Of a stretch of DNA of 44,867 nucleotides, positions 1 through 44,867 are shown piece by piece. Under the pieces are notes generated by a model. That model had not been told where the DNA came from. It worked only from the letters and a program-made list of their open reading frames with translations, and did no database searches. Every line of letters begins with the position of its first letter. The stretch's first letter is position 1. Source of the stretch: a virus. A program made the translations under genes and the position numbers. The stretch is taken from the IMG/VR virus record IMGVR_UViG_3300005608_000008, positions 1 through 44,867 of that record. One strand, written 5' to 3'.

Positions 1-121
1 GCCGTATTTGCTATTATAACGTCCTTTTTTACTATAAATATATAATATAGTATTTTAGGTATAGACTATAGACACTGCTAGTTATATCAGCGAGTTTTGA
101 TGTACCCTACCTGTAGTGTAG
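1..121. other. Left-edge intergenic stretch after the primase stop
   Basis: AT-rich DNA downstream of the primase stop codon. It contains several TATA-like hexamers (for example TATAAT on the minus strand at 13-18) but no convincing -35 partner. No gene is visible. If the genome is circular or terminally redundant, this joins the stretch upstream of the small terminase and could hold the packaging site. Confidence 0.4.
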
Positions 122-2287
122 TTAGTACACAGGTTGGACATCTATAGAGTCTCGAATGTAGACCCATTTGCGATTATTGCGACTCCCTCTTCTCTTTTTT
201 TCATATCCCAAGTCTTTTAAAATTGATGCAATTTGCATCTGATCAAATCTAGTTTGTCTCTCTACAGGTTTTTCAATTGCTTCGGTAAGTACGATCTCTG
301 TTGTTAACTCACGATTGTAATTTTGTGGACTTTCGATAAAACTTTCTACGACAGTTTTCCAAGGAGATTCAGTTACATATTGTTCATTTTCAATGTTAAG
401 AACTCTCTGATATTTATCACTTAATAAAAGTGATTCTTGGTTTTCCCAACTATTAAAACAAGCACACCATATTTGATCCCTAATTGTTATTAATGTTCCT
501 ATATCTATGGGGTCTAATTGTGTTTTAGTGACAGGAATTACAAAGAATCTTCTGTTTCCAGTATCGTCTTGAAGCAAGTTATGCATACGGTTTGAAGTGC
601 CTACAATAATAGATCTTCTTTTAAATCTTTCTGCAACTTTTCCATAAGGAACTCTATAAAGATCAGTTGATTGTGAAAGAAAAGATTTTATATCTCCAGC
701 CATTCTTTTAGAAGTGATTGATTCTAATTCCGACCATTCGTGAATCCATGCGGATGAAAGTACTTGATAGGAATCTTTGCTATGAATATCACGCAAGCTA
801 TCGCTAAAAAATTCCCCTGCGAGTGTTGCCCAGAAGGTACTCTTACGACAGCCTTGCTCCCCGATTAGGATACAAGCATTGTCCCATTTACAACCTGGTT
901 TCATTGCTCTGTAAACCGCTGCTATGAGAGTCTTTTTAAGCATCTCATCATAGATTGTTGGTTCATCATATCTTTCATCTTCGGGTCTTAAGAATCTAGT
1001 AGCTAATCTATCTATATCAATAGGAGTTGTTTTACGTCCTAATCCTTTTAAATAATCTGTTACTGGATTATATGGTCTTTCTTTTGCAATCTCTACAATG
1101 CAATCCATAGCAAGTTCCTTGCTAATCTTTTTACCTTGCTGTGCAACTTTTAAATACCACCGCTCTAAGGAATTAGCCCCTTCACAAATAACAGCATCCT
1201 TGCCAGTTCCTAATTGTATCTGTTGTGTATATTCGTTATATCTAAAAGATTCCATACTAGTGCGTGAAGTAGATCTTAATTGCTGTAAAAATTCATTTGC
1301 TTGCATTGGTTGCAAACGATCAACAGTCACAACTATTTCTTTAGATGGATCTACAGGATCGACAAATTTTACAACTCTTGGTATTTCAAATCCATGTTCT
1401 TTTGCGAAATACCAGAAAGATCCAGCATTGATTTGATGCCCTCCAGATTTAGCAACTTGTCTAATATTTTTCCATTGAGGAGAATGATTTTGCATTAGAA
1501 AAATTGCATCTTCTTCTGATCTATTTATCTCTTGACAGGCTTTAATTAAGCCCCAGAGAATATTTCGATACATATCATATGTATTTGTATTAGGAACTCT
1601 TGGTGGGATGCAATATAAAGCTTTTTGTATATCTTCAAAAGGTAAAGGATCAAACTGAGTAAAAGTTATAGCTTGTTTTACTTTTTCTGCCTGTTTTTTT
1701 GTAGGCAAACAATCTTCTATTTCTTTTACTGTATATTTTTTATCTGAGCTATGGATAATCCTAGTCATAGCATTAGGAGTGCCATCATCATTCATATGAT
1801 ATGTGCCAGGCAATCTCATCACTCTAGAAGGATTTTTTAAGGCTCTATCAGCATCTGCATGATCTAATAATCTCTCTTGTAAAACTCTCCAAGTTTTTGC
1901 ATCTATACCTTTTTTTAAGATCCAGTAATTATGAATCGACTTACCTCCCGTATCAATCTGAAGAGAAGGCTCTACTAACCCTAATTCTTTCCAAGCATTG
2001 ATCTGTTCAAATTTGTCCCGATCATCCCACTCTACAAAGACTGCCCTACAATTAGTAATTTCTTTATCAGTATCACCTCCATCATTAATAACTATGTAAA
2101 CACCACGACCTTCATTTTGACATTTTTGAATCCAGCTAGAATCCGCATGATATTTTTTACCATGATCACGTTCTTTAAGGTGATGACCTTTTGGAAAGAA
2201 AGATCTTAACCTTACAGATTTAGGATCTTTGCCTAAGTATTTGCAGAAAGACCGCCATTCGTTGCGATCTAAAACAACGTCCAACAT
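122..2287 (-). CDS. Primase-helicase: RepB/AEP-type primase, PriCT-like linker and VirE-type ATPase
   Basis: A 721-residue replication protein expected to prime DNA synthesis and unwind the fork. The N-terminal third carries archaeo-eukaryotic primase-like signatures: FVEWDD near residue 84, GGKSIHNYW near 114 and RVMRLPGTYH near 155. A helical PriCT-2-like linker follows at about 220-290. The C-terminal half matches virulence-associated protein E ATPases, with Walker A GEQGCRKST at about 473-481, an acidic strand segment (HEWSELE) and the NRRFFVIPV block near 580. It is last in the minus replication group, after the helicase and VRR-NUC genes, with a 30-base gap from the latter. No clear ribosome site precedes the ATG. 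The domain calls are firm; the exact biochemical role is inferred from the families. Confidence 0.85.
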   Translation of the reverse strand: MLDVVLDRNEWRSFCKYLGKDPKSVRLRSFFPKGHHLKERDHGKKYHADSSWIQKCQNEGRGVYIVINDGGDTDKEITNCRAVFVEWDDRDKFEQINAWKELGLVEPSLQIDTGGKSIHNYWILKKGIDAKTWRVLQERLLDHADADRALKNPSRVMRLPGTYHMNDDGTPNAMTRIIHSSDKKYTVKEIEDCLPTKKQAEKVKQAITFTQFDPLPFEDIQKALYCIPPRVPNTNTYDMYRNILWGLIKACQEINRSEEDAIFLMQNHSPQWKNIRQVAKSGGHQINAGSFWYFAKEHGFEIPRVVKFVDPVDPSKEIVVTVDRLQPMQANEFLQQLRSTSRTSMESFRYNEYTQQIQLGTGKDAVICEGANSLERWYLKVAQQGKKISKELAMDCIVEIAKERPYNPVTDYLKGLGRKTTPIDIDRLATRFLRPEDERYDEPTIYDEMLKKTLIAAVYRAMKPGCKWDNACILIGEQGCRKSTFWATLAGEFFSDSLRDIHSKDSYQVLSSAWIHEWSELESITSKRMAGDIKSFLSQSTDLYRVPYGKVAERFKRRSIIVGTSNRMHNLLQDDTGNRRFFVIPVTKTQLDPIDIGTLITIRDQIWCACFNSWENQESLLLSDKYQRVLNIENEQYVTESPWKTVVESFIESPQNYNRELTTEIVLTEAIEKPVERQTRFDQMQIASILKDLGYEKKRRGSRNNRKWVYIRDSIDVQPVY

Positions 2288-2312
2288 AGATAAGAGACAA
2301 TAATAGTTTGAT

Positions 2313-2330
2313 GAAGATTATTTAATCTTC
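2313..2330. repeat. Perfect 18-bp palindrome between nuclease and primase genes
   Basis: The sequence GAAGATTATTTAATCTTC is an 8-bp inverted repeat around a TT centre. It spans the stop codon of the VRR-NUC gene. It could be an RNA processing hairpin or a protein site; no U-run follows it on the minus transcript, so it is not a standard terminator. Confidence 0.5.
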
Positions 2331-2731
2331 AAGATGTTTAGTGCTTCGGATACTGTACGAGCAACTCCTGTAATACCACCAGCATTTTTAACAACTTGAA
2401 GCCAATTATGCTGCATATCTGATAGTTTGCCACTTTTAGTCTTAACTTCTATTGATGTAAAGACTGCAAGTTTCTGTCCAATATGAGACTCATCTATGAC
2501 AACTTCTTTAAAACCAATTAAATCTGAACTACCTTTAGCTAATCCAAATTGAACCCACTTCCCAGTTCTGGGGTTAGGTAACGTGCCTGTTTCATTTCTA
2601 AAAAGACGTAAATTTTTTTCTTGTCCGACAGCAAGTCTTATCTCTTGCTGAATCTTAGTCTCAGAATTAGACAAAATAGAGATGTGTAAGTCTAGTAATA
2701 AAATAGCACTGGTTGTAAATTTTTGGTACAT
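2318..2731 (-). CDS. VRR-NUC family nuclease
   Basis: About 137 residues matching the VRR-NUC branch of PD-(D/E)XK nucleases, common next to phage helicases. The visible core is an early Glu in TKIQQEIRLA, then KGSSDLIGF (catalytic Asp), then SIEVKTKSGKLSDMQ (Glu-x-Lys plus downstream Gln), then a final helix. The frame stays open upstream to a TTG at 2815, but that codon sits in the loop of a strong hairpin. The ATG at 2731 is preceded by GGAAGGA at an 8-base spacing, so I chose it. The gene lies between the SF2 helicase and the primase-helicase on the same strand. It probably cuts branched or flapped replication or recombination intermediates (family inference). Confidence 0.8.
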   Translation of the reverse strand: MYQKFTTSAILLLDLHISILSNSETKIQQEIRLAVGQEKNLRLFRNETGTLPNPRTGKWVQFGLAKGSSDLIGFKEVVIDESHIGQKLAVFTSIEVKTKSGKLSDMQHNWLQVVKNAGGITGVARTVSEALNILKIK

Positions 2732-2735
2732 TAGA

Positions 2736-2831
2736 CTAGTCCTTCCAATCTGGTAGGATAACTTTACGAGTGGTGTCGTAGAAGTTAAACGCGGAAAGCT
2801 TAGAAGTAAATCCAAGTACTTCTAGGCTTTT
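2736..2831 (-). other. Open frame without a start codon between helicase and nuclease
   Basis: This 31-codon minus-strand frame follows directly after a TAA and ends at TAG 2736-2738. Its second half reads like a real protein (FNFYDTTRKVILPDWKD), and its last codons contain the ribosome site of the VRR-NUC gene. No ATG, GTG or TTG opens it, and its first half coincides with the hairpin at 2795-2830. It may be the remnant of a small gene or a peptide with a non-standard start. Confidence that it is translated is low. Confidence 0.25.
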
Positions 2832-2833
2832 TT
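2795..2833 (+). terminator. Rho-independent terminator oriented on the plus strand
   Basis: A 14-bp stem (2795-2808 with 2817-2830, one G-U pair on the plus transcript) has an 8-base loop and runs into TTTTT. On the minus strand the same stem has a C-A mismatch and no U-run, so it is built to stop plus-strand transcription. No plus-strand gene precedes it here; it would silence antisense transcription entering the replication genes from the left. Confidence 0.65.
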
Positions 2834-2838
2834 AATGT

Positions 2839-4596
2839 TTACCAATCCCAAGCATCATTCTTTTTCTTTTTAAGAAGTTTTTTATTATTTCTATTTTCGA
2901 TAATTTTTTTTATATTTTCTGGCATTCTTCTAGTTCTTTTATTTTTCCGATGTTTTAAGGTGTTATACACCCAGCCATCAGAGTAGCCTAGTATCCTTGC
3001 AACCTTTTCTAATTCTGCTCTAGTTCTAGCAGCATTAACTAAATCTTTTCTTTGCTTATCAAACATTTCATTTTCTGATTTGTTATAAGCATTTAATTTG
3101 TTTTGTACTGGATAAATTTTACTTTTAGATGTTTTATGTAATTTTGGATTATTACCACAATCAATCCACTTAATAATTTTACTTTCTTTTATCATTCCAT
3201 CCTTATCAGCTAGATGTTGTAATGCATCTCTTGTAGCTCCTATTGCATAAGTATCGTGAAATTTAAAAGGCATAAATTTTATATCATCTGAATAACAAAG
3301 AAATACATATTGTCTATTGTCTTCTATATCTAAATAAAGATCTCCCATGTCAAGATTAAATTTTCTTTGCAAAACTTCTAACTTACCTTCTGCTTCTGTA
3401 AGTTCTCTTTGTGTAGGAATTATTTCATGACCACAGGCAGGGCATATCTTAGATGGTCTAAAGGTAGCAAAACAAACCTTACAAGTTTGTACGGCTGGAG
3501 CTTTTTCAAATTTACGTTTAGATCTAGGTTTGCATTGTAATGACCATTCTCTTGGCTCATCTACAAAACCATGTTCTCTTGTATTACCAACGTGATCTAA
3601 TATTATGGCTGTCTTATTCTTTTGTGGTCTAAGGATACGTCCTACTTGTTGCATATATAATCCCATCGATTTGGTTTTTCGCAGCAAGATTGCACAAGCA
3701 ACTTCTGGAATATCAGTACCTTCAGAAACTATCATGCATGAACATAAGACTTGAACAGAACCATTAGCTAAACCTTGTATAGCTTCATCTCTATCTTTTT
3801 CTTTCATCTTGCCATCAACAACAGCAGCTTTATATCCAGCCTTCTTAAATTTTTCACAAGTAATTTTTGCGTGATCGATTGAAACACAAAAAGCTATAGC
3901 TGGTAAACCATCTGCGTGTGCTTTATATTGCTCTACTGCATCTCCAACAATATCTGCTTGTATTGTTTCTTCTGCTAACTGCTTAAGGTTATAGTCACCA
4001 CCGATAGTTTTTATCTTAGATACGTTTAGGTTATTAGGTGGGGCATAAACAATATGAGGAGCTAAAAATCCTTTTGATACAAGATGAGGAATATTTACAC
4101 CAACTACTAAATCTTCAAAATAAAACCCTAAGTTATTTCCGTCTAATCTTTCTGGAGTAGCTGTTACTCCTAAAGTAATTGCGTCTGGATATTTGTTAAG
4201 AACTTTAGTCCAAGTATTATTAGGTGCTACATGATGAGCTTCATCAACAATAATTAGATCAGGTTGAAAATGACTCATAAAGTTAAGTCTATTTATTAAA
4301 GTCTGAACAGAAGCAACTTGGATACTGCATTGTTTCCAAGGTTTCCCAGATTGAATTACACCATGCTCTACATCAAAAGATGTAAGTTTATCGCTGGCTT
4401 GTTGTACAAGTTCTTTTTTATGAACAAGAATTAAGACGTTTTTATCGTTTTCAAAGCAATTTTTAGTAATTTTAGAGAAAATAACAGTTTTTCCAGCACC
4501 TGTAGGTAATACAAGCATTAACTTCTTCTTACCTTGATTTATTTTCTTTTTTAAAGCATTAAGACAATCTTCTTGATACTTTCTTTTTTCTAGCAT
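2839..4596 (-). CDS. SF2 DEAH-box helicase with zinc ribbon
   Basis: A 585-residue superfamily 2 helicase of the type often carried by phages for replication or recombination. Motif I is LPTGAGKT at about 29-36, motif II is DEAH near 118, motif III is GVTATPERLD, and motif VI is QQVGRILRP at about 318-326. After the second RecA-like lobe comes a four-cysteine zinc ribbon (CKVC and CPACG, roughly 368-388), then a basic, helical C-terminus with a helix-turn-helix-like segment (ARILGYSDGWVYNTL). It is the first minus-strand gene from the divergent promoter region. AGGA lies four bases before the ATG. The helicase fold is certain; the DNA substrate is not known. Confidence 0.88.
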   Translation of the reverse strand: MLEKRKYQEDCLNALKKKINQGKKKLMLVLPTGAGKTVIFSKITKNCFENDKNVLILVHKKELVQQASDKLTSFDVEHGVIQSGKPWKQCSIQVASVQTLINRLNFMSHFQPDLIIVDEAHHVAPNNTWTKVLNKYPDAITLGVTATPERLDGNNLGFYFEDLVVGVNIPHLVSKGFLAPHIVYAPPNNLNVSKIKTIGGDYNLKQLAEETIQADIVGDAVEQYKAHADGLPAIAFCVSIDHAKITCEKFKKAGYKAAVVDGKMKEKDRDEAIQGLANGSVQVLCSCMIVSEGTDIPEVACAILLRKTKSMGLYMQQVGRILRPQKNKTAIILDHVGNTREHGFVDEPREWSLQCKPRSKRKFEKAPAVQTCKVCFATFRPSKICPACGHEIIPTQRELTEAEGKLEVLQRKFNLDMGDLYLDIEDNRQYVFLCYSDDIKFMPFKFHDTYAIGATRDALQHLADKDGMIKESKIIKWIDCGNNPKLHKTSKSKIYPVQNKLNAYNKSENEMFDKQRKDLVNAARTRAELEKVARILGYSDGWVYNTLKHRKNKRTRRMPENIKKIIENRNNKKLLKKKKNDAWDW

Positions 4597-4610
4597 TTTA
4601 TCCTAAAAGG

Positions 4611-4639
4611 TTGCATTTTATATTAATAGCATATATGAT
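4611..4639 (+). promoter_or_regulatory. Sigma70-type promoter for the plus-strand recombination operon
   Basis: TTGCAT (4611-4616), a 17-base spacer, then TATGAT (4634-4639). Transcription would begin near 4646, about 15 bases before the ATG at 4661. It overlaps the minus promoter described next. Confidence 0.6.
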
Positions 4640-4656
4640 ATAGCAAGATATGTCAA
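4628..4656 (-). promoter_or_regulatory. Sigma70-type promoter for the minus-strand replication operon
   Basis: Read on the minus strand: consensus TTGACA (4656-4651), a 17-base spacer, then TATGCT (4633-4628). The helicase ATG at 4596 follows about 25 bases after the expected start. The -10 of each promoter falls next to or inside the spacer of the other, so both are unlikely to be occupied at once. Confidence 0.65.
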
Positions 4657-4660
4657 TTCT

Positions 4661-5500
4661 ATGTACAAACCAGTAGTCATGACAAATGACGACTATCACA
4701 AACACAAGAATTACTCCAGCACAAATGTTAGAGCTTTTCTTGATAACGATGAAAAAGGATTGGCTAGTTTAGTTCCGAGTACTAAACCGCCATCCAAAGC
4801 AATGATTGAAGGTACTGCTGTTCATGCATATATAGGAGAACCTCATTTATTTAAAAGAGATTTTGTTTGCAAACCTGTGGATCTATCTCTTAGAACAAAA
4901 GAAGGAAAACAATGGGCTGCTGATAACGCAGATAAGATTGTTCTTGATACTGAGTTCTACAACAACTTACCTCATATCGCTGAGTCTTTTTATAGGAGTC
5001 CAGCTAAAGATATATATTTAAAAGATGGTTTAGTTGAAAGAAGTTTTTTCTGGGAAGATGATTACGGAGTTTCTTGCAAGTGCCGACCTGATTGGATTAG
5101 TAAAGACTTTCGTAGAATCATCGATCTTAAAACAACAGCCGATGCACATCCAAGAAAATTTAAAAGATCAATCGTAGATTACCGTTACGATATCCAAGCT
5201 GCTTTTTATATGAGAGGTGTAGAAGTTTGTACTAAGGTTACTCCAGAAGTTTTTTATTTTATAGCAATAGAAAAGGTAGCACCTTTCTGTGTTGCTGTTT
5301 ATCAGATTACTGATGATTGGTTATTAATAGGCCAAAAAGATGTTCATGAAGCTTTATACCGAATAGATCGTGTTATTCAGTCAGGAGAACCGCAAGGCTA
5401 TACCCCAGAAATTATGGCACTATCTCCTCCAGAGTGGATAAATAGTCCATCAAAGAAAAAGGTTACACCTTTAAATTATCATGAAATCCCTTTGTTCTAA
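4661..5500 (+). CDS. RecE-like exonuclease, PD-(D/E)XK superfamily
   Basis: A 279-residue protein resembling the exodeoxyribonuclease VIII (RecE) C-terminal nuclease domain that phages pair with RecT. It would resect duplex ends to expose single strands for annealing. Visible core: an N-terminal helix motif IEGTAVHAYIG (residues ~49-59), SCKCRPDWI with the catalytic Asp (~139-147), RRIIDLKTT with the Asp-x-Lys pair (~151-159), and YDIQAAFYMRG with the conserved Gln (~175-185). It is the first gene of the plus operon, 15 bases after the predicted transcription start, and its stop overlaps the next start as TAATG. RecT lies two genes downstream, which supports the call. Confidence 0.82.
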   Translation: MYKPVVMTNDDYHKHKNYSSTNVRAFLDNDEKGLASLVPSTKPPSKAMIEGTAVHAYIGEPHLFKRDFVCKPVDLSLRTKEGKQWAADNADKIVLDTEFYNNLPHIAESFYRSPAKDIYLKDGLVERSFFWEDDYGVSCKCRPDWISKDFRRIIDLKTTADAHPRKFKRSIVDYRYDIQAAFYMRGVEVCTKVTPEVFYFIAIEKVAPFCVAVYQITDDWLLIGQKDVHEALYRIDRVIQSGEPQGYTPEIMALSPPEWINSPSKKKVTPLNYHEIPLF

Positions 5501-5655
5501 TGTCTTTTGAAATTAAACGCATACAGCAAAGACTGGACGAATTAGAAAAAGATTCTAAGGGCATCGAGATTATGAGGCTTGTTTTACTTGAAGTAAACGA
5601 AACCTTAATTGACATCAAACAAAGATTATTACAATTGGAGATCAATCAAAAATGA
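5500..5655 (+). CDS. Small coiled-coil protein between RecE-like and RecT genes
   Basis: A 51-residue protein (MSFEIKRIQQ... ending LEINQK) with heptad-like Leu/Ile spacing and many charges, so probably one long helix. Its start overlaps the RecE-like stop (TAATG) and its stop overlaps the RecT start (ATGA). This translational coupling on both sides is the main evidence that it is real. Function unknown; a bridging or oligomerising role between the nuclease and annealing proteins is only a guess. Confidence 0.7.
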   Translation: MSFEIKRIQQRLDELEKDSKGIEIMRLVLLEVNETLIDIKQRLLQLEINQK

Positions 5656-6311
5656 CATCAGAAATCACACCAACAACAAATGACGAGTCTTCTATCTATT
5701 TACAGGATTCTGCATTTGAAATGGCACAAAGACAAGCTAGAAGTTTAGCTGCTTCTACTTTAGTTCCAACAGAATATAGAGGAGAACAAGGTTTAGGTAA
5801 TTGCATTGTTGCATTAGACATTGCAAAACGTATGAACATAAGTCCTCTTACTGTTATGCAAAATCTAATCATTGTACATAACAGACCATCTTGGAGTAGT
5901 GCTTGGATCATTGCACAAATACAAGGTTGTGGACGCTATGAAAATTTTAATTATGAATTATCTGGCGAAGGAGAAAAGATGAAATGTTATTGCACTGCTA
6001 TTAGAGTTAGTGATGGTAAAAACATTAAAGGATCTACTGTATCTATTGCAATGGCAAAAGCAGAAGGCTGGACTAGAAATAGTAAATGGAGAACAATGCC
6101 AGAGCAAATGCTTAAATATCGAGCAGCAACATTCTTTGGCAGACAATACATACCTGATCTACTATTAGGTGTACAAACAAGTGAAGAAGTTGTGGACATC
6201 ACACCTCTTGATGTAACTCCTGTAGAGATTAATCCAAGTCTCAAGAAAGCAAAAGCAAGTGCTGAAGGTGCTAAAAACATTACGGAGAAACAAGATGACT
6301 TCGACTTCTAA
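5652..6311 (+). CDS. recT: RecT-family single-strand annealing protein
   Basis: A 219-residue protein of the RecT family, which anneals complementary single strands during phage recombination. The typical block LKYRAATFFGRQYIPDLL followed by a GVQTSEEV segment lies at about 153-180; the N-terminal half has the usual pattern around QGLGNCIVALDIAKRM and SWSSAWIIAQ. The C-terminus is Lys-rich and ends KQDDFDF, an acidic-aromatic tip like that of bacterial SSB. It is coupled by overlap to the small coiled-coil gene before it and to the HTH gene after it. Slightly shorter than many RecT proteins, but the conserved core is complete. Confidence 0.85.
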   Translation: MTSEITPTTNDESSIYLQDSAFEMAQRQARSLAASTLVPTEYRGEQGLGNCIVALDIAKRMNISPLTVMQNLIIVHNRPSWSSAWIIAQIQGCGRYENFNYELSGEGEKMKCYCTAIRVSDGKNIKGSTVSIAMAKAEGWTRNSKWRTMPEQMLKYRAATFFGRQYIPDLLLGVQTSEEVVDITPLDVTPVEINPSLKKAKASAEGAKNITEKQDDFDF

Positions 6312-6498
6312 TAATCCTGTTTACCTTACATCTAATGAACTCGCCGAAAGATGGCGAGTTTCTATTAGTTCCGTTATCAGATGGAGAGAACAGGGTAAAC
6401 CCCCTGCTTTCTATAAAATCAACGGCAACATCCTTTATAAGCTGGCCGATATAGAGGATTTAGAGAAGGCCAATCGTAAATCTACTACCTCTAACTAA
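6295..6498 (+). CDS. Small helix-turn-helix DNA-binding protein, excisionase/MerR-like
   Basis: 67 residues from the ATG at 6295, which has GGAGAAA upstream and overlaps the RecT end. The sequence YLTSNELAERWRVSISSVIRWREQGKPP followed by a hydrophobic wing and a further helix is the classic HTH_17 (excisionase/MerR-type) winged helix. The frame is open farther upstream, to 6259, but that part reads the RecT tail in another frame and has no ribosome site. No integrase is present, so it more likely regulates transcription or acts in replication than in excision. Its stop overlaps the next start (TAATG). Confidence 0.75.
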   Translation: MTSTSNNPVYLTSNELAERWRVSISSVIRWREQGKPPAFYKINGNILYKLADIEDLEKANRKSTTSN

Positions 6499-6875
6499 TG
6501 ACTTTTAAGATCAAATTAGCAGTCTTTTCTAATACAGATGAAGACCATAAAAGAGTTTATGGTGACAACTATGACTCAAGTAAAAACTATCCTAAATACT
6601 CAGGACAAATGCAAATCCCTGAGTCTGAGTTACCTAAATTTATCGAATACTTACAAAAATGTAAGCCTGATCACAATGAATACTTAGGTGAACCAGCAAT
6701 ACCTGTTAAAGTTAATGGATGGTTATCTACATCTAATAAAGGTGTAAAGTATCAAGGTCTTACTTTCGAACCTGTTTTTAAAAAACAGAAAGAAATTGAA
6801 GAAGGAACTAATCAAGCAGATCCTAAAGACTTCAAACTTACGGAGAAAAAGCAAGACGAGGAGTTTCCTTTTTAA
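6498..6875 (+). CDS. Putative single-stranded DNA-binding protein with SSB-like tip
   Basis: A 125-residue protein with beta-rich composition (segments such as EPAIPVKVNGWLSTS and VKYQGLTFEPVF), a charged flexible tail and a terminal DEEFPF. That end mimics the DDDIPF tip by which bacterial SSB recruits repair and replication enzymes. Phage proteins of this general type sit beside recT and coat single strands; here RecT is two genes upstream. I see no textbook OB-fold motif, so the SSB call rests on tip, length, fold-like pattern and context. Confidence 0.6.
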   Translation: MTFKIKLAVFSNTDEDHKRVYGDNYDSSKNYPKYSGQMQIPESELPKFIEYLQKCKPDHNEYLGEPAIPVKVNGWLSTSNKGVKYQGLTFEPVFKKQKEIEEGTNQADPKDFKLTEKKQDEEFPF

Positions 6876-6927
6876 CTATAGGGGCATTGTTCTGGAAGAG
6901 TTCATGTAAGCCCCCGACTTATTTACT
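6876..6927 (+). other. Short non-coding spacer with complementary GC arms
   Basis: The only sizeable gap in the first half of the plus operon. GGGGC and GCCCC arms lie about 25 bases apart in otherwise AT-rich DNA and could form an RNA hairpin in the leader of the next gene. It lacks a U-run, so it is not a standard terminator. Confidence 0.3.
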
Positions 6928-7338
6928 ATGAAAATTGATTTAACAGAACGAGAATGGAGAAACATCAAAATAGGTTTACTTCAATCAATTTCTAATGCTG
7001 ATAAATGTTCTAAATGTAATTTTGACGATAATCCTTTAATAAAAGAACTTTTAAAATTACATGACAAAATTTCTGTAGCAATGGAAAACGAAAAAAACAA
7101 ACCAGAAAGCGACCCTTTTGACCCTTATAAAAGAAAATATTATGCAAAATTAGGTTACTATCAGCAATTAACTGCTGCCGATATGATGGGTTTAAAATCT
7201 GAGAGTTCTTTAGTTAGTTATAGAAAAAAAGGTGTATTAAAAGAAAATATACATTGGATAAAAACTGTTGGTAGGGGGATTTCATATAATCCAGAAAAAT
7301 GTAAACTAGCCATAAGAAAAGCAAAATTAGGTTACTAA
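6928..7338 (+). CDS. Putative DNA-binding protein, unknown function
   Basis: 136 residues. The N-terminal half has a small cysteine pair (CSKC, residues ~29-32) and helical, charged sequence. The C-terminal half reads like a winged helix: LTAADMMGLKSESSLVSYRK, then a strand-like HWIKTVGRGISYN and a final basic helix. This resembles the helix-turn-helix of small terminase or excisionase-type proteins but I do not recognise a named family. It follows the SSB-like gene after a 52-base spacer, and its stop overlaps the next small start (TAATG). A regulatory or replication role is possible. Confidence 0.6.
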   Translation: MKIDLTEREWRNIKIGLLQSISNADKCSKCNFDDNPLIKELLKLHDKISVAMENEKNKPESDPFDPYKRKYYAKLGYYQQLTAADMMGLKSESSLVSYRKKGVLKENIHWIKTVGRGISYNPEKCKLAIRKAKLGY

Positions 7339-7418
7339 TGACAAAAGTTGAAAAAATTGCAGCAGCAAAAAAACGTATTGCTGAACTAGAACTTCTTATT
7401 AAATTATGGACAAAATGA
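7338..7418 (+). CDS. 26-residue leucine-rich helical micro-protein
   Basis: Encodes MTKVEKIAAAKKRIAELELL and six more residues. It starts inside the previous gene's stop (TAATG) and ends inside the next gene's start region (ATGA at 7415-7418). Apolar residues at heptad spacing predict a short amphipathic helix. The perfect overlap at both ends argues for translation. It may exist mainly to couple translation of its neighbours, or be a small dimerisation peptide. No known family recognised. Confidence 0.45.
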   Translation: MTKVEKIAAAKKRIAELELLIKLWTK

Positions 7419-8344
7419 CAAAATGGGAATTAATTCTGTCTAAATTAGAATTACCATCAACAAGGATGTTGTTTTCACAACAAACAAACATTTTAAAGAT
7501 TGATGAAAATGAAGTTGTTATTGCAGTTTCTCAGAATTGGTCACCAATGATAAAAAGCAGAAAGGATCATATTGAAAATGCTGTAAAAAAAGTTTTTGGT
7601 GATAATGTAGCTACAAAATTAATAACTAAAGAAAAAAATATTAAAAATGTTATTCCTTATGTATTACCAAAACAACCAAAACAACTTAAAAAAATTAATG
7701 AATATAATATAACTCCAATTCCTACTAAATATAATGGAGTACAATTTAAGTCAAGATTAGAGGCTAGATGGGCTGTATTTTTTGATTATTTAAATATACA
7801 TTGGGAATATGAACCAGAAGGATTTAAGTTAGATAATAAAAATAATGCTGACTCATATTATTGCCCTGATTTTTTAATTCGTACACCACAAGACGAAGAT
7901 ATGTGGATAGAAATAAAGCCACATAATATAAAGCAAAGCGATAAATTCGATAAATTTAAAAAATTTTCAAAATTTAAACGAGTTTATTTATTATCTGGAC
8001 AACCAAGTGATGTCCTAAAAAATACTTCTTTCTGTCCTCGATGTGGATCTTTTGAAGTAGATACTATTTTAAAACGCATGGTGATAAATGAAGAGAATTA
8101 CCAAATAATGCAAGACGTATATTGTTGGCCTTGTGATACGGAAACTCCATCTGGAGGTGGACATTCTCCTGATTTTCAAAATATTTGTAAAATTCCTATA
8201 ACACCTCATAAAGGTTTTCTGCAAATAGAAAAAGAAGATTATTTAAATTTTGCATTTACCGTTTCTGATGCTTGTGACTTTGCAAGAACATTTGACTTTT
8301 ATCCACGTAAAGGAAAAAGAATAAGGAGAGAATTTTGTGACTGA
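7406..8344 (+). CDS. DnaX/DnaA-N-like domain fused to PD-(D/E)XK nuclease and zinc ribbon
   Basis: A 312-residue protein of at least three parts. Residues ~1-75 (WELILSKLELPSTRMLFSQQ near 7-26, then alternating strands and helices) resemble DnaA domain I and, more closely, the C-terminal domain of cyanobacterial DnaX (tau) as I recall it. Residues ~108-200 are a nuclease core: FKSRLEARWAVFFDYL with the helix Glu, YCPDFLI with Asp, WIEIKPH with Glu-x-Lys. Cysteine pairs CPRC (~210-213) and CWPC (~240-243) form a likely zinc ribbon. The start may be ATG 7406 or 7415; the latter overlaps the micro-protein stop. The expected role is DNA cleavage, perhaps at or near the host replisome (inference). 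Confidence 0.7.
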   Translation: MDKMTKWELILSKLELPSTRMLFSQQTNILKIDENEVVIAVSQNWSPMIKSRKDHIENAVKKVFGDNVATKLITKEKNIKNVIPYVLPKQPKQLKKINEYNITPIPTKYNGVQFKSRLEARWAVFFDYLNIHWEYEPEGFKLDNKNNADSYYCPDFLIRTPQDEDMWIEIKPHNIKQSDKFDKFKKFSKFKRVYLLSGQPSDVLKNTSFCPRCGSFEVDTILKRMVINEENYQIMQDVYCWPCDTETPSGGGHSPDFQNICKIPITPHKGFLQIEKEDYLNFAFTVSDACDFARTFDFYPRKGKRIRREFCD

Positions 8345-8366
8345 TGCTAAATTAAGTTAAAATAGA

Positions 8367-8783
8367 ATGAAAACTATCTCTATCTTTATGGCTTTAAATT
8401 TTTATAGTAAACAATTAGGAAAAGAAATATGTCTCGATGCTTTATCTAAGATTAAAGGTGCTGAGTTAATTATTTTAAAAGATGAAATAGAATATGCTAT
8501 TGAATCTATGAATAAAAGTCTTATAGAAATAAAAGCACAAAAAGAAAGAGATAATGAACCATATGATAATGAATGGCATCAAAGAGTTAGAAGAAAACAA
8601 AAAGTATGTGAGGCTTTTCTACTAGAAATTGCAAAACAAGACGATTTGTTTGAAATTATTTATAAAAACTGCTTTGCTGAATTATTATTAGAAGTAATTA
8701 GCCATGAAGAATATAGAAAAATAGAGCAAAGTGCAAAAGTTAAAACAGAATTTATTTTACTTGAAATGAAACAAAAATTATGA
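8367..8783 (+). CDS. Hypothetical helical protein
   Basis: 138 residues, highly charged and predicted to be almost entirely helical, with Glu/Lys-rich amphipathic stretches and no signal peptide or membrane segment. The start is an ATG 22 bases after the nuclease-fusion stop, following an AT-rich spacer. Its end overlaps the next gene by four bases (ATGA), which supports expression as part of the plus operon. No family recognised. Confidence 0.6.
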   Translation: MKTISIFMALNFYSKQLGKEICLDALSKIKGAELIILKDEIEYAIESMNKSLIEIKAQKERDNEPYDNEWHQRVRRKQKVCEAFLLEIAKQDDLFEIIYKNCFAELLLEVISHEEYRKIEQSAKVKTEFILLEMKQKL

Positions 8784-9010
8784 AATCAAACAACTTTCCA
8801 GACAAAGAAATATTAGCTATGACACCTGATATGGAAGGTGTTACCAGACCAGAAAAAAGTAAAAAAACAAAAAAATTTACTTTTATAGTAAAAGGAAATG
8901 GTATCGGATCTTCTCCTATGAAAATATCTACATATGCAGAGTCAATAACTAAAGCAATTAAATATGTAAAAGCACGATGGAAAAATTGTAATTGCGAACT
9001 TATCGATTAG
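8780..9010 (+). CDS. Hypothetical small basic protein, end of plus operon
   Basis: 76 residues. A flexible N-terminus is followed by a compact segment (KKFTFIVKGNGIGSSPMKIS) and a helix rich in Lys and aromatic residues (AIKYVKARWKNC), a strand-strand-helix pattern seen in small nucleic-acid-binding proteins. It starts in the ATGA overlap with the gene before. Its last 11 bases overlap the convergent minus gene at 9000-9269. Function unknown. Confidence 0.6.
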   Translation: MKSNNFPDKEILAMTPDMEGVTRPEKSKKTKKFTFIVKGNGIGSSPMKISTYAESITKAIKYVKARWKNCNCELID

Positions 9011-9269
9011 TCTTTTTAGTATTCTTTGTTCTTGTTTTATCTATATGTTGTCCAGCTTGGCTTACAAGTTTTAATAAACGTAAATTATCGTTTGCGAGTT
9101 TTGATATTAAATCAGGCATCTCATCTGGATCTAATACGTCATACATATCTCTTAAAAACATTTCCACAGCAAACTCTTCTTCTAAACTAATTTCCACTAT
9201 CATCCAATCGTCTGGTTTACGTCTACTTTTTTTAGTAAACCAACTCGACCAAGGAATTTGTATATCCAT
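9000..9269 (-). CDS. Hypothetical acidic/helical protein, convergent to the plus operon
   Basis: 89 residues: aromatic, polar N-terminus (IPWSSWFTKKSRRKPDDW), an acidic middle (EISLEEEFAVEMFLRDMYD and DPDEMPDL) and a Leu-rich helix followed by a very basic Lys/Arg/Thr tail. It overlaps the plus operon's last gene tail-to-tail by 11 bases. I do not recognise a family. The clear amino-acid composition and lack of a competing plus-strand gene support it. Confidence 0.6.
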   Translation of the reverse strand: MDIQIPWSSWFTKKSRRKPDDWMIVEISLEEEFAVEMFLRDMYDVLDPDEMPDLISKLANDNLRLLKLVSQAGQHIDKTRTKNTKKTNR

Positions 9270-9367
9270 GATGTCAGGAAACTGTAACTTATTATCAATT
9301 TATCTTAAATTTTTATTAAGTAAAGCTTATAAATTGTTATTAATATGAATAGATACACAACAAAATC

Positions 9368-9427
9368 ATGCCAGGACACTACGGAACAGGAAAAAAGAAA
9401 AAGAAAAAAGGGACTAAGAAAAAATAG
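9368..9427 (+). CDS. Lys-rich 19-residue micro-protein (MPGHYG type)
   Basis: Encodes MPGHYGTGKKKKKKGTKKK. Very small proteins with this start and a poly-lysine tail recur, from memory, in marine cyanophage genomes. No clear ribosome site precedes it, and it lies alone in a gap. Its stop codon touches the stop of the convergent minus gene at 9428. A positively charged peptide of this kind could bind nucleic acid, but its function is unknown. Confidence 0.5.
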   Translation: MPGHYGTGKKKKKKGTKKK

Positions 9428-9610
9428 TTAGTCTGGTAAAGAAGAAACTTTTCTACTAGGGAACAATTGTCTTTCTAAAAAATCAACAGCTTGATCATCT
9501 AAATTATTTGAAGTTTGCTTACAAATTGATCTAAGCAAATCAATGACCAATTGTTTACAAGCTGACGTAGAAAGAAACCTTATTAATAAAGGTTTTAAGA
9601 TCTTTAACAT
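9428..9610 (-). CDS. Small amphipathic helical protein
   Basis: 60 residues. The N-terminal part (MLKILKPLLIRFLSTSACK) is an amphipathic or membrane-associating helix; the rest (QLVIDLLRSICK, DDQAVDFLERQLF) looks like two packed helices. Similar short proteins occur, from memory, in marine phages near small membrane-protein genes. It stands alone on the minus strand with AT-rich DNA upstream and no clear ribosome site. Membrane association is plausible; no function is assigned. Confidence 0.55.
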   Translation of the reverse strand: MLKILKPLLIRFLSTSACKQLVIDLLRSICKQTSNNLDDQAVDFLERQLFPSRKVSSLPD

Positions 9611-9639
9611 TTGTTTTACTTATAACATTTATTAGTCTA

Positions 9640-9745
9640 GCTTATTTAGCTATATTTAACATAAGGGTAAGATCTGATCTGCTCTTACTCCTCACACACA
9701 CTAAGCTCTAGTATTTTTTAAGTTTTTTACTAGAGCTTTTTTATC
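9640..9745 (+). ncRNA. Possible small RNA ending in a strong terminator
   Basis: The plus strand from about 9650 holds no gene but folds: a stem formed by GTAAGA and TCTTAC (9666-9687), then the terminator hairpin at 9703-9738. TATA-like hexamers lie upstream (TATAAC near 9620, TATATT near 9650). A free-standing terminator after structured, non-coding sequence suggests a short transcript, though it may simply end read-through from the plus operon. Confidence 0.25.
9703..9742 (+). terminator. Rho-independent terminator, plus strand
   Basis: An 11-bp perfect stem (9703-9713 with 9728-9738, AAGCTCTAGTA and its complement) with a T-rich 14-base loop, followed by a T-run to 9742. The minus strand lacks a U-run after the stem. 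It stops plus transcription coming from the recombination operon or the micro-protein gene before the minus gene at 9741. Confidence 0.75.
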
Positions 9746-9971
9746 GTTTTGGCCTAATTTCTGCAACAGCTATATCTAACGAATTTAGTCTTCCATAAAT
9801 ATCTCTCATATCAGCGTGCATATCATCCATCTTTTCTGATATTAATTCTACTTTGGTTAGTAAGCTAACTACATCTTCTCTATTTTTTTTGCCTCTATAG
9901 CTAAGTGAACCAGCAGAAACAAATACTGCTGTTAACACCGCGCCACCTGTTGCTGCAAGAAGTTCTACCAC
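9741..9971 (-). CDS. Small membrane-anchored coiled-coil protein
   Basis: 76 residues. One N-terminal membrane segment (LLAATGGAVLTAVFVSAGSL, residues ~4-23), then a basic turn and an acidic helical domain (KVELISEKMDDMHADMRDIY) with heptad spacing. It starts with GTG at 9971, the only good start in frame, and diverges from the holin-like gene at 10018. The size and topology suit an accessory lysis protein, but no spanin or lysin motif is present, so this is a contextual guess. Confidence 0.6.
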   Translation of the reverse strand: MVELLAATGGAVLTAVFVSAGSLSYRGKKNREDVVSLLTKVELISEKMDDMHADMRDIYGRLNSLDIAVAEIRPKR

Positions 9972-10017
9972 TTTTCTGGTTTGTGTCTATAGTTATAGTA
10001 TATATCATGTTACTTGT

Positions 10018-10272
10018 ATGGAAGAACAACAAGAAAGCAAGATCGAAACTATTGTAAAAGTTTCAATTCTTATTTGGAGTGCTACGCTTCTGACATTAAG
10101 CTATATGGAACTTCCTAGTGGCAAAAAAATTGTAGATTTTGATCCAACTTTTATTGCTTCAATTTTTTCGGCATCTACAGCATCCCTGGGCTTAAGTATT
10201 GGCAAAAAAAGTAATAATGGCAATACTCCCAAAATTGTGGATAATAAAGATAACAAAAACGTAACACAATGA
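10018..10272 (+). CDS. Holin-like two-segment membrane protein
   Basis: 84 residues with two hydrophobic stretches (about 13-30, VSILIWSATLLTLSYMEL; about 43-63, FIASIFSASTASLGLSIG) and hydrophilic ends, the C-terminal tail being Asn/Lys-rich. This matches small phage holins in size and topology. It overlaps the next gene by four bases (ATGA), beginning a plus-strand group of exported proteins. The 46-base gap to the divergent minus gene is AT-rich with TATA-like hexamers but no firm promoter. No endolysin gene is adjacent, so the holin call is moderate. Confidence 0.5.
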   Translation: MEEQQESKIETIVKVSILIWSATLLTLSYMELPSGKKIVDFDPTFIASIFSASTASLGLSIGKKSNNGNTPKIVDNKDNKNVTQ

Positions 10273-10748
10273 AAAAATTTTTACCGCTTTTACTTTTACT
10301 GCCAACTGCAAGTTTTGCAGATATCACTTCATCAATCAGTTCAAGTATCCAACTAGAAGTTGCTGCACCCGGTACTACAGCAGATCGAATTGGAAATTCT
10401 TACTCTGTTTCTGGTACAGGTGTTACTACTACTGACGGAACAACGGCAGGGTCAGTGGGAGGTCTAGGAGCAGTGACTTCGGGGGTCAATGCTTATACAG
10501 CAATTACTGCATCACAATTAACTGATGGCGAAAGTTTCACATATAACGTTTCTCACACTACTGGGGACACGATTGAAACATCTTTGACGGTAGGCGAGGT
10601 TAGCCCATTTGGAGATTTAACAAGTACTTCTGGAGGTACAGTAGGGGATTTAGATGGTACTGTTGACAATCATGTTATTTCAGTCACCGCTGGAGGGGCT
10701 GGTACTACAGCAACAGCTTCTTATGTAACTTCTGTCACTTTGGATTAA
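10269..10748 (+). CDS. Exported Thr/Ser/Gly-rich beta protein
   Basis: 159 residues with a clear Sec signal peptide: MKK, a leucine run, then cleavage after TASFA (before DITSS). The mature part is almost free of Lys and Cys and rich in Thr, Ser, Gly and Val, like a beta-sandwich or surface protein. I recall similar exported proteins in marine cyanophages but no function. It is coupled to the holin-like gene (ATGA) and followed nine bases later by a second exported protein of similar style. It may modify the host envelope or be a secreted accessory protein. Confidence 0.65.
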   Translation: MKKFLPLLLLLPTASFADITSSISSSIQLEVAAPGTTADRIGNSYSVSGTGVTTTDGTTAGSVGGLGAVTSGVNAYTAITASQLTDGESFTYNVSHTTGDTIETSLTVGEVSPFGDLTSTSGGTVGDLDGTVDNHVISVTAGGAGTTATASYVTSVTLD

Positions 10749-10757
10749 AAATGAGCT

Positions 10758-11180
10758 ATGCGGAAGCTTTTATTACTGTTTTTTATATATGCTTTACCAG
10801 CTAACGCAAATATTGTCCCTAATTTTACAACCGGGACTATGTCGAGTACCACAAATACACAGACAACAATTACAGAATCAATTACTAGTAAAGATTATAA
10901 AACAGGATATGAATATACCGTTACAGGTGTTGGTATTAGTGCAGATGGCGATATCTCGCCAGATGCAACTAACGTTACAGGAACAGTAGGAGGTCAAAGT
11001 TATACATGGAAAGGAGCAGATATGACAACAAAACCAGACTGGACACTAACAGATCCTACGTCAGGAGATGCCTTTCAATTCACAGAAAGTTATTCTGCGC
11101 CCGGTCTTCAGAACGTCACGACTATAAATCGCACCATAGAAACAGAATCGGTAGTAACCTCTACATCTGTCTTTCAATAG
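10758..11180 (+). CDS. Exported Thr-rich protein
   Basis: 140 residues starting MRKLLLLFFIYALPANA, a Sec signal peptide with predicted cleavage before NIVPN. The mature chain is Thr/Ser-rich with repeated strand-forming stretches (SYTWKGADMTTKPDWTLTD) and ends TSTSVFQ. It resembles the preceding gene product in composition and probably shares its role, possibly as a diverged relative. Function unknown. The frame carrying the next protein continues upstream through this gene, overlapping it (see the following entry). Confidence 0.65.
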   Translation: MRKLLLLFFIYALPANANIVPNFTTGTMSSTTNTQTTITESITSKDYKTGYEYTVTGVGISADGDISPDATNVTGTVGGQSYTWKGADMTTKPDWTLTDPTSGDAFQFTESYSAPGLQNVTTINRTIETESVVTSTSVFQ

Positions 11181-11185
11181 CTCTA

Positions 11186-11812
11186 ATGCCTACAGGTGTT
11201 TTAGCTAATTCTGTAAGTCAATCAAATAGTGGAAGTGTAACTAATCAAAACTGGAATGTTAATAATGGAGGATTTCATACCAATCAATATGGAGGCGGTG
11301 TTGTTTGCCAAGGAGCAATGATGACCATAACTCCGTTCACTACATTCAATACAAATTATCGCAAGCCATATCGAGATTTTTATTACACCCCGGTGTACGA
11401 TGAGACAGATATTGTTGGTGACTTTGATGATGACGGTAACCCTATAGGAGACGGAACGCCCGATAATCCTGGAGATATTCTTTTCTATCAACAAAACTAT
11501 TCTGGTACTAATAAAGATAGTTTTGCACTTGGAACAGGTATCACATTAAATTTTAGTATTCCGTTAGATCGTCAATATACAAAACAATGCAAAGAAGCAG
11601 CGCAAGTACAAAACGACTTAAACAAACAAAAGCTTAAGAACCTTGAGTTGGATTGGCATATGGCACGTTTACGTCATTGCGGAGAGAAAAAAATTGCCGG
11701 GATAGAATTTACAGCCGACTCTCCTTACTACAACTTATGTAAAGATATAAAAATCGTACCTAAAAAAGGTCAAGTTATTCCGCATCAACATTCTTTGACT
11801 TCCGAGAAGTAA
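11186..11812 (+). CDS. Exported Asn-rich protein, start uncertain
   Basis: From the ATG at 11186 the product is 208 residues: an Asn/Ser/Gly-rich part, a section with DDDGNPIGDGTPDNPGDILF, a helical stretch with Gln/Lys, and a cysteine-containing C-terminus. The reading frame is open to 11006, and just before this ATG it reads SNLYICLSIALMPTGVLANS, a convincing signal peptide with cleavage after VLA. No ATG, GTG or TTG lies where such a peptide should start, so the true start may be non-standard or reached by a -1 frameshift from the previous gene. I recall relatives in marine cyanophages. The end overlaps the convergent gene by 38 bases. Confidence 0.6.
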   Translation: MPTGVLANSVSQSNSGSVTNQNWNVNNGGFHTNQYGGGVVCQGAMMTITPFTTFNTNYRKPYRDFYYTPVYDETDIVGDFDDDGNPIGDGTPDNPGDILFYQQNYSGTNKDSFALGTGITLNFSIPLDRQYTKQCKEAAQVQNDLNKQKLKNLELDWHMARLRHCGEKKIAGIEFTADSPYYNLCKDIKIVPKKGQVIPHQHSLTSEK

Positions 11813-12428
11813 CTTTTTTTATAGCAGTCTTGATAAGGTTTTTGAGTAAATTAGCTATTATGGGACTTGTAGCAGCCGTAATTGCAATAAGGCTAGTGCT
11901 GATAATAAGAGGAGGAGATGGAATCCAACGGTCAATAAATCGACTTTCTTCGAATAAGGTAATACAGGTTTTGCCATCTTCTGAAATTTTATGACCTACA
12001 ACCTTTTCTAACCTATCTTCTGATGCAAACATACCTACTCTTAAATCTTTGTCACCTGGGCATTTTATAAAAAACTCTTCTTCTTTTTTTTCTGGTAACT
12101 TAGGTGTTTCTTGGTTGTATTGAACTTGTTCTTCGTTATTAGTTTTTTTCTCTTCTTTTTTAGCTTCAGTAATTGTTATTCTCGTCCTGTCATACAATAA
12201 TGGTTTAAATGTTGGCATTGAACCACTAGGACAAGAAATAACTGTACCTGTAGGATCATCTTCATATAATGCAGTATTTTTAGGCGAAGCATCTCTGTGA
12301 TACCTTACACAACCAGGTAATACAATAGACGGTAGTGGTATGTTTAAAACTTGGTATGGATTATGAGTTGGTATATTAATTTTTGGTATTTCTACCTTTG
12401 GTATATATATCTCAGGTATCTTTATCAT
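11775..12428 (-). CDS. Membrane-anchored Pro-rich protein, unknown function
   Basis: 217 residues. The N-terminus is a repeated Ile-Pro pattern (IPEIYIPKVEIPKINIP), then a conserved-looking segment LPGCVRYHRDASPKNTALYEDDPTG. A Glu/Lys-rich linker (~90-120) and a small globular region follow, with a hydrophobic membrane segment near 172-192 and a basic end. I recall close relatives in marine cyanophages, again uncharacterised. It converges with the exported-protein group (38-base overlap) and overlaps the upstream gene by 17 bases on the same strand. An envelope or lysis role is a guess. Confidence 0.65.
   Translation of the reverse strand: MIKIPEIYIPKVEIPKINIPTHNPYQVLNIPLPSIVLPGCVRYHRDASPKNTALYEDDPTGTVISCPSGSMPTFKPLLYDRTRITITEAKKEEKKTNNEEQVQYNQETPKLPEKKEEEFFIKCPGDKDLRVGMFASEDRLEKVVGHKISEDGKTCITLFEESRFIDRWIPSPPLIISTSLIAITAATSPIIANLLKNLIKTAIKKVTSRKSKNVDAE
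11798..11820 (+). terminator. Weak Rho-independent terminator for the exported-protein group
   Basis: ACTTC-CGA-GAAGT hairpin (11798-11810) followed after three bases by seven Ts. It overlaps the stop codon of the preceding gene. The stem is only five base pairs, so strength is doubtful, but position and orientation fit. Confidence 0.4.
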
Positions 12429-12633
12429 CTACATCTCCAATAGAAATAGACCAGCCATCTTCTCCAAATGTACCTTTTTCTATTACTTTAGGCTTTTTTA
12501 TTTTTTTATCTAACTCTTCATGATACTTTTTTATATCATTATCAAGTTCTAAATTAAACTTTTGCATTCGCATCCAATGAATAATTTTATCAATGTAATA
12601 TTTCACAAGTTTTTTTAAAAATCCAAATATCAT
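12412..12633 (-). CDS. Small amphipathic/charged protein
   Basis: 73 residues. The N-terminal helix (MIFGFLKKLVKYYIDKIIHW) is amphipathic and could lie on a membrane; a long Lys/Glu helix and an acidic tail follow. It overlaps the Ile-Pro protein by 17 bases and follows the next upstream gene with no gap, so it belongs to a minus-strand group of membrane-associated genes. No family recognised. Confidence 0.55.
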   Translation of the reverse strand: MIFGFLKKLVKYYIDKIIHWMRMQKFNLELDNDIKKYHEELDKKIKKPKVIEKGTFGEDGWSISIGDVDDKDT

Positions 12634-12957
12634 TTATTGCTCCCACTTACCTTTTGTTTCCCATTCTATATATTGCCTGTTGCGTTGTTCTACAAGTTTC
12701 CAGAACCACGCATTTGGGTCATCTGGATTAATTTTTGGCAAAGGTTGTAGTTTTTTTATCTGCTTTTCTAACTCATCAGCCACTAACCAATCCATATGTT
12801 TCATAACTTGTCCAAGTAACTGATTTTCAAAAGCTGGACTTTTCATGTATAAAAACACCATGAACCCCGATCCAAATGTAATTCCAGATGTAATTAATGC
12901 AAGAACAGCAATAAAACGAGTCCTTATACGACTTGATGTACGCTGTGATTCTGTCAT
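12634..12957 (-). CDS. Single-pass membrane protein (paralogue of the next gene)
   Basis: 107 residues with one membrane segment (about 16-36, VLALITSGITFGSGFMVFLY), followed by the motif MKSPAFENQLLGQVM and a Pro/Lys-rich soluble region ending in a Trp-rich helix. The adjacent gene encodes a protein with the same arrangement (VTSPEFERNVKNKLM after the membrane segment). The two genes overlap by four bases (ATGA). Together they look like a tandem duplication. Membrane topology is certain; function unknown. Confidence 0.6.
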   Translation of the reverse strand: MTESQRTSSRIRTRFIAVLALITSGITFGSGFMVFLYMKSPAFENQLLGQVMKHMDWLVADELEKQIKKLQPLPKINPDDPNAWFWKLVEQRNRQYIEWETKGKWEQ

Positions 12958-13166
12958 AAGGGTAAAGATTTGCCTGTAAATTTAGGTATTTTATTTTCTA
13001 TTAATTTTGGAATTTTTTTCTCTATCTCTCCCATTAATTTATTTTTTACATTACGTTCAAATTCTGGACTTGTTACATATTTATATGTAAAGAATCCACC
13101 GCCTAAAATTCCTAAAACAAGAATTGTAGATAAGATTGTTAAAACGTCTAAAATTTTTCTATACAT
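12954..13166 (-). CDS. Single-pass membrane protein
   Basis: 70 residues: a membrane segment at about 8-28 (ILSTILVLGILGGGFFTYKY), then VTSPEFERNVKNKLMGEIEK and a repeated Ile-Pro-Lys pattern. It is a short relative of the preceding entry's protein. Its start codon forms one half of the sequence CATATG, whose other half starts a plus-strand gene, so the two start codons are directly adjacent. No room exists for a promoter or ribosome site between them. Confidence 0.6.
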   Translation of the reverse strand: MYRKILDVLTILSTILVLGILGGGFFTYKYVTSPEFERNVKNKLMGEIEKKIPKLIENKIPKFTGKSLPL

Positions 13167-13301
13167 ATGTTTAGAGAAGCATTTTTAAAAGCATTAGTGC
13201 CAATGACTTTAATTACATTTACAGCAATAATGGCATTATGTCCACTATATCTAACTATGAGTTTATTAACTAGACAACTCACAGAAAAAACTACCCCATA
13301 G
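13167..13301 (+). CDS. 44-residue membrane protein on the opposite strand
   Basis: MFREAFLKALVPMTLITFTA, then a continuing hydrophobic stretch through ALCPLYLTMSLL and a polar end TRQLTEKTTP. This is a typical single-segment small membrane protein. Its start abuts the minus-strand gene start (CATATG) and its last 11 bases overlap the stop of the minus gene at 13291. Codons look natural for this genome, but there is no visible promoter or ribosome site, so it could be chance. A holin-like or toxin-like role would fit the topology. Confidence 0.4.
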   Translation: MFREAFLKALVPMTLITFTAIMALCPLYLTMSLLTRQLTEKTTP

Positions 13302-13560
13302 GAATAAATCTTGGGGGATTAGGTCTGTAATATTTTGGAGGAACACAAGGTCTTTTTAAACTGCATTTTTTGGGCTTTCTTGGCATACGGCATACAGTTA
13401 CACCGCCACTCCCTTTGCATCTTTTCTTTTTCTTTGGTCTACCCTCTGGAAAATGATTTTTTGGTCTATTTGGATTACCTTCTGGAGATACACCAGCTTC
13501 AATGATTGTTGGGAATAATAACCCGATCAAAAGGAACGTTGAAAATACTTTTTTTACCAC
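13291..13560 (-). CDS. Exported small basic, cysteine- and proline-rich protein
   Basis: 89 residues starting with GTG. The N-terminus VKKVFSTFLLIGLLFPTIIEA is a Sec signal peptide. The mature part is very basic (RPKKKKRCKGSGG), with four cysteines (RC, VC, KC, PC) and Pro-rich ends (PPKYYRPNPPRF), as expected of a small secreted disulphide-bonded peptide. It stands apart from its neighbours: 53 bases separate it from the oxygenase gene. Function unknown; a toxin- or envelope-binding role is possible but not supported by a known motif. Confidence 0.55.
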   Translation of the reverse strand: MVKKVFSTFLLIGLLFPTIIEAGVSPEGNPNRPKNHFPEGRPKKKKRCKGSGGVTVCRMPRKPKKCSLKRPCVPPKYYRPNPPRFIPMG

Positions 13561-13613
13561 AAAAATAATTAGTAAATATTTTTAATTATAATAATTAACT
13601 AATTTGCGTCAAA

Positions 13614-14201
13614 TTATGTTTCATTATTTTTATCTCCTATTATTACTTGACGCATACCTGAGAAAGGAGTAAACCATCCTGTCAGTATATATTTATCATT
13701 TTTTAAGGGAGGATTTCCCCTGTGTATATGTGTCCAAGATCCCGGCCAAAGTAAAGCTGTATTTCTTTTTGGTTTCACTCTTTCTCTTTGATATAAAAAC
13801 TCTGTTTCTCCACCTTCTTCTACATCATTTAAATATATCATCCACACAACAGCCCTAGAAGTTTCGTAATACGATAAATTCTCACAATGCCATTCATGAT
13901 ATCCTTGTGAAGGAGAAGTTTTTTGTAATAAAGTACATGAACTTGTCCATTTCGGAAGTGAACTTAAATAAGGATATTTCTTTATATAACTAATTAAAGT
14001 TTTATGAATTAATTGTTCATTAATCCATCTTGCTAAATCAGGAAAAAAAGGTTCAAGAACTACTTGTAAATCTTGTCTGTAATGTTCAGTATTAAAATTA
14101 TTATCAGTATAGTTTTTACTGCTATCAGCAATTTTTATAAGTTTATCAATATGTTCATCCTCTAAGACATTCTCAAACCGACAAAGAAAATTTTCCAACA
14201 T
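13614..14201 (-). CDS. 2-oxoglutarate/Fe(II) oxygenase, prolyl 4-hydroxylase-like
   Basis: 195 residues of the 2OG-Fe(II) oxygenase superfamily, which hydroxylates proteins or small molecules using 2-oxoglutarate and O2. The iron site reads WHCEN with His105 and Glu107 (an H-x-E variant of the usual H-x-D), followed by YLNDVEEGGETEFL, then WTHIHRGNPP with the distal His (~160) and KYILTGWF supplying the cosubstrate-binding basic residue. I recall the same W-H-x-E-N form in marine cyanophage oxygenases. It sits between small exported genes and the fibre region, so a structural protein might be its target (inference). Confidence 0.8.
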   Translation of the reverse strand: MLENFLCRFENVLEDEHIDKLIKIADSSKNYTDNNFNTEHYRQDLQVVLEPFFPDLARWINEQLIHKTLISYIKKYPYLSSLPKWTSSCTLLQKTSPSQGYHEWHCENLSYYETSRAVVWMIYLNDVEEGGETEFLYQRERVKPKRNTALLWPGSWTHIHRGNPPLKNDKYILTGWFTPFSGMRQVIIGDKNNET

Positions 14202-14210
14202 AATTTAACT

Positions 14211-14585
14211 TTATTCTGGTTTTGTAGGCCAAGTAACTGATGATAAATCTAACTCAAAATTTTCATCTAGTTTTGGTGTAGAATTAGCTGGTAAATCTCT
14301 TAATGCTTGTCTATAAGTTTTCCATTCATTAGATATTGCAACTCCAGTTTCTTGTGATACGACAACCATCCAATCACTTTCAGAAATCAATTGATTTCTT
14401 TCATCACGCAATAATTTCATTGGTTCTGCATTATCTAGTTCAGCAATTTTGTCGTTAACTTGTTTTTCTGTTGGCGGTGTTTGAGAACTATCTAACCATA
14501 CAATGTCAGAATACTCTGTGCCATCTATATTATATTGATAATCTGTCTCAAGTTGTTCTAATGCGTCAGCTATAGTGTATTTCAT
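14211..14585 (-). CDS. Tail fibre assembly-like protein
   Basis: 124 residues ending with the pattern LLRDERNQLISESDWMVV, then WKTYRQALRDLPAN and VTWPTKPE. This run (Arg-Asn-x-Leu ... Asp-Trp, Tyr-Arg-Gln-Ala-Leu-Arg-Asp-Leu) is shared by phage fibre assembly and tail-associated small proteins (DUF4376-like). It lies directly downstream of fibre genes in the same direction, with only a few bases to its neighbours. Whether it is a chaperone or a virion component cannot be read from the sequence. Confidence 0.6.
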   Translation of the reverse strand: MKYTIADALEQLETDYQYNIDGTEYSDIVWLDSSQTPPTEKQVNDKIAELDNAEPMKLLRDERNQLISESDWMVVVSQETGVAISNEWKTYRQALRDLPANSTPKLDENFELDLSSVTWPTKPE

Positions 14586-14587
14586 AA

Positions 14588-15061
14588 TTAAGTAATAATT
14601 TCAATAGCCATAAGAGATGCGCCTTGTTCAACGGTTACACTTGTATTGTTACCGCCCCCAGATCTCTTTAATTTTAAACGATATGTAACATTATTACCAC
14701 TATGATTTGTAGTATCTATATACGCTTGACCTAATGGAGTAGTAAAAGTAGGGTTACCTTTGTTATGGAATTGTTCTTTTCCAACAGCACTATTTCCTCT
14801 AAAAATATTTGTGTAAGCGGAAGCTTGTTGCCCAGAACTGTTACCAGAACGTCTACCTAATGCAGCACCTACAGCAATCACTAGTATGTCTGAATTTGTT
14901 GTTACAGGGTTAATAGTAACCTCTATTGCGGTCTGAAATGATGTTGAAGTTGTTGTAAAATCACTATTTCTACGAGTTTTTTCTGCTTTTACTAAAGCAT
15001 CTTGATCACTAAAAGTAGGTAATGTTGCAATTGATGTACCATCACCAAAATGTATAGTCAT
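14588..15061 (-). CDS. Small fibre/tip structural protein
   Basis: 157 residues, beta-rich and Asn/Thr/Ser/Gly-rich, with a Gly-Asn loop (KRSGGGNNTSVTVEQGASL) near the end. The C-terminus LMAIEIIT is strand-like. Composition and location (between a giant fibre gene and the fibre assembly-like gene) suggest a receptor-binding or fibre-tip protein. The start is ATG 15061; a purine-rich stretch precedes it. No named family recognised. Confidence 0.55.
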   Translation of the reverse strand: MTIHFGDGTSIATLPTFSDQDALVKAEKTRRNSDFTTTSTSFQTAIEVTINPVTTNSDILVIAVGAALGRRSGNSSGQQASAYTNIFRGNSAVGKEQFHNKGNPTFTTPLGQAYIDTTNHSGNNVTYRLKLKRSGGGNNTSVTVEQGASLMAIEIIT

Positions 15062-15089
15062 AATGATTTTTCTTTTCTTTAATTATATC

Positions 15090-18000
15090 TTAAACAGGAA
15101 TCATGGCTATTTTAAATTTTTTACCAGATCTGTTATTAATCATAAATATATCATTTTCTCCTTCTTGTAAAGTCCAATCCCCCCAAGTGCCATCAACTTT
15201 GTTTGGATTTTCTTCTCCATTATGAAAGTGCATATCTTGAACATATAAATTCTTCCATCTCAATGATGTAGAACCTAAGTTATAAGCGTTATTTGTCCAA
15301 GGATATAAATGTTTAACTTTACAAGAGTTTGTTGTATCGGTTCTAAATACTTCTGTATTATCGCTAAATAATCTTACATCAGCATCATCTTCACAAATAA
15401 TTGAATTTTCACCATCTCTTGCCTGTATATAAATATTTGCGTTGTCGTTAGATCCAGCATTTCTTATGTAAAGATGACTAGTATGATTATCAATGTAAGA
15501 TTGACTCCCATTATGATACAATCTCATATCTGCACCAGCCCCTAGACGGACTTCATAACTGTCTTGCCACTCTGTATGCCCAGTAACATTATCATTAGCA
15601 TCTGACCTGATGAAACTAGAAGCTTGTAAACCGTCAACTGTATCAGCGTCTGTAGCACTAGCAACCGTACCTGATACTCTTGCTCCAATAACATTTGCAG
15701 AACCATCAATAACAGTAATAGCGTCTACTTGAAAACCACCATCAGCCCTGAATAATCTAGGGGTGTAAATATTCTTAGCTGTTTCTTGGTTGATTCTTAG
15801 CCATGTACCATCTTCGCAACCTATCTCTCCCATTCTTGTAGTTCCGTTATAGAACTGAAGATGATCTGAAACATTATTATCAGCTTTTTTAATATGTAAT
15901 TCAGTTTGTGCAGAACCATCTCCAATTGTGAGAGTTCCTGTCATTGTGTCATTAGCATCTGACCTTACAAATTGGCTTGCTTGTAAACCGTCTACTTTAT
16001 CAGCATCAAGATTAGAACCAGAACCATCATTTTGATCGTTCCAAATTTTAGCCCACGCACGATTTGAACCACTACCACCAAATGTTGAGCTATTACCACC
16101 TCTTATAAAATAATTATCACTATTGTAGTTAGCATATATTTGAAATCCTGTATCACTACCATTATTGCAATTTAATAATGTTCCATAACTATTTATTCCA
16201 CTTGTGCCATTTGTAATACCTGTATTAAGTCTATAGACTCCAGCTGATTGAGCAGTATTTAAATTTGCATTAGAAGTTGCATTTGACTTCATAAAATTAC
16301 TACTAATTCTGGCATCAGGTATTGTTCCAGAGGTTAAAAGTGCTGCTGAATGATTAGGTAGTCTTGCTGCATTAAGTGTTCCAGCGTTTATATTTCCAGC
16401 ATTTCTGTAGTAAGAACCTTCTTGACCATCTAGTTTGTCTGAATCTAGACCACTTGCAGAACCATCATTTCCAGCGTGCCAAACCTTGCTATTATTAACC
16501 CTTAGTTCTGCTGCTCCATCAAAATTGCATATATTGTCATTGTCATCATCAATTAAGATTAAAGTTAAACCACTTTTAAAAATAATCCCCTCACCCGGAT
16601 CGTTAAAAGCTAATGAATTTACACCAGTAATATCATAATTATTACCTGTAATTCCTCCATTAGCTAAATCCCCTACATTTATTCCATTACTAAATGTAGC
16701 AGCAGGGAAGTTCCATGTACTTGTATTAACATTTATACTTCCTAAATCTTTATTTCTTGCACCATCAACACTTGTGTTCCAAAATCCATCAAATTCAATA
16801 GACTGACTAGAATCCCATCTTATTTTCATTCCGTATAAACTTTGCTCACCAATCCCTAAAAATGGTTGAGAATTTGTTGTACCACCCATCAGTTTTACAC
16901 TTCTTGAGTCTCCAGAATCAACTATATGACCAGCTAAACTAAGTGTTCCTGTATAAGTATCATTAGCATCAGACCTTAATAAACTAGCTCCCTGTATTCC
17001 ATCTACTTTGTCAGCGTCCAAACCACTTCCACTTCCGTCATTACCTTGATGAAATACGGTATTTCCGTCAATTGTTATCGCTGTACCTGTTATAAGTGTC
17101 TGATCTGATGCTGTACCACCTTGCCAGTTTGCGTTAGCAGAATCAGGTGTATTAACACTTAGACCAGCTTCAGCATTTACATAAACATATTCTCCTGTTT
17201 GACCTGAGACTTTTCCGTTAGACTCACCAGCATTTAAAATTAACTGTTGTCCATTACCTGTTCTTACTTCACTAGTTTGTACACGTGTAGCTGGTGTAAT
17301 AATGTCAGGAATCCTTGCATCTGCTATTGTTCCTGTCAATTGACCAGCAGGGATATTTGTTAGTGAAGCACCAGAACCGCTAAAAGTTGTGGCTTTGGCA
17401 GTTCCAAATACTTCAAATTTTTCTGTATTGTCGGTATAACCACCAAAACGTGCAATTGCGGTATATGAATTAGCTGTACCATCAGAGGAATCTATATATA
17501 AAGGAATACCTCCACCTTTATCATCTTTTCTTATTCTTGTTCGATATCGACCATCTTCATAACCAGCATCAAACATTAAACCTTTAGTAGTATTAGTATT
17601 ATCAATATCTCCAGTAACTATGCGAACATGACCTGTAAATTCAATATCTCCAGTAGCAGTATCATTTGCATCAGACCTTAAGAAACTAGCACCTTCAATT
17701 CCATCAACAGTATCTGAGTCCAGCCCAGAGCCAGCACCATCAGAAGATGATGTCCAAATTTTTGACCATGCCCTAGTTCCACTATTATGTGTACTTCTTA
17801 TATAAAATTTTTGATTGAAGAAACCACCAGCTATTTGCATTGAATAGTAATTAGCTGTATTACTATGTGTCTTTGCAATTAAGTGATACCAACCATTAGT
17901 AGTCTCAGGCCAACCTTCACCAGTTGTAGCTGTAGAAGTTTCATAAAAACCAGAATCAAATCTTGTGGTTATATCGTTTTGAGTTTGTATTTCTCTAACA

Positions 18001-20114
18001 TAATTGCCTTCTATAGCATCAAGTTTTGTACCGTCAGCAGCTACGTCACGACCATCTACTGTTCCTGTTACTGTTATGTTTCCTGTTACGTCAAGTCCAC
18101 CACTTGTTATATCAAGTCCAGCAGTAATATCAATGTGACCATCTGTATTTATTTTTAATCTAACTGCATTGCTATTGGTAATATCTTCAATATGAAATGC
18201 ACCGCCTTCTACATATTGTCTATAATCTGGATTTCCGTCTGATTCTTGAAAACTTAATATTGGTGTTGTGCTGTTGATTGTAAGAGCATTAACACTTGTA
18301 TTCCCATTAGAATCAAGAGTCATTGCTGTAGTATTCATATTTACTTGAAATACTAAAGCTTTGCCTGTTAAGGCTCTAACAATAGGATTGCCGTCTGTGG
18401 CTGTGAAACTTAAATGACCAAGTGCAGACGTATCACCCCAAGCAACAGAAGCATTACCATCTCCTAGTAATGTTGTAGCTCCTGTTACGTCAATACCACT
18501 TGCAAAATCTACGTTGGTTAAAAAGTCAACGTGACCATCAGTATTTATTTGAAGTCTAGTTGCATTATTAGTTGTATCTTGAAATCTTAGAACACCATTT
18601 ATATTCCCAAGCTGATAATCAGGATTATTATTATCATCAGAAAATGTAATAACAGGATTATTCTTATTAATAGTTAGATCGCCAGTTAACGTGCCACCTG
18701 CCAACGGGAGTTTGGTTGCTATTGAGTTGGTGACAGTTGTTGAGAAATTAGCGTCCGCACCTAAAGCATCACTAAGTTCTTTTAATGTATCTAATGTTGA
18801 TGGTGCTGAATTAACTAGATTTGATACTGCTGTCCTTACATAAGCTGTTGTACTAACTTTAGTTGAGTTATCAGATTGAGCTTGGGTTGTAGCTGTAACC
18901 CCATTGGTCAATACACCAGAACTAGAAGTTAAGCCACCAAATAAAGTATTTCTTGCTGCAATATCAACTCCGTCAACTGTTCCTGTAACGCTTATATTTC
19001 CTGTTACTACTACACCATTAGTATTAACTTTAAATCGTTCTGTTGGAGTGATTACATCATTACTTCCACCAGTTACTTGATCATCAGCAAAAATTTGTGT
19101 AGCACCATTATTAAACCTAATCATACTGCTACCGCCCCAATTGCCTTGAGTATATTGATAGGCTGATCCAGTTGAACCTGATGTAAGGTTCATGTTTATA
19201 CTAAAAAATCTACCACCACCTTGCCTGTATTCATAAATTGAGAAATGTCTATCATTTGTAGCACCATTATCATCAATCCTTAAAGCTTCTTGTAGTCCAA
19301 AACTTGTATTCGGAGAATCGGGAGTAGTATCTATAATTAACGTGCCATCTGTTATGTCAATATTGCCTGTCACATCAATACCAGCACCAACATCTAAATT
19401 GCCAGCTATATCAACGTGTCCATCTGTATTTATAAGTATTCTATCTGTAGTATTGGTTGTGTCTCTAAATCTTAAAGCACCATTTATATTACATATTTGA
19501 TAATCTGGGTTGTTATTATTATCAACTAAATTTATTGCTGGATTAGCATTTGTAATAGTTAAATGACCAGTTGAAGTTATAGCTCCTGTTACGTCAATAC
19601 CAGCCCCAACGTCTAAATTGCCAAGTACATCAACATGACCATCTGTGTTTATTTTTAATCTTTCAGCGTTATTAGTGGTGTCTTTAAATGTTAAAGCACC
19701 ACCATTTCCTGATATTTGAAAATCAGGGTTATCATTTGTCTCGGTAAAAGTCAGAACAGGAGCAACACCTTCTATAGTTATTTGATTGCCAGTAGTTTTT
19801 ATTGTTCCGCTTGTAACTATATTTTGACTACCAAAATCAGGAGAGATTTTTGAACCAGCTATAGCTGCATCTGAAGCTACTTTTGCATTATTAATAACCC
19901 CACTATCAATCGTAAAAGTTGTACCGCCATTACTTATTGTTAGATCTCCTTTATCTCCATCAGATAATCCAGTGCCTATTTCAGCTATATTACCGTCATC
20001 TTTTTTAGTAAATAGTTTACCGTTATCAGTCCTTAAAGCTACTTCTCCTACAACTAAGTCACTGGTACTTGGATTGCTGCCAGTTCCTCTCTTAAGTTTA
20101 ATTCTGTTAGACAT
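15090..20114 (-). CDS. Giant repetitive tail fibre (1674 residues)
   Basis: A long Asn/Thr/Ser/Gly-rich beta-fibre. The start IKLKRGTGSNPSTSDLVVGE is a typical marine phage fibre N-terminus. At least four units with NPDYQ...LKINTDGHVDV spacing fill residues ~110-670, and five units of VDG...RSDANDTxTG fill roughly 800-1510, with a Gly-rich shaft between. The last ~70 residues (YNLGSTSLRWKNLYV, DGTWGDWTLQEGENDIF) are nearly the same as the end of the 561-residue fibre upstream, so this is a shared C-terminal module. A very strong ribosome site (AAGGAGGTG) precedes the ATG, implying high output. It likely binds host receptors at the tail tip. Confidence 0.8.
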   Translation of the reverse strand: MSNRIKLKRGTGSNPSTSDLVVGEVALRTDNGKLFTKKDDGNIAEIGTGLSDGDKGDLTISNGGTTFTIDSGVINNAKVASDAAIAGSKISPDFGSQNIVTSGTIKTTGNQITIEGVAPVLTFTETNDNPDFQISGNGGALTFKDTTNNAERLKINTDGHVDVLGNLDVGAGIDVTGAITSTGHLTITNANPAINLVDNNNNPDYQICNINGALRFRDTTNTTDRILINTDGHVDIAGNLDVGAGIDVTGNIDITDGTLIIDTTPDSPNTSFGLQEALRIDDNGATNDRHFSIYEYRQGGGRFFSINMNLTSGSTGSAYQYTQGNWGGSSMIRFNNGATQIFADDQVTGGSNDVITPTERFKVNTNGVVVTGNISVTGTVDGVDIAARNTLFGGLTSSSGVLTNGVTATTQAQSDNSTKVSTTAYVRTAVSNLVNSAPSTLDTLKELSDALGADANFSTTVTNSIATKLPLAGGTLTGDLTINKNNPVITFSDDNNNPDYQLGNINGVLRFQDTTNNATRLQINTDGHVDFLTNVDFASGIDVTGATTLLGDGNASVAWGDTSALGHLSFTATDGNPIVRALTGKALVFQVNMNTTAMTLDSNGNTSVNALTINSTTPILSFQESDGNPDYRQYVEGGAFHIEDITNSNAVRLKINTDGHIDITAGLDITSGGLDVTGNITVTGTVDGRDVAADGTKLDAIEGNYVREIQTQNDITTRFDSGFYETSTATTGEGWPETTNGWYHLIAKTHSNTANYYSMQIAGGFFNQKFYIRSTHNSGTRAWSKIWTSSSDGAGSGLDSDTVDGIEGASFLRSDANDTATGDIEFTGHVRIVTGDIDNTNTTKGLMFDAGYEDGRYRTRIRKDDKGGGIPLYIDSSDGTANSYTAIARFGGYTDNTEKFEVFGTAKATTFSGSGASLTNIPAGQLTGTIADARIPDIITPATRVQTSEVRTGNGQQLILNAGESNGKVSGQTGEYVYVNAEAGLSVNTPDSANANWQGGTASDQTLITGTAITIDGNTVFHQGNDGSGSGLDADKVDGIQGASLLRSDANDTYTGTLSLAGHIVDSGDSRSVKLMGGTTNSQPFLGIGEQSLYGMKIRWDSSQSIEFDGFWNTSVDGARNKDLGSINVNTSTWNFPAATFSNGINVGDLANGGITGNNYDITGVNSLAFNDPGEGIIFKSGLTLILIDDDNDNICNFDGAAELRVNNSKVWHAGNDGSASGLDSDKLDGQEGSYYRNAGNINAGTLNAARLPNHSAALLTSGTIPDARISSNFMKSNATSNANLNTAQSAGVYRLNTGITNGTSGINSYGTLLNCNNGSDTGFQIYANYNSDNYFIRGGNSSTFGGSGSNRAWAKIWNDQNDGSGSNLDADKVDGLQASQFVRSDANDTMTGTLTIGDGSAQTELHIKKADNNVSDHLQFYNGTTRMGEIGCEDGTWLRINQETAKNIYTPRLFRADGGFQVDAITVIDGSANVIGARVSGTVASATDADTVDGLQASSFIRSDANDNVTGHTEWQDSYEVRLGAGADMRLYHNGSQSYIDNHTSHLYIRNAGSNDNANIYIQARDGENSIICEDDADVRLFSDNTEVFRTDTTNSCKVKHLYPWTNNAYNLGSTSLRWKNLYVQDMHFHNGEENPNKVDGTWGDWTLQEGENDIFMINNRSGKKFKIAMIPV
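15590..17730 (-). repeat. Five dispersed VDG...RSDANDT protein repeats in the giant fibre
   Basis: Near 15600-15650, 15960-16010, 16400-16445, 16970-17025 and 17660-17725 the DNA repeats a unit encoding Asp-x-Val-Asp-Gly, five to seven variable residues, then Arg-Ser-Asp-Ala-Asn-Asp-Thr. The unit at 16400 is diverged, lacking the RSDANDT half. Confidence 0.7.
18100..19780 (-). repeat. Four NPDYQ...INTDGH protein repeats in the giant fibre
   Basis: Units of about 55-60 residues near 18120-18260, 18510-18670, 19390-19560 and 19620-19770 share NPDY, DTTN, INTDGHxD and GIDVTG. The two leftmost (DNA coordinate) units are more diverged, as expected for old duplications. Confidence 0.7.
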
Positions 20115-20119
20115 TGGTT

Positions 20120-20128
20120 CACCTCCTT
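20120..20128 (-). promoter_or_regulatory. Consensus ribosome binding site of the giant fibre gene
   Basis: On the minus strand AAGGAGGTG lies five bases before the ATG at 20114. Most genes of this window have weak or no such site, so this is the strongest translation signal seen and fixes the start. Confidence 0.85.
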
Positions 20129-20144
20129 AAATACTGGTCAGCTA

Positions 20145-21446
20145 TCAATAAACCCCTCCATCTATATCAAAACCAGAAACTGTGCCATTTTCTAAAAATG
20201 TTATTAAATCAGACAAAGCAACTTGAACCATAGTTCCATTATCATTAATAACCATACGATCTGCTAAAGCTAAAGTTGTAGCAGTTGCTGATGTGCCACC
20301 GTCAATAATATTTAACTCTGATGTAGTGACTGTTGCACCGTCAAGAATTCCAACTTCCACACTTGTTAAATCGGCAAGAGCAGATGCTGTAGCTGATGCC
20401 ATTGTTGCAAGTTCTGTAAGCTCAGAATCTAATGGCTGTTTATTATCTAACTGTGTTTGCAAGTTAGAAGTAACACCATCTATATAATTTAACTCGGTAG
20501 TTGTAGCTGTAAGACCATCTAATTTGTTTATTTCTGCTGTAGAAGCAGTAACCCCATCAAGAATATTAATTTCTGCCGTTGTCGAAGTTACACCATCAAG
20601 AATATTTAATTCTGCTGTAGTTACAGTAGCGTCATCTAAAATTTGTACCTCATCTTGTGATAAATCTGCTAAAGCACTAGCAGTATTAGCAGCCATTGTT
20701 GCAAGTTCATCTAATTGAGGGTCATAAGCCTGTACGTCAGAACCTATAGCAACTCCAAGATTTGTTCTGGCAGAGCTTGCGTTTGACGCTCCTGTACCCC
20801 CATGTGCCACTCCTATATCTGTACCACTCCAAACACCTGATGTGATAGTGCCAACTGAAGTTAAACTTGACGCTAAAACTGTTGAGCCAAGTCCTGTCTT
20901 TGATAAAACAACAGCACCATCAATACGAAAATTTTTAGATGCAACAAGTTCTATATGCTCTGAAGATGTCCAAGAATCAGTAGCGTTTAACCAATTAAAT
21001 GTGTGATCCTGAGTTCCTTTTAAAGTAAGCCCACCACCGTTTGCAGTTGTATCAGTAGGCGAACTTACTTTACCTAATTCAATATTTTTGTCTGCGACAT
21101 CAATTGTACTACTGGAAATAGTAGTGGTAGTACCTTGAACTGTTAAGTTTCCAACAATTGTCAGGTTTTGATCTATAGAAAAACTTGGAATTGTAGCACT
21201 ACTTAAATCAACAGTTCCTGTAAAAGTTTTGTTACCTGATACTGTTTGATTTCCAGTTTTATCAACAAAAGCTCCAGAACCAGCTATAGCTTTAATAGAT
21301 GAAGCTGAACCTCCAGCACCGCCTGACCCGATACCAAGATAAAGAGTGTCATCAACTGCGTTATATGCTGGTTCTGTTTCCATCAAAGAAGATGGTGCGC
21401 CAGCAGCACCTGATGCTCTTCTTTTAAATCTTAGAATGTTTGCCAT
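20145..21446 (-). CDS. Tail fibre with tandem LDGVT repeats
   Basis: 433 residues. The N-terminus MANILRFKRRASGAAGAPSS resembles marine cyanophage fibres that attach by a short basic segment. A repeated shaft follows (TVQGTTTTISSSTIDVADKN), then a block of four 13-residue repeats of the form TTAELNILDGVTS near residues 274-325 and one more copy near 383. Such Asn-Leu-Asp-Gly repeats form beta-helical or triple-stranded shafts. It lies between the giant fibre and a small collagen-like protein. A structural role in the tail is near certain; the receptor is unknown. Confidence 0.75.
   Translation of the reverse strand: MANILRFKRRASGAAGAPSSLMETEPAYNAVDDTLYLGIGSGGAGGSASSIKAIAGSGAFVDKTGNQTVSGNKTFTGTVDLSSATIPSFSIDQNLTIVGNLTVQGTTTTISSSTIDVADKNIELGKVSSPTDTTANGGGLTLKGTQDHTFNWLNATDSWTSSEHIELVASKNFRIDGAVVLSKTGLGSTVLASSLTSVGTITSGVWSGTDIGVAHGGTGASNASSARTNLGVAIGSDVQAYDPQLDELATMAANTASALADLSQDEVQILDDATVTTAELNILDGVTSTTAEINILDGVTASTAEINKLDGLTATTTELNYIDGVTSNLQTQLDNKQPLDSELTELATMASATASALADLTSVEVGILDGATVTTSELNIIDGGTSATATTLALADRMVINDNGTMVQVALSDLITFLENGTVSGFDIDGGVY
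20470..20626 (-). repeat. Four tandem 39-bp (13-residue) fibre repeats
   Basis: Four consecutive units encode TTAELNILDGVTS, TTAEINILDGVTA, STAEINKLDGLTA and TTTELNYIDGVTS. A fifth copy (TTSELNIIDGGTS) is separated by about 60 residues. Repeat number is liable to change by recombination. Confidence 0.75.
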
Positions 21447-21485
21447 GAGCTTAGTTTAGGTAAAGGCTAGTGGTAGCAATGGATT

Positions 21486-21740
21486 TCAAAAATTTCCTCC
21501 ATCCGTTAATTCAGTTGGAGTTACATCTGCGTCTGCCCTGTAAGATTGAGCCGAAGCATCAAACCTAATGATACTCCCATCTACCCTATTATTATCAATT
21601 AAATCTAATCCAGCAGCACCTTGACTACCTTGTGTTATTACAGAAACAACTTTTGCTTTTGATGAGCTTCCATTAATGTTAACTTGAGTTTCATTTACAT
21701 GAATTTTATTTTTTACAGTAGTGACTTCAATTTTGCTCAT
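21486..21740 (-). CDS. Small fibre-associated protein
   Basis: 84 residues with a strand-rich N-terminus (VTTVKNKIHVNETQVNING), a short Gly-rich turn (TQGSQGAAG) like the collagen-type starts of phage fibres, and a C-terminal segment ending TELTDGGNF. It overlaps the preceding gene by four bases (ATGA). It lies among fibre and baseplate genes and is probably a small virion connector or fibre adaptor. Confidence 0.5.
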   Translation of the reverse strand: MSKIEVTTVKNKIHVNETQVNINGSSSKAKVVSVITQGSQGAAGLDLIDNNRVDGSIIRFDASAQSYRADADVTPTELTDGGNF

Positions 21741-22087
21741 CTTGTATAGCCTTGACTTACAGTTATTCTACCCTCTATATAATGTTCTTTCAAACCATTA
21801 CTATTTGTTAATAAAACATCATAATACAATTCATCTGGAAAGTTTTCAGTTTGTGAATCTGTTAAAACAAGTGTTATTTTTCCATTTTGTTTATCATCAT
21901 AAACAACTCCAAATGTTGCATATTTACAATCTCTATCCTTATCCCAAGCTTCTGAAGCAACAGTAAAACCAGTAAGATCCATAGCTACTTCAGATCCATC
22001 AGCTTGTGTAGATTTAAAAATATACTGCTCACTCCAATCCATACCTCTTTGAAGTGTAAAATTTCTTAAGGCTGGACTGATTGCCAT
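21737..22087 (-). CDS. Small Ig-like tail/baseplate protein (BppU-N-like)
   Basis: 116 residues: FTLQRGMDWSEQYIF, then DLTGFTVASEAWDKD, then GKITLVLTDSQTENFPDELYYDVLLT and a final strand. This resembles the N-terminal domain of baseplate upper proteins that join fibres to the tail. It sits between the coiled-coil protein and the small fibre-associated protein, with an ATGA overlap to the latter. The family link is from memory and moderate. Confidence 0.5.
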   Translation of the reverse strand: MAISPALRNFTLQRGMDWSEQYIFKSTQADGSEVAMDLTGFTVASEAWDKDRDCKYATFGVVYDDKQNGKITLVLTDSQTENFPDELYYDVLLTNSNGLKEHYIEGRITVSQGYTR

Positions 22088-22089
22088 AA

Positions 22090-22308
22090 TTATCCTTCAG
22101 TATCAGGTGCTGCGTTTGGAACGTCTTCTATAGGAGGTTCAATCTTATTATAAGCATTAATCTCACCATTCAAAGCATCAACTTGTTTTTCTATTTGTCT
22201 TTGTTTTGTTAAAATTTGATTTTTTTGAGTTTCAAGTTCTTGAAATTGTTTTACAAGTTCTTGACCTTCTGATTGAGCAGTAGCTCTTAGTTCTTGAATA
22301 GTTGACAT
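22090..22308 (-). CDS. Coiled-coil small tail protein
   Basis: 72 residues that are almost one continuous coiled coil (STIQELRATAQSEGQELVKQ, then QFQELETQKNQILTKQ and QIEKQVDALNGEI), ending in a Pro/Asp-rich tail. Heptads are regular. It is flanked by the 561-residue fibre gene upstream, with a 43-base AT-rich gap, and the Ig-like protein two bases downstream. It may trimerise fibre bases; no family recognised. Confidence 0.55.
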   Translation of the reverse strand: MSTIQELRATAQSEGQELVKQFQELETQKNQILTKQRQIEKQVDALNGEINAYNKIEPPIEDVPNAAPDTEG

Positions 22309-22351
22309 AAATAAAAATAAATATATGTAATCTTATTATATATTGTATTAA

Positions 22352-24037
22352 CTACATTTCCACTTCTATTAGATTAAATTTATAAGTTTTCCCATTTCTA
22401 TGATTTTTTAAAAATAAATCATTTTCTCCCTCTTGAATTGTGTAATCACCCCATGTTCCATCAACATCGTTTGATTGACCTTTATTTGATAATTGCAAGT
22501 CATTAACATACAAATTATTCCATCTAGCTGATGTTGAACCTAAATTTTTAGAACCATCTGGTATAACATCAGTATCAAAACTTAAAGCACTTCCTGTCCA
22601 TTGTATCCTTGCATCATGGTTATCGGTAGAACCATCAGTTGCATGAAAATCAAGCGTTTTTCCTATTTCTATAACCCCTGAACTATCAACATATGGCACT
22701 ACACCCCATCTATTACCACTTATTGATAATATTTTATTACCTAATCTTGTTGAATCACTAGCTGTTAAAGATACAGTTCCAGAGGCTGTTAAATCTTCAC
22801 AACTTATATGCAATCCAGATAATGTCTTGCTTAACGGATTGTAATTTAAATGTGAATTATCAGTATCAATATATTGTCTGTTATAGCCTGTATTATTTTT
22901 TGTTGAGAAAGTTACTTGATATTCAACAGAATCATTTTTTTCATCAATATCAATATTATTAGCATTAGTAGCCGTTCCTGTGACATTACCAGTAATTTGA
23001 CCATCAACTTGCAATGTAGATGTAATTCTTGCAGTACCAGCAACGTGTAATTTATGAGAAAAAGATGTAGCACCAATTCCTAAACCTGTTGTATTTAACC
23101 TCATAAGGTCGCTTGAACCATCTCTAGTTCTATACCTTTGAACATCAGCATCTATAAATGAATCATTTGAATCAGTACCAAACCTTGCGTAACCATCATT
23201 ATTTTGAACTCTCATATATACAGCACTATTTGTTGCTTGCTTAATATGTAATCTATCGTCTGGACTTGTATCATCTCCAATACATACAGCACCACCAGAA
23301 TCAATAATCATTCTAGCTGTGTTATCTGTTAAAAACTTTATATCTGCTGGCTCGTTAGCCTCAAATATCAAACTTCCTGTTCCTCTGTGAATTAAGCTTG
23401 TAGCTGTATTAGCACCACTATTGCCTCTAATAATTCTAAAACCATAATCTGTATAAGTTTCATCACCAACTAAATCTATATAAGCATTTCTATTACCAGA
23501 ACCTCCAGCACCTACCTCTAAATAGCTACTTGATGACCCATTTTGTATACGAAAAGTTCCTGTAATATCGAGACTATAGCCTGGATTTACTGTGCCTATC
23601 CCAACTTGGCCGTTTGACTCGATCGTAAATCTATCTCCACTATTAGTTGTAAATCTAAGTTCATTTGAAGCACCTAAATACATACCATTTGCTGGTTTTG
23701 TAGAGCCTGTTACATTAACTCTTGCTGCTTGAAGCTGACCAGATACTGTATTATTTCCTGTCGTAGAAACATTACTTGTAGTTGTTAAAGCTCCTGTTTC
23801 TAAATTTACAAACTTGTGAGTTCCACTTGCACCTTCTAATCTTTCAAATGCATTATTAGCTGCATTACGTCTTTCAAAATAACCAGCAGTATTCCACCTA
23901 ACAGCCCTTACAGGATAACTTCCACTATGAGTAGTTCCATCAGAAAATAAAGATGATATTGTATTATCCCTTGCTTTAAGCTCAGTAATAAAATTTGTAT
24001 ATGTGCTATTTAAAGCTGGTTTTGTAAAGTCAGACAT
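22352..24037 (-). CDS. Tail fibre (561 residues)
   Basis: A beta-rich fibre with typical marine phage segments: NSGDRFTIESNGQVGIGTVN, then AVCIGDDTSPDDRLHIKQ and a Gly/Thr shaft. The last ~70 residues (NLGSTSARWNNLYVNDLQLS, DGTWGDYTIQEGENDLFL) match the C-terminus of the giant fibre. The gene follows the tip protein J with no gap. No intramolecular chaperone (peptidase S74) end is visible, so trimerisation must rely on the chain itself or on the downstream assembly-like protein. Confidence 0.75.
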   Translation of the reverse strand: MSDFTKPALNSTYTNFITELKARDNTISSLFSDGTTHSGSYPVRAVRWNTAGYFERRNAANNAFERLEGASGTHKFVNLETGALTTTSNVSTTGNNTVSGQLQAARVNVTGSTKPANGMYLGASNELRFTTNSGDRFTIESNGQVGIGTVNPGYSLDITGTFRIQNGSSSSYLEVGAGGSGNRNAYIDLVGDETYTDYGFRIIRGNSGANTATSLIHRGTGSLIFEANEPADIKFLTDNTARMIIDSGGAVCIGDDTSPDDRLHIKQATNSAVYMRVQNNDGYARFGTDSNDSFIDADVQRYRTRDGSSDLMRLNTTGLGIGATSFSHKLHVAGTARITSTLQVDGQITGNVTGTATNANNIDIDEKNDSVEYQVTFSTKNNTGYNRQYIDTDNSHLNYNPLSKTLSGLHISCEDLTASGTVSLTASDSTRLGNKILSISGNRWGVVPYVDSSGVIEIGKTLDFHATDGSTDNHDARIQWTGSALSFDTDVIPDGSKNLGSTSARWNNLYVNDLQLSNKGQSNDVDGTWGDYTIQEGENDLFLKNHRNGKTYKFNLIEVEM

Positions 24038-27000
24038 TTAAACTCCTCTTACAGTAAAGTCTACAGTGACGGCAGAAGTAGCACCACTATTTGGAACAGG
24101 ATTGCCACTATTATCAAACAAGTATATTCTAAATCCTTGTGAAGGATTCGCAGTATCTTCAAAATCATAAATCGCATATTTAGCAGCAGAACTTGATCCT
24201 CTTATTTGTAAAGTTATTGAATCTACGTCAATAAAAGTTTTATTGAAAGTAACTAACTTACCATCGCTAACATCACTTAATGTAACGCTTGTATTTCCTT
24301 GATCTGTAAATTGTTTTAAAAATGTTTTTGTTCTAACAACATTTACTTTTGCTAGATCATCATTATCAGCACCATCAAATCTATGAGTAACTCGTATAAA
24401 TCTAAAATTAGTTGCTATAACTTTATTTTTATTTTGACCAAAAGAAGTAAACGTACCAGCAGAACCACTACCATTATCTGGTGCGATTTCAATCTCTGTA
24501 TTAAGTGATAATCCATTTCCAACAGTAAAACTATCTTCAAATCCAACTGTCGCTTCTATTTTTGTTTTTGCAATAGTAGCTCCTGTATCTATTGTTTCTC
24601 TATATAATCCTGAGTTTAAAGTAGGTAAAGCATAAGGAGTCGAACTACCATATACTCCAAAAGTCCTAGATGTATCATTATTATTTGGATCAAAATGTTG
24701 TTTCCAAGTTCTAGAGGTATCTATACAATAAAATATTCCGCCACCTTCAAAAAAACCATTTGTTTTCGTTCCACTCAAATCACTAACATGATCTTGTTTT
24801 AAGATAAAATCAGGAGGTTCATCTACTTCAGCAATTACTGATTTTGATAAACCTTGATGACCAGCAGTATTGATAGGAAATATTTTATATTCAAAAGTAC
24901 CACCAACTTGTTCAAAAACTGTTGTAAAAGTTCCTAGTTTTTGTCCAACTAAAGTAGTTAAACCACCTGCAATTTTATATATATTATAAAAAGCTATAGG
25001 AAGTTGCCCTACACCTACAGAACTTTCCGTCCAGCGTAATAAAACATTATTGTCAATAACTTCATCATTAAAACTTGTAACTTGTGATGGTGCTACTACT
25101 TCAAACATCACATCAGCCAAATCTCCCTCATTACCATTAATATCAACAGCACGAACAAAATATTTTTGTTTTACCTGTGACCATGTTACTTCTTCAGTTA
25201 CAGATGTACCATTTTGCATAAATTTAGCTGCTCCCATATTTGATTGATTTGCATTTTCATTCGCACGATATATTTTATAAAAAGCAATTGGTAGTCCATT
25301 AATTTTAGTAGCATCAGAAGGGTTTTTTGCTTTTGGCACTTCATCCCAATCTACAAAAGCACTAACGCCAACTACTGTTGCTGAAAGGTTTTGTGGTGCT
25401 GGAGGAGGAGTAACAGTTACATCTGGATAATCTGGATCTGCCCCAGTACGACCCACATCTCCAACAGTATTATTAATATCTCTTGCTGCAACAAAAAACC
25501 TTCTTGCAGTAGATGTATTTAAAATTGCATGATCAACTTCAAATAAATAACTTTCAGAATTAATTACATCTAAGTTAGATGCAGCATTAAAGTTTGTATT
25601 GTTAGTAGCACTTGATCTTATAATATAATCTTTTATTTTAGTAGCTCCTTCTGCTGGTTTTGCCCAAGATAACCTTATTTTTGAACCTTCATATGTATAT
25701 GAAATATTAGGTGCAGCAGCTTTAGCAAAGGGTACAGCTAAAGATTTTTTACCGCTAAGTTTGCCAATAATATCTCTAGCTTCTACTTTAAATGTTTGCG
25801 CTGATGACCAAGTTACTGGAACAGTAAGAGTTGTTGAATTTGTAGTTGCTATAAGTGTACTTCCTTGAAATATATCATAATCTTGTATGGCAAATCTATT
25901 GCCATCAACTACTGATGCAGACCAATTTAAAACAAGATTATCATTTGAATATGCACTTGTAAAAGTTGCTGGTTGTCGAGGAATACTTATAGCTAAACTT
26001 GCGGATCTAGCTAAATTGCTTTCGTTACCGTCTTGGTCAATTGCTTTTATTGAATAAGTTTTTGTTGTATCTCCACTACTTGGTAAAGTAGGCACGACTA
26101 CAGATGTTGCATTAAATTCTCCTAGTAAAGATCCAGTACCATAAGAACCTTCGTAAATCTTATATCCTCTTATATCAAGGTCAGAAAATGTTGGAAATTC
26201 TCCTTCTAATGGAGTCCATGACAAGACAATACCAAGATGCGGATCTAAAGATGCTGAAAAGTCATCCCTTACTCTTGAAGGTAATGAATTTTTACCTCTT
26301 ACTTTTTTGTTATTAAGAGATAATGGTTTTTTTGATTTCTTACCAGATGCACTTATACTTTTAACTCTTATGTCATATTCGACAAAACCTATTTGTGGTT
26401 GATTTTTTTTAGTTTTAGGAACATTAATATCATCTATTGAATAGGTTGGATCTTGTAATTCAACAGTTCTCCATCCTGTATTATTTTTTCTATATCGTAA
26501 TTCATATCGATTTACTCCAATAACTGGTTTCCATGCAATTAAAAGTCTTACTTTGACTTGATTTTTTTCTTTATATAATTGCTCAATTGGATAGGTAACT
26601 GGGTCTGATGGATCTGTAGTACTATCAACTGCAAAACCTGTTGGGCTTGTTGGTACTAAATCTAAATTAGTAACATCTCTATGTTCAAGAGTTTCGTTTT
26701 CTTCAACTACTGCATATTTACTTTCATTATGTAATACAGCAGTAACTGTATAAGTAAAATCATCTTCTTCTTCTACTGAAATTACTTTATAAAGTTGAGA
26801 TTGAATTGCAGCATTAGTGCCAGTAGTTTCAATAACCCAAAAAGAACCAATATTAGGATCTTGATTTTGAAATTTATTTGTATAAACAGGATTTTCTTGT
26901 AATGTGTTCTCTAAAAAAGGATCATGACCATCATCATCAGTTACTTTTTTTCTAAATCTCCCTGCTACTGTTATTTTTTTTGTTGTTGTGTTTATATTAG

Positions 27001-29098
27001 AAATTGCTCTTTCAGATAATTGACCATCAGGCAAAATAACAGTTAATGTCCCACCTAAATTTCCTGATAGTGTTGGTAAATCTGTAATACTATCTATTGT
27101 AATACGACTATTACCGTTAACTGTTTCAACATTAGTAATTTGACCGCCTCTTCTAACTCCAGACTTTAATTTATCTTGTATCTCAATAATTTGACCTGGG
27201 GTTATTAAAGCTCCAGCAGATATTGTAGTAGTGAATGAAACAATATCAGTTTCAGTAGCAAGTGTTGTTAGTAACCATTTTGCAAGTCTTCTTGCTTGAC
27301 TCCTCGAAGTTACACCAAAACTATTTATGTTTTTAACAATTGCACCGTACTTCAACATCCCTTCAGTATCAAGAACTTGCTCGTATGCTGCATCTCTTAG
27401 CTCATTATCAAAATATTTAACAACGACTACGGTAGCTCTTGTTTTAGATGCACTTCCTGAGTATGTAAAACCATCTTGAGTTACATTTGCATATGTAAAC
27501 AAATAAGAAGGAGTTATACCTTCTCTATCTTGTATAAGACTAATACTGCCAGCCATATATAAAGGCATAGCTCTAAAAACAGAACATAAACTATTAACAA
27601 CTTTGAAAACATCTTGTCTTGATTGTATGTTTACATTAAGGCTAAATCTTGGTTCAGTAATTGTTTCAACAACACCTGTATTTAACCTGTCTTCAAAAGA
27701 TACAAGCTCTGATGAATATACAGATGCAGCATAAAAACTATAAACATCTAATTGATTTGTTTTTATAAAATCTCCACATCCGTACCTCTCAGAAGTGAGC
27801 AAATTATATAAGCACCAGGCTGGATCTGTTGTCCATTGCGCTGCTCCAAGTGTTCCGTTAAAAACGTAATTTGATGGATATATTATTCTGCCGTTGTCTG
27901 GGTCAACTGTGACACCATTTGGAATTTTTACTTTTATACCTTTTATTAAATAAGTTCTTTTTGGAACTGCATTAAATTGTTCAGCGTTAATTCTAAGTCC
28001 TACTAATGCACTGTCAGGATAGTTAAATCTTCTCCCAAATTTAACAGTTCCAGAATTATCTTTAGTTTGATTATGTTCACAAGTAAATTTTTTACGATTG
28101 ATCACAGAAGCAACTAGCATTATTCTGTTTTTAGTTTGATTTGGATTAGAACTTGCATTGTAAGGAGGAACAAATTCGCATCCAATACTATCCCCAACTT
28201 CTAAGTTATGATTGTGTGCAGTTGTGATTGTTATAATTTTTCCGCTTCCACCACTTCCATCATCATGTATAAACGTACCATTGAAATTTTTTCCTTGTTC
28301 TTTAACAAGAGTTGTTGAAGATACAAAAAAACCACTTGTATGACTTATATAAGTTTCAGAATTTGGTTCACCGTCATCATCATCAGCATTCATAAATGCT
28401 TGATCGTCAGCAAGATTTGTATCTCCAGCAGTGCCAGTTCTTACTACTTTAAATGCAATAGGAAAATTTGCATCTGAAAAATTACTAATATTAAATTCAT
28501 ATTGTTTTTGATACAAATCAGGAGTTCTACCAGTTATTTCTTGATTAATACTTCCATTAATTCCAATATCAGAAAAAGCTCCATTTGCTAATGAACGTTG
28601 AAATTTAAATGTAAATTTTGTTCCTAAAGTATCACCATTATTTTTTATTTTTTGTAATTGTGGAACACTTATTAAAAAAATAATAGAATCTACACTTTCA
28701 TCGGTAATACTAAAAGTTTGTCCAGTTGCATCTACTTGAACATTACTTTGTGGATTAGGAATTACATTTGCAGCTTGAACAAACCCACCTATTACAGATT
28801 GAGTTGAAGTACCAGATCTTCTTCTAACAATTACATCATCAAAATTAAAACTACCATCAGAATTTTGCAACGGTGTATTATCTAAAAATATTGATTGCAT
28901 AAATGAATCTTTTGCACCATCTATTGGATTAACAAACCCTGGTTCTACTAAACCTTGAATTTGTCCTTCACTTATCAAATCAACAATACGACCATAAGAC
29001 CTACTATTTAAAGAGTCTTCATCCGTTGATGGTGTGCGTGACCCACCGCCACCGCCTTTACCACCGCCACCAGAACCAGCAATAAATTTATTAGTCAT
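24038..29098 (-). CDS. Tail tip attachment protein, lambda gpJ-like
   Basis: 1686 residues with an early Gly-rich segment (AGSGGGGKGGGGGSRTPST), then NSRSYGRIVDLISEGQIQGLV, the opening of J-family tail tip proteins. The central part continues through the J core, and from about 860 there are several fibronectin type III-like units, followed by a C-terminal tip region. J closes the tail and contacts the receptor. It overlaps gpI by four bases (ATGA) in the classic order K-I-J. Somewhat longer than lambda J because of the extra FN3 units. Confidence 0.88.
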   Translation of the reverse strand: MTNKFIAGSGGGGKGGGGGSRTPSTDEDSLNSRSYGRIVDLISEGQIQGLVEPGFVNPIDGAKDSFMQSIFLDNTPLQNSDGSFNFDDVIVRRRSGTSTQSVIGGFVQAANVIPNPQSNVQVDATGQTFSITDESVDSIIFLISVPQLQKIKNNGDTLGTKFTFKFQRSLANGAFSDIGINGSINQEITGRTPDLYQKQYEFNISNFSDANFPIAFKVVRTGTAGDTNLADDQAFMNADDDDGEPNSETYISHTSGFFVSSTTLVKEQGKNFNGTFIHDDGSGGSGKIITITTAHNHNLEVGDSIGCEFVPPYNASSNPNQTKNRIMLVASVINRKKFTCEHNQTKDNSGTVKFGRRFNYPDSALVGLRINAEQFNAVPKRTYLIKGIKVKIPNGVTVDPDNGRIIYPSNYVFNGTLGAAQWTTDPAWCLYNLLTSERYGCGDFIKTNQLDVYSFYAASVYSSELVSFEDRLNTGVVETITEPRFSLNVNIQSRQDVFKVVNSLCSVFRAMPLYMAGSISLIQDREGITPSYLFTYANVTQDGFTYSGSASKTRATVVVVKYFDNELRDAAYEQVLDTEGMLKYGAIVKNINSFGVTSRSQARRLAKWLLTTLATETDIVSFTTTISAGALITPGQIIEIQDKLKSGVRRGGQITNVETVNGNSRITIDSITDLPTLSGNLGGTLTVILPDGQLSERAISNINTTTKKITVAGRFRKKVTDDDGHDPFLENTLQENPVYTNKFQNQDPNIGSFWVIETTGTNAAIQSQLYKVISVEEEDDFTYTVTAVLHNESKYAVVEENETLEHRDVTNLDLVPTSPTGFAVDSTTDPSDPVTYPIEQLYKEKNQVKVRLLIAWKPVIGVNRYELRYRKNNTGWRTVELQDPTYSIDDINVPKTKKNQPQIGFVEYDIRVKSISASGKKSKKPLSLNNKKVRGKNSLPSRVRDDFSASLDPHLGIVLSWTPLEGEFPTFSDLDIRGYKIYEGSYGTGSLLGEFNATSVVVPTLPSSGDTTKTYSIKAIDQDGNESNLARSASLAISIPRQPATFTSAYSNDNLVLNWSASVVDGNRFAIQDYDIFQGSTLIATTNSTTLTVPVTWSSAQTFKVEARDIIGKLSGKKSLAVPFAKAAAPNISYTYEGSKIRLSWAKPAEGATKIKDYIIRSSATNNTNFNAASNLDVINSESYLFEVDHAILNTSTARRFFVAARDINNTVGDVGRTGADPDYPDVTVTPPPAPQNLSATVVGVSAFVDWDEVPKAKNPSDATKINGLPIAFYKIYRANENANQSNMGAAKFMQNGTSVTEEVTWSQVKQKYFVRAVDINGNEGDLADVMFEVVAPSQVTSFNDEVIDNNVLLRWTESSVGVGQLPIAFYNIYKIAGGLTTLVGQKLGTFTTVFEQVGGTFEYKIFPINTAGHQGLSKSVIAEVDEPPDFILKQDHVSDLSGTKTNGFFEGGGIFYCIDTSRTWKQHFDPNNNDTSRTFGVYGSSTPYALPTLNSGLYRETIDTGATIAKTKIEATVGFEDSFTVGNGLSLNTEIEIAPDNGSGSAGTFTSFGQNKNKVIATNFRFIRVTHRFDGADNDDLAKVNVVRTKTFLKQFTDQGNTSVTLSDVSDGKLVTFNKTFIDVDSITLQIRGSSSAAKYAIYDFEDTANPSQGFRIYLFDNSGNPVPNSGATSAVTVDFTVRGV

Positions 29099-29727
29099 TC
29101 GTCAACCTCTACATCAACAGTATCAATTTTTGTTGATATTGGAATAGATCCAACCAAAGTTTTTCCATATACTACAGGTACTGCTGTACCAGATCTAGTT
29201 GTCTGCTGCACTCCGCTAAATGAAAATGACTTAATAGGATCTGATTCATCATCTGGAAGTTCTGGTGTTGGAGTTAATAAACCAGCAACACCGCTTAAAA
29301 CTAACAACATTCCAATCTTACCAGCCAAAGCACTGATGTTAATACCTGTTATAGCACCAGCATTAATTAAAGGAACTTGTGCGTAATTAAATACACTTGC
29401 ACTTAATATACCTGACCCACCTGTCATAAACGCAAAACCGATTAAAGCAACACCAGCTAAAATTTTTCCAATATTTCCAGAACCAGCTACAACAGGTATT
29501 ATCTTTATATCTAATCCACCACTAGGAAAGTCTAATAAGTCTTCATCAATATTATATTTGCCCATATATACTTGATAGTTTTGATTAGACATATGTTTGT
29601 CTAAACCAGCAAAGTTAACCCTTAAAAAACGAACTGCATCTATAGGTGTATTGACAACAGCTTCAAATTCATTATTACCGCCACAAAATTCTGCCAATTC
29701 TCCGTAGATTTTTATCTTACTTAACAT
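29095..29727 (-). CDS. Tail assembly protein, lambda gpI-like
   Basis: 210 residues: an ubiquitin-like start (IKIYGELAEFCGGNNEFEAV) with LDFPSGGLDIKIIPVVAGSG, then Ala/Gly-rich hydrophobic segments (GKILAGVALIGFAFMTGGSG) and a C-terminal domain ending with GVQQTTRSGTAVPVVYG. This is the pattern of lambda gpI, needed for tail tip assembly but absent from or minor in mature tails. It overlaps gpK and gpJ genes. Confidence 0.82.
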   Translation of the reverse strand: MLSKIKIYGELAEFCGGNNEFEAVVNTPIDAVRFLRVNFAGLDKHMSNQNYQVYMGKYNIDEDLLDFPSGGLDIKIIPVVAGSGNIGKILAGVALIGFAFMTGGSGILSASVFNYAQVPLINAGAITGINISALAGKIGMLLVLSGVAGLLTPTPELPDDESDPIKSFSFSGVQQTTRSGTAVPVVYGKTLVGSIPISTKIDTVDVEVDE

Positions 29728-30424
29728 AACGCAACCTCTTTCCTGTGCATTTTACAAGCCATTCACCATAAAAATCCTTTGAACTAAGTCTACCTTCAAT
29801 ATGATGTAATACCATCTGCTGTGGCAATAAAAATACACCAACATGATTTAATCCTGTACTATTTATAGCCATTAACAGACTATCTCCATGCTCCAGTCCC
29901 TCTTCTTCGCTCAGTTCTCTGAACCCTGTTTCTTTAAAACATTTATCAAAATATGGATGCATTCTAAAACTTTCTGAATCTATAGGTCTTTCCCAGTCTC
30001 TTAAAATAATACCTACAGATTCATAATAATCTTTTACTAAAGTCCAACAATCGTGAACTCCGAAAGAATAATGTCTACCTATTAAAGGAGCTTTATATCC
30101 TGATGGTTCAAATTCATGCCATTGACCTAATGCAACTGCATATATGTACCAAACTTTTTTTGAATTTTCACAAGCAGTTAAATCAGCAGAACTGGGAAAC
30201 GGAGTTTGATATGGATGTGAATGAAAAATTCCTACAATAGTGCCAGAGTCTTCTGCTTCTGCATAATCTATAGGATCAATAATAAAATGATCATATGTAT
30301 TTGCAGCTATATTTCTACATTTTTTATATCTTTTACGGCCTTTTATTACAACAACTAAACCACAAACTTCAGAAGGAAACATATCTTCTGCGTGTTTTTG
30401 TGCTTCTATCCTCCAGTTACTCAT
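29717..30424 (-). CDS. Tail assembly peptidase, lambda gpK-like (JAMM + NlpC/P60)
   Basis: 235 residues from the ATG at 30424, which has GGAG six bases upstream; the frame opens five codons earlier with a TTG. The N-terminal JAMM metallopeptidase shows FHSHPYQTPFPSSAD (~69-83). The C-terminal NlpC/P60 domain shows GVHDCWTLV (Cys ~125) and NHVGVFLL with its His. This two-domain form matches gpK, which processes or places tip components and may cut peptidoglycan during entry. It overlaps gpL by eight bases. It is the only cell-wall hydrolase seen in the window. Confidence 0.85.
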   Translation of the reverse strand: MSNWRIEAQKHAEDMFPSEVCGLVVVIKGRKRYKKCRNIAANTYDHFIIDPIDYAEAEDSGTIVGIFHSHPYQTPFPSSADLTACENSKKVWYIYAVALGQWHEFEPSGYKAPLIGRHYSFGVHDCWTLVKDYYESVGIILRDWERPIDSESFRMHPYFDKCFKETGFRELSEEEGLEHGDSLLMAINSTGLNHVGVFLLPQQMVLHHIEGRLSSKDFYGEWLVKCTGKRLRYVK

Positions 30425-30995
30425 GAAAAGCTCCAACACCAGGAAATTGTCTTGGTAACACCTGTCTTTTAGGAATTTTTACATTAGGTAAATCCCAAAT
30501 TGCACTTAATTCAAATTCAACCATTTGACGATTTTCTGTGGATTTACGACTAATTATATAAATCTGATCTCTACTAGTTGCATTTGTATTAGCAGTTGTT
30601 TCTCCATCTAAAAACATGGCTAGAGTTTGTATCCTAGTGACCTTTGCATTTAATAAATCATTACCTGGTGTTACTTGATTAACTTCTATAAGAATAGATG
30701 AAACAGTTGACAATAGATTACTTACACGAAGTATAGGTCTAGGTATACCATCATTTTGACCAGCTTTCTGATCAAATCCTTCTGCTTGAATTGGCATAGG
30801 AGTATAATTTTGGCCTCTAAAACGCACAAGTCCTACAGCATTAGCTTTCATGCCAGAATGCCAATAATATTTTGTAGTTACATTAGATGGATTACCAGTC
30901 TCATAATGTGTTCCTTCTACAAGTTCTAATTGAAATAATTCAATAACTGCACTTGGATCTGGTTTTTGTAATTCAGTTATATAAGAAGATGTCAT
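30417..30995 (-). CDS. Minor tail protein, lambda gpL-like
   Basis: 192 residues: early ELQKPDPSAVIELFQLELV, then NPILR-like segments (GIPRPILRVSNLLSTV), and CxxC-free C-terminal part VEFELSAIWDLPNVKIPKRQ, all typical of gpL-type tip proteins. In lambda L binds an iron-sulphur cluster with four cysteines; none is visible here, so the metal site is missing. Order M-L-K is kept and genes overlap at both ends. Confidence 0.75.
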   Translation of the reverse strand: MTSSYITELQKPDPSAVIELFQLELVEGTHYETGNPSNVTTKYYWHSGMKANAVGLVRFRGQNYTPMPIQAEGFDQKAGQNDGIPRPILRVSNLLSTVSSILIEVNQVTPGNDLLNAKVTRIQTLAMFLDGETTANTNATSRDQIYIISRKSTENRQMVEFELSAIWDLPNVKIPKRQVLPRQFPGVGAFHE

Positions 30996-31360
30996 GCCTC
31001 AAACACCTCTACAAATTCAAGTTGAATATCATTTAAATTAAAAGCAGTTATTGTAACTTGTGGATTTTCGCAAGTCCATTTCCCAGCAGAACCATAAGGA
31101 GGAGTCCAATCAAAGGATGATGCTCCATTGTTACCTTTTAAGGGATCTGATAAAAAATTTAAAATATTTGTTGTGGTTGTATTATCACGATTATTAAAAC
31201 TTAGAGAATATATTCTTCTAGATGGATTAATTCCTCTTTGAATCCGTTGCTCATATCCATCCCCCAGTTCTGTTCGTAAAATATTATTTTGAATAGATAA
31301 TGTTGGGGAATAACTTGGTGATACGTCAGAACCAACACTAGATGAATCAAATGTAGCCAT
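30992..31360 (-). CDS. Minor tail protein, lambda gpM-like
   Basis: 122 residues with RTELGDGYEQRIQRGINPSR, YSLSFNNRD and a C-terminal FDWTPPYGSAGKWTCENPQ, typical of phage minor tail protein M. It sits between the tape measure and gpL, overlapping the tape measure by one base and gpL by four. It connects the tail tube to the tip complex. Confidence 0.8.
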   Translation of the reverse strand: MATFDSSSVGSDVSPSYSPTLSIQNNILRTELGDGYEQRIQRGINPSRRIYSLSFNNRDNTTTTNILNFLSDPLKGNNGASSFDWTPPYGSAGKWTCENPQVTITAFNLNDIQLEFVEVFEA

Positions 31361-34300
31361 TATGTATAAAGAATACCTCCAGGTCGTTTTTGTTTGATAA
31401 GTTCTGCTTCTATAGCAGCACCAATCATTTTACCTAGTTGTGTTGCTTTCATATTACTGCCTTGAGCAGATGTGCCATTAGCATTTACAGAAACGTTAAC
31501 AACATTACCACCTCCTCCAGAGGCTTCAACCCCTAGCCGTCCTTGTCGTGTACGTTTGAGCGGCATGACCGCTTCTGGCCCAGCCTCGCCCATTAAGCCC
31601 ATTCCGTCTCGCATGGGAAATAGGGTTGGTTTATTCACTACACCCCCATAGGCGAAAGGTACGACTTTATTCTTAGCAAATACATTTCCTTTGGCACTTT
31701 CAAGTAACTCACCACCACTAACAACTCCACCATTAGCAAGATTTGGGAATAAAAAGCTAAATAAAGGCTTGGTAATTGCTGCTCTAACAAACATTCTTGT
31801 TAAATCAGATATTATAGAATTTGCTAAATCACGAAAATTTAATTTTCCTGTCATAACAAAACTTACAAGTGCATCTTCCATTTTTCTAAATCCATTAACA
31901 ACAATATTTTCCATAGCTGTACCAACATTTTCTAATTCTTCTTTAAAACTCTCAAGAACTCCAGCTTTTCCAAATTTTGTACCATCAATAGCTTCTTTAT
32001 TTGCTTGCTTAAGTAACTCAATTAAATCTTTCATCTTGACTTTATTATCTTCTGTCACTAATCCATGCAATTTTAAGATATCTCTATGATCTCTCGCTAT
32101 CTGTGTTGCTCTTAACTTAAGATCTATATCTTGTTTTTGTTCATCTGTTATCAGCCCAAGTTCATGTTTAATTGAAGCAGTTATTGATTTTTCTTTTTCT
32201 AAAAGAGTTAAACTATCTGATCTAAATTTAAAAAGTAATTGAGCTTTTTTATTATCAAAATCTTGTTGATCTGCTTCACTGAGTTTTTTATCATCACCAG
32301 TACCTTTCTTTTTCTTTTCAAATTGTATATTTAGCTTTTCTAAATCTACTCTTAATTTTGTCTCTAACTGTAATTCCTTATTTTTATCTTTCATTGCTTG
32401 AATTAAATCAGCTTCGAAATCTAATAGCTTTTCTGTTTTGGTGTTAGCACCCACCGCAGGGTCAAACTCTGACTTACCTTCATATTTTCCTGTTATTTCA
32501 AAAATTCTTGTTTGTAAAGCTATTAATTGATTAGTCAATTTTTTTAACATTCCTGATGCCGTTCTTGCTTGTGCTTCTGCTGATAAGCCAATTTCGGGAA
32601 TGCCTATTGGGTTTTTTAGAATTTCTTGATTTCTTTTTATTTGTTCTTTAACTTCTTTTAAAGCAGCTTTTGTTTCTTCAAGATTTAATGATTCAAAACC
32701 TACAAATATTTCATCATCATTTAAAGAATCAGCAGCCCTTTTCACATTAAATAAAGCAGTTGCTATTCCAGCAATTGCAGTAGCAGCTATAACATACTTA
32801 TTTGCTGAAACAGTAGCATTAAAAGCTGCCTGAGAAATTGTTGCAGCTTTTATTGCCCTACGCAGTTTTATCAACCCTGCTAAAGCATTTCTAGCCATTA
32901 AGACTATACCTGTTCTATTTGCTATTTGCGCTTGAATATTCAATCCAACAAGTGCAACAGTAGCACTTACAATTACTGGAGATAATTTATCAAAATTATT
33001 AACAACAAACTTAATTGATTTAATTAAAATTCCCAATGCATCTACAGCTATTTTCGCAAGTTCTCCTATAGCTGGAGATAATTCAGTCATCAATTCAGCT
33101 TGTATTATTTGAAACTCTGCACCAATATTTTTAAAGTTTTTACCAATTGCAATTCTCATTTTATTGGTGGCAATCACCAACCTAGCTCCAGCCTCTTCAT
33201 TAGAACGAGCTATTTCTTTTGCAAGAGGAACATACTCAGCCCCTAAACTTTCAATAAATTTAGAGAGCATATCTAAGCCAACAGTACCAGCTTTAAGACT
33301 TGCTTGTAATGCTTCCGTATTCATGTTATTAGCTTTTGCAAACTGCGTTACGGCTGCTGGGAATCTTTCGCCCAATTGACCCGAAAGCTCTTCTGCCGAC
33401 ACACGACCCTTCGAGAAGATCTGCACCATCGCTGTTATCGCAGACTTAACATCATCCGCTGTTCCACCTGTAGCTTTAATAGCTGCAACAGTATTTAAAA
33501 ACGCTTCTTGTGCATTATTTACATTACCCCCAGCACCTATAACCGCAGCACTTAATCTTTGCATACCTCTTATAGCTACTTCTTGAGGTACGTTAAATTG
33601 CTCAGTAGCTTTATTTGCAGCATTTAACGCTATTTCAAAATCTTGTTGATTTCCTATAAGTCCTCTTAGTGCTATTTTTGCTTTATCTAAAGAAGCCGTA
33701 TACTCAGCAGACTGACTAATAAATCCAGAAACAGGACTAATTAATTGACTTCCAATCAAACCTCCTGTTATAGCACCTTGCTGTAAATTACCACCTGGTC
33801 TTAAAGCCTCGATCCCCATACCAGCTAAACCACCAGCCAATCCAGCCCCACCACCAACAAATGTTGCACCTAACAACCCCTGACCAGCACCTAAAAGACT
33901 CTTACCACTAAACTTAGTTAATTTATTGAGTTGACGATCAACTGCTTGTATATCTCTGGTAAGTTGCTTAAATTTCTGACTGCCAAGTTCTACGCCATTT
34001 CTAAGAGTTTCTAATGCTGCTCTTTGTGCATTTAATGCATTAACATTATTACCACCAGCTTTAGCAGCAGCTAATATATCTTTTCTTACCTTAGAAACAG
34101 ATTGACCAAGTCTTTGAAACTGTGCATCTACTTGAGCTAAACCTATCTGCTGAATTTGTTGAGCTAAACCACTTATAGGTCTTAATTGTGCATCAGCACT
34201 ATCTAAAAACGCACGACCACTTGCAGCTAAATTTGCTCTTCTTGTTATATCAGTTGCATCTTGAGAAAAAGCTTTAAAGCCAGAGTCTATTCTTCCAGCA

Positions 34301-34626
34301 CGTTGTGCTTGAATATTTAGACGCATTCTTTCTATACCTTTTCCTTGCAGACGAGATATAGCTGTTCCAAGTTCTTTATAAGCAACAGTAGCTTTTCCTA
34401 CACGAGATTGTATTTCTTTAAGTGCAGTTATTTGACCTTTTATTGCTTTAGTACTTAGTTTGGTATTGCCATGTACTTTGGTTATTTCTTTTATAACCTT
34501 TTCAAGCTGTGGTCTTGTAAGTTTTAATGTACTTTTAAAATCTTTAAAAGCTGCTTGTACAGCTTTAATATCTGCTAAACCTTTTACGTTTAACTCAATA
34601 TTTACATTTTCAATGTTTCCAGCCAT
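31360..34626 (-). CDS. Tail tape measure protein, lambda gpH-like
   Basis: 1088 residues, setting tail length and moving with DNA during injection. Layout: N-terminal coiled coils (~1-240, INVKGLADIKAVQAAFKDFK start), a TP901-type core with small-residue-rich helices and SAEELSGQLGERFPAAVTQF (~410-430), hydrophobic segments at ~530-620, a long charged coiled coil (~630-900) and the Gly-rich C-terminus AYGGVVNKPTLFPMRDGMG, LMGEAGPEAVMPLKRTRQG. The last block is found in most tape measures. Two parts (near 31540-31640 and 33340-33440) have notably more G+C than their surroundings, where the protein is most conserved. Confidence 0.9.
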   Translation of the reverse strand: MAGNIENVNIELNVKGLADIKAVQAAFKDFKSTLKLTRPQLEKVIKEITKVHGNTKLSTKAIKGQITALKEIQSRVGKATVAYKELGTAISRLQGKGIERMRLNIQAQRAGRIDSGFKAFSQDATDITRRANLAASGRAFLDSADAQLRPISGLAQQIQQIGLAQVDAQFQRLGQSVSKVRKDILAAAKAGGNNVNALNAQRAALETLRNGVELGSQKFKQLTRDIQAVDRQLNKLTKFSGKSLLGAGQGLLGATFVGGGAGLAGGLAGMGIEALRPGGNLQQGAITGGLIGSQLISPVSGFISQSAEYTASLDKAKIALRGLIGNQQDFEIALNAANKATEQFNVPQEVAIRGMQRLSAAVIGAGGNVNNAQEAFLNTVAAIKATGGTADDVKSAITAMVQIFSKGRVSAEELSGQLGERFPAAVTQFAKANNMNTEALQASLKAGTVGLDMLSKFIESLGAEYVPLAKEIARSNEEAGARLVIATNKMRIAIGKNFKNIGAEFQIIQAELMTELSPAIGELAKIAVDALGILIKSIKFVVNNFDKLSPVIVSATVALVGLNIQAQIANRTGIVLMARNALAGLIKLRRAIKAATISQAAFNATVSANKYVIAATAIAGIATALFNVKRAADSLNDDEIFVGFESLNLEETKAALKEVKEQIKRNQEILKNPIGIPEIGLSAEAQARTASGMLKKLTNQLIALQTRIFEITGKYEGKSEFDPAVGANTKTEKLLDFEADLIQAMKDKNKELQLETKLRVDLEKLNIQFEKKKKGTGDDKKLSEADQQDFDNKKAQLLFKFRSDSLTLLEKEKSITASIKHELGLITDEQKQDIDLKLRATQIARDHRDILKLHGLVTEDNKVKMKDLIELLKQANKEAIDGTKFGKAGVLESFKEELENVGTAMENIVVNGFRKMEDALVSFVMTGKLNFRDLANSIISDLTRMFVRAAITKPLFSFLFPNLANGGVVSGGELLESAKGNVFAKNKVVPFAYGGVVNKPTLFPMRDGMGLMGEAGPEAVMPLKRTRQGRLGVEASGGGGNVVNVSVNANGTSAQGSNMKATQLGKMIGAAIEAELIKQKRPGGILYT

Positions 34627-35308
34627 TATTTCTTGGCCTCTTTATTCAATTCTTTAAGAGCAGCAAACTCCATGATTCTTAATCCGTCTAACATTTCTTT
34701 TTTGTCCTCAACTTGATAAAGATCAAAGAGTCCTCCTTGTAATAATAATACCTCATATTTTAATCCTACATAGCCTCCAAAAGAAGTAGACCATTGTGTA
34801 CTCATTCTAAGAAACATTTCTACAATATTCCAATTACTATCCCATACTTCATAATCATTATTATTTTCTTTTTTCTTAGGCAATTTTGATTCTTCTACTC
34901 CTAATTTTCTTAAAAGATCAGGAGATGTATCAATTACTTCTTTGCTACCGCCAGCCCAATGAACAGCAGCACCTTCTAGTTTTTTGCTGCTCCTCCACTA
35001 TAAAACTCTTTATAAGCTGATATTACACCAGTAACAAAATCAACATCATCTGCTAAATCATGCAAGTTTTTTTTATTAAATGGAATTTCAGTACCATCTT
35101 CTTCGGTAAAGCCTTCCCAACCTTTGACAATTGTTTCTAAAGCTAAATCTTCTGGTAATTCATCAAAAGCTGTAAGTTCTTTCCTTCCTAACCTTTTAAA
35201 CTTAACAACAAATTGTTGTTCCTCCATTACACTTGGTTTAGTTTCTGAAGGACTAAGAATAGTAACATTCCAAGGGAAAACCTTAGTTTTCTTTCTAATA
35301 AATGCCAT
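34626..35308 (-). CDS. Frameshifted tail chaperone, lambda gpGT-like
   Basis: A -1 frameshift at the A-AAA-AAC heptamer (34985-34979) at the end of the gpG-like frame joins it to a second frame that runs on without stop to 34626. The fusion is about 227 residues. The added part starts LEGAAVHWAGGSKEVIDTSP and continues through EYEVLLLQG-like helical sequence (KYEVLLLQGGLFDLYQVED). This second frame has no good start of its own (only a TTG at 34883), so frameshifting is its expected mode of expression. In lambda, G and GT in a fixed ratio assemble tail tube around the tape measure. Confidence 0.8.
34976..35308 (-). CDS. Tail assembly chaperone, lambda gpG-like
   Basis: 110 residues from the ATG at 35308 (the frame is open to a TTG at 35323). 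The chain (PWNVTILSPSETKPSV, then FVVKFKRLGRKELTAFDELP, then DVDFVTGVISAYKEFYSG) fits the G-like chaperones that sit between tail tube and tape measure genes. It ends GGAAKN, and its last two sense codons plus the base before form the slippery site. No strong ribosome site precedes the ATG. Confidence 0.78.
   Translation of the reverse strand: MAFIRKKTKVFPWNVTILSPSETKPSVMEEQQFVVKFKRLGRKELTAFDELPEDLALETIVKGWEGFTEEDGTEIPFNKKNLHDLADDVDFVTGVISAYKEFYSGGAAKN
34979..34985 (-). promoter_or_regulatory. Programmed -1 frameshift slippery site
   Basis: On the minus strand the bases read A AAA AAC in the phase X XXY YYZ, immediately before the TAG stop of the gpG-like gene. Slipping back one base enters the frame of the T-like segment, which is open from here to 34626. 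Confidence 0.85.
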
Positions 35309-35363
35309 AAAAATAATAAACAAATATATACCTTCTTATTCTAACTACTTAGTCAAGAAAAAT

Positions 35364-36326
35364 CTAAGTGTAGATTAACGAAAATTCGTCATTCCCAGCA
35401 GCACTAGGTACTAATGTGTAAGGAATCTCCATTGTTAGGATTCCATCAGAATCTCCATAACTAATATCACCAAGATCTGCTTTAGTAGAAGTAAGTTGTA
35501 CTTTATTACCAGCAGCAGTTCCATGTAAGAACGCTAAGTTTCCTAATGTGCCATCTGTTTGTGCAGCAGTAAAGAAATCCTTAGTTCCTGGTTTTACAGC
35601 ATCAATAACAACTGAACCATTACTTGCTCTATCAGTAAGTAGAACTTCTTTGGTGCTTGAACTGCCGATTACTTCTCTATAAACAATACTGTTACCTATA
35701 TCCATTGTTAATGAATTTAAGCCAGCCTGATGTCCATGAATATTAAAACCAGAAGTATTGCCAGCTTTAAATAATAATGGTGTTGGTTGATGGTTGTAAG
35801 TAGGTGTACTTAATGAACCCAAATCAATTGGAGTTTCGTAAATCCCGGTAAAGGAAAAATTTAGCTTCGGGATTTCACCAACCGCAGCTTCTAATGAAAC
35901 ATTTCCTCGACACCCTCTGATTTTATGAAGGACGTTCTCGTTAGTTGCACTACCACCTATTTCTACAAACATAGCGATAGAACTAAATGCTGCACTAACT
36001 GGGGTATATGTAACAGATGTACCTGATGAAACCGTTTCAGACAAACCACACGCAAGTAACGCTTTGGAATAGCCAGGAGCAGTACCTGCTGCGCCCGAAC
36101 CTACCATTTCGACCGAGAAAGAAACTTCTACTCTTGAGTTTGCTAATAATTGTTCTGATGCACCTAGGTATGGTCTTACATAGTCTCTAGAAACAACATC
36201 ACTAGCTATTGGAGTAACATTCAGTTCAGTCACCAATACAGCATCTGCTCCAGTAGGAGTAGTACTATCGTTGTAACTACTTTCTGTCTCAATCAGAATC
36301 GACTGTTTCCTTGTCTGTAGTGCCAT
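35364..36326 (-). CDS. Tail tube (major tail) protein
   Basis: 320 residues: ILIETESSYNDSTTPTGADA at the start, ELNVTPIASDVVSRDYVRPY, repeated beta segments and a C-terminal IPYTLVPSAAGNDEFSLIY. This matches long-tailed phage tube proteins related to lambda gpV. It would polymerise into the tail tube around the tape measure. The first 38 bases overlap a small gene in another frame (36289-36441). Relatively high G+C and regular codons suit a highly expressed protein. Confidence 0.82.
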   Translation of the reverse strand: MALQTRKQSILIETESSYNDSTTPTGADAVLVTELNVTPIASDVVSRDYVRPYLGASEQLLANSRVEVSFSVEMVGSGAAGTAPGYSKALLACGLSETVSSGTSVTYTPVSAAFSSIAMFVEIGGSATNENVLHKIRGCRGNVSLEAAVGEIPKLNFSFTGIYETPIDLGSLSTPTYNHQPTPLLFKAGNTSGFNIHGHQAGLNSLTMDIGNSIVYREVIGSSSTKEVLLTDRASNGSVVIDAVKPGTKDFFTAAQTDGTLGNLAFLHGTAAGNKVQLTSTKADLGDISYGDSDGILTMEIPYTLVPSAAGNDEFSLIYT

Positions 36327-36441
36327 CAGTTGTTACCTCTGTTTTAGTTTTGAATGGAAGTGTTTGTTTGATAAGCTTGCGTTTACCAGTTTTTGGATCT
36401 AGTAGGTAACTCCCACCTTCTCCAGGGTTTTCATTACTCAT
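36289..36441 (-). CDS. 50-residue hydrophilic protein upstream of the tail tube gene
   Basis: MSNENPGEGGSYLLDPKTGK, then RKLIKQTLPFKTKTEVTTDG and a short acidic end. It fills most of the gap between the terminator-like protein gene and the tail tube gene, and its end overlaps the tube gene by 38 bases. I recall short proteins with GGSYLLDPKTGK in the same position in marine phages. No ribosome site is clear. It may be a small virion or assembly protein. Confidence 0.6.
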   Translation of the reverse strand: MSNENPGEGGSYLLDPKTGKRKLIKQTLPFKTKTEVTTDGTTDKETVDSD

Positions 36442-36486
36442 TGTAATAAAAAAGTTGTATATAGGTATATCTTATATGGTAATTCA

Positions 36487-36912
36487 TCAAGTTAAATTAT
36501 TGTAAGCACTTCTGTAATCAATTTCATATTCACAAGTTACAATTCCAGCTGGTGTATCAGCTTCTACAGCCTCAAAAGATACTGTTGATGGTCTTACGTC
36601 TATAGATAACCCACCCAAAGTAGGATCAGCAACTATCTTAGAATGCAAACTTTGTATAGTTGCATCTGCTTTAGTATCTGGAGTTTTATGTCTAACAATA
36701 ACTATAACTCTAATCCTTAAAGTCCAACTTAAAATATCTATAGTTCCATTTCTAACAGTTGGATCATCCGTAACAAACTCTAAAACAATGCTTGGAGTTT
36801 CAGACTTAGCTAAAGCTGACACTCTGTTTCTATATATGCGAGTTCCTACTCCTGTAGTACCAGCTAACTCTGTTTTTATTTTTGCTAATATCTGTTCTCT
36901 TTTAGTTGTCAT
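36487..36912 (-). CDS. Tail terminator protein, lambda gpU-like
   Basis: 141 residues. An N-terminal helix (REQILAKIKTELAGTTGVGT) is followed by ALAKSETPSIVLEFVTDDPT, LSWTLRIRVIVIVRH and a C-terminal EYEIDYRSAYN. This is the fold pattern of tail terminator/gpU proteins that cap the tail at the head end. It overlaps the gene before it by four bases (ATGA) and precedes the tail tube gene region. Distinguishing gpU from gpZ-type completion proteins is not possible by eye. Confidence 0.6.
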   Translation of the reverse strand: MTTKREQILAKIKTELAGTTGVGTRIYRNRVSALAKSETPSIVLEFVTDDPTVRNGTIDILSWTLRIRVIVIVRHKTPDTKADATIQSLHSKIVADPTLGGLSIDVRPSTVSFEAVEADTPAGIVTCEYEIDYRSAYNNLT

Positions 36913-37196
36913 TCATCTTCATCCTTGCTCAACATAATTTTAGAAAACTTACCATCATCTATTTTCATCATAGTTCTTACTGAATATTCTTCATTATTTA
37001 CTTGTATAGTCTTATCAAAAACGACTGTAGAGAAATCACTTGTTTTAACTAATAATTCATATTCAGTAGTTAATATTCTTCCATCAACAATAACTTCATC
37101 AGGTTGATCTAATTGTCCTTTATAAATTGCATTATCATATATAACCTCATCAACGAAGTCAGAAAAAAATACATCTAACTCTTCAACAAATGCCAT
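36909..37196 (-). CDS. Head-tail connector protein
   Basis: About 95 residues from the ATG at 37196; the frame opens with TTG at 37211 inside the terminator hairpin, which I rejected. The sequence (AFVEELDVFFSDFVDEVIYD, then EVIVDGRILTTEYELLVKTS and EEYSVRTMMKIDDGKFSKIM) has the helix-then-beta pattern of lambda gpFII/head-tail joining proteins. It lies between capsid and gpU-like genes, as expected. Family call is moderate. Confidence 0.6.
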   Translation of the reverse strand: MAFVEELDVFFSDFVDEVIYDNAIYKGQLDQPDEVIVDGRILTTEYELLVKTSDFSTVVFDKTIQVNNEEYSVRTMMKIDDGKFSKIMLSKDEDE

Positions 37197-37199
37197 AAG

Positions 37200-37220
37200 A
37201 AAAAGCCCCAATTAAGGGGC
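37200..37220 (-). terminator. Rho-independent terminator inside the late operon
   Basis: Minus-strand GCCCC-TTAATT-GGGGC followed by TTTTT. It lies just after the head genes and before the connector gene, so it would partly stop transcription and lower expression of tail genes relative to head genes, unless read through. Confidence 0.65.
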
Positions 37221-37227
37221 AATAATT

Positions 37228-37608
37228 TTAACCGTACTTCTTAAGACCTAATCCTGTTACAGATAGATCAAATGTAGGAGAAGAACCACCAATAGTGAAC
37301 TTAACTCTTACATATCTTTTGCATTCATCAGAACTAATAGATAGTTTCTGTGAAGATGCACTTCCAGTTACTTGTGTGAAAGCTGCTCCAGACAATGCAG
37401 CAAAAGTTGAATTGTCAGCAGAATCTTCAATAGTTACGTCTAGTGTTGGAGATGATCCACCACCAGCAGCAGAATCAAGAATAAAAAGGATATCTCCTTC
37501 ATAATCTTGTAAATCAATACCAGTACCTTGACCAGTAGCAGTTTTTGTAGAAGTACCAAGACCTGTTAATAGATCTAGTCTTTCTAAATTAGCTCGGTTG
37601 TAGCCCAT
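37228..37608 (-). CDS. Small virion protein, possible capsid decoration
   Basis: About 126 residues from ATG 37608, which has AAGGA eight bases upstream; the frame is open a few codons earlier but that part reads the previous gene's end. The chain is beta-rich and Gly/Ser/Thr-rich: LQDYEGDILFILDSAAGGGS, DVTIEDSADNSTFAAL, then KRYVRVKFTIGGSSPTFDLS. Proteins like this follow major capsid genes in many long-tailed phages and are virion components, perhaps decorating the head (lambda gpD takes this place). Function is inferred. Confidence 0.55.
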   Translation of the reverse strand: MGYNRANLERLDLLTGLGTSTKTATGQGTGIDLQDYEGDILFILDSAAGGGSSPTLDVTIEDSADNSTFAALSGAAFTQVTGSASSQKLSISSDECKRYVRVKFTIGGSSPTFDLSVTGLGLKKYG

Positions 37609-37609
37609 G

Positions 37610-37798
37610 TCAGTCGTCCTTAACAACAGTTTTAGTTTTAGGTTTAGGCTTTGCTTTTGGTGTTGCTTTTACAACAGGGATTACAGCCTTACCGCTGCCT
37701 ATAAGCGATCTAGCTAAATCTTGATCTACATCAATGGTTGTGCCAGAGTCCTTATGGACTCCAGCTATCAACACACCTCTTATGAGTTCTACTTTCAT
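37610..37798 (-). CDS. Small head-associated protein (DUF7210-like)
   Basis: 62 residues: MKVELIRGVLIAGVHKDSGT, DVDQDLARSLIGSGKAVIPV and a Lys/Pro-rich tail (KATPKAKPKPKTKTVVKDD). A compact beta domain with this pattern recurs after phage capsid genes, named here DUF7210-like from memory. The ATG follows the capsid stop by one base. It likely stabilises or connects the head. Confidence 0.65.
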   Translation of the reverse strand: MKVELIRGVLIAGVHKDSGTTIDVDQDLARSLIGSGKAVIPVVKATPKAKPKPKTKTVVKDD

Positions 37799-37799
37799 A

Positions 37800-40295
37800 T
37801 TAAGTAGCGAAACAAAATGCCCCAGCCTGACGAATAGCGTAGTCTATGTCCTGGAGCGCGATTATCCTAACTGTCCCAGCAGTTGCACCAGCATATGGAT
37901 CAACTGTTAGATCTAAACCAGACCACATACCAACGATAAACTGACTAAAGTCTCCGAAGATTGCGTCATTGTTAGCTAACTGGTTAGAAACAATAGCGTC
38001 ATAACCATTAATTTGGTTGTTGTCAAATACAAACATACCTGTGTTTGAAGCTTTCTCTGTTGACTTCAAAGCACCTCTAGCAGAAGCATTAACTAGATAC
38101 TTCATAGAACCGCCTTCAGCATTAGCAACAGCTACATCAGTTTCCATTCCGATGTACTCAGCAAAAGTACCGAATGATGTTAAGGACTGAGAGCCAATAC
38201 CACTTGTATCTTTAAGACCTAATGGCTGGTTAGAAGAACCTGTTCCATAAATAGCTGTACGATCTAGCTCAAGAGCGATCTTCTTAGCAATGTCATCTCT
38301 AACAAATGCTTCAATATCAATTGAAGATTGTAGAAGAGTTCTTCTAGTGAAATCTGTAAATGCACCGATTGTTTTTGGTGTCATTGAGATTTGTGTGAAG
38401 CTTTGCTGTCCTTCTGTTGGCGCACCGCCTTCTCCGACCCAGTAAGCCGAAGTTGTCCCATCTTGCTTCGGAATGCTGATGTTCCCTTCTAGCCCAGTAA
38501 GCATGGTTACCCCAGCCTCCATGATAGCCATCTTATTTCTCAAAATTTCTATAAAAGAACCGCTGAGAAGCTCTGTGCTAACTAGATTTCCCCCATCAGC
38601 AGCAGTACCAACATTCAAGTCTCTTTTTAAAACTTCGTTAGGAACAATGATTCCTTTTGCTGGTCTACCGTAACGCTTTGCAGCTTCATCAGAAACTTCT
38701 CTTTCAAATGCAGCAGCTTCTTGAGCTTGCTTATCTGCTGGAGATGCTAATGCGTTAATAGCTCTTAGGAAAGAGAATTGCTTAACTTCTTTCTTGTCAA
38801 GAAATTCACTTGACTGTTTTGTTTCAATCATGTCGGTAGAACGAATTGGAGTAGCCTTTTTATTTTTAACAAGATCTAAAATAGCTGATCTTGCTTCTGT
38901 AGCAGTTTTATTACCCTTAATAAGAGTTTCTGCTAATTCTTCTGCTCCATATTCTGAGAACTCACGACAAGTTGAAGTGATCTCTGCAACACGAGCATTG
39001 TTCTCATCCAAAGCACGTTGTACTTCAGCTTGAACATCAATTTCTACTGACGGCTTTTGTTCCACCGCAGCTTCTTTAGTTGTGTCTTCCATAGATGGAT
39101 TAGATTGTGCGGTGGTAACCGCTGAACGATCCTCCTTTTGAGAGGAGTTAACATTAATGATAATGTCTTCTTCATCTAAAGTAACACTTTCTGACGAAAT
39201 ATTCTCTACTAAAGATCTTCCGAAGCCCACCGAATTGTCCGCTGGGATGGTTGCCAAGCTAACTTCGTGCGGAGTCCAACGGGTAGCTCTAAGCCCAGTG
39301 TCCGTTTCTTCCACTTCGTCCAGACTGTATCCAAACGAGATTCCACGGAAAATACCGTCTTTAACGTCTTCTAAGACTTCTGTAGCAAATTTAGAGCGAG
39401 AAAAGCGGATTTTAGCGTAACCACGCTTATCGTCATCTGAAATGTAAGCAGACTCCACTACCCCTAGAACCCGATTCGGATCATGATTGAAGAGAAACGG
39501 TGCTGCTCCATTTAATCTGGATAAGTCAGCACTTCCTCTTTCGTGGCTTAACACTTCGTCACCAAAAAACCTACGAACTGGTGCTTCCGATGAAAAAGGA
39601 AACTCGAAAGTTCTTGCTTTTTTCTGGTCGAAGTCAGTGACTTCTTTTCTTTGCAGCTTATCTTCTGCTGAGATTACCCTGATTGGAGCAATCTTAGTCA
39701 AAGTAGAAAACTTATGACCAACTTTGCGATCTGTTGCTTCACCATCTCTATATAGAGTGATTAAAGCAGCAGGGTCATCAGGTGTTCCTGTGATCGTAAA
39801 AGAAGAGTCTGGCACATCGATAGAACCATCTCTAACAATACGAGTAATTTTTCCTCGTGCCGTACCTCCACTTGAAGACCAAGAAACAAAATCTCCTGTC
39901 TTCAAAGCGTCAGGTGCTGCACGTTCTTCAGTCTGTTCAGACATAGTACGCTCCCTAGCTTTTTTAATTTGGTTAGACTTGGTTCTAGACCAAGACTGCC
40001 CTGCGTCTCCGCCCCAAGCAGCCCAACTGACCCTCCCGTTGCTGGGATAGCCGTCTTCGCCCTTGCGGAAACCCTTGCCCGATTTGTCCGACTCGTGCCG
40101 GGCAAACCACGCATTCATAGTTATAACAGTATCTGGACTTAGCTGGTTACCACTTAATATTTGTGTTGCTCTTGTTCTTGCATCATCTGTACCTCCAGCT
40201 TCTCCGTCTTTTTTCCATTCTCTATATCTTCTAGCTTCTACTCTCATTCCTTCCGTGGGCATAAGGTTAATATCCACCCCATTAACATTTGCCAT
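37800..40295 (-). CDS. Prohead protease fused to HK97-fold major capsid protein, with two extra N-terminal domains
   Basis: 831 residues in four parts. (1) ~1-117: a phage-associated domain with ITMNAWFARHESDKSGKGFR and VSWAAWGGDAG. (2) ~128-205: a Tudor-like beta domain (LKTGDFVSWSSSGGTARGKI). (3) ~230-365: S78 prohead protease with FLFNHDPNR (His ~271), GISFGYSL (Ser ~319) and PHEVSL (Glu ~343). (4) ~420-831: scaffold-like coiled segment, then HK97-type capsid (NVGTAADGGNLVSTELLSGS; GSSNQPLGLKD; DYAIRQAGAFCFAT). An internal ATG at residue 118 has GGGAG six bases upstream, so a shorter product is likely too. The protease should cut itself and remove the scaffold. Parts 1-2 are more G+C-rich than their neighbours. 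Confidence 0.85.
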   Translation of the reverse strand: MANVNGVDINLMPTEGMRVEARRYREWKKDGEAGGTDDARTRATQILSGNQLSPDTVITMNAWFARHESDKSGKGFRKGEDGYPSNGRVSWAAWGGDAGQSWSRTKSNQIKKARERTMSEQTEERAAPDALKTGDFVSWSSSGGTARGKITRIVRDGSIDVPDSSFTITGTPDDPAALITLYRDGEATDRKVGHKFSTLTKIAPIRVISAEDKLQRKEVTDFDQKKARTFEFPFSSEAPVRRFFGDEVLSHERGSADLSRLNGAAPFLFNHDPNRVLGVVESAYISDDDKRGYAKIRFSRSKFATEVLEDVKDGIFRGISFGYSLDEVEETDTGLRATRWTPHEVSLATIPADNSVGFGRSLVENISSESVTLDEEDIIINVNSSQKEDRSAVTTAQSNPSMEDTTKEAAVEQKPSVEIDVQAEVQRALDENNARVAEITSTCREFSEYGAEELAETLIKGNKTATEARSAILDLVKNKKATPIRSTDMIETKQSSEFLDKKEVKQFSFLRAINALASPADKQAQEAAAFEREVSDEAAKRYGRPAKGIIVPNEVLKRDLNVGTAADGGNLVSTELLSGSFIEILRNKMAIMEAGVTMLTGLEGNISIPKQDGTTSAYWVGEGGAPTEGQQSFTQISMTPKTIGAFTDFTRRTLLQSSIDIEAFVRDDIAKKIALELDRTAIYGTGSSNQPLGLKDTSGIGSQSLTSFGTFAEYIGMETDVAVANAEGGSMKYLVNASARGALKSTEKASNTGMFVFDNNQINGYDAIVSNQLANNDAIFGDFSQFIVGMWSGLDLTVDPYAGATAGTVRIIALQDIDYAIRQAGAFCFAT

Positions 40296-41843
40296 TTACT
40301 TTTTACTCCTTTTAGTGGGTTTCGATTTTTCTTGTTGAGGCGGTGTATTAGGTGAAAGATCAAGTTCCATCTGACCCATCTCAACTTCTAAATCAAGATC
40401 TTTATCCAATATTACACCTAAATTACTTGCAACATCCTGTTCTCTTTTTATTTCTCTAACAATATCATCATAATCTCCACCACCACTCATTGCTATTACT
40501 TGTGACTTACTCATATACCCTGCCTGTTCTGCTTCTCTATAAGCTTTCACCTCCTTCAAAGGATCAACAAAGTGTTGGGCTGGTGGTGTCCATCTAGGCT
40601 TACAGTATCTTTTGGGATTACTTGTGTAATCTGGAAAATCAAGCTCACCAGATAAAACAGCCAAAGATAACCATTCTTTAAATATTCGATAGTGAAAATT
40701 CTGAATAATATATTTCTGACAAAATCTCCAATGTTCTCTATCTTCAAGCAAGCTTAATCTTGAACTAGAATAGTTCGTCTCCGAAAAATCTTTTGATATA
40801 GTTTCATAGCTACAACCAAATCCGCTGGCAAACCTTCTCACCTTGTTTTTGATAAACATCTCATATTGCTGACTTGGGTAGTCAATATCAGGTACAGAAA
40901 CAGATTCTCCGGGAGCTAAATATTTAAATGTACCAGGCTGAAAGTCTTGCACACGTTCACTTGCTTCTACATCATCTCCAATAAGTTCTCCAGAATTATT
41001 GGTAATAAACCCGGTTACCGAAGCTCCCTGCCTAGCTCTAATTACAGCAGCTTCTTCATATCCTTGAAGTTGATGCAAATCATCCATTACTGGATGAAAC
41101 CAAGGTACTCCTCTGTTTTGACCAGGTCGCTCTGGCATATATAAATGAATAATATCTTTAGCTGGTAAAAGTAAATTTTCTTTTTGTTTCCCTTGGTTAG
41201 TTAAATAATATGCATCCCCAGGATGTCTAGACATAATGCTATATCTGACGGCTTTTCCCCACATATCAACTTCAACTCCATTTCGCCATTCATTACCTTT
41301 AGCTAATGTCGCACCACTATATTCTTCGTCTAATAAATCACTTTCAATAACTTGTAAAGCTAAAGGTACTTTAGATTCTCCAAACTGTTGTCTAACTATT
41401 CTAAATATTGCTTCTCCGCTTTCTGGTAATGCGCCAGCCAAAATCCATTCAAATTCGTGAAAGCTATGCCTCCCTGCACAATCACAGTTATATGCCTGTG
41501 TCCATTCATCCCACTTTTCTTCTATAACATCATTAATTCTTTCGTCTCTTTTACCACCTCTTATCTGTTTTACTAGCGACTGAAACTTCATACCAGTTCC
41601 AACTACGTTTAACTGTGTGGTTCTTTTTGCCTGTTTTGCATATGGATTATTTCTTATAAGTTCTCTAGATCTATCTCTAAGTTTTCTAATGCTATTTCTA
41701 ATTTCTGCGTCTGGACTTAACTGACTTGCTCTCCAATCAGCAGTTAATCTACTAATTAATGCACCTTGATAAGCTCTTTTACCTTTTCGTCTCATGTATT
41801 GAGGTACGAACAATCTAACAATTGCTCTTTGAAAAACATTCAT
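40296..41843 (-). CDS. Portal protein, lambda gpB family
   Basis: 515 residues that match lambda-family portals: N-terminal helices (REWKK-free, LIRNNPYAKQAKRTTQLNVV near 60), then WIL-rich core with EAIFRIVRQQFGES, VIESDLLDEEYSG and GNEWRNGVEVDMWGKAVRYS, PWFHPVMDDLHQLQGYEEAA, and FSETNYSSSRLSLLEDREHW near 370. The portal forms the dodecameric DNA gate at the capsid vertex. It overlaps the gene before it by one base and meets the capsid fusion with no gap, the usual order. Confidence 0.9.
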   Translation of the reverse strand: MNVFQRAIVRLFVPQYMRRKGKRAYQGALISRLTADWRASQLSPDAEIRNSIRKLRDRSRELIRNNPYAKQAKRTTQLNVVGTGMKFQSLVKQIRGGKRDERINDVIEEKWDEWTQAYNCDCAGRHSFHEFEWILAGALPESGEAIFRIVRQQFGESKVPLALQVIESDLLDEEYSGATLAKGNEWRNGVEVDMWGKAVRYSIMSRHPGDAYYLTNQGKQKENLLLPAKDIIHLYMPERPGQNRGVPWFHPVMDDLHQLQGYEEAAVIRARQGASVTGFITNNSGELIGDDVEASERVQDFQPGTFKYLAPGESVSVPDIDYPSQQYEMFIKNKVRRFASGFGCSYETISKDFSETNYSSSRLSLLEDREHWRFCQKYIIQNFHYRIFKEWLSLAVLSGELDFPDYTSNPKRYCKPRWTPPAQHFVDPLKEVKAYREAEQAGYMSKSQVIAMSGGGDYDDIVREIKREQDVASNLGVILDKDLDLEVEMGQMELDLSPNTPPQQEKSKPTKRSKK

Positions 41844-42421
41844 TATTTGAACCTCACATACATAGTTCTAGGATTACCAAGACCATTAGCCATTGATTGT
41901 GCTTGTTTTTCTAAGTTTACCTCAGATAAGTACTGTGTCCTTAACATATACAATTCTGGTAAATCATATTTCTTAGCTGTTCTTGTTCCTATTTTATATT
42001 CCTGTACAGCACCACCCTTTAAAATATTATCTATAGCTGTATTTATTAAATCTAAAGTTTTTTGTGCTGTAGTTCTTCCATCAAATGCTTTTGGATTTGA
42101 TCCAGTAAACTGCATACTTTCTAAAACTTTAAATTCTCCTTGAGCTATAGTCATTGGAGTATTTCCAGATTTAGTTGCAACTGCTTGGTAATACCAATTA
42201 CCATCTAACATCGTAGATGTAACAGTGTTTGTCATGGTAAACTTAAAACTATCCCCATCAGCTGTGCTACTAACACTTACACCTTGTTTTGTTTTGTTAG
42301 TTCTTAAATAATATGTAACAGACCAATCTGGACTGCTTATAGGATTACCATAAGTGTCAGTTGTTGCGTTTAGAGTCCACTCAATAGTGTCTCCAGAACG
42401 AAATTTAGTGGGAAATAGCAC
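41843..42421 (-). CDS. Head completion protein with gpW-like end and Ig-like start
   Basis: 192 residues starting with GTG. The first ~110 residues are beta-rich (DTIEWTLNATTDTYGNP, WSVTYYLRTNKTKQGVS, GNWYYQAVATKSGNT). The last ~75 (QKTLDLINTAIDNILKGGAV, KIGTRTAKKYDLPELYMLRT) have the pattern of lambda gpW, which lies in the same place between terminase and portal and plugs the head opening for tail attachment. The fold match is by pattern, not by identity. The gene starts six bases after the terminase stop. Confidence 0.55.
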   Translation of the reverse strand: MLFPTKFRSGDTIEWTLNATTDTYGNPISSPDWSVTYYLRTNKTKQGVSVSSTADGDSFKFTMTNTVTSTMLDGNWYYQAVATKSGNTPMTIAQGEFKVLESMQFTGSNPKAFDGRTTAQKTLDLINTAIDNILKGGAVQEYKIGTRTAKKYDLPELYMLRTQYLSEVNLEKQAQSMANGLGNPRTMYVRFK

Positions 42422-42426
42422 GGTTT

Positions 42427-44301
42427 TTACCAGTTTGAGACGAAATTAGGCCGTTTAGACCTGTTTATCTTCCTTGAGTCTAGCTTAGACTTGGAATTAC
42501 TATCATTGTTTGTTCTTTTTCTTTCAAATTGATCAAAAATAGTTCTTCTGTCATATTTTTGTAATAACCTCTCAAAGCTAGCCCAACTATAAACCATTTC
42601 GTCCAAAGCTTCATTTCTTGCACCACTTTTTTTTGCCCAAACACGTTCTTGGTATCCATTTTTATATTTTAATATTTGTTTCTCTGCTGTAAGTTCTTCA
42701 AAGTAATCATGTGTTACTTCTTTATAAAAATGAATATACCCTTCACCAATTTCTGCGTCTCGTAATTTGTTATGTAATAAAGTTTTGATCATATCTACAC
42801 CAATTGGAAATAATTGCACTCCTCGTTTCAAAGATTTACCTACATAATTAATATCAACCATTGATGGTTTTCCTAAAGCTGGTTTTCCTTTTGTTCCTAT
42901 ACCTTTTATTCCTATCAAACCCCAAGCAGATCTTTCTCTCACATACTGATAACATTCCTGAGTGTAGTGTCCTCCAGTATCCAGTGCAGCACTTAAAATT
43001 TTTAATTCATGACCACTCTCTGTTTTATATACATTTAATAAAGCTTCATCTAACTGTTTCCATACATCTTTTCTTGCAGGGCTACCATATATAACTTTTC
43101 TATCAATTAAAAACATTTCAAAATTTTTACCAAAACCAAAGACAGACATTGATAAACGATCATCTTGTGTATCAATTCCAGCTACAGCAATCAATGCCTC
43201 GTCTGGAGGTGCTGCTTGGCTGTATTGGGAATCAGCTGCCCTTTCCATCAAACCATCAGCATTTACTTTTGCTTGGTAGCTATCATCCCAGGTCTCTCCT
43301 AAAATGGTATTTATAAATGTCTTTAACTGTTCTGGATCATCTTTCGATGCTAAAAACTCTTCTACTAAATTTGCCCATGTTGCGTTTGGGCTATAAGAAT
43401 AAGCAGCCCATATATGAAAACCTATATGTCTAGGGTTAGAGGATGGGGCAGTAGACCTCCATTCACCTCTTTCGACCATCCATCGTTTCTTAGAGTGATC
43501 AATTAATTCGCTACAGGATTCGCATTTATATTTAACTGTATCTGGATCATTGTCCATCCAAGTAAATTGTGACCATCGCAAATATTGCATATGACCACAT
43601 TTGGGACAAGGACAGTAATATCTTTTTTGATTAGTCTGTAAAAACATTTTTTCAATACGACTAAAATCTTTTAATGTTGGTGTTGAACCAGCAACTATTT
43701 TTCGATTCCAATAGTATTCAGTTCTTCTAATACCAAGCTTGATCTGGTCACCTTCAGTTCCAGCACCACCAACTGGATATCCATCTACTTCATCAAAAAG
43801 TACAATACGTCTACTTACTCTACGAAATCCTCTAGGTGAGTTTGCACCAACTAAAGAAAGAGTTCCACCAGGAAAGTTTTTTTGCAAAATTGTATTCTGA
43901 CCATCTTTTGCTTTTGGATCACTTATTAAACCTTGTAAACATTTGGTATCCCTAATCATGCAAGCTATTTCTTCTTTAGAATACCCGGCAGCGTCCTCAA
44001 TAGTCGGCTGCACAATCATCATATTGCAAGCGTCCATATGGATATGATATCCAATCACATGATTGAGAATCTTTGAATAGCCAACCCTAGCTGACTTCAT
44101 TACAACTATCTGCTCAATATTAGGATCAGTTACTGCATCCATAATTGCTTTTTGATAAGGCAAAGTTCTCCACCTCCCAGCCTCGCTTGAGGATTCTGCG
44201 GAAAGATATGCATATTTATCTGCCCAATCACTAAGTGATAGTTTTTCTGGTGGCTTGAAAGATAAGAAAAAAGCTTTTTCTAAACTTTGCGTAGATGTCA
44301 T
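42427..44301 (-). CDS. Terminase large subunit, lambda gpA family
   Basis: 624 residues, the packaging motor and endonuclease. The ATPase part has a gpA-type Walker A variant (VVMKSARVGYSK, ~63-74), Walker B RRIVLFDEVDGYP (~163-175), a CPCPKCGHMQYL/CESC zinc-finger-like segment (~230-265), and the nuclease part has VAGIDTQDDRLSMSV (~371-385) and AALDTGGH (~437-444) supplying the catalytic Asps. Length is close to lambda gpA (641). It overlaps the small terminase by four bases. It implies lambda-type packaging, probably at cohesive ends. Confidence 0.92.
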   Translation of the reverse strand: MTSTQSLEKAFFLSFKPPEKLSLSDWADKYAYLSAESSSEAGRWRTLPYQKAIMDAVTDPNIEQIVVMKSARVGYSKILNHVIGYHIHMDACNMMIVQPTIEDAAGYSKEEIACMIRDTKCLQGLISDPKAKDGQNTILQKNFPGGTLSLVGANSPRGFRRVSRRIVLFDEVDGYPVGGAGTEGDQIKLGIRRTEYYWNRKIVAGSTPTLKDFSRIEKMFLQTNQKRYYCPCPKCGHMQYLRWSQFTWMDNDPDTVKYKCESCSELIDHSKKRWMVERGEWRSTAPSSNPRHIGFHIWAAYSYSPNATWANLVEEFLASKDDPEQLKTFINTILGETWDDSYQAKVNADGLMERAADSQYSQAAPPDEALIAVAGIDTQDDRLSMSVFGFGKNFEMFLIDRKVIYGSPARKDVWKQLDEALLNVYKTESGHELKILSAALDTGGHYTQECYQYVRERSAWGLIGIKGIGTKGKPALGKPSMVDINYVGKSLKRGVQLFPIGVDMIKTLLHNKLRDAEIGEGYIHFYKEVTHDYFEELTAEKQILKYKNGYQERVWAKKSGARNEALDEMVYSWASFERLLQKYDRRTIFDQFERKRTNNDSNSKSKLDSRKINRSKRPNFVSNW

Positions 44302-44783
44302 ACAGTTGCTAATTCTTCTAACGCTTCACGAATAATGTCATCAATACAGGCAATAGCAGTCGTATCTAAATCAGGTAATCTTTGTTTTGCTTTGGTTGGG
44401 ATGCCTAATAACTTAGTTCGTACAACTGTCACTATGTTTACCCACGCATCTTCTATCTCTTGCACATTAACTAATTCACTTTCTAATTTTTTCTTTTCTA
44501 TCTCCATCATTTCTGCTTTTAAATGTTCGGTTCTAGCTTTACTTTCGTTGTAATCAGGAAAAGATTCTGTTTCTTTTATTGGTTTAGGACGATAAGAAGG
44601 TGATTTTACCCTCATAAACTGGGTGTTCTTAGTCCATTCGTTCATTAAGGTGTCTGAATTTATCCAAATCTTACCTTTCTCATCTGTTATCGGAGTGAGA
44701 CGACCTTCTTTTATCGCACCATATACAGCTTGAACTGTTACCCCCATTTCTTTTGCAGCTTGTGATCTGGTAATTAATGGCAT
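44298..44783 (-). CDS. Terminase small subunit, lambda Nu1-like
   Basis: 161 residues. The first ~55 are a winged helix: TRSQAAKEMGVTVQAVYGAI, KEGRLTPITDEKGKIWINSD. A Lys/Glu coiled coil follows (~85-130, KARTEHLKAEMMEIEKKKLE), then a helical C-terminus. This is the Nu1/gp1 arrangement: a DNA-binding head recognising the packaging site and a tail binding the large subunit. It overlaps the large subunit gene by four bases (ATGA) and starts the late gene series. Confidence 0.85.
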   Translation of the reverse strand: MPLITRSQAAKEMGVTVQAVYGAIKEGRLTPITDEKGKIWINSDTLMNEWTKNTQFMRVKSPSYRPKPIKETESFPDYNESKARTEHLKAEMMEIEKKKLESELVNVQEIEDAWVNIVTVVRTKLLGIPTKAKQRLPDLDTTAIACIDDIIREALEELATV

Positions 44784-44867
44784 AATTGTAAACTACTTAC
44801 ACTTTATAGAATAGCGTAAACTAAAAATAATGGTATAATACTAGGCTATCACTAGAGCGTAAAAATA
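44784..44867. promoter_or_regulatory. Region upstream of small terminase with iterated GTAAA motifs
   Basis: Three short direct repeats lie upstream of the small terminase: GTAAACTA at 44788-44795 and 44816-44823, and GTAAAAATA at 44859-44867, with AGCG directly before the second and third. On the plus strand there is also TGGTATAAT (44830-44838), an extended -10. These may be small-terminase binding sites near the packaging site or promoter elements; neither is shown. Confidence 0.35.

Follow-up and report, generated by a model that had tools for sequence, protein, structure and literature searches.

A DnaX-type domain fused to a predicted T7-endonuclease-I-like nuclease in a lambda-like siphovirus suggests steering of the cutter to the host replication machinery

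Results

Genomic setting

The DNA analysed here, called the window (positions 1 to 44,867 of IMG/VR record IMGVR_UViG_3300005608_000008), belongs to a lambda-like siphovirus of Prochlorococcus whose capsid protein is nearest to those of Synechococcus siphoviruses S-CBS3 and S-CBS1 (about 43.5%). The gene under study neighbours a recombination module (RecT, exonuclease VIII) and lies between two conserved ORFs that border an accessory slot:

122..2287, minus strand: VapE-type primase-helicase (Pfam/PHROG profile matches)
4661..5500, plus strand: exonuclease VIII-like protein, DUF3799 (Pfam/PHROG profile matches)
5652..6311, plus strand: RecT-like annealing protein (Pfam/PHROG profile matches)
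6498..6875, plus strand: left slot border, conserved 125-aa ORF, presumed SSB-like by position and acidic tail only (no Pfam/PHROG match)
6928..7338, plus strand: cassette partner ORF, 136 aa, of no family (86% identical copy elsewhere in L029)
6930..8348, plus strand: accessory cassette (replaced as a block in phage L008; blastn junctions 6929 and 8349)
7338..7418, plus strand: 26-aa mini-ORF, its end overlapping the nuclease start (from sequence; related peptide in L001 and L008)
7406..8344, plus strand: DnaX-head/PD-(D/E)XK zinc-ribbon nuclease (ORF; full-length relative in contig L001)
8367..8783, plus strand: right slot border, 138-aa ORF (conserved in relatives)

A helicase and an HTH protein are also encoded. 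None of the window proteins scanned was recognised as a DNA polymerase, though one could lie outside the record, which may not be a complete genome. The VapE primase-helicase gene stands beside a nuclease of a different type, VRR-NUC (2318-2815), which gives the phage a further candidate enzyme for junction processing. Small conserved ORFs at 10018-12428 include matches to phrog_848 and phrog_570 (unknown function), and a 2OG-Fe(II) oxygenase (phrog_61, E=4e-47; 13614-14201, minus strand) adjoins tail fibre assembly genes.

The mini-ORF is likely to be translationally coupled to the nuclease, as judged from their overlap. A tiny coiled-coil-like peptide of this kind (IAAAKKRIAELE...) recurs around the slot, at 7338-7418 in the window, near 2062-2145 in L001 and near 5160-5255 in L008.

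Architecture of the fusion protein

Positions 7406-8344 form a single ORF of 312 aa with the following parts:

7406..7636, plus strand: head, DnaX-type alpha/beta domain (alpha-alpha-beta-beta-alpha-alpha-beta), residues 1-77 (NF011510, identity to Prochlorococcus DnaX, AlphaFold2, Foldseek)
7637..7702, plus strand: linker, residues 78-99, predicted disordered (AlphaFold2 pLDDT <50 at 78-94 and 96-99)
7688..8299, plus strand: patch nearly unchanged relative to L001 within diverged surroundings (97% nucleotide identity; 5 of 189 identical-residue codons differ)
7703..8299, plus strand: body, PD-(D/E)XK nuclease related to T7 endonuclease I, residues 100-298 (phrog_21138, 1m0d profile match, AlphaFold2)
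7760..7762, plus strand: predicted catalytic Glu119 in SRLEARW (kept in alignments; aligns with FRSGLEDK of T7 endonuclease I)
7868..7870, plus strand: predicted catalytic Asp155 in PDF (alignments with relatives and T7 endonuclease I)
7910..7918, plus strand: predicted catalytic Glu169-Ile-Lys171, ExK (alignments with relatives and T7 endonuclease I)
8033..8134, plus strand: zinc ribbon, Cys210/213 and Cys240/243, CPRC...CWPCD (CxxC...CxxC kept in relatives of the zinc-ribbon subfamily)

AlphaFold2, supplied with a 36-row alignment, gave a full-length model (pLDDT 86, pTM 0.72) in which head and body are ordered and the linker is disordered. The same architecture is present in the independent contig L001, from another dataset, whose full-length relative covers residues 1-308 with 80% identity in the best segment. 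The combination of DnaX-type head, disordered linker and zinc-ribbon PD-(D/E)XK nuclease is thus confirmed as genuine.

The head is a DnaX-type domain

The first-pass annotation had seen a DnaX/DnaA-N-like domain at the N-terminus, and profile searches agree: residues 5-99 match the DnaX gamma/tau model NF011510/PRK14948 (profile positions 447-541 of 640) with E=7e-19. The STICHEL DnaA_N-like family PF23007 (DnaA_N-like_STI) matches the protein at E=1.6e-4; with the head alone the score is 26.4 bits at a curated cut-off of 27, which a standalone Prochlorococcus head ORF exceeds (31.6 bits). The nearest sequences are Prochlorococcus DnaX proteins. One of them (L003) is 75% identical over residues 6-68 and three others (L004-L006) are 59-66% identical. 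These four, 564-570 aa long and 59-75% identical to the head, came from a genome scan that also retrieved a standalone ORF of 81 aa. Of 400 sampled genomes of the Prochlorococcus family, 357 contain a head match, almost invariably a single one located in a frame the size of DnaX. A segment very similar to PSTRMLLSQQ had been expected in marine cyanobacterial DnaX, correctly: LELPSTRMLLSQQ is near-invariant across picocyanobacterial DnaX. Residues invariant in DnaX are retained in the phage head, among other places at W7, in the S18/M21/L22/Q25/Q26 helix, at W45 and in IENAVKK.

Prediction for the head alone (AlphaFold2, pLDDT 89) yielded the secondary structure H-H-E-E-H-H-E. Foldseek placed DnaA domain I (4tps; probability 1.00, TM 0.65, rmsd 2.8) and DciA (8a3v, 7ykm; probability 0.91-0.97) among the top matches, and with the full model it also matched chain E of the E. 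coli replicase complex 5fkv (probability 0.97). Despite these high probabilities the E-values are weak (0.014 at best, for 4tps). The expected structural match to DnaA domain I was therefore obtained as one to a small common fold, and it is at this level that the predicted assignment to the DnaA-domain-I/DciA type holds. Querying PDB sequences with the head yielded nothing above noise, which leaves fold comparison as the informative approach. The literature searched contains no description of the function of this DnaX domain in cyanobacteria.

Origin of the head and extent of capture

To place the two phage heads among their cyanobacterial counterparts, protein and DNA trees were compared. Both group them with high-light Prochlorococcus, across a 100/100 branch from the other sequences (we infer the clade name). 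In the protein tree the two phage heads form a weakly supported pair (80/48), and the DNA tree groups the L001 head with one Prochlorococcus clade (81/93) and leaves the window head basal. Derivation of the head from DnaX of a high-light Prochlorococcus lineage is supported by these trees. Both phage heads are on long branches, indicating that capture was not recent. Between them dS is about 1.0 and omega 0.30, which shows that the head has been maintained by purifying selection.

In complete picocyanobacterial DnaX, the alpha/beta domain lies about 120-180 residues before the end and is followed by a variable linker and a conserved terminal peptide. This FFNGEIIDLDE-type peptide ends every complete picocyanobacterial DnaX examined and is absent from the phage protein, as are the AAA+ ATPase and clamp-loader domains from its 312 residues. 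The first-pass annotation had described a host clamp-loader tail attached to a nuclease. A DnaX-derived domain has indeed been joined to one; the piece taken is an internal alpha/beta domain, not the tail.

The distinction bears on the possible partner. E. coli tau contacts DnaB through domain IV and the alpha subunit of the polymerase through domain V (PMC11470591), and mutations at the end of domain V (S617, L635/D636) or at the alpha C-terminus disrupt alpha-tau coupling (PMC11869525). The cyanobacterial terminal peptide may be the counterpart of this alpha-binding end, and it is the best candidate for a polymerase-binding tail. If so, the phage left out the polymerase-binding element. Since the peptide is missing and the E. 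coli alpha contact sits at the end of domain V, Pol III alpha is not the first partner one would suspect.

The body belongs to a widespread phage nuclease family

The nuclease core matches phrog_21138 (E=5.9e-28), and a profile of ten body sequences matches T7 endonuclease I (1m0d) with E=2.8e-5; no curated endonuclease I family model in Pfam or NCBIfam gave a match. E119, D155, E169 and K171 make up the full E/PD/ExK catalytic set of the T7 endonuclease I type. Both features first noticed in the body withstood comparison: E119, P154-D155 and E169-x-K171 of the PD-(D/E)XK core are kept across relatives, and the four cysteines of the zinc ribbon (210, 213, 240, 243) are conserved in the zinc-ribbon subfamily. 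The body is accordingly best described as a T7-endonuclease-I-like nuclease of predicted activity.

In isolated phages, relatives of the body are standalone proteins of about 155-245 aa encoded beside primases, helicases and annealing proteins, some of them annotated as Holliday junction resolvase. None of 36 viral relatives inspected carries a DnaX head; all start at or near the body. Two of the nearest headless relatives (L123, L124; 56% identical) come from related marine phages that have genes in common with the downstream cluster of the window at 10018-12428. Because these nearest headless copies occur in phages sharing the downstream genes, the headless form is probably ancestral and the fusion derived. 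The first-pass annotation had taken the fusion for a kind of system not known to have been described. The nuclease itself is not new and belongs to a common phage family, usually headless and related to T7 endonuclease I.

An accessory slot with exchangeable cargo

Phage L008 is 99.0-99.6% identical to the window on both sides of the cassette and has two unrelated ORFs in place of positions 6930-8348. The slot is empty in 19 of the 24 phages in which both borders were measured, the other five having cargo of four kinds. The nuclease gene is thus accessory. Cargo differs in L008, L039, L048, L037 and L041; judged by eye, L039 has a possible nuclease of 155 aa and L048 a ParB-like protein of 284 aa.

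Comparison of the window with L001 revealed an abrupt change in divergence within the fusion gene. DNA identity is 97% in the body (residues 95-298), 70% in the head and 43% in residues 81-94, and the flanking proteins are 39-73% identical in amino acids. The body dS is 0.05, as against 1.0 for the head, and the borders of the conserved patch coincide with the linker and the C-terminal end. This pattern indicates recent exchange of the nuclease portion between lineages, each of which retained its own head.

Distribution of the fusion

Scans of IMG/VR with head, body and full-length queries, including a seven-sequence head alignment, detected only L001 as a further head-bearing viral protein; pattern scans of this kind reach mainly close relatives. 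Among 50,697 records of isolated phages the head was found only as one chance match (E=3). No fusion that might represent a prophage copy was seen in 400 picocyanobacterial genomes, one of which has a body-like match (47%, in a 231-aa frame). RecT relatives are present in 14 of the 400, all larger than high-light Prochlorococcus genomes.

Discussion

Proposed function

Whether the head tethers a T7-endonuclease-I-like branch cutter to forks run by the host replisome is, by our estimate, close to an even question, and we lean slightly towards it. The DnaA-I-like alpha/beta domain of Prochlorococcus DnaX would serve as a host address tag, joined to the cutter through a flexible linker in a protein made beside RecT and exonuclease VIII. 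It would occupy the site at which the domain of DnaX itself normally sits on some component of the replisome (DnaB, or another protein contacted by this fold), thereby holding the nuclease at forks driven by host Pol III, where it would cut branched DNA. Nuclease activity, docking, partner and target are all predicted, whereas the architecture of the protein and the origin of its head are firmly established. In favour of tethering are the DnaX sequence and high-light Prochlorococcus origin of the head, its predicted fold of a type that serves in replisome contacts, the selective constraint on it and its retained DnaX-invariant residues, together with the T7 endonuclease I profile match and complete active site of the body and the neighbouring recombination genes. 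With no DNA polymerase gene identified in the window, forks driven by host Pol III would include the phage's own, and the nuclease might act either in recombination-linked processing of phage DNA or on forks of the host.

Precedents exist for the separate elements. T7 endonuclease I has been described as a cutter of host replication forks that feeds phage synthesis (PMC3485210), the SPP1 helicase gp40 contacts DnaX, among others, to recruit the host replisome (PMC6316719), and PhiNM1 Gp16, a phage nuclease that depends on a host factor, brings host replication to a stall (PMC12817073). A more specific reading, that the captured domain docks the branch cutter on the host replisome, breaks host forks and frees nucleotides and polymerase for the phage, we regard as rather doubtful. 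Against docking in general, only two fusions are known (window and L001) and the gene is missing from the 99%-identical phage L008. Headless nucleases are the rule, so docking is not required for basic nuclease function. The missing DnaX terminal peptide and the weak Foldseek E-values count against it as well.

A side observation touches on the partner. The Prochlorococcus single-cell genome AG-402-K10 (L007) encodes, besides a normal DnaX, the standalone 81-aa DnaX-head ORF (4980-5225), and 412 bp from it lies an ORF consisting of the DnaB C-terminal helicase domain only (5638-6528). This proximity is a hint, no more, that DnaB could be the partner of the head.

Alternative explanations

The head might instead be a generic helper that dimerises the nuclease or holds DNA by a KH-like fold and does not dock on any host protein. 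Its fold also matches DciA, a KH-like DNA-binding domain (PMC9865707), and the phage heads have a basic pI of 9.3-10.0. Much the same charge is found in the heads of host DnaX, however, so that it is not a phage adaptation; in addition, many DnaX-invariant residues are retained and relatives function without any head. We consider such a role unlikely. Retention of the domain as a close copy of the host's own would also suit a decoy, a dominant-negative DnaX domain that blocks assembly of the host replisome and to which the nuclease is secondary, and some phages do inhibit the clamp loader (N4 gp8, going by a citation in PMC12817073). Yet the nuclease active site is intact, it is the body and not the head that spread almost unchanged between lineages, and the phage itself appears to need host polymerase, all of which makes a decoy quite improbable.

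The near-identity of the body across diverged phages, the swapping of the cassette as a block and the usual emptiness of the slot would be expected of a mobile, homing-like or cargo nuclease gene spread by recombination, to which the head was fused by chance and contributes little. We hold this to be just as improbable as a decoy: the head has been under purifying selection over a large divergence, two lineages have kept the fusion, the gene lies between others and interrupts none, and its active site belongs to the T7 endonuclease I type and not to a classic homing family. As to the idea that host dnaX and a phage gene were joined only in assembly, the contig is metagenomic and no isolate among the 50,697 records carries the fusion; but L001, from another dataset, has the same architecture with a head dS of 1.0, and start, linker and frame are intact. 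These observations rule a chimera out, and its probability is next to nil.

Comparison with known systems

Set against these alternatives, tethering of the branch cutter to replisome-driven forks is the reading we prefer, and the protein can be compared with known ones in its light. With cyanobacterial DnaX it shares 59-75% head identity, the invariant core LELPSTRML..QQ and the predicted DnaA-domain-I-like fold, but it lacks the AAA+ domains and the FFNG-type peptide, and its head is N-terminal to a nuclease. The PD-(D/E)XK core has E, D and ExK residues matching those of T7 endonuclease I (gp3), to which the phage protein adds a zinc ribbon, a C-terminal helical part and the DnaX head, its own activity being predicted. 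Zinc-ribbon nucleases of the phrog_21138 type (about 200 aa) align with the body throughout and have similar recombination/primase neighbourhoods, whereas those inspected carry no DnaX head. SPP1 gp40 is likewise a phage replication protein engaging the clamp-loader DnaX of the host (PMC6316719); it binds DnaX, while the window protein is itself part DnaX, and a nuclease. PhiNM1 Gp16 also is a phage nuclease that exploits a host DNA-metabolism protein to block host replication, but it is an HNH nickase binding RecA and is not reported as a captured host domain (PMC12817073).

Significance

Phages recruit or block host replisomes with proteins of their own. The literature searched contains no case of a nuclease fused to a clamp-loader domain captured from the host. 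The fusion of a DnaX domain to a predicted DNA cutter suggests that the cutter is steered to the replication machinery of the host, and Prochlorococcus is the ocean's most abundant photosynthetic organism. If docking holds, the phage would show which DnaX surface suffices for replisome recruitment in cyanobacteria, and the protein would be a compact case of a phage nuclease aimed by mimicry of a host protein.
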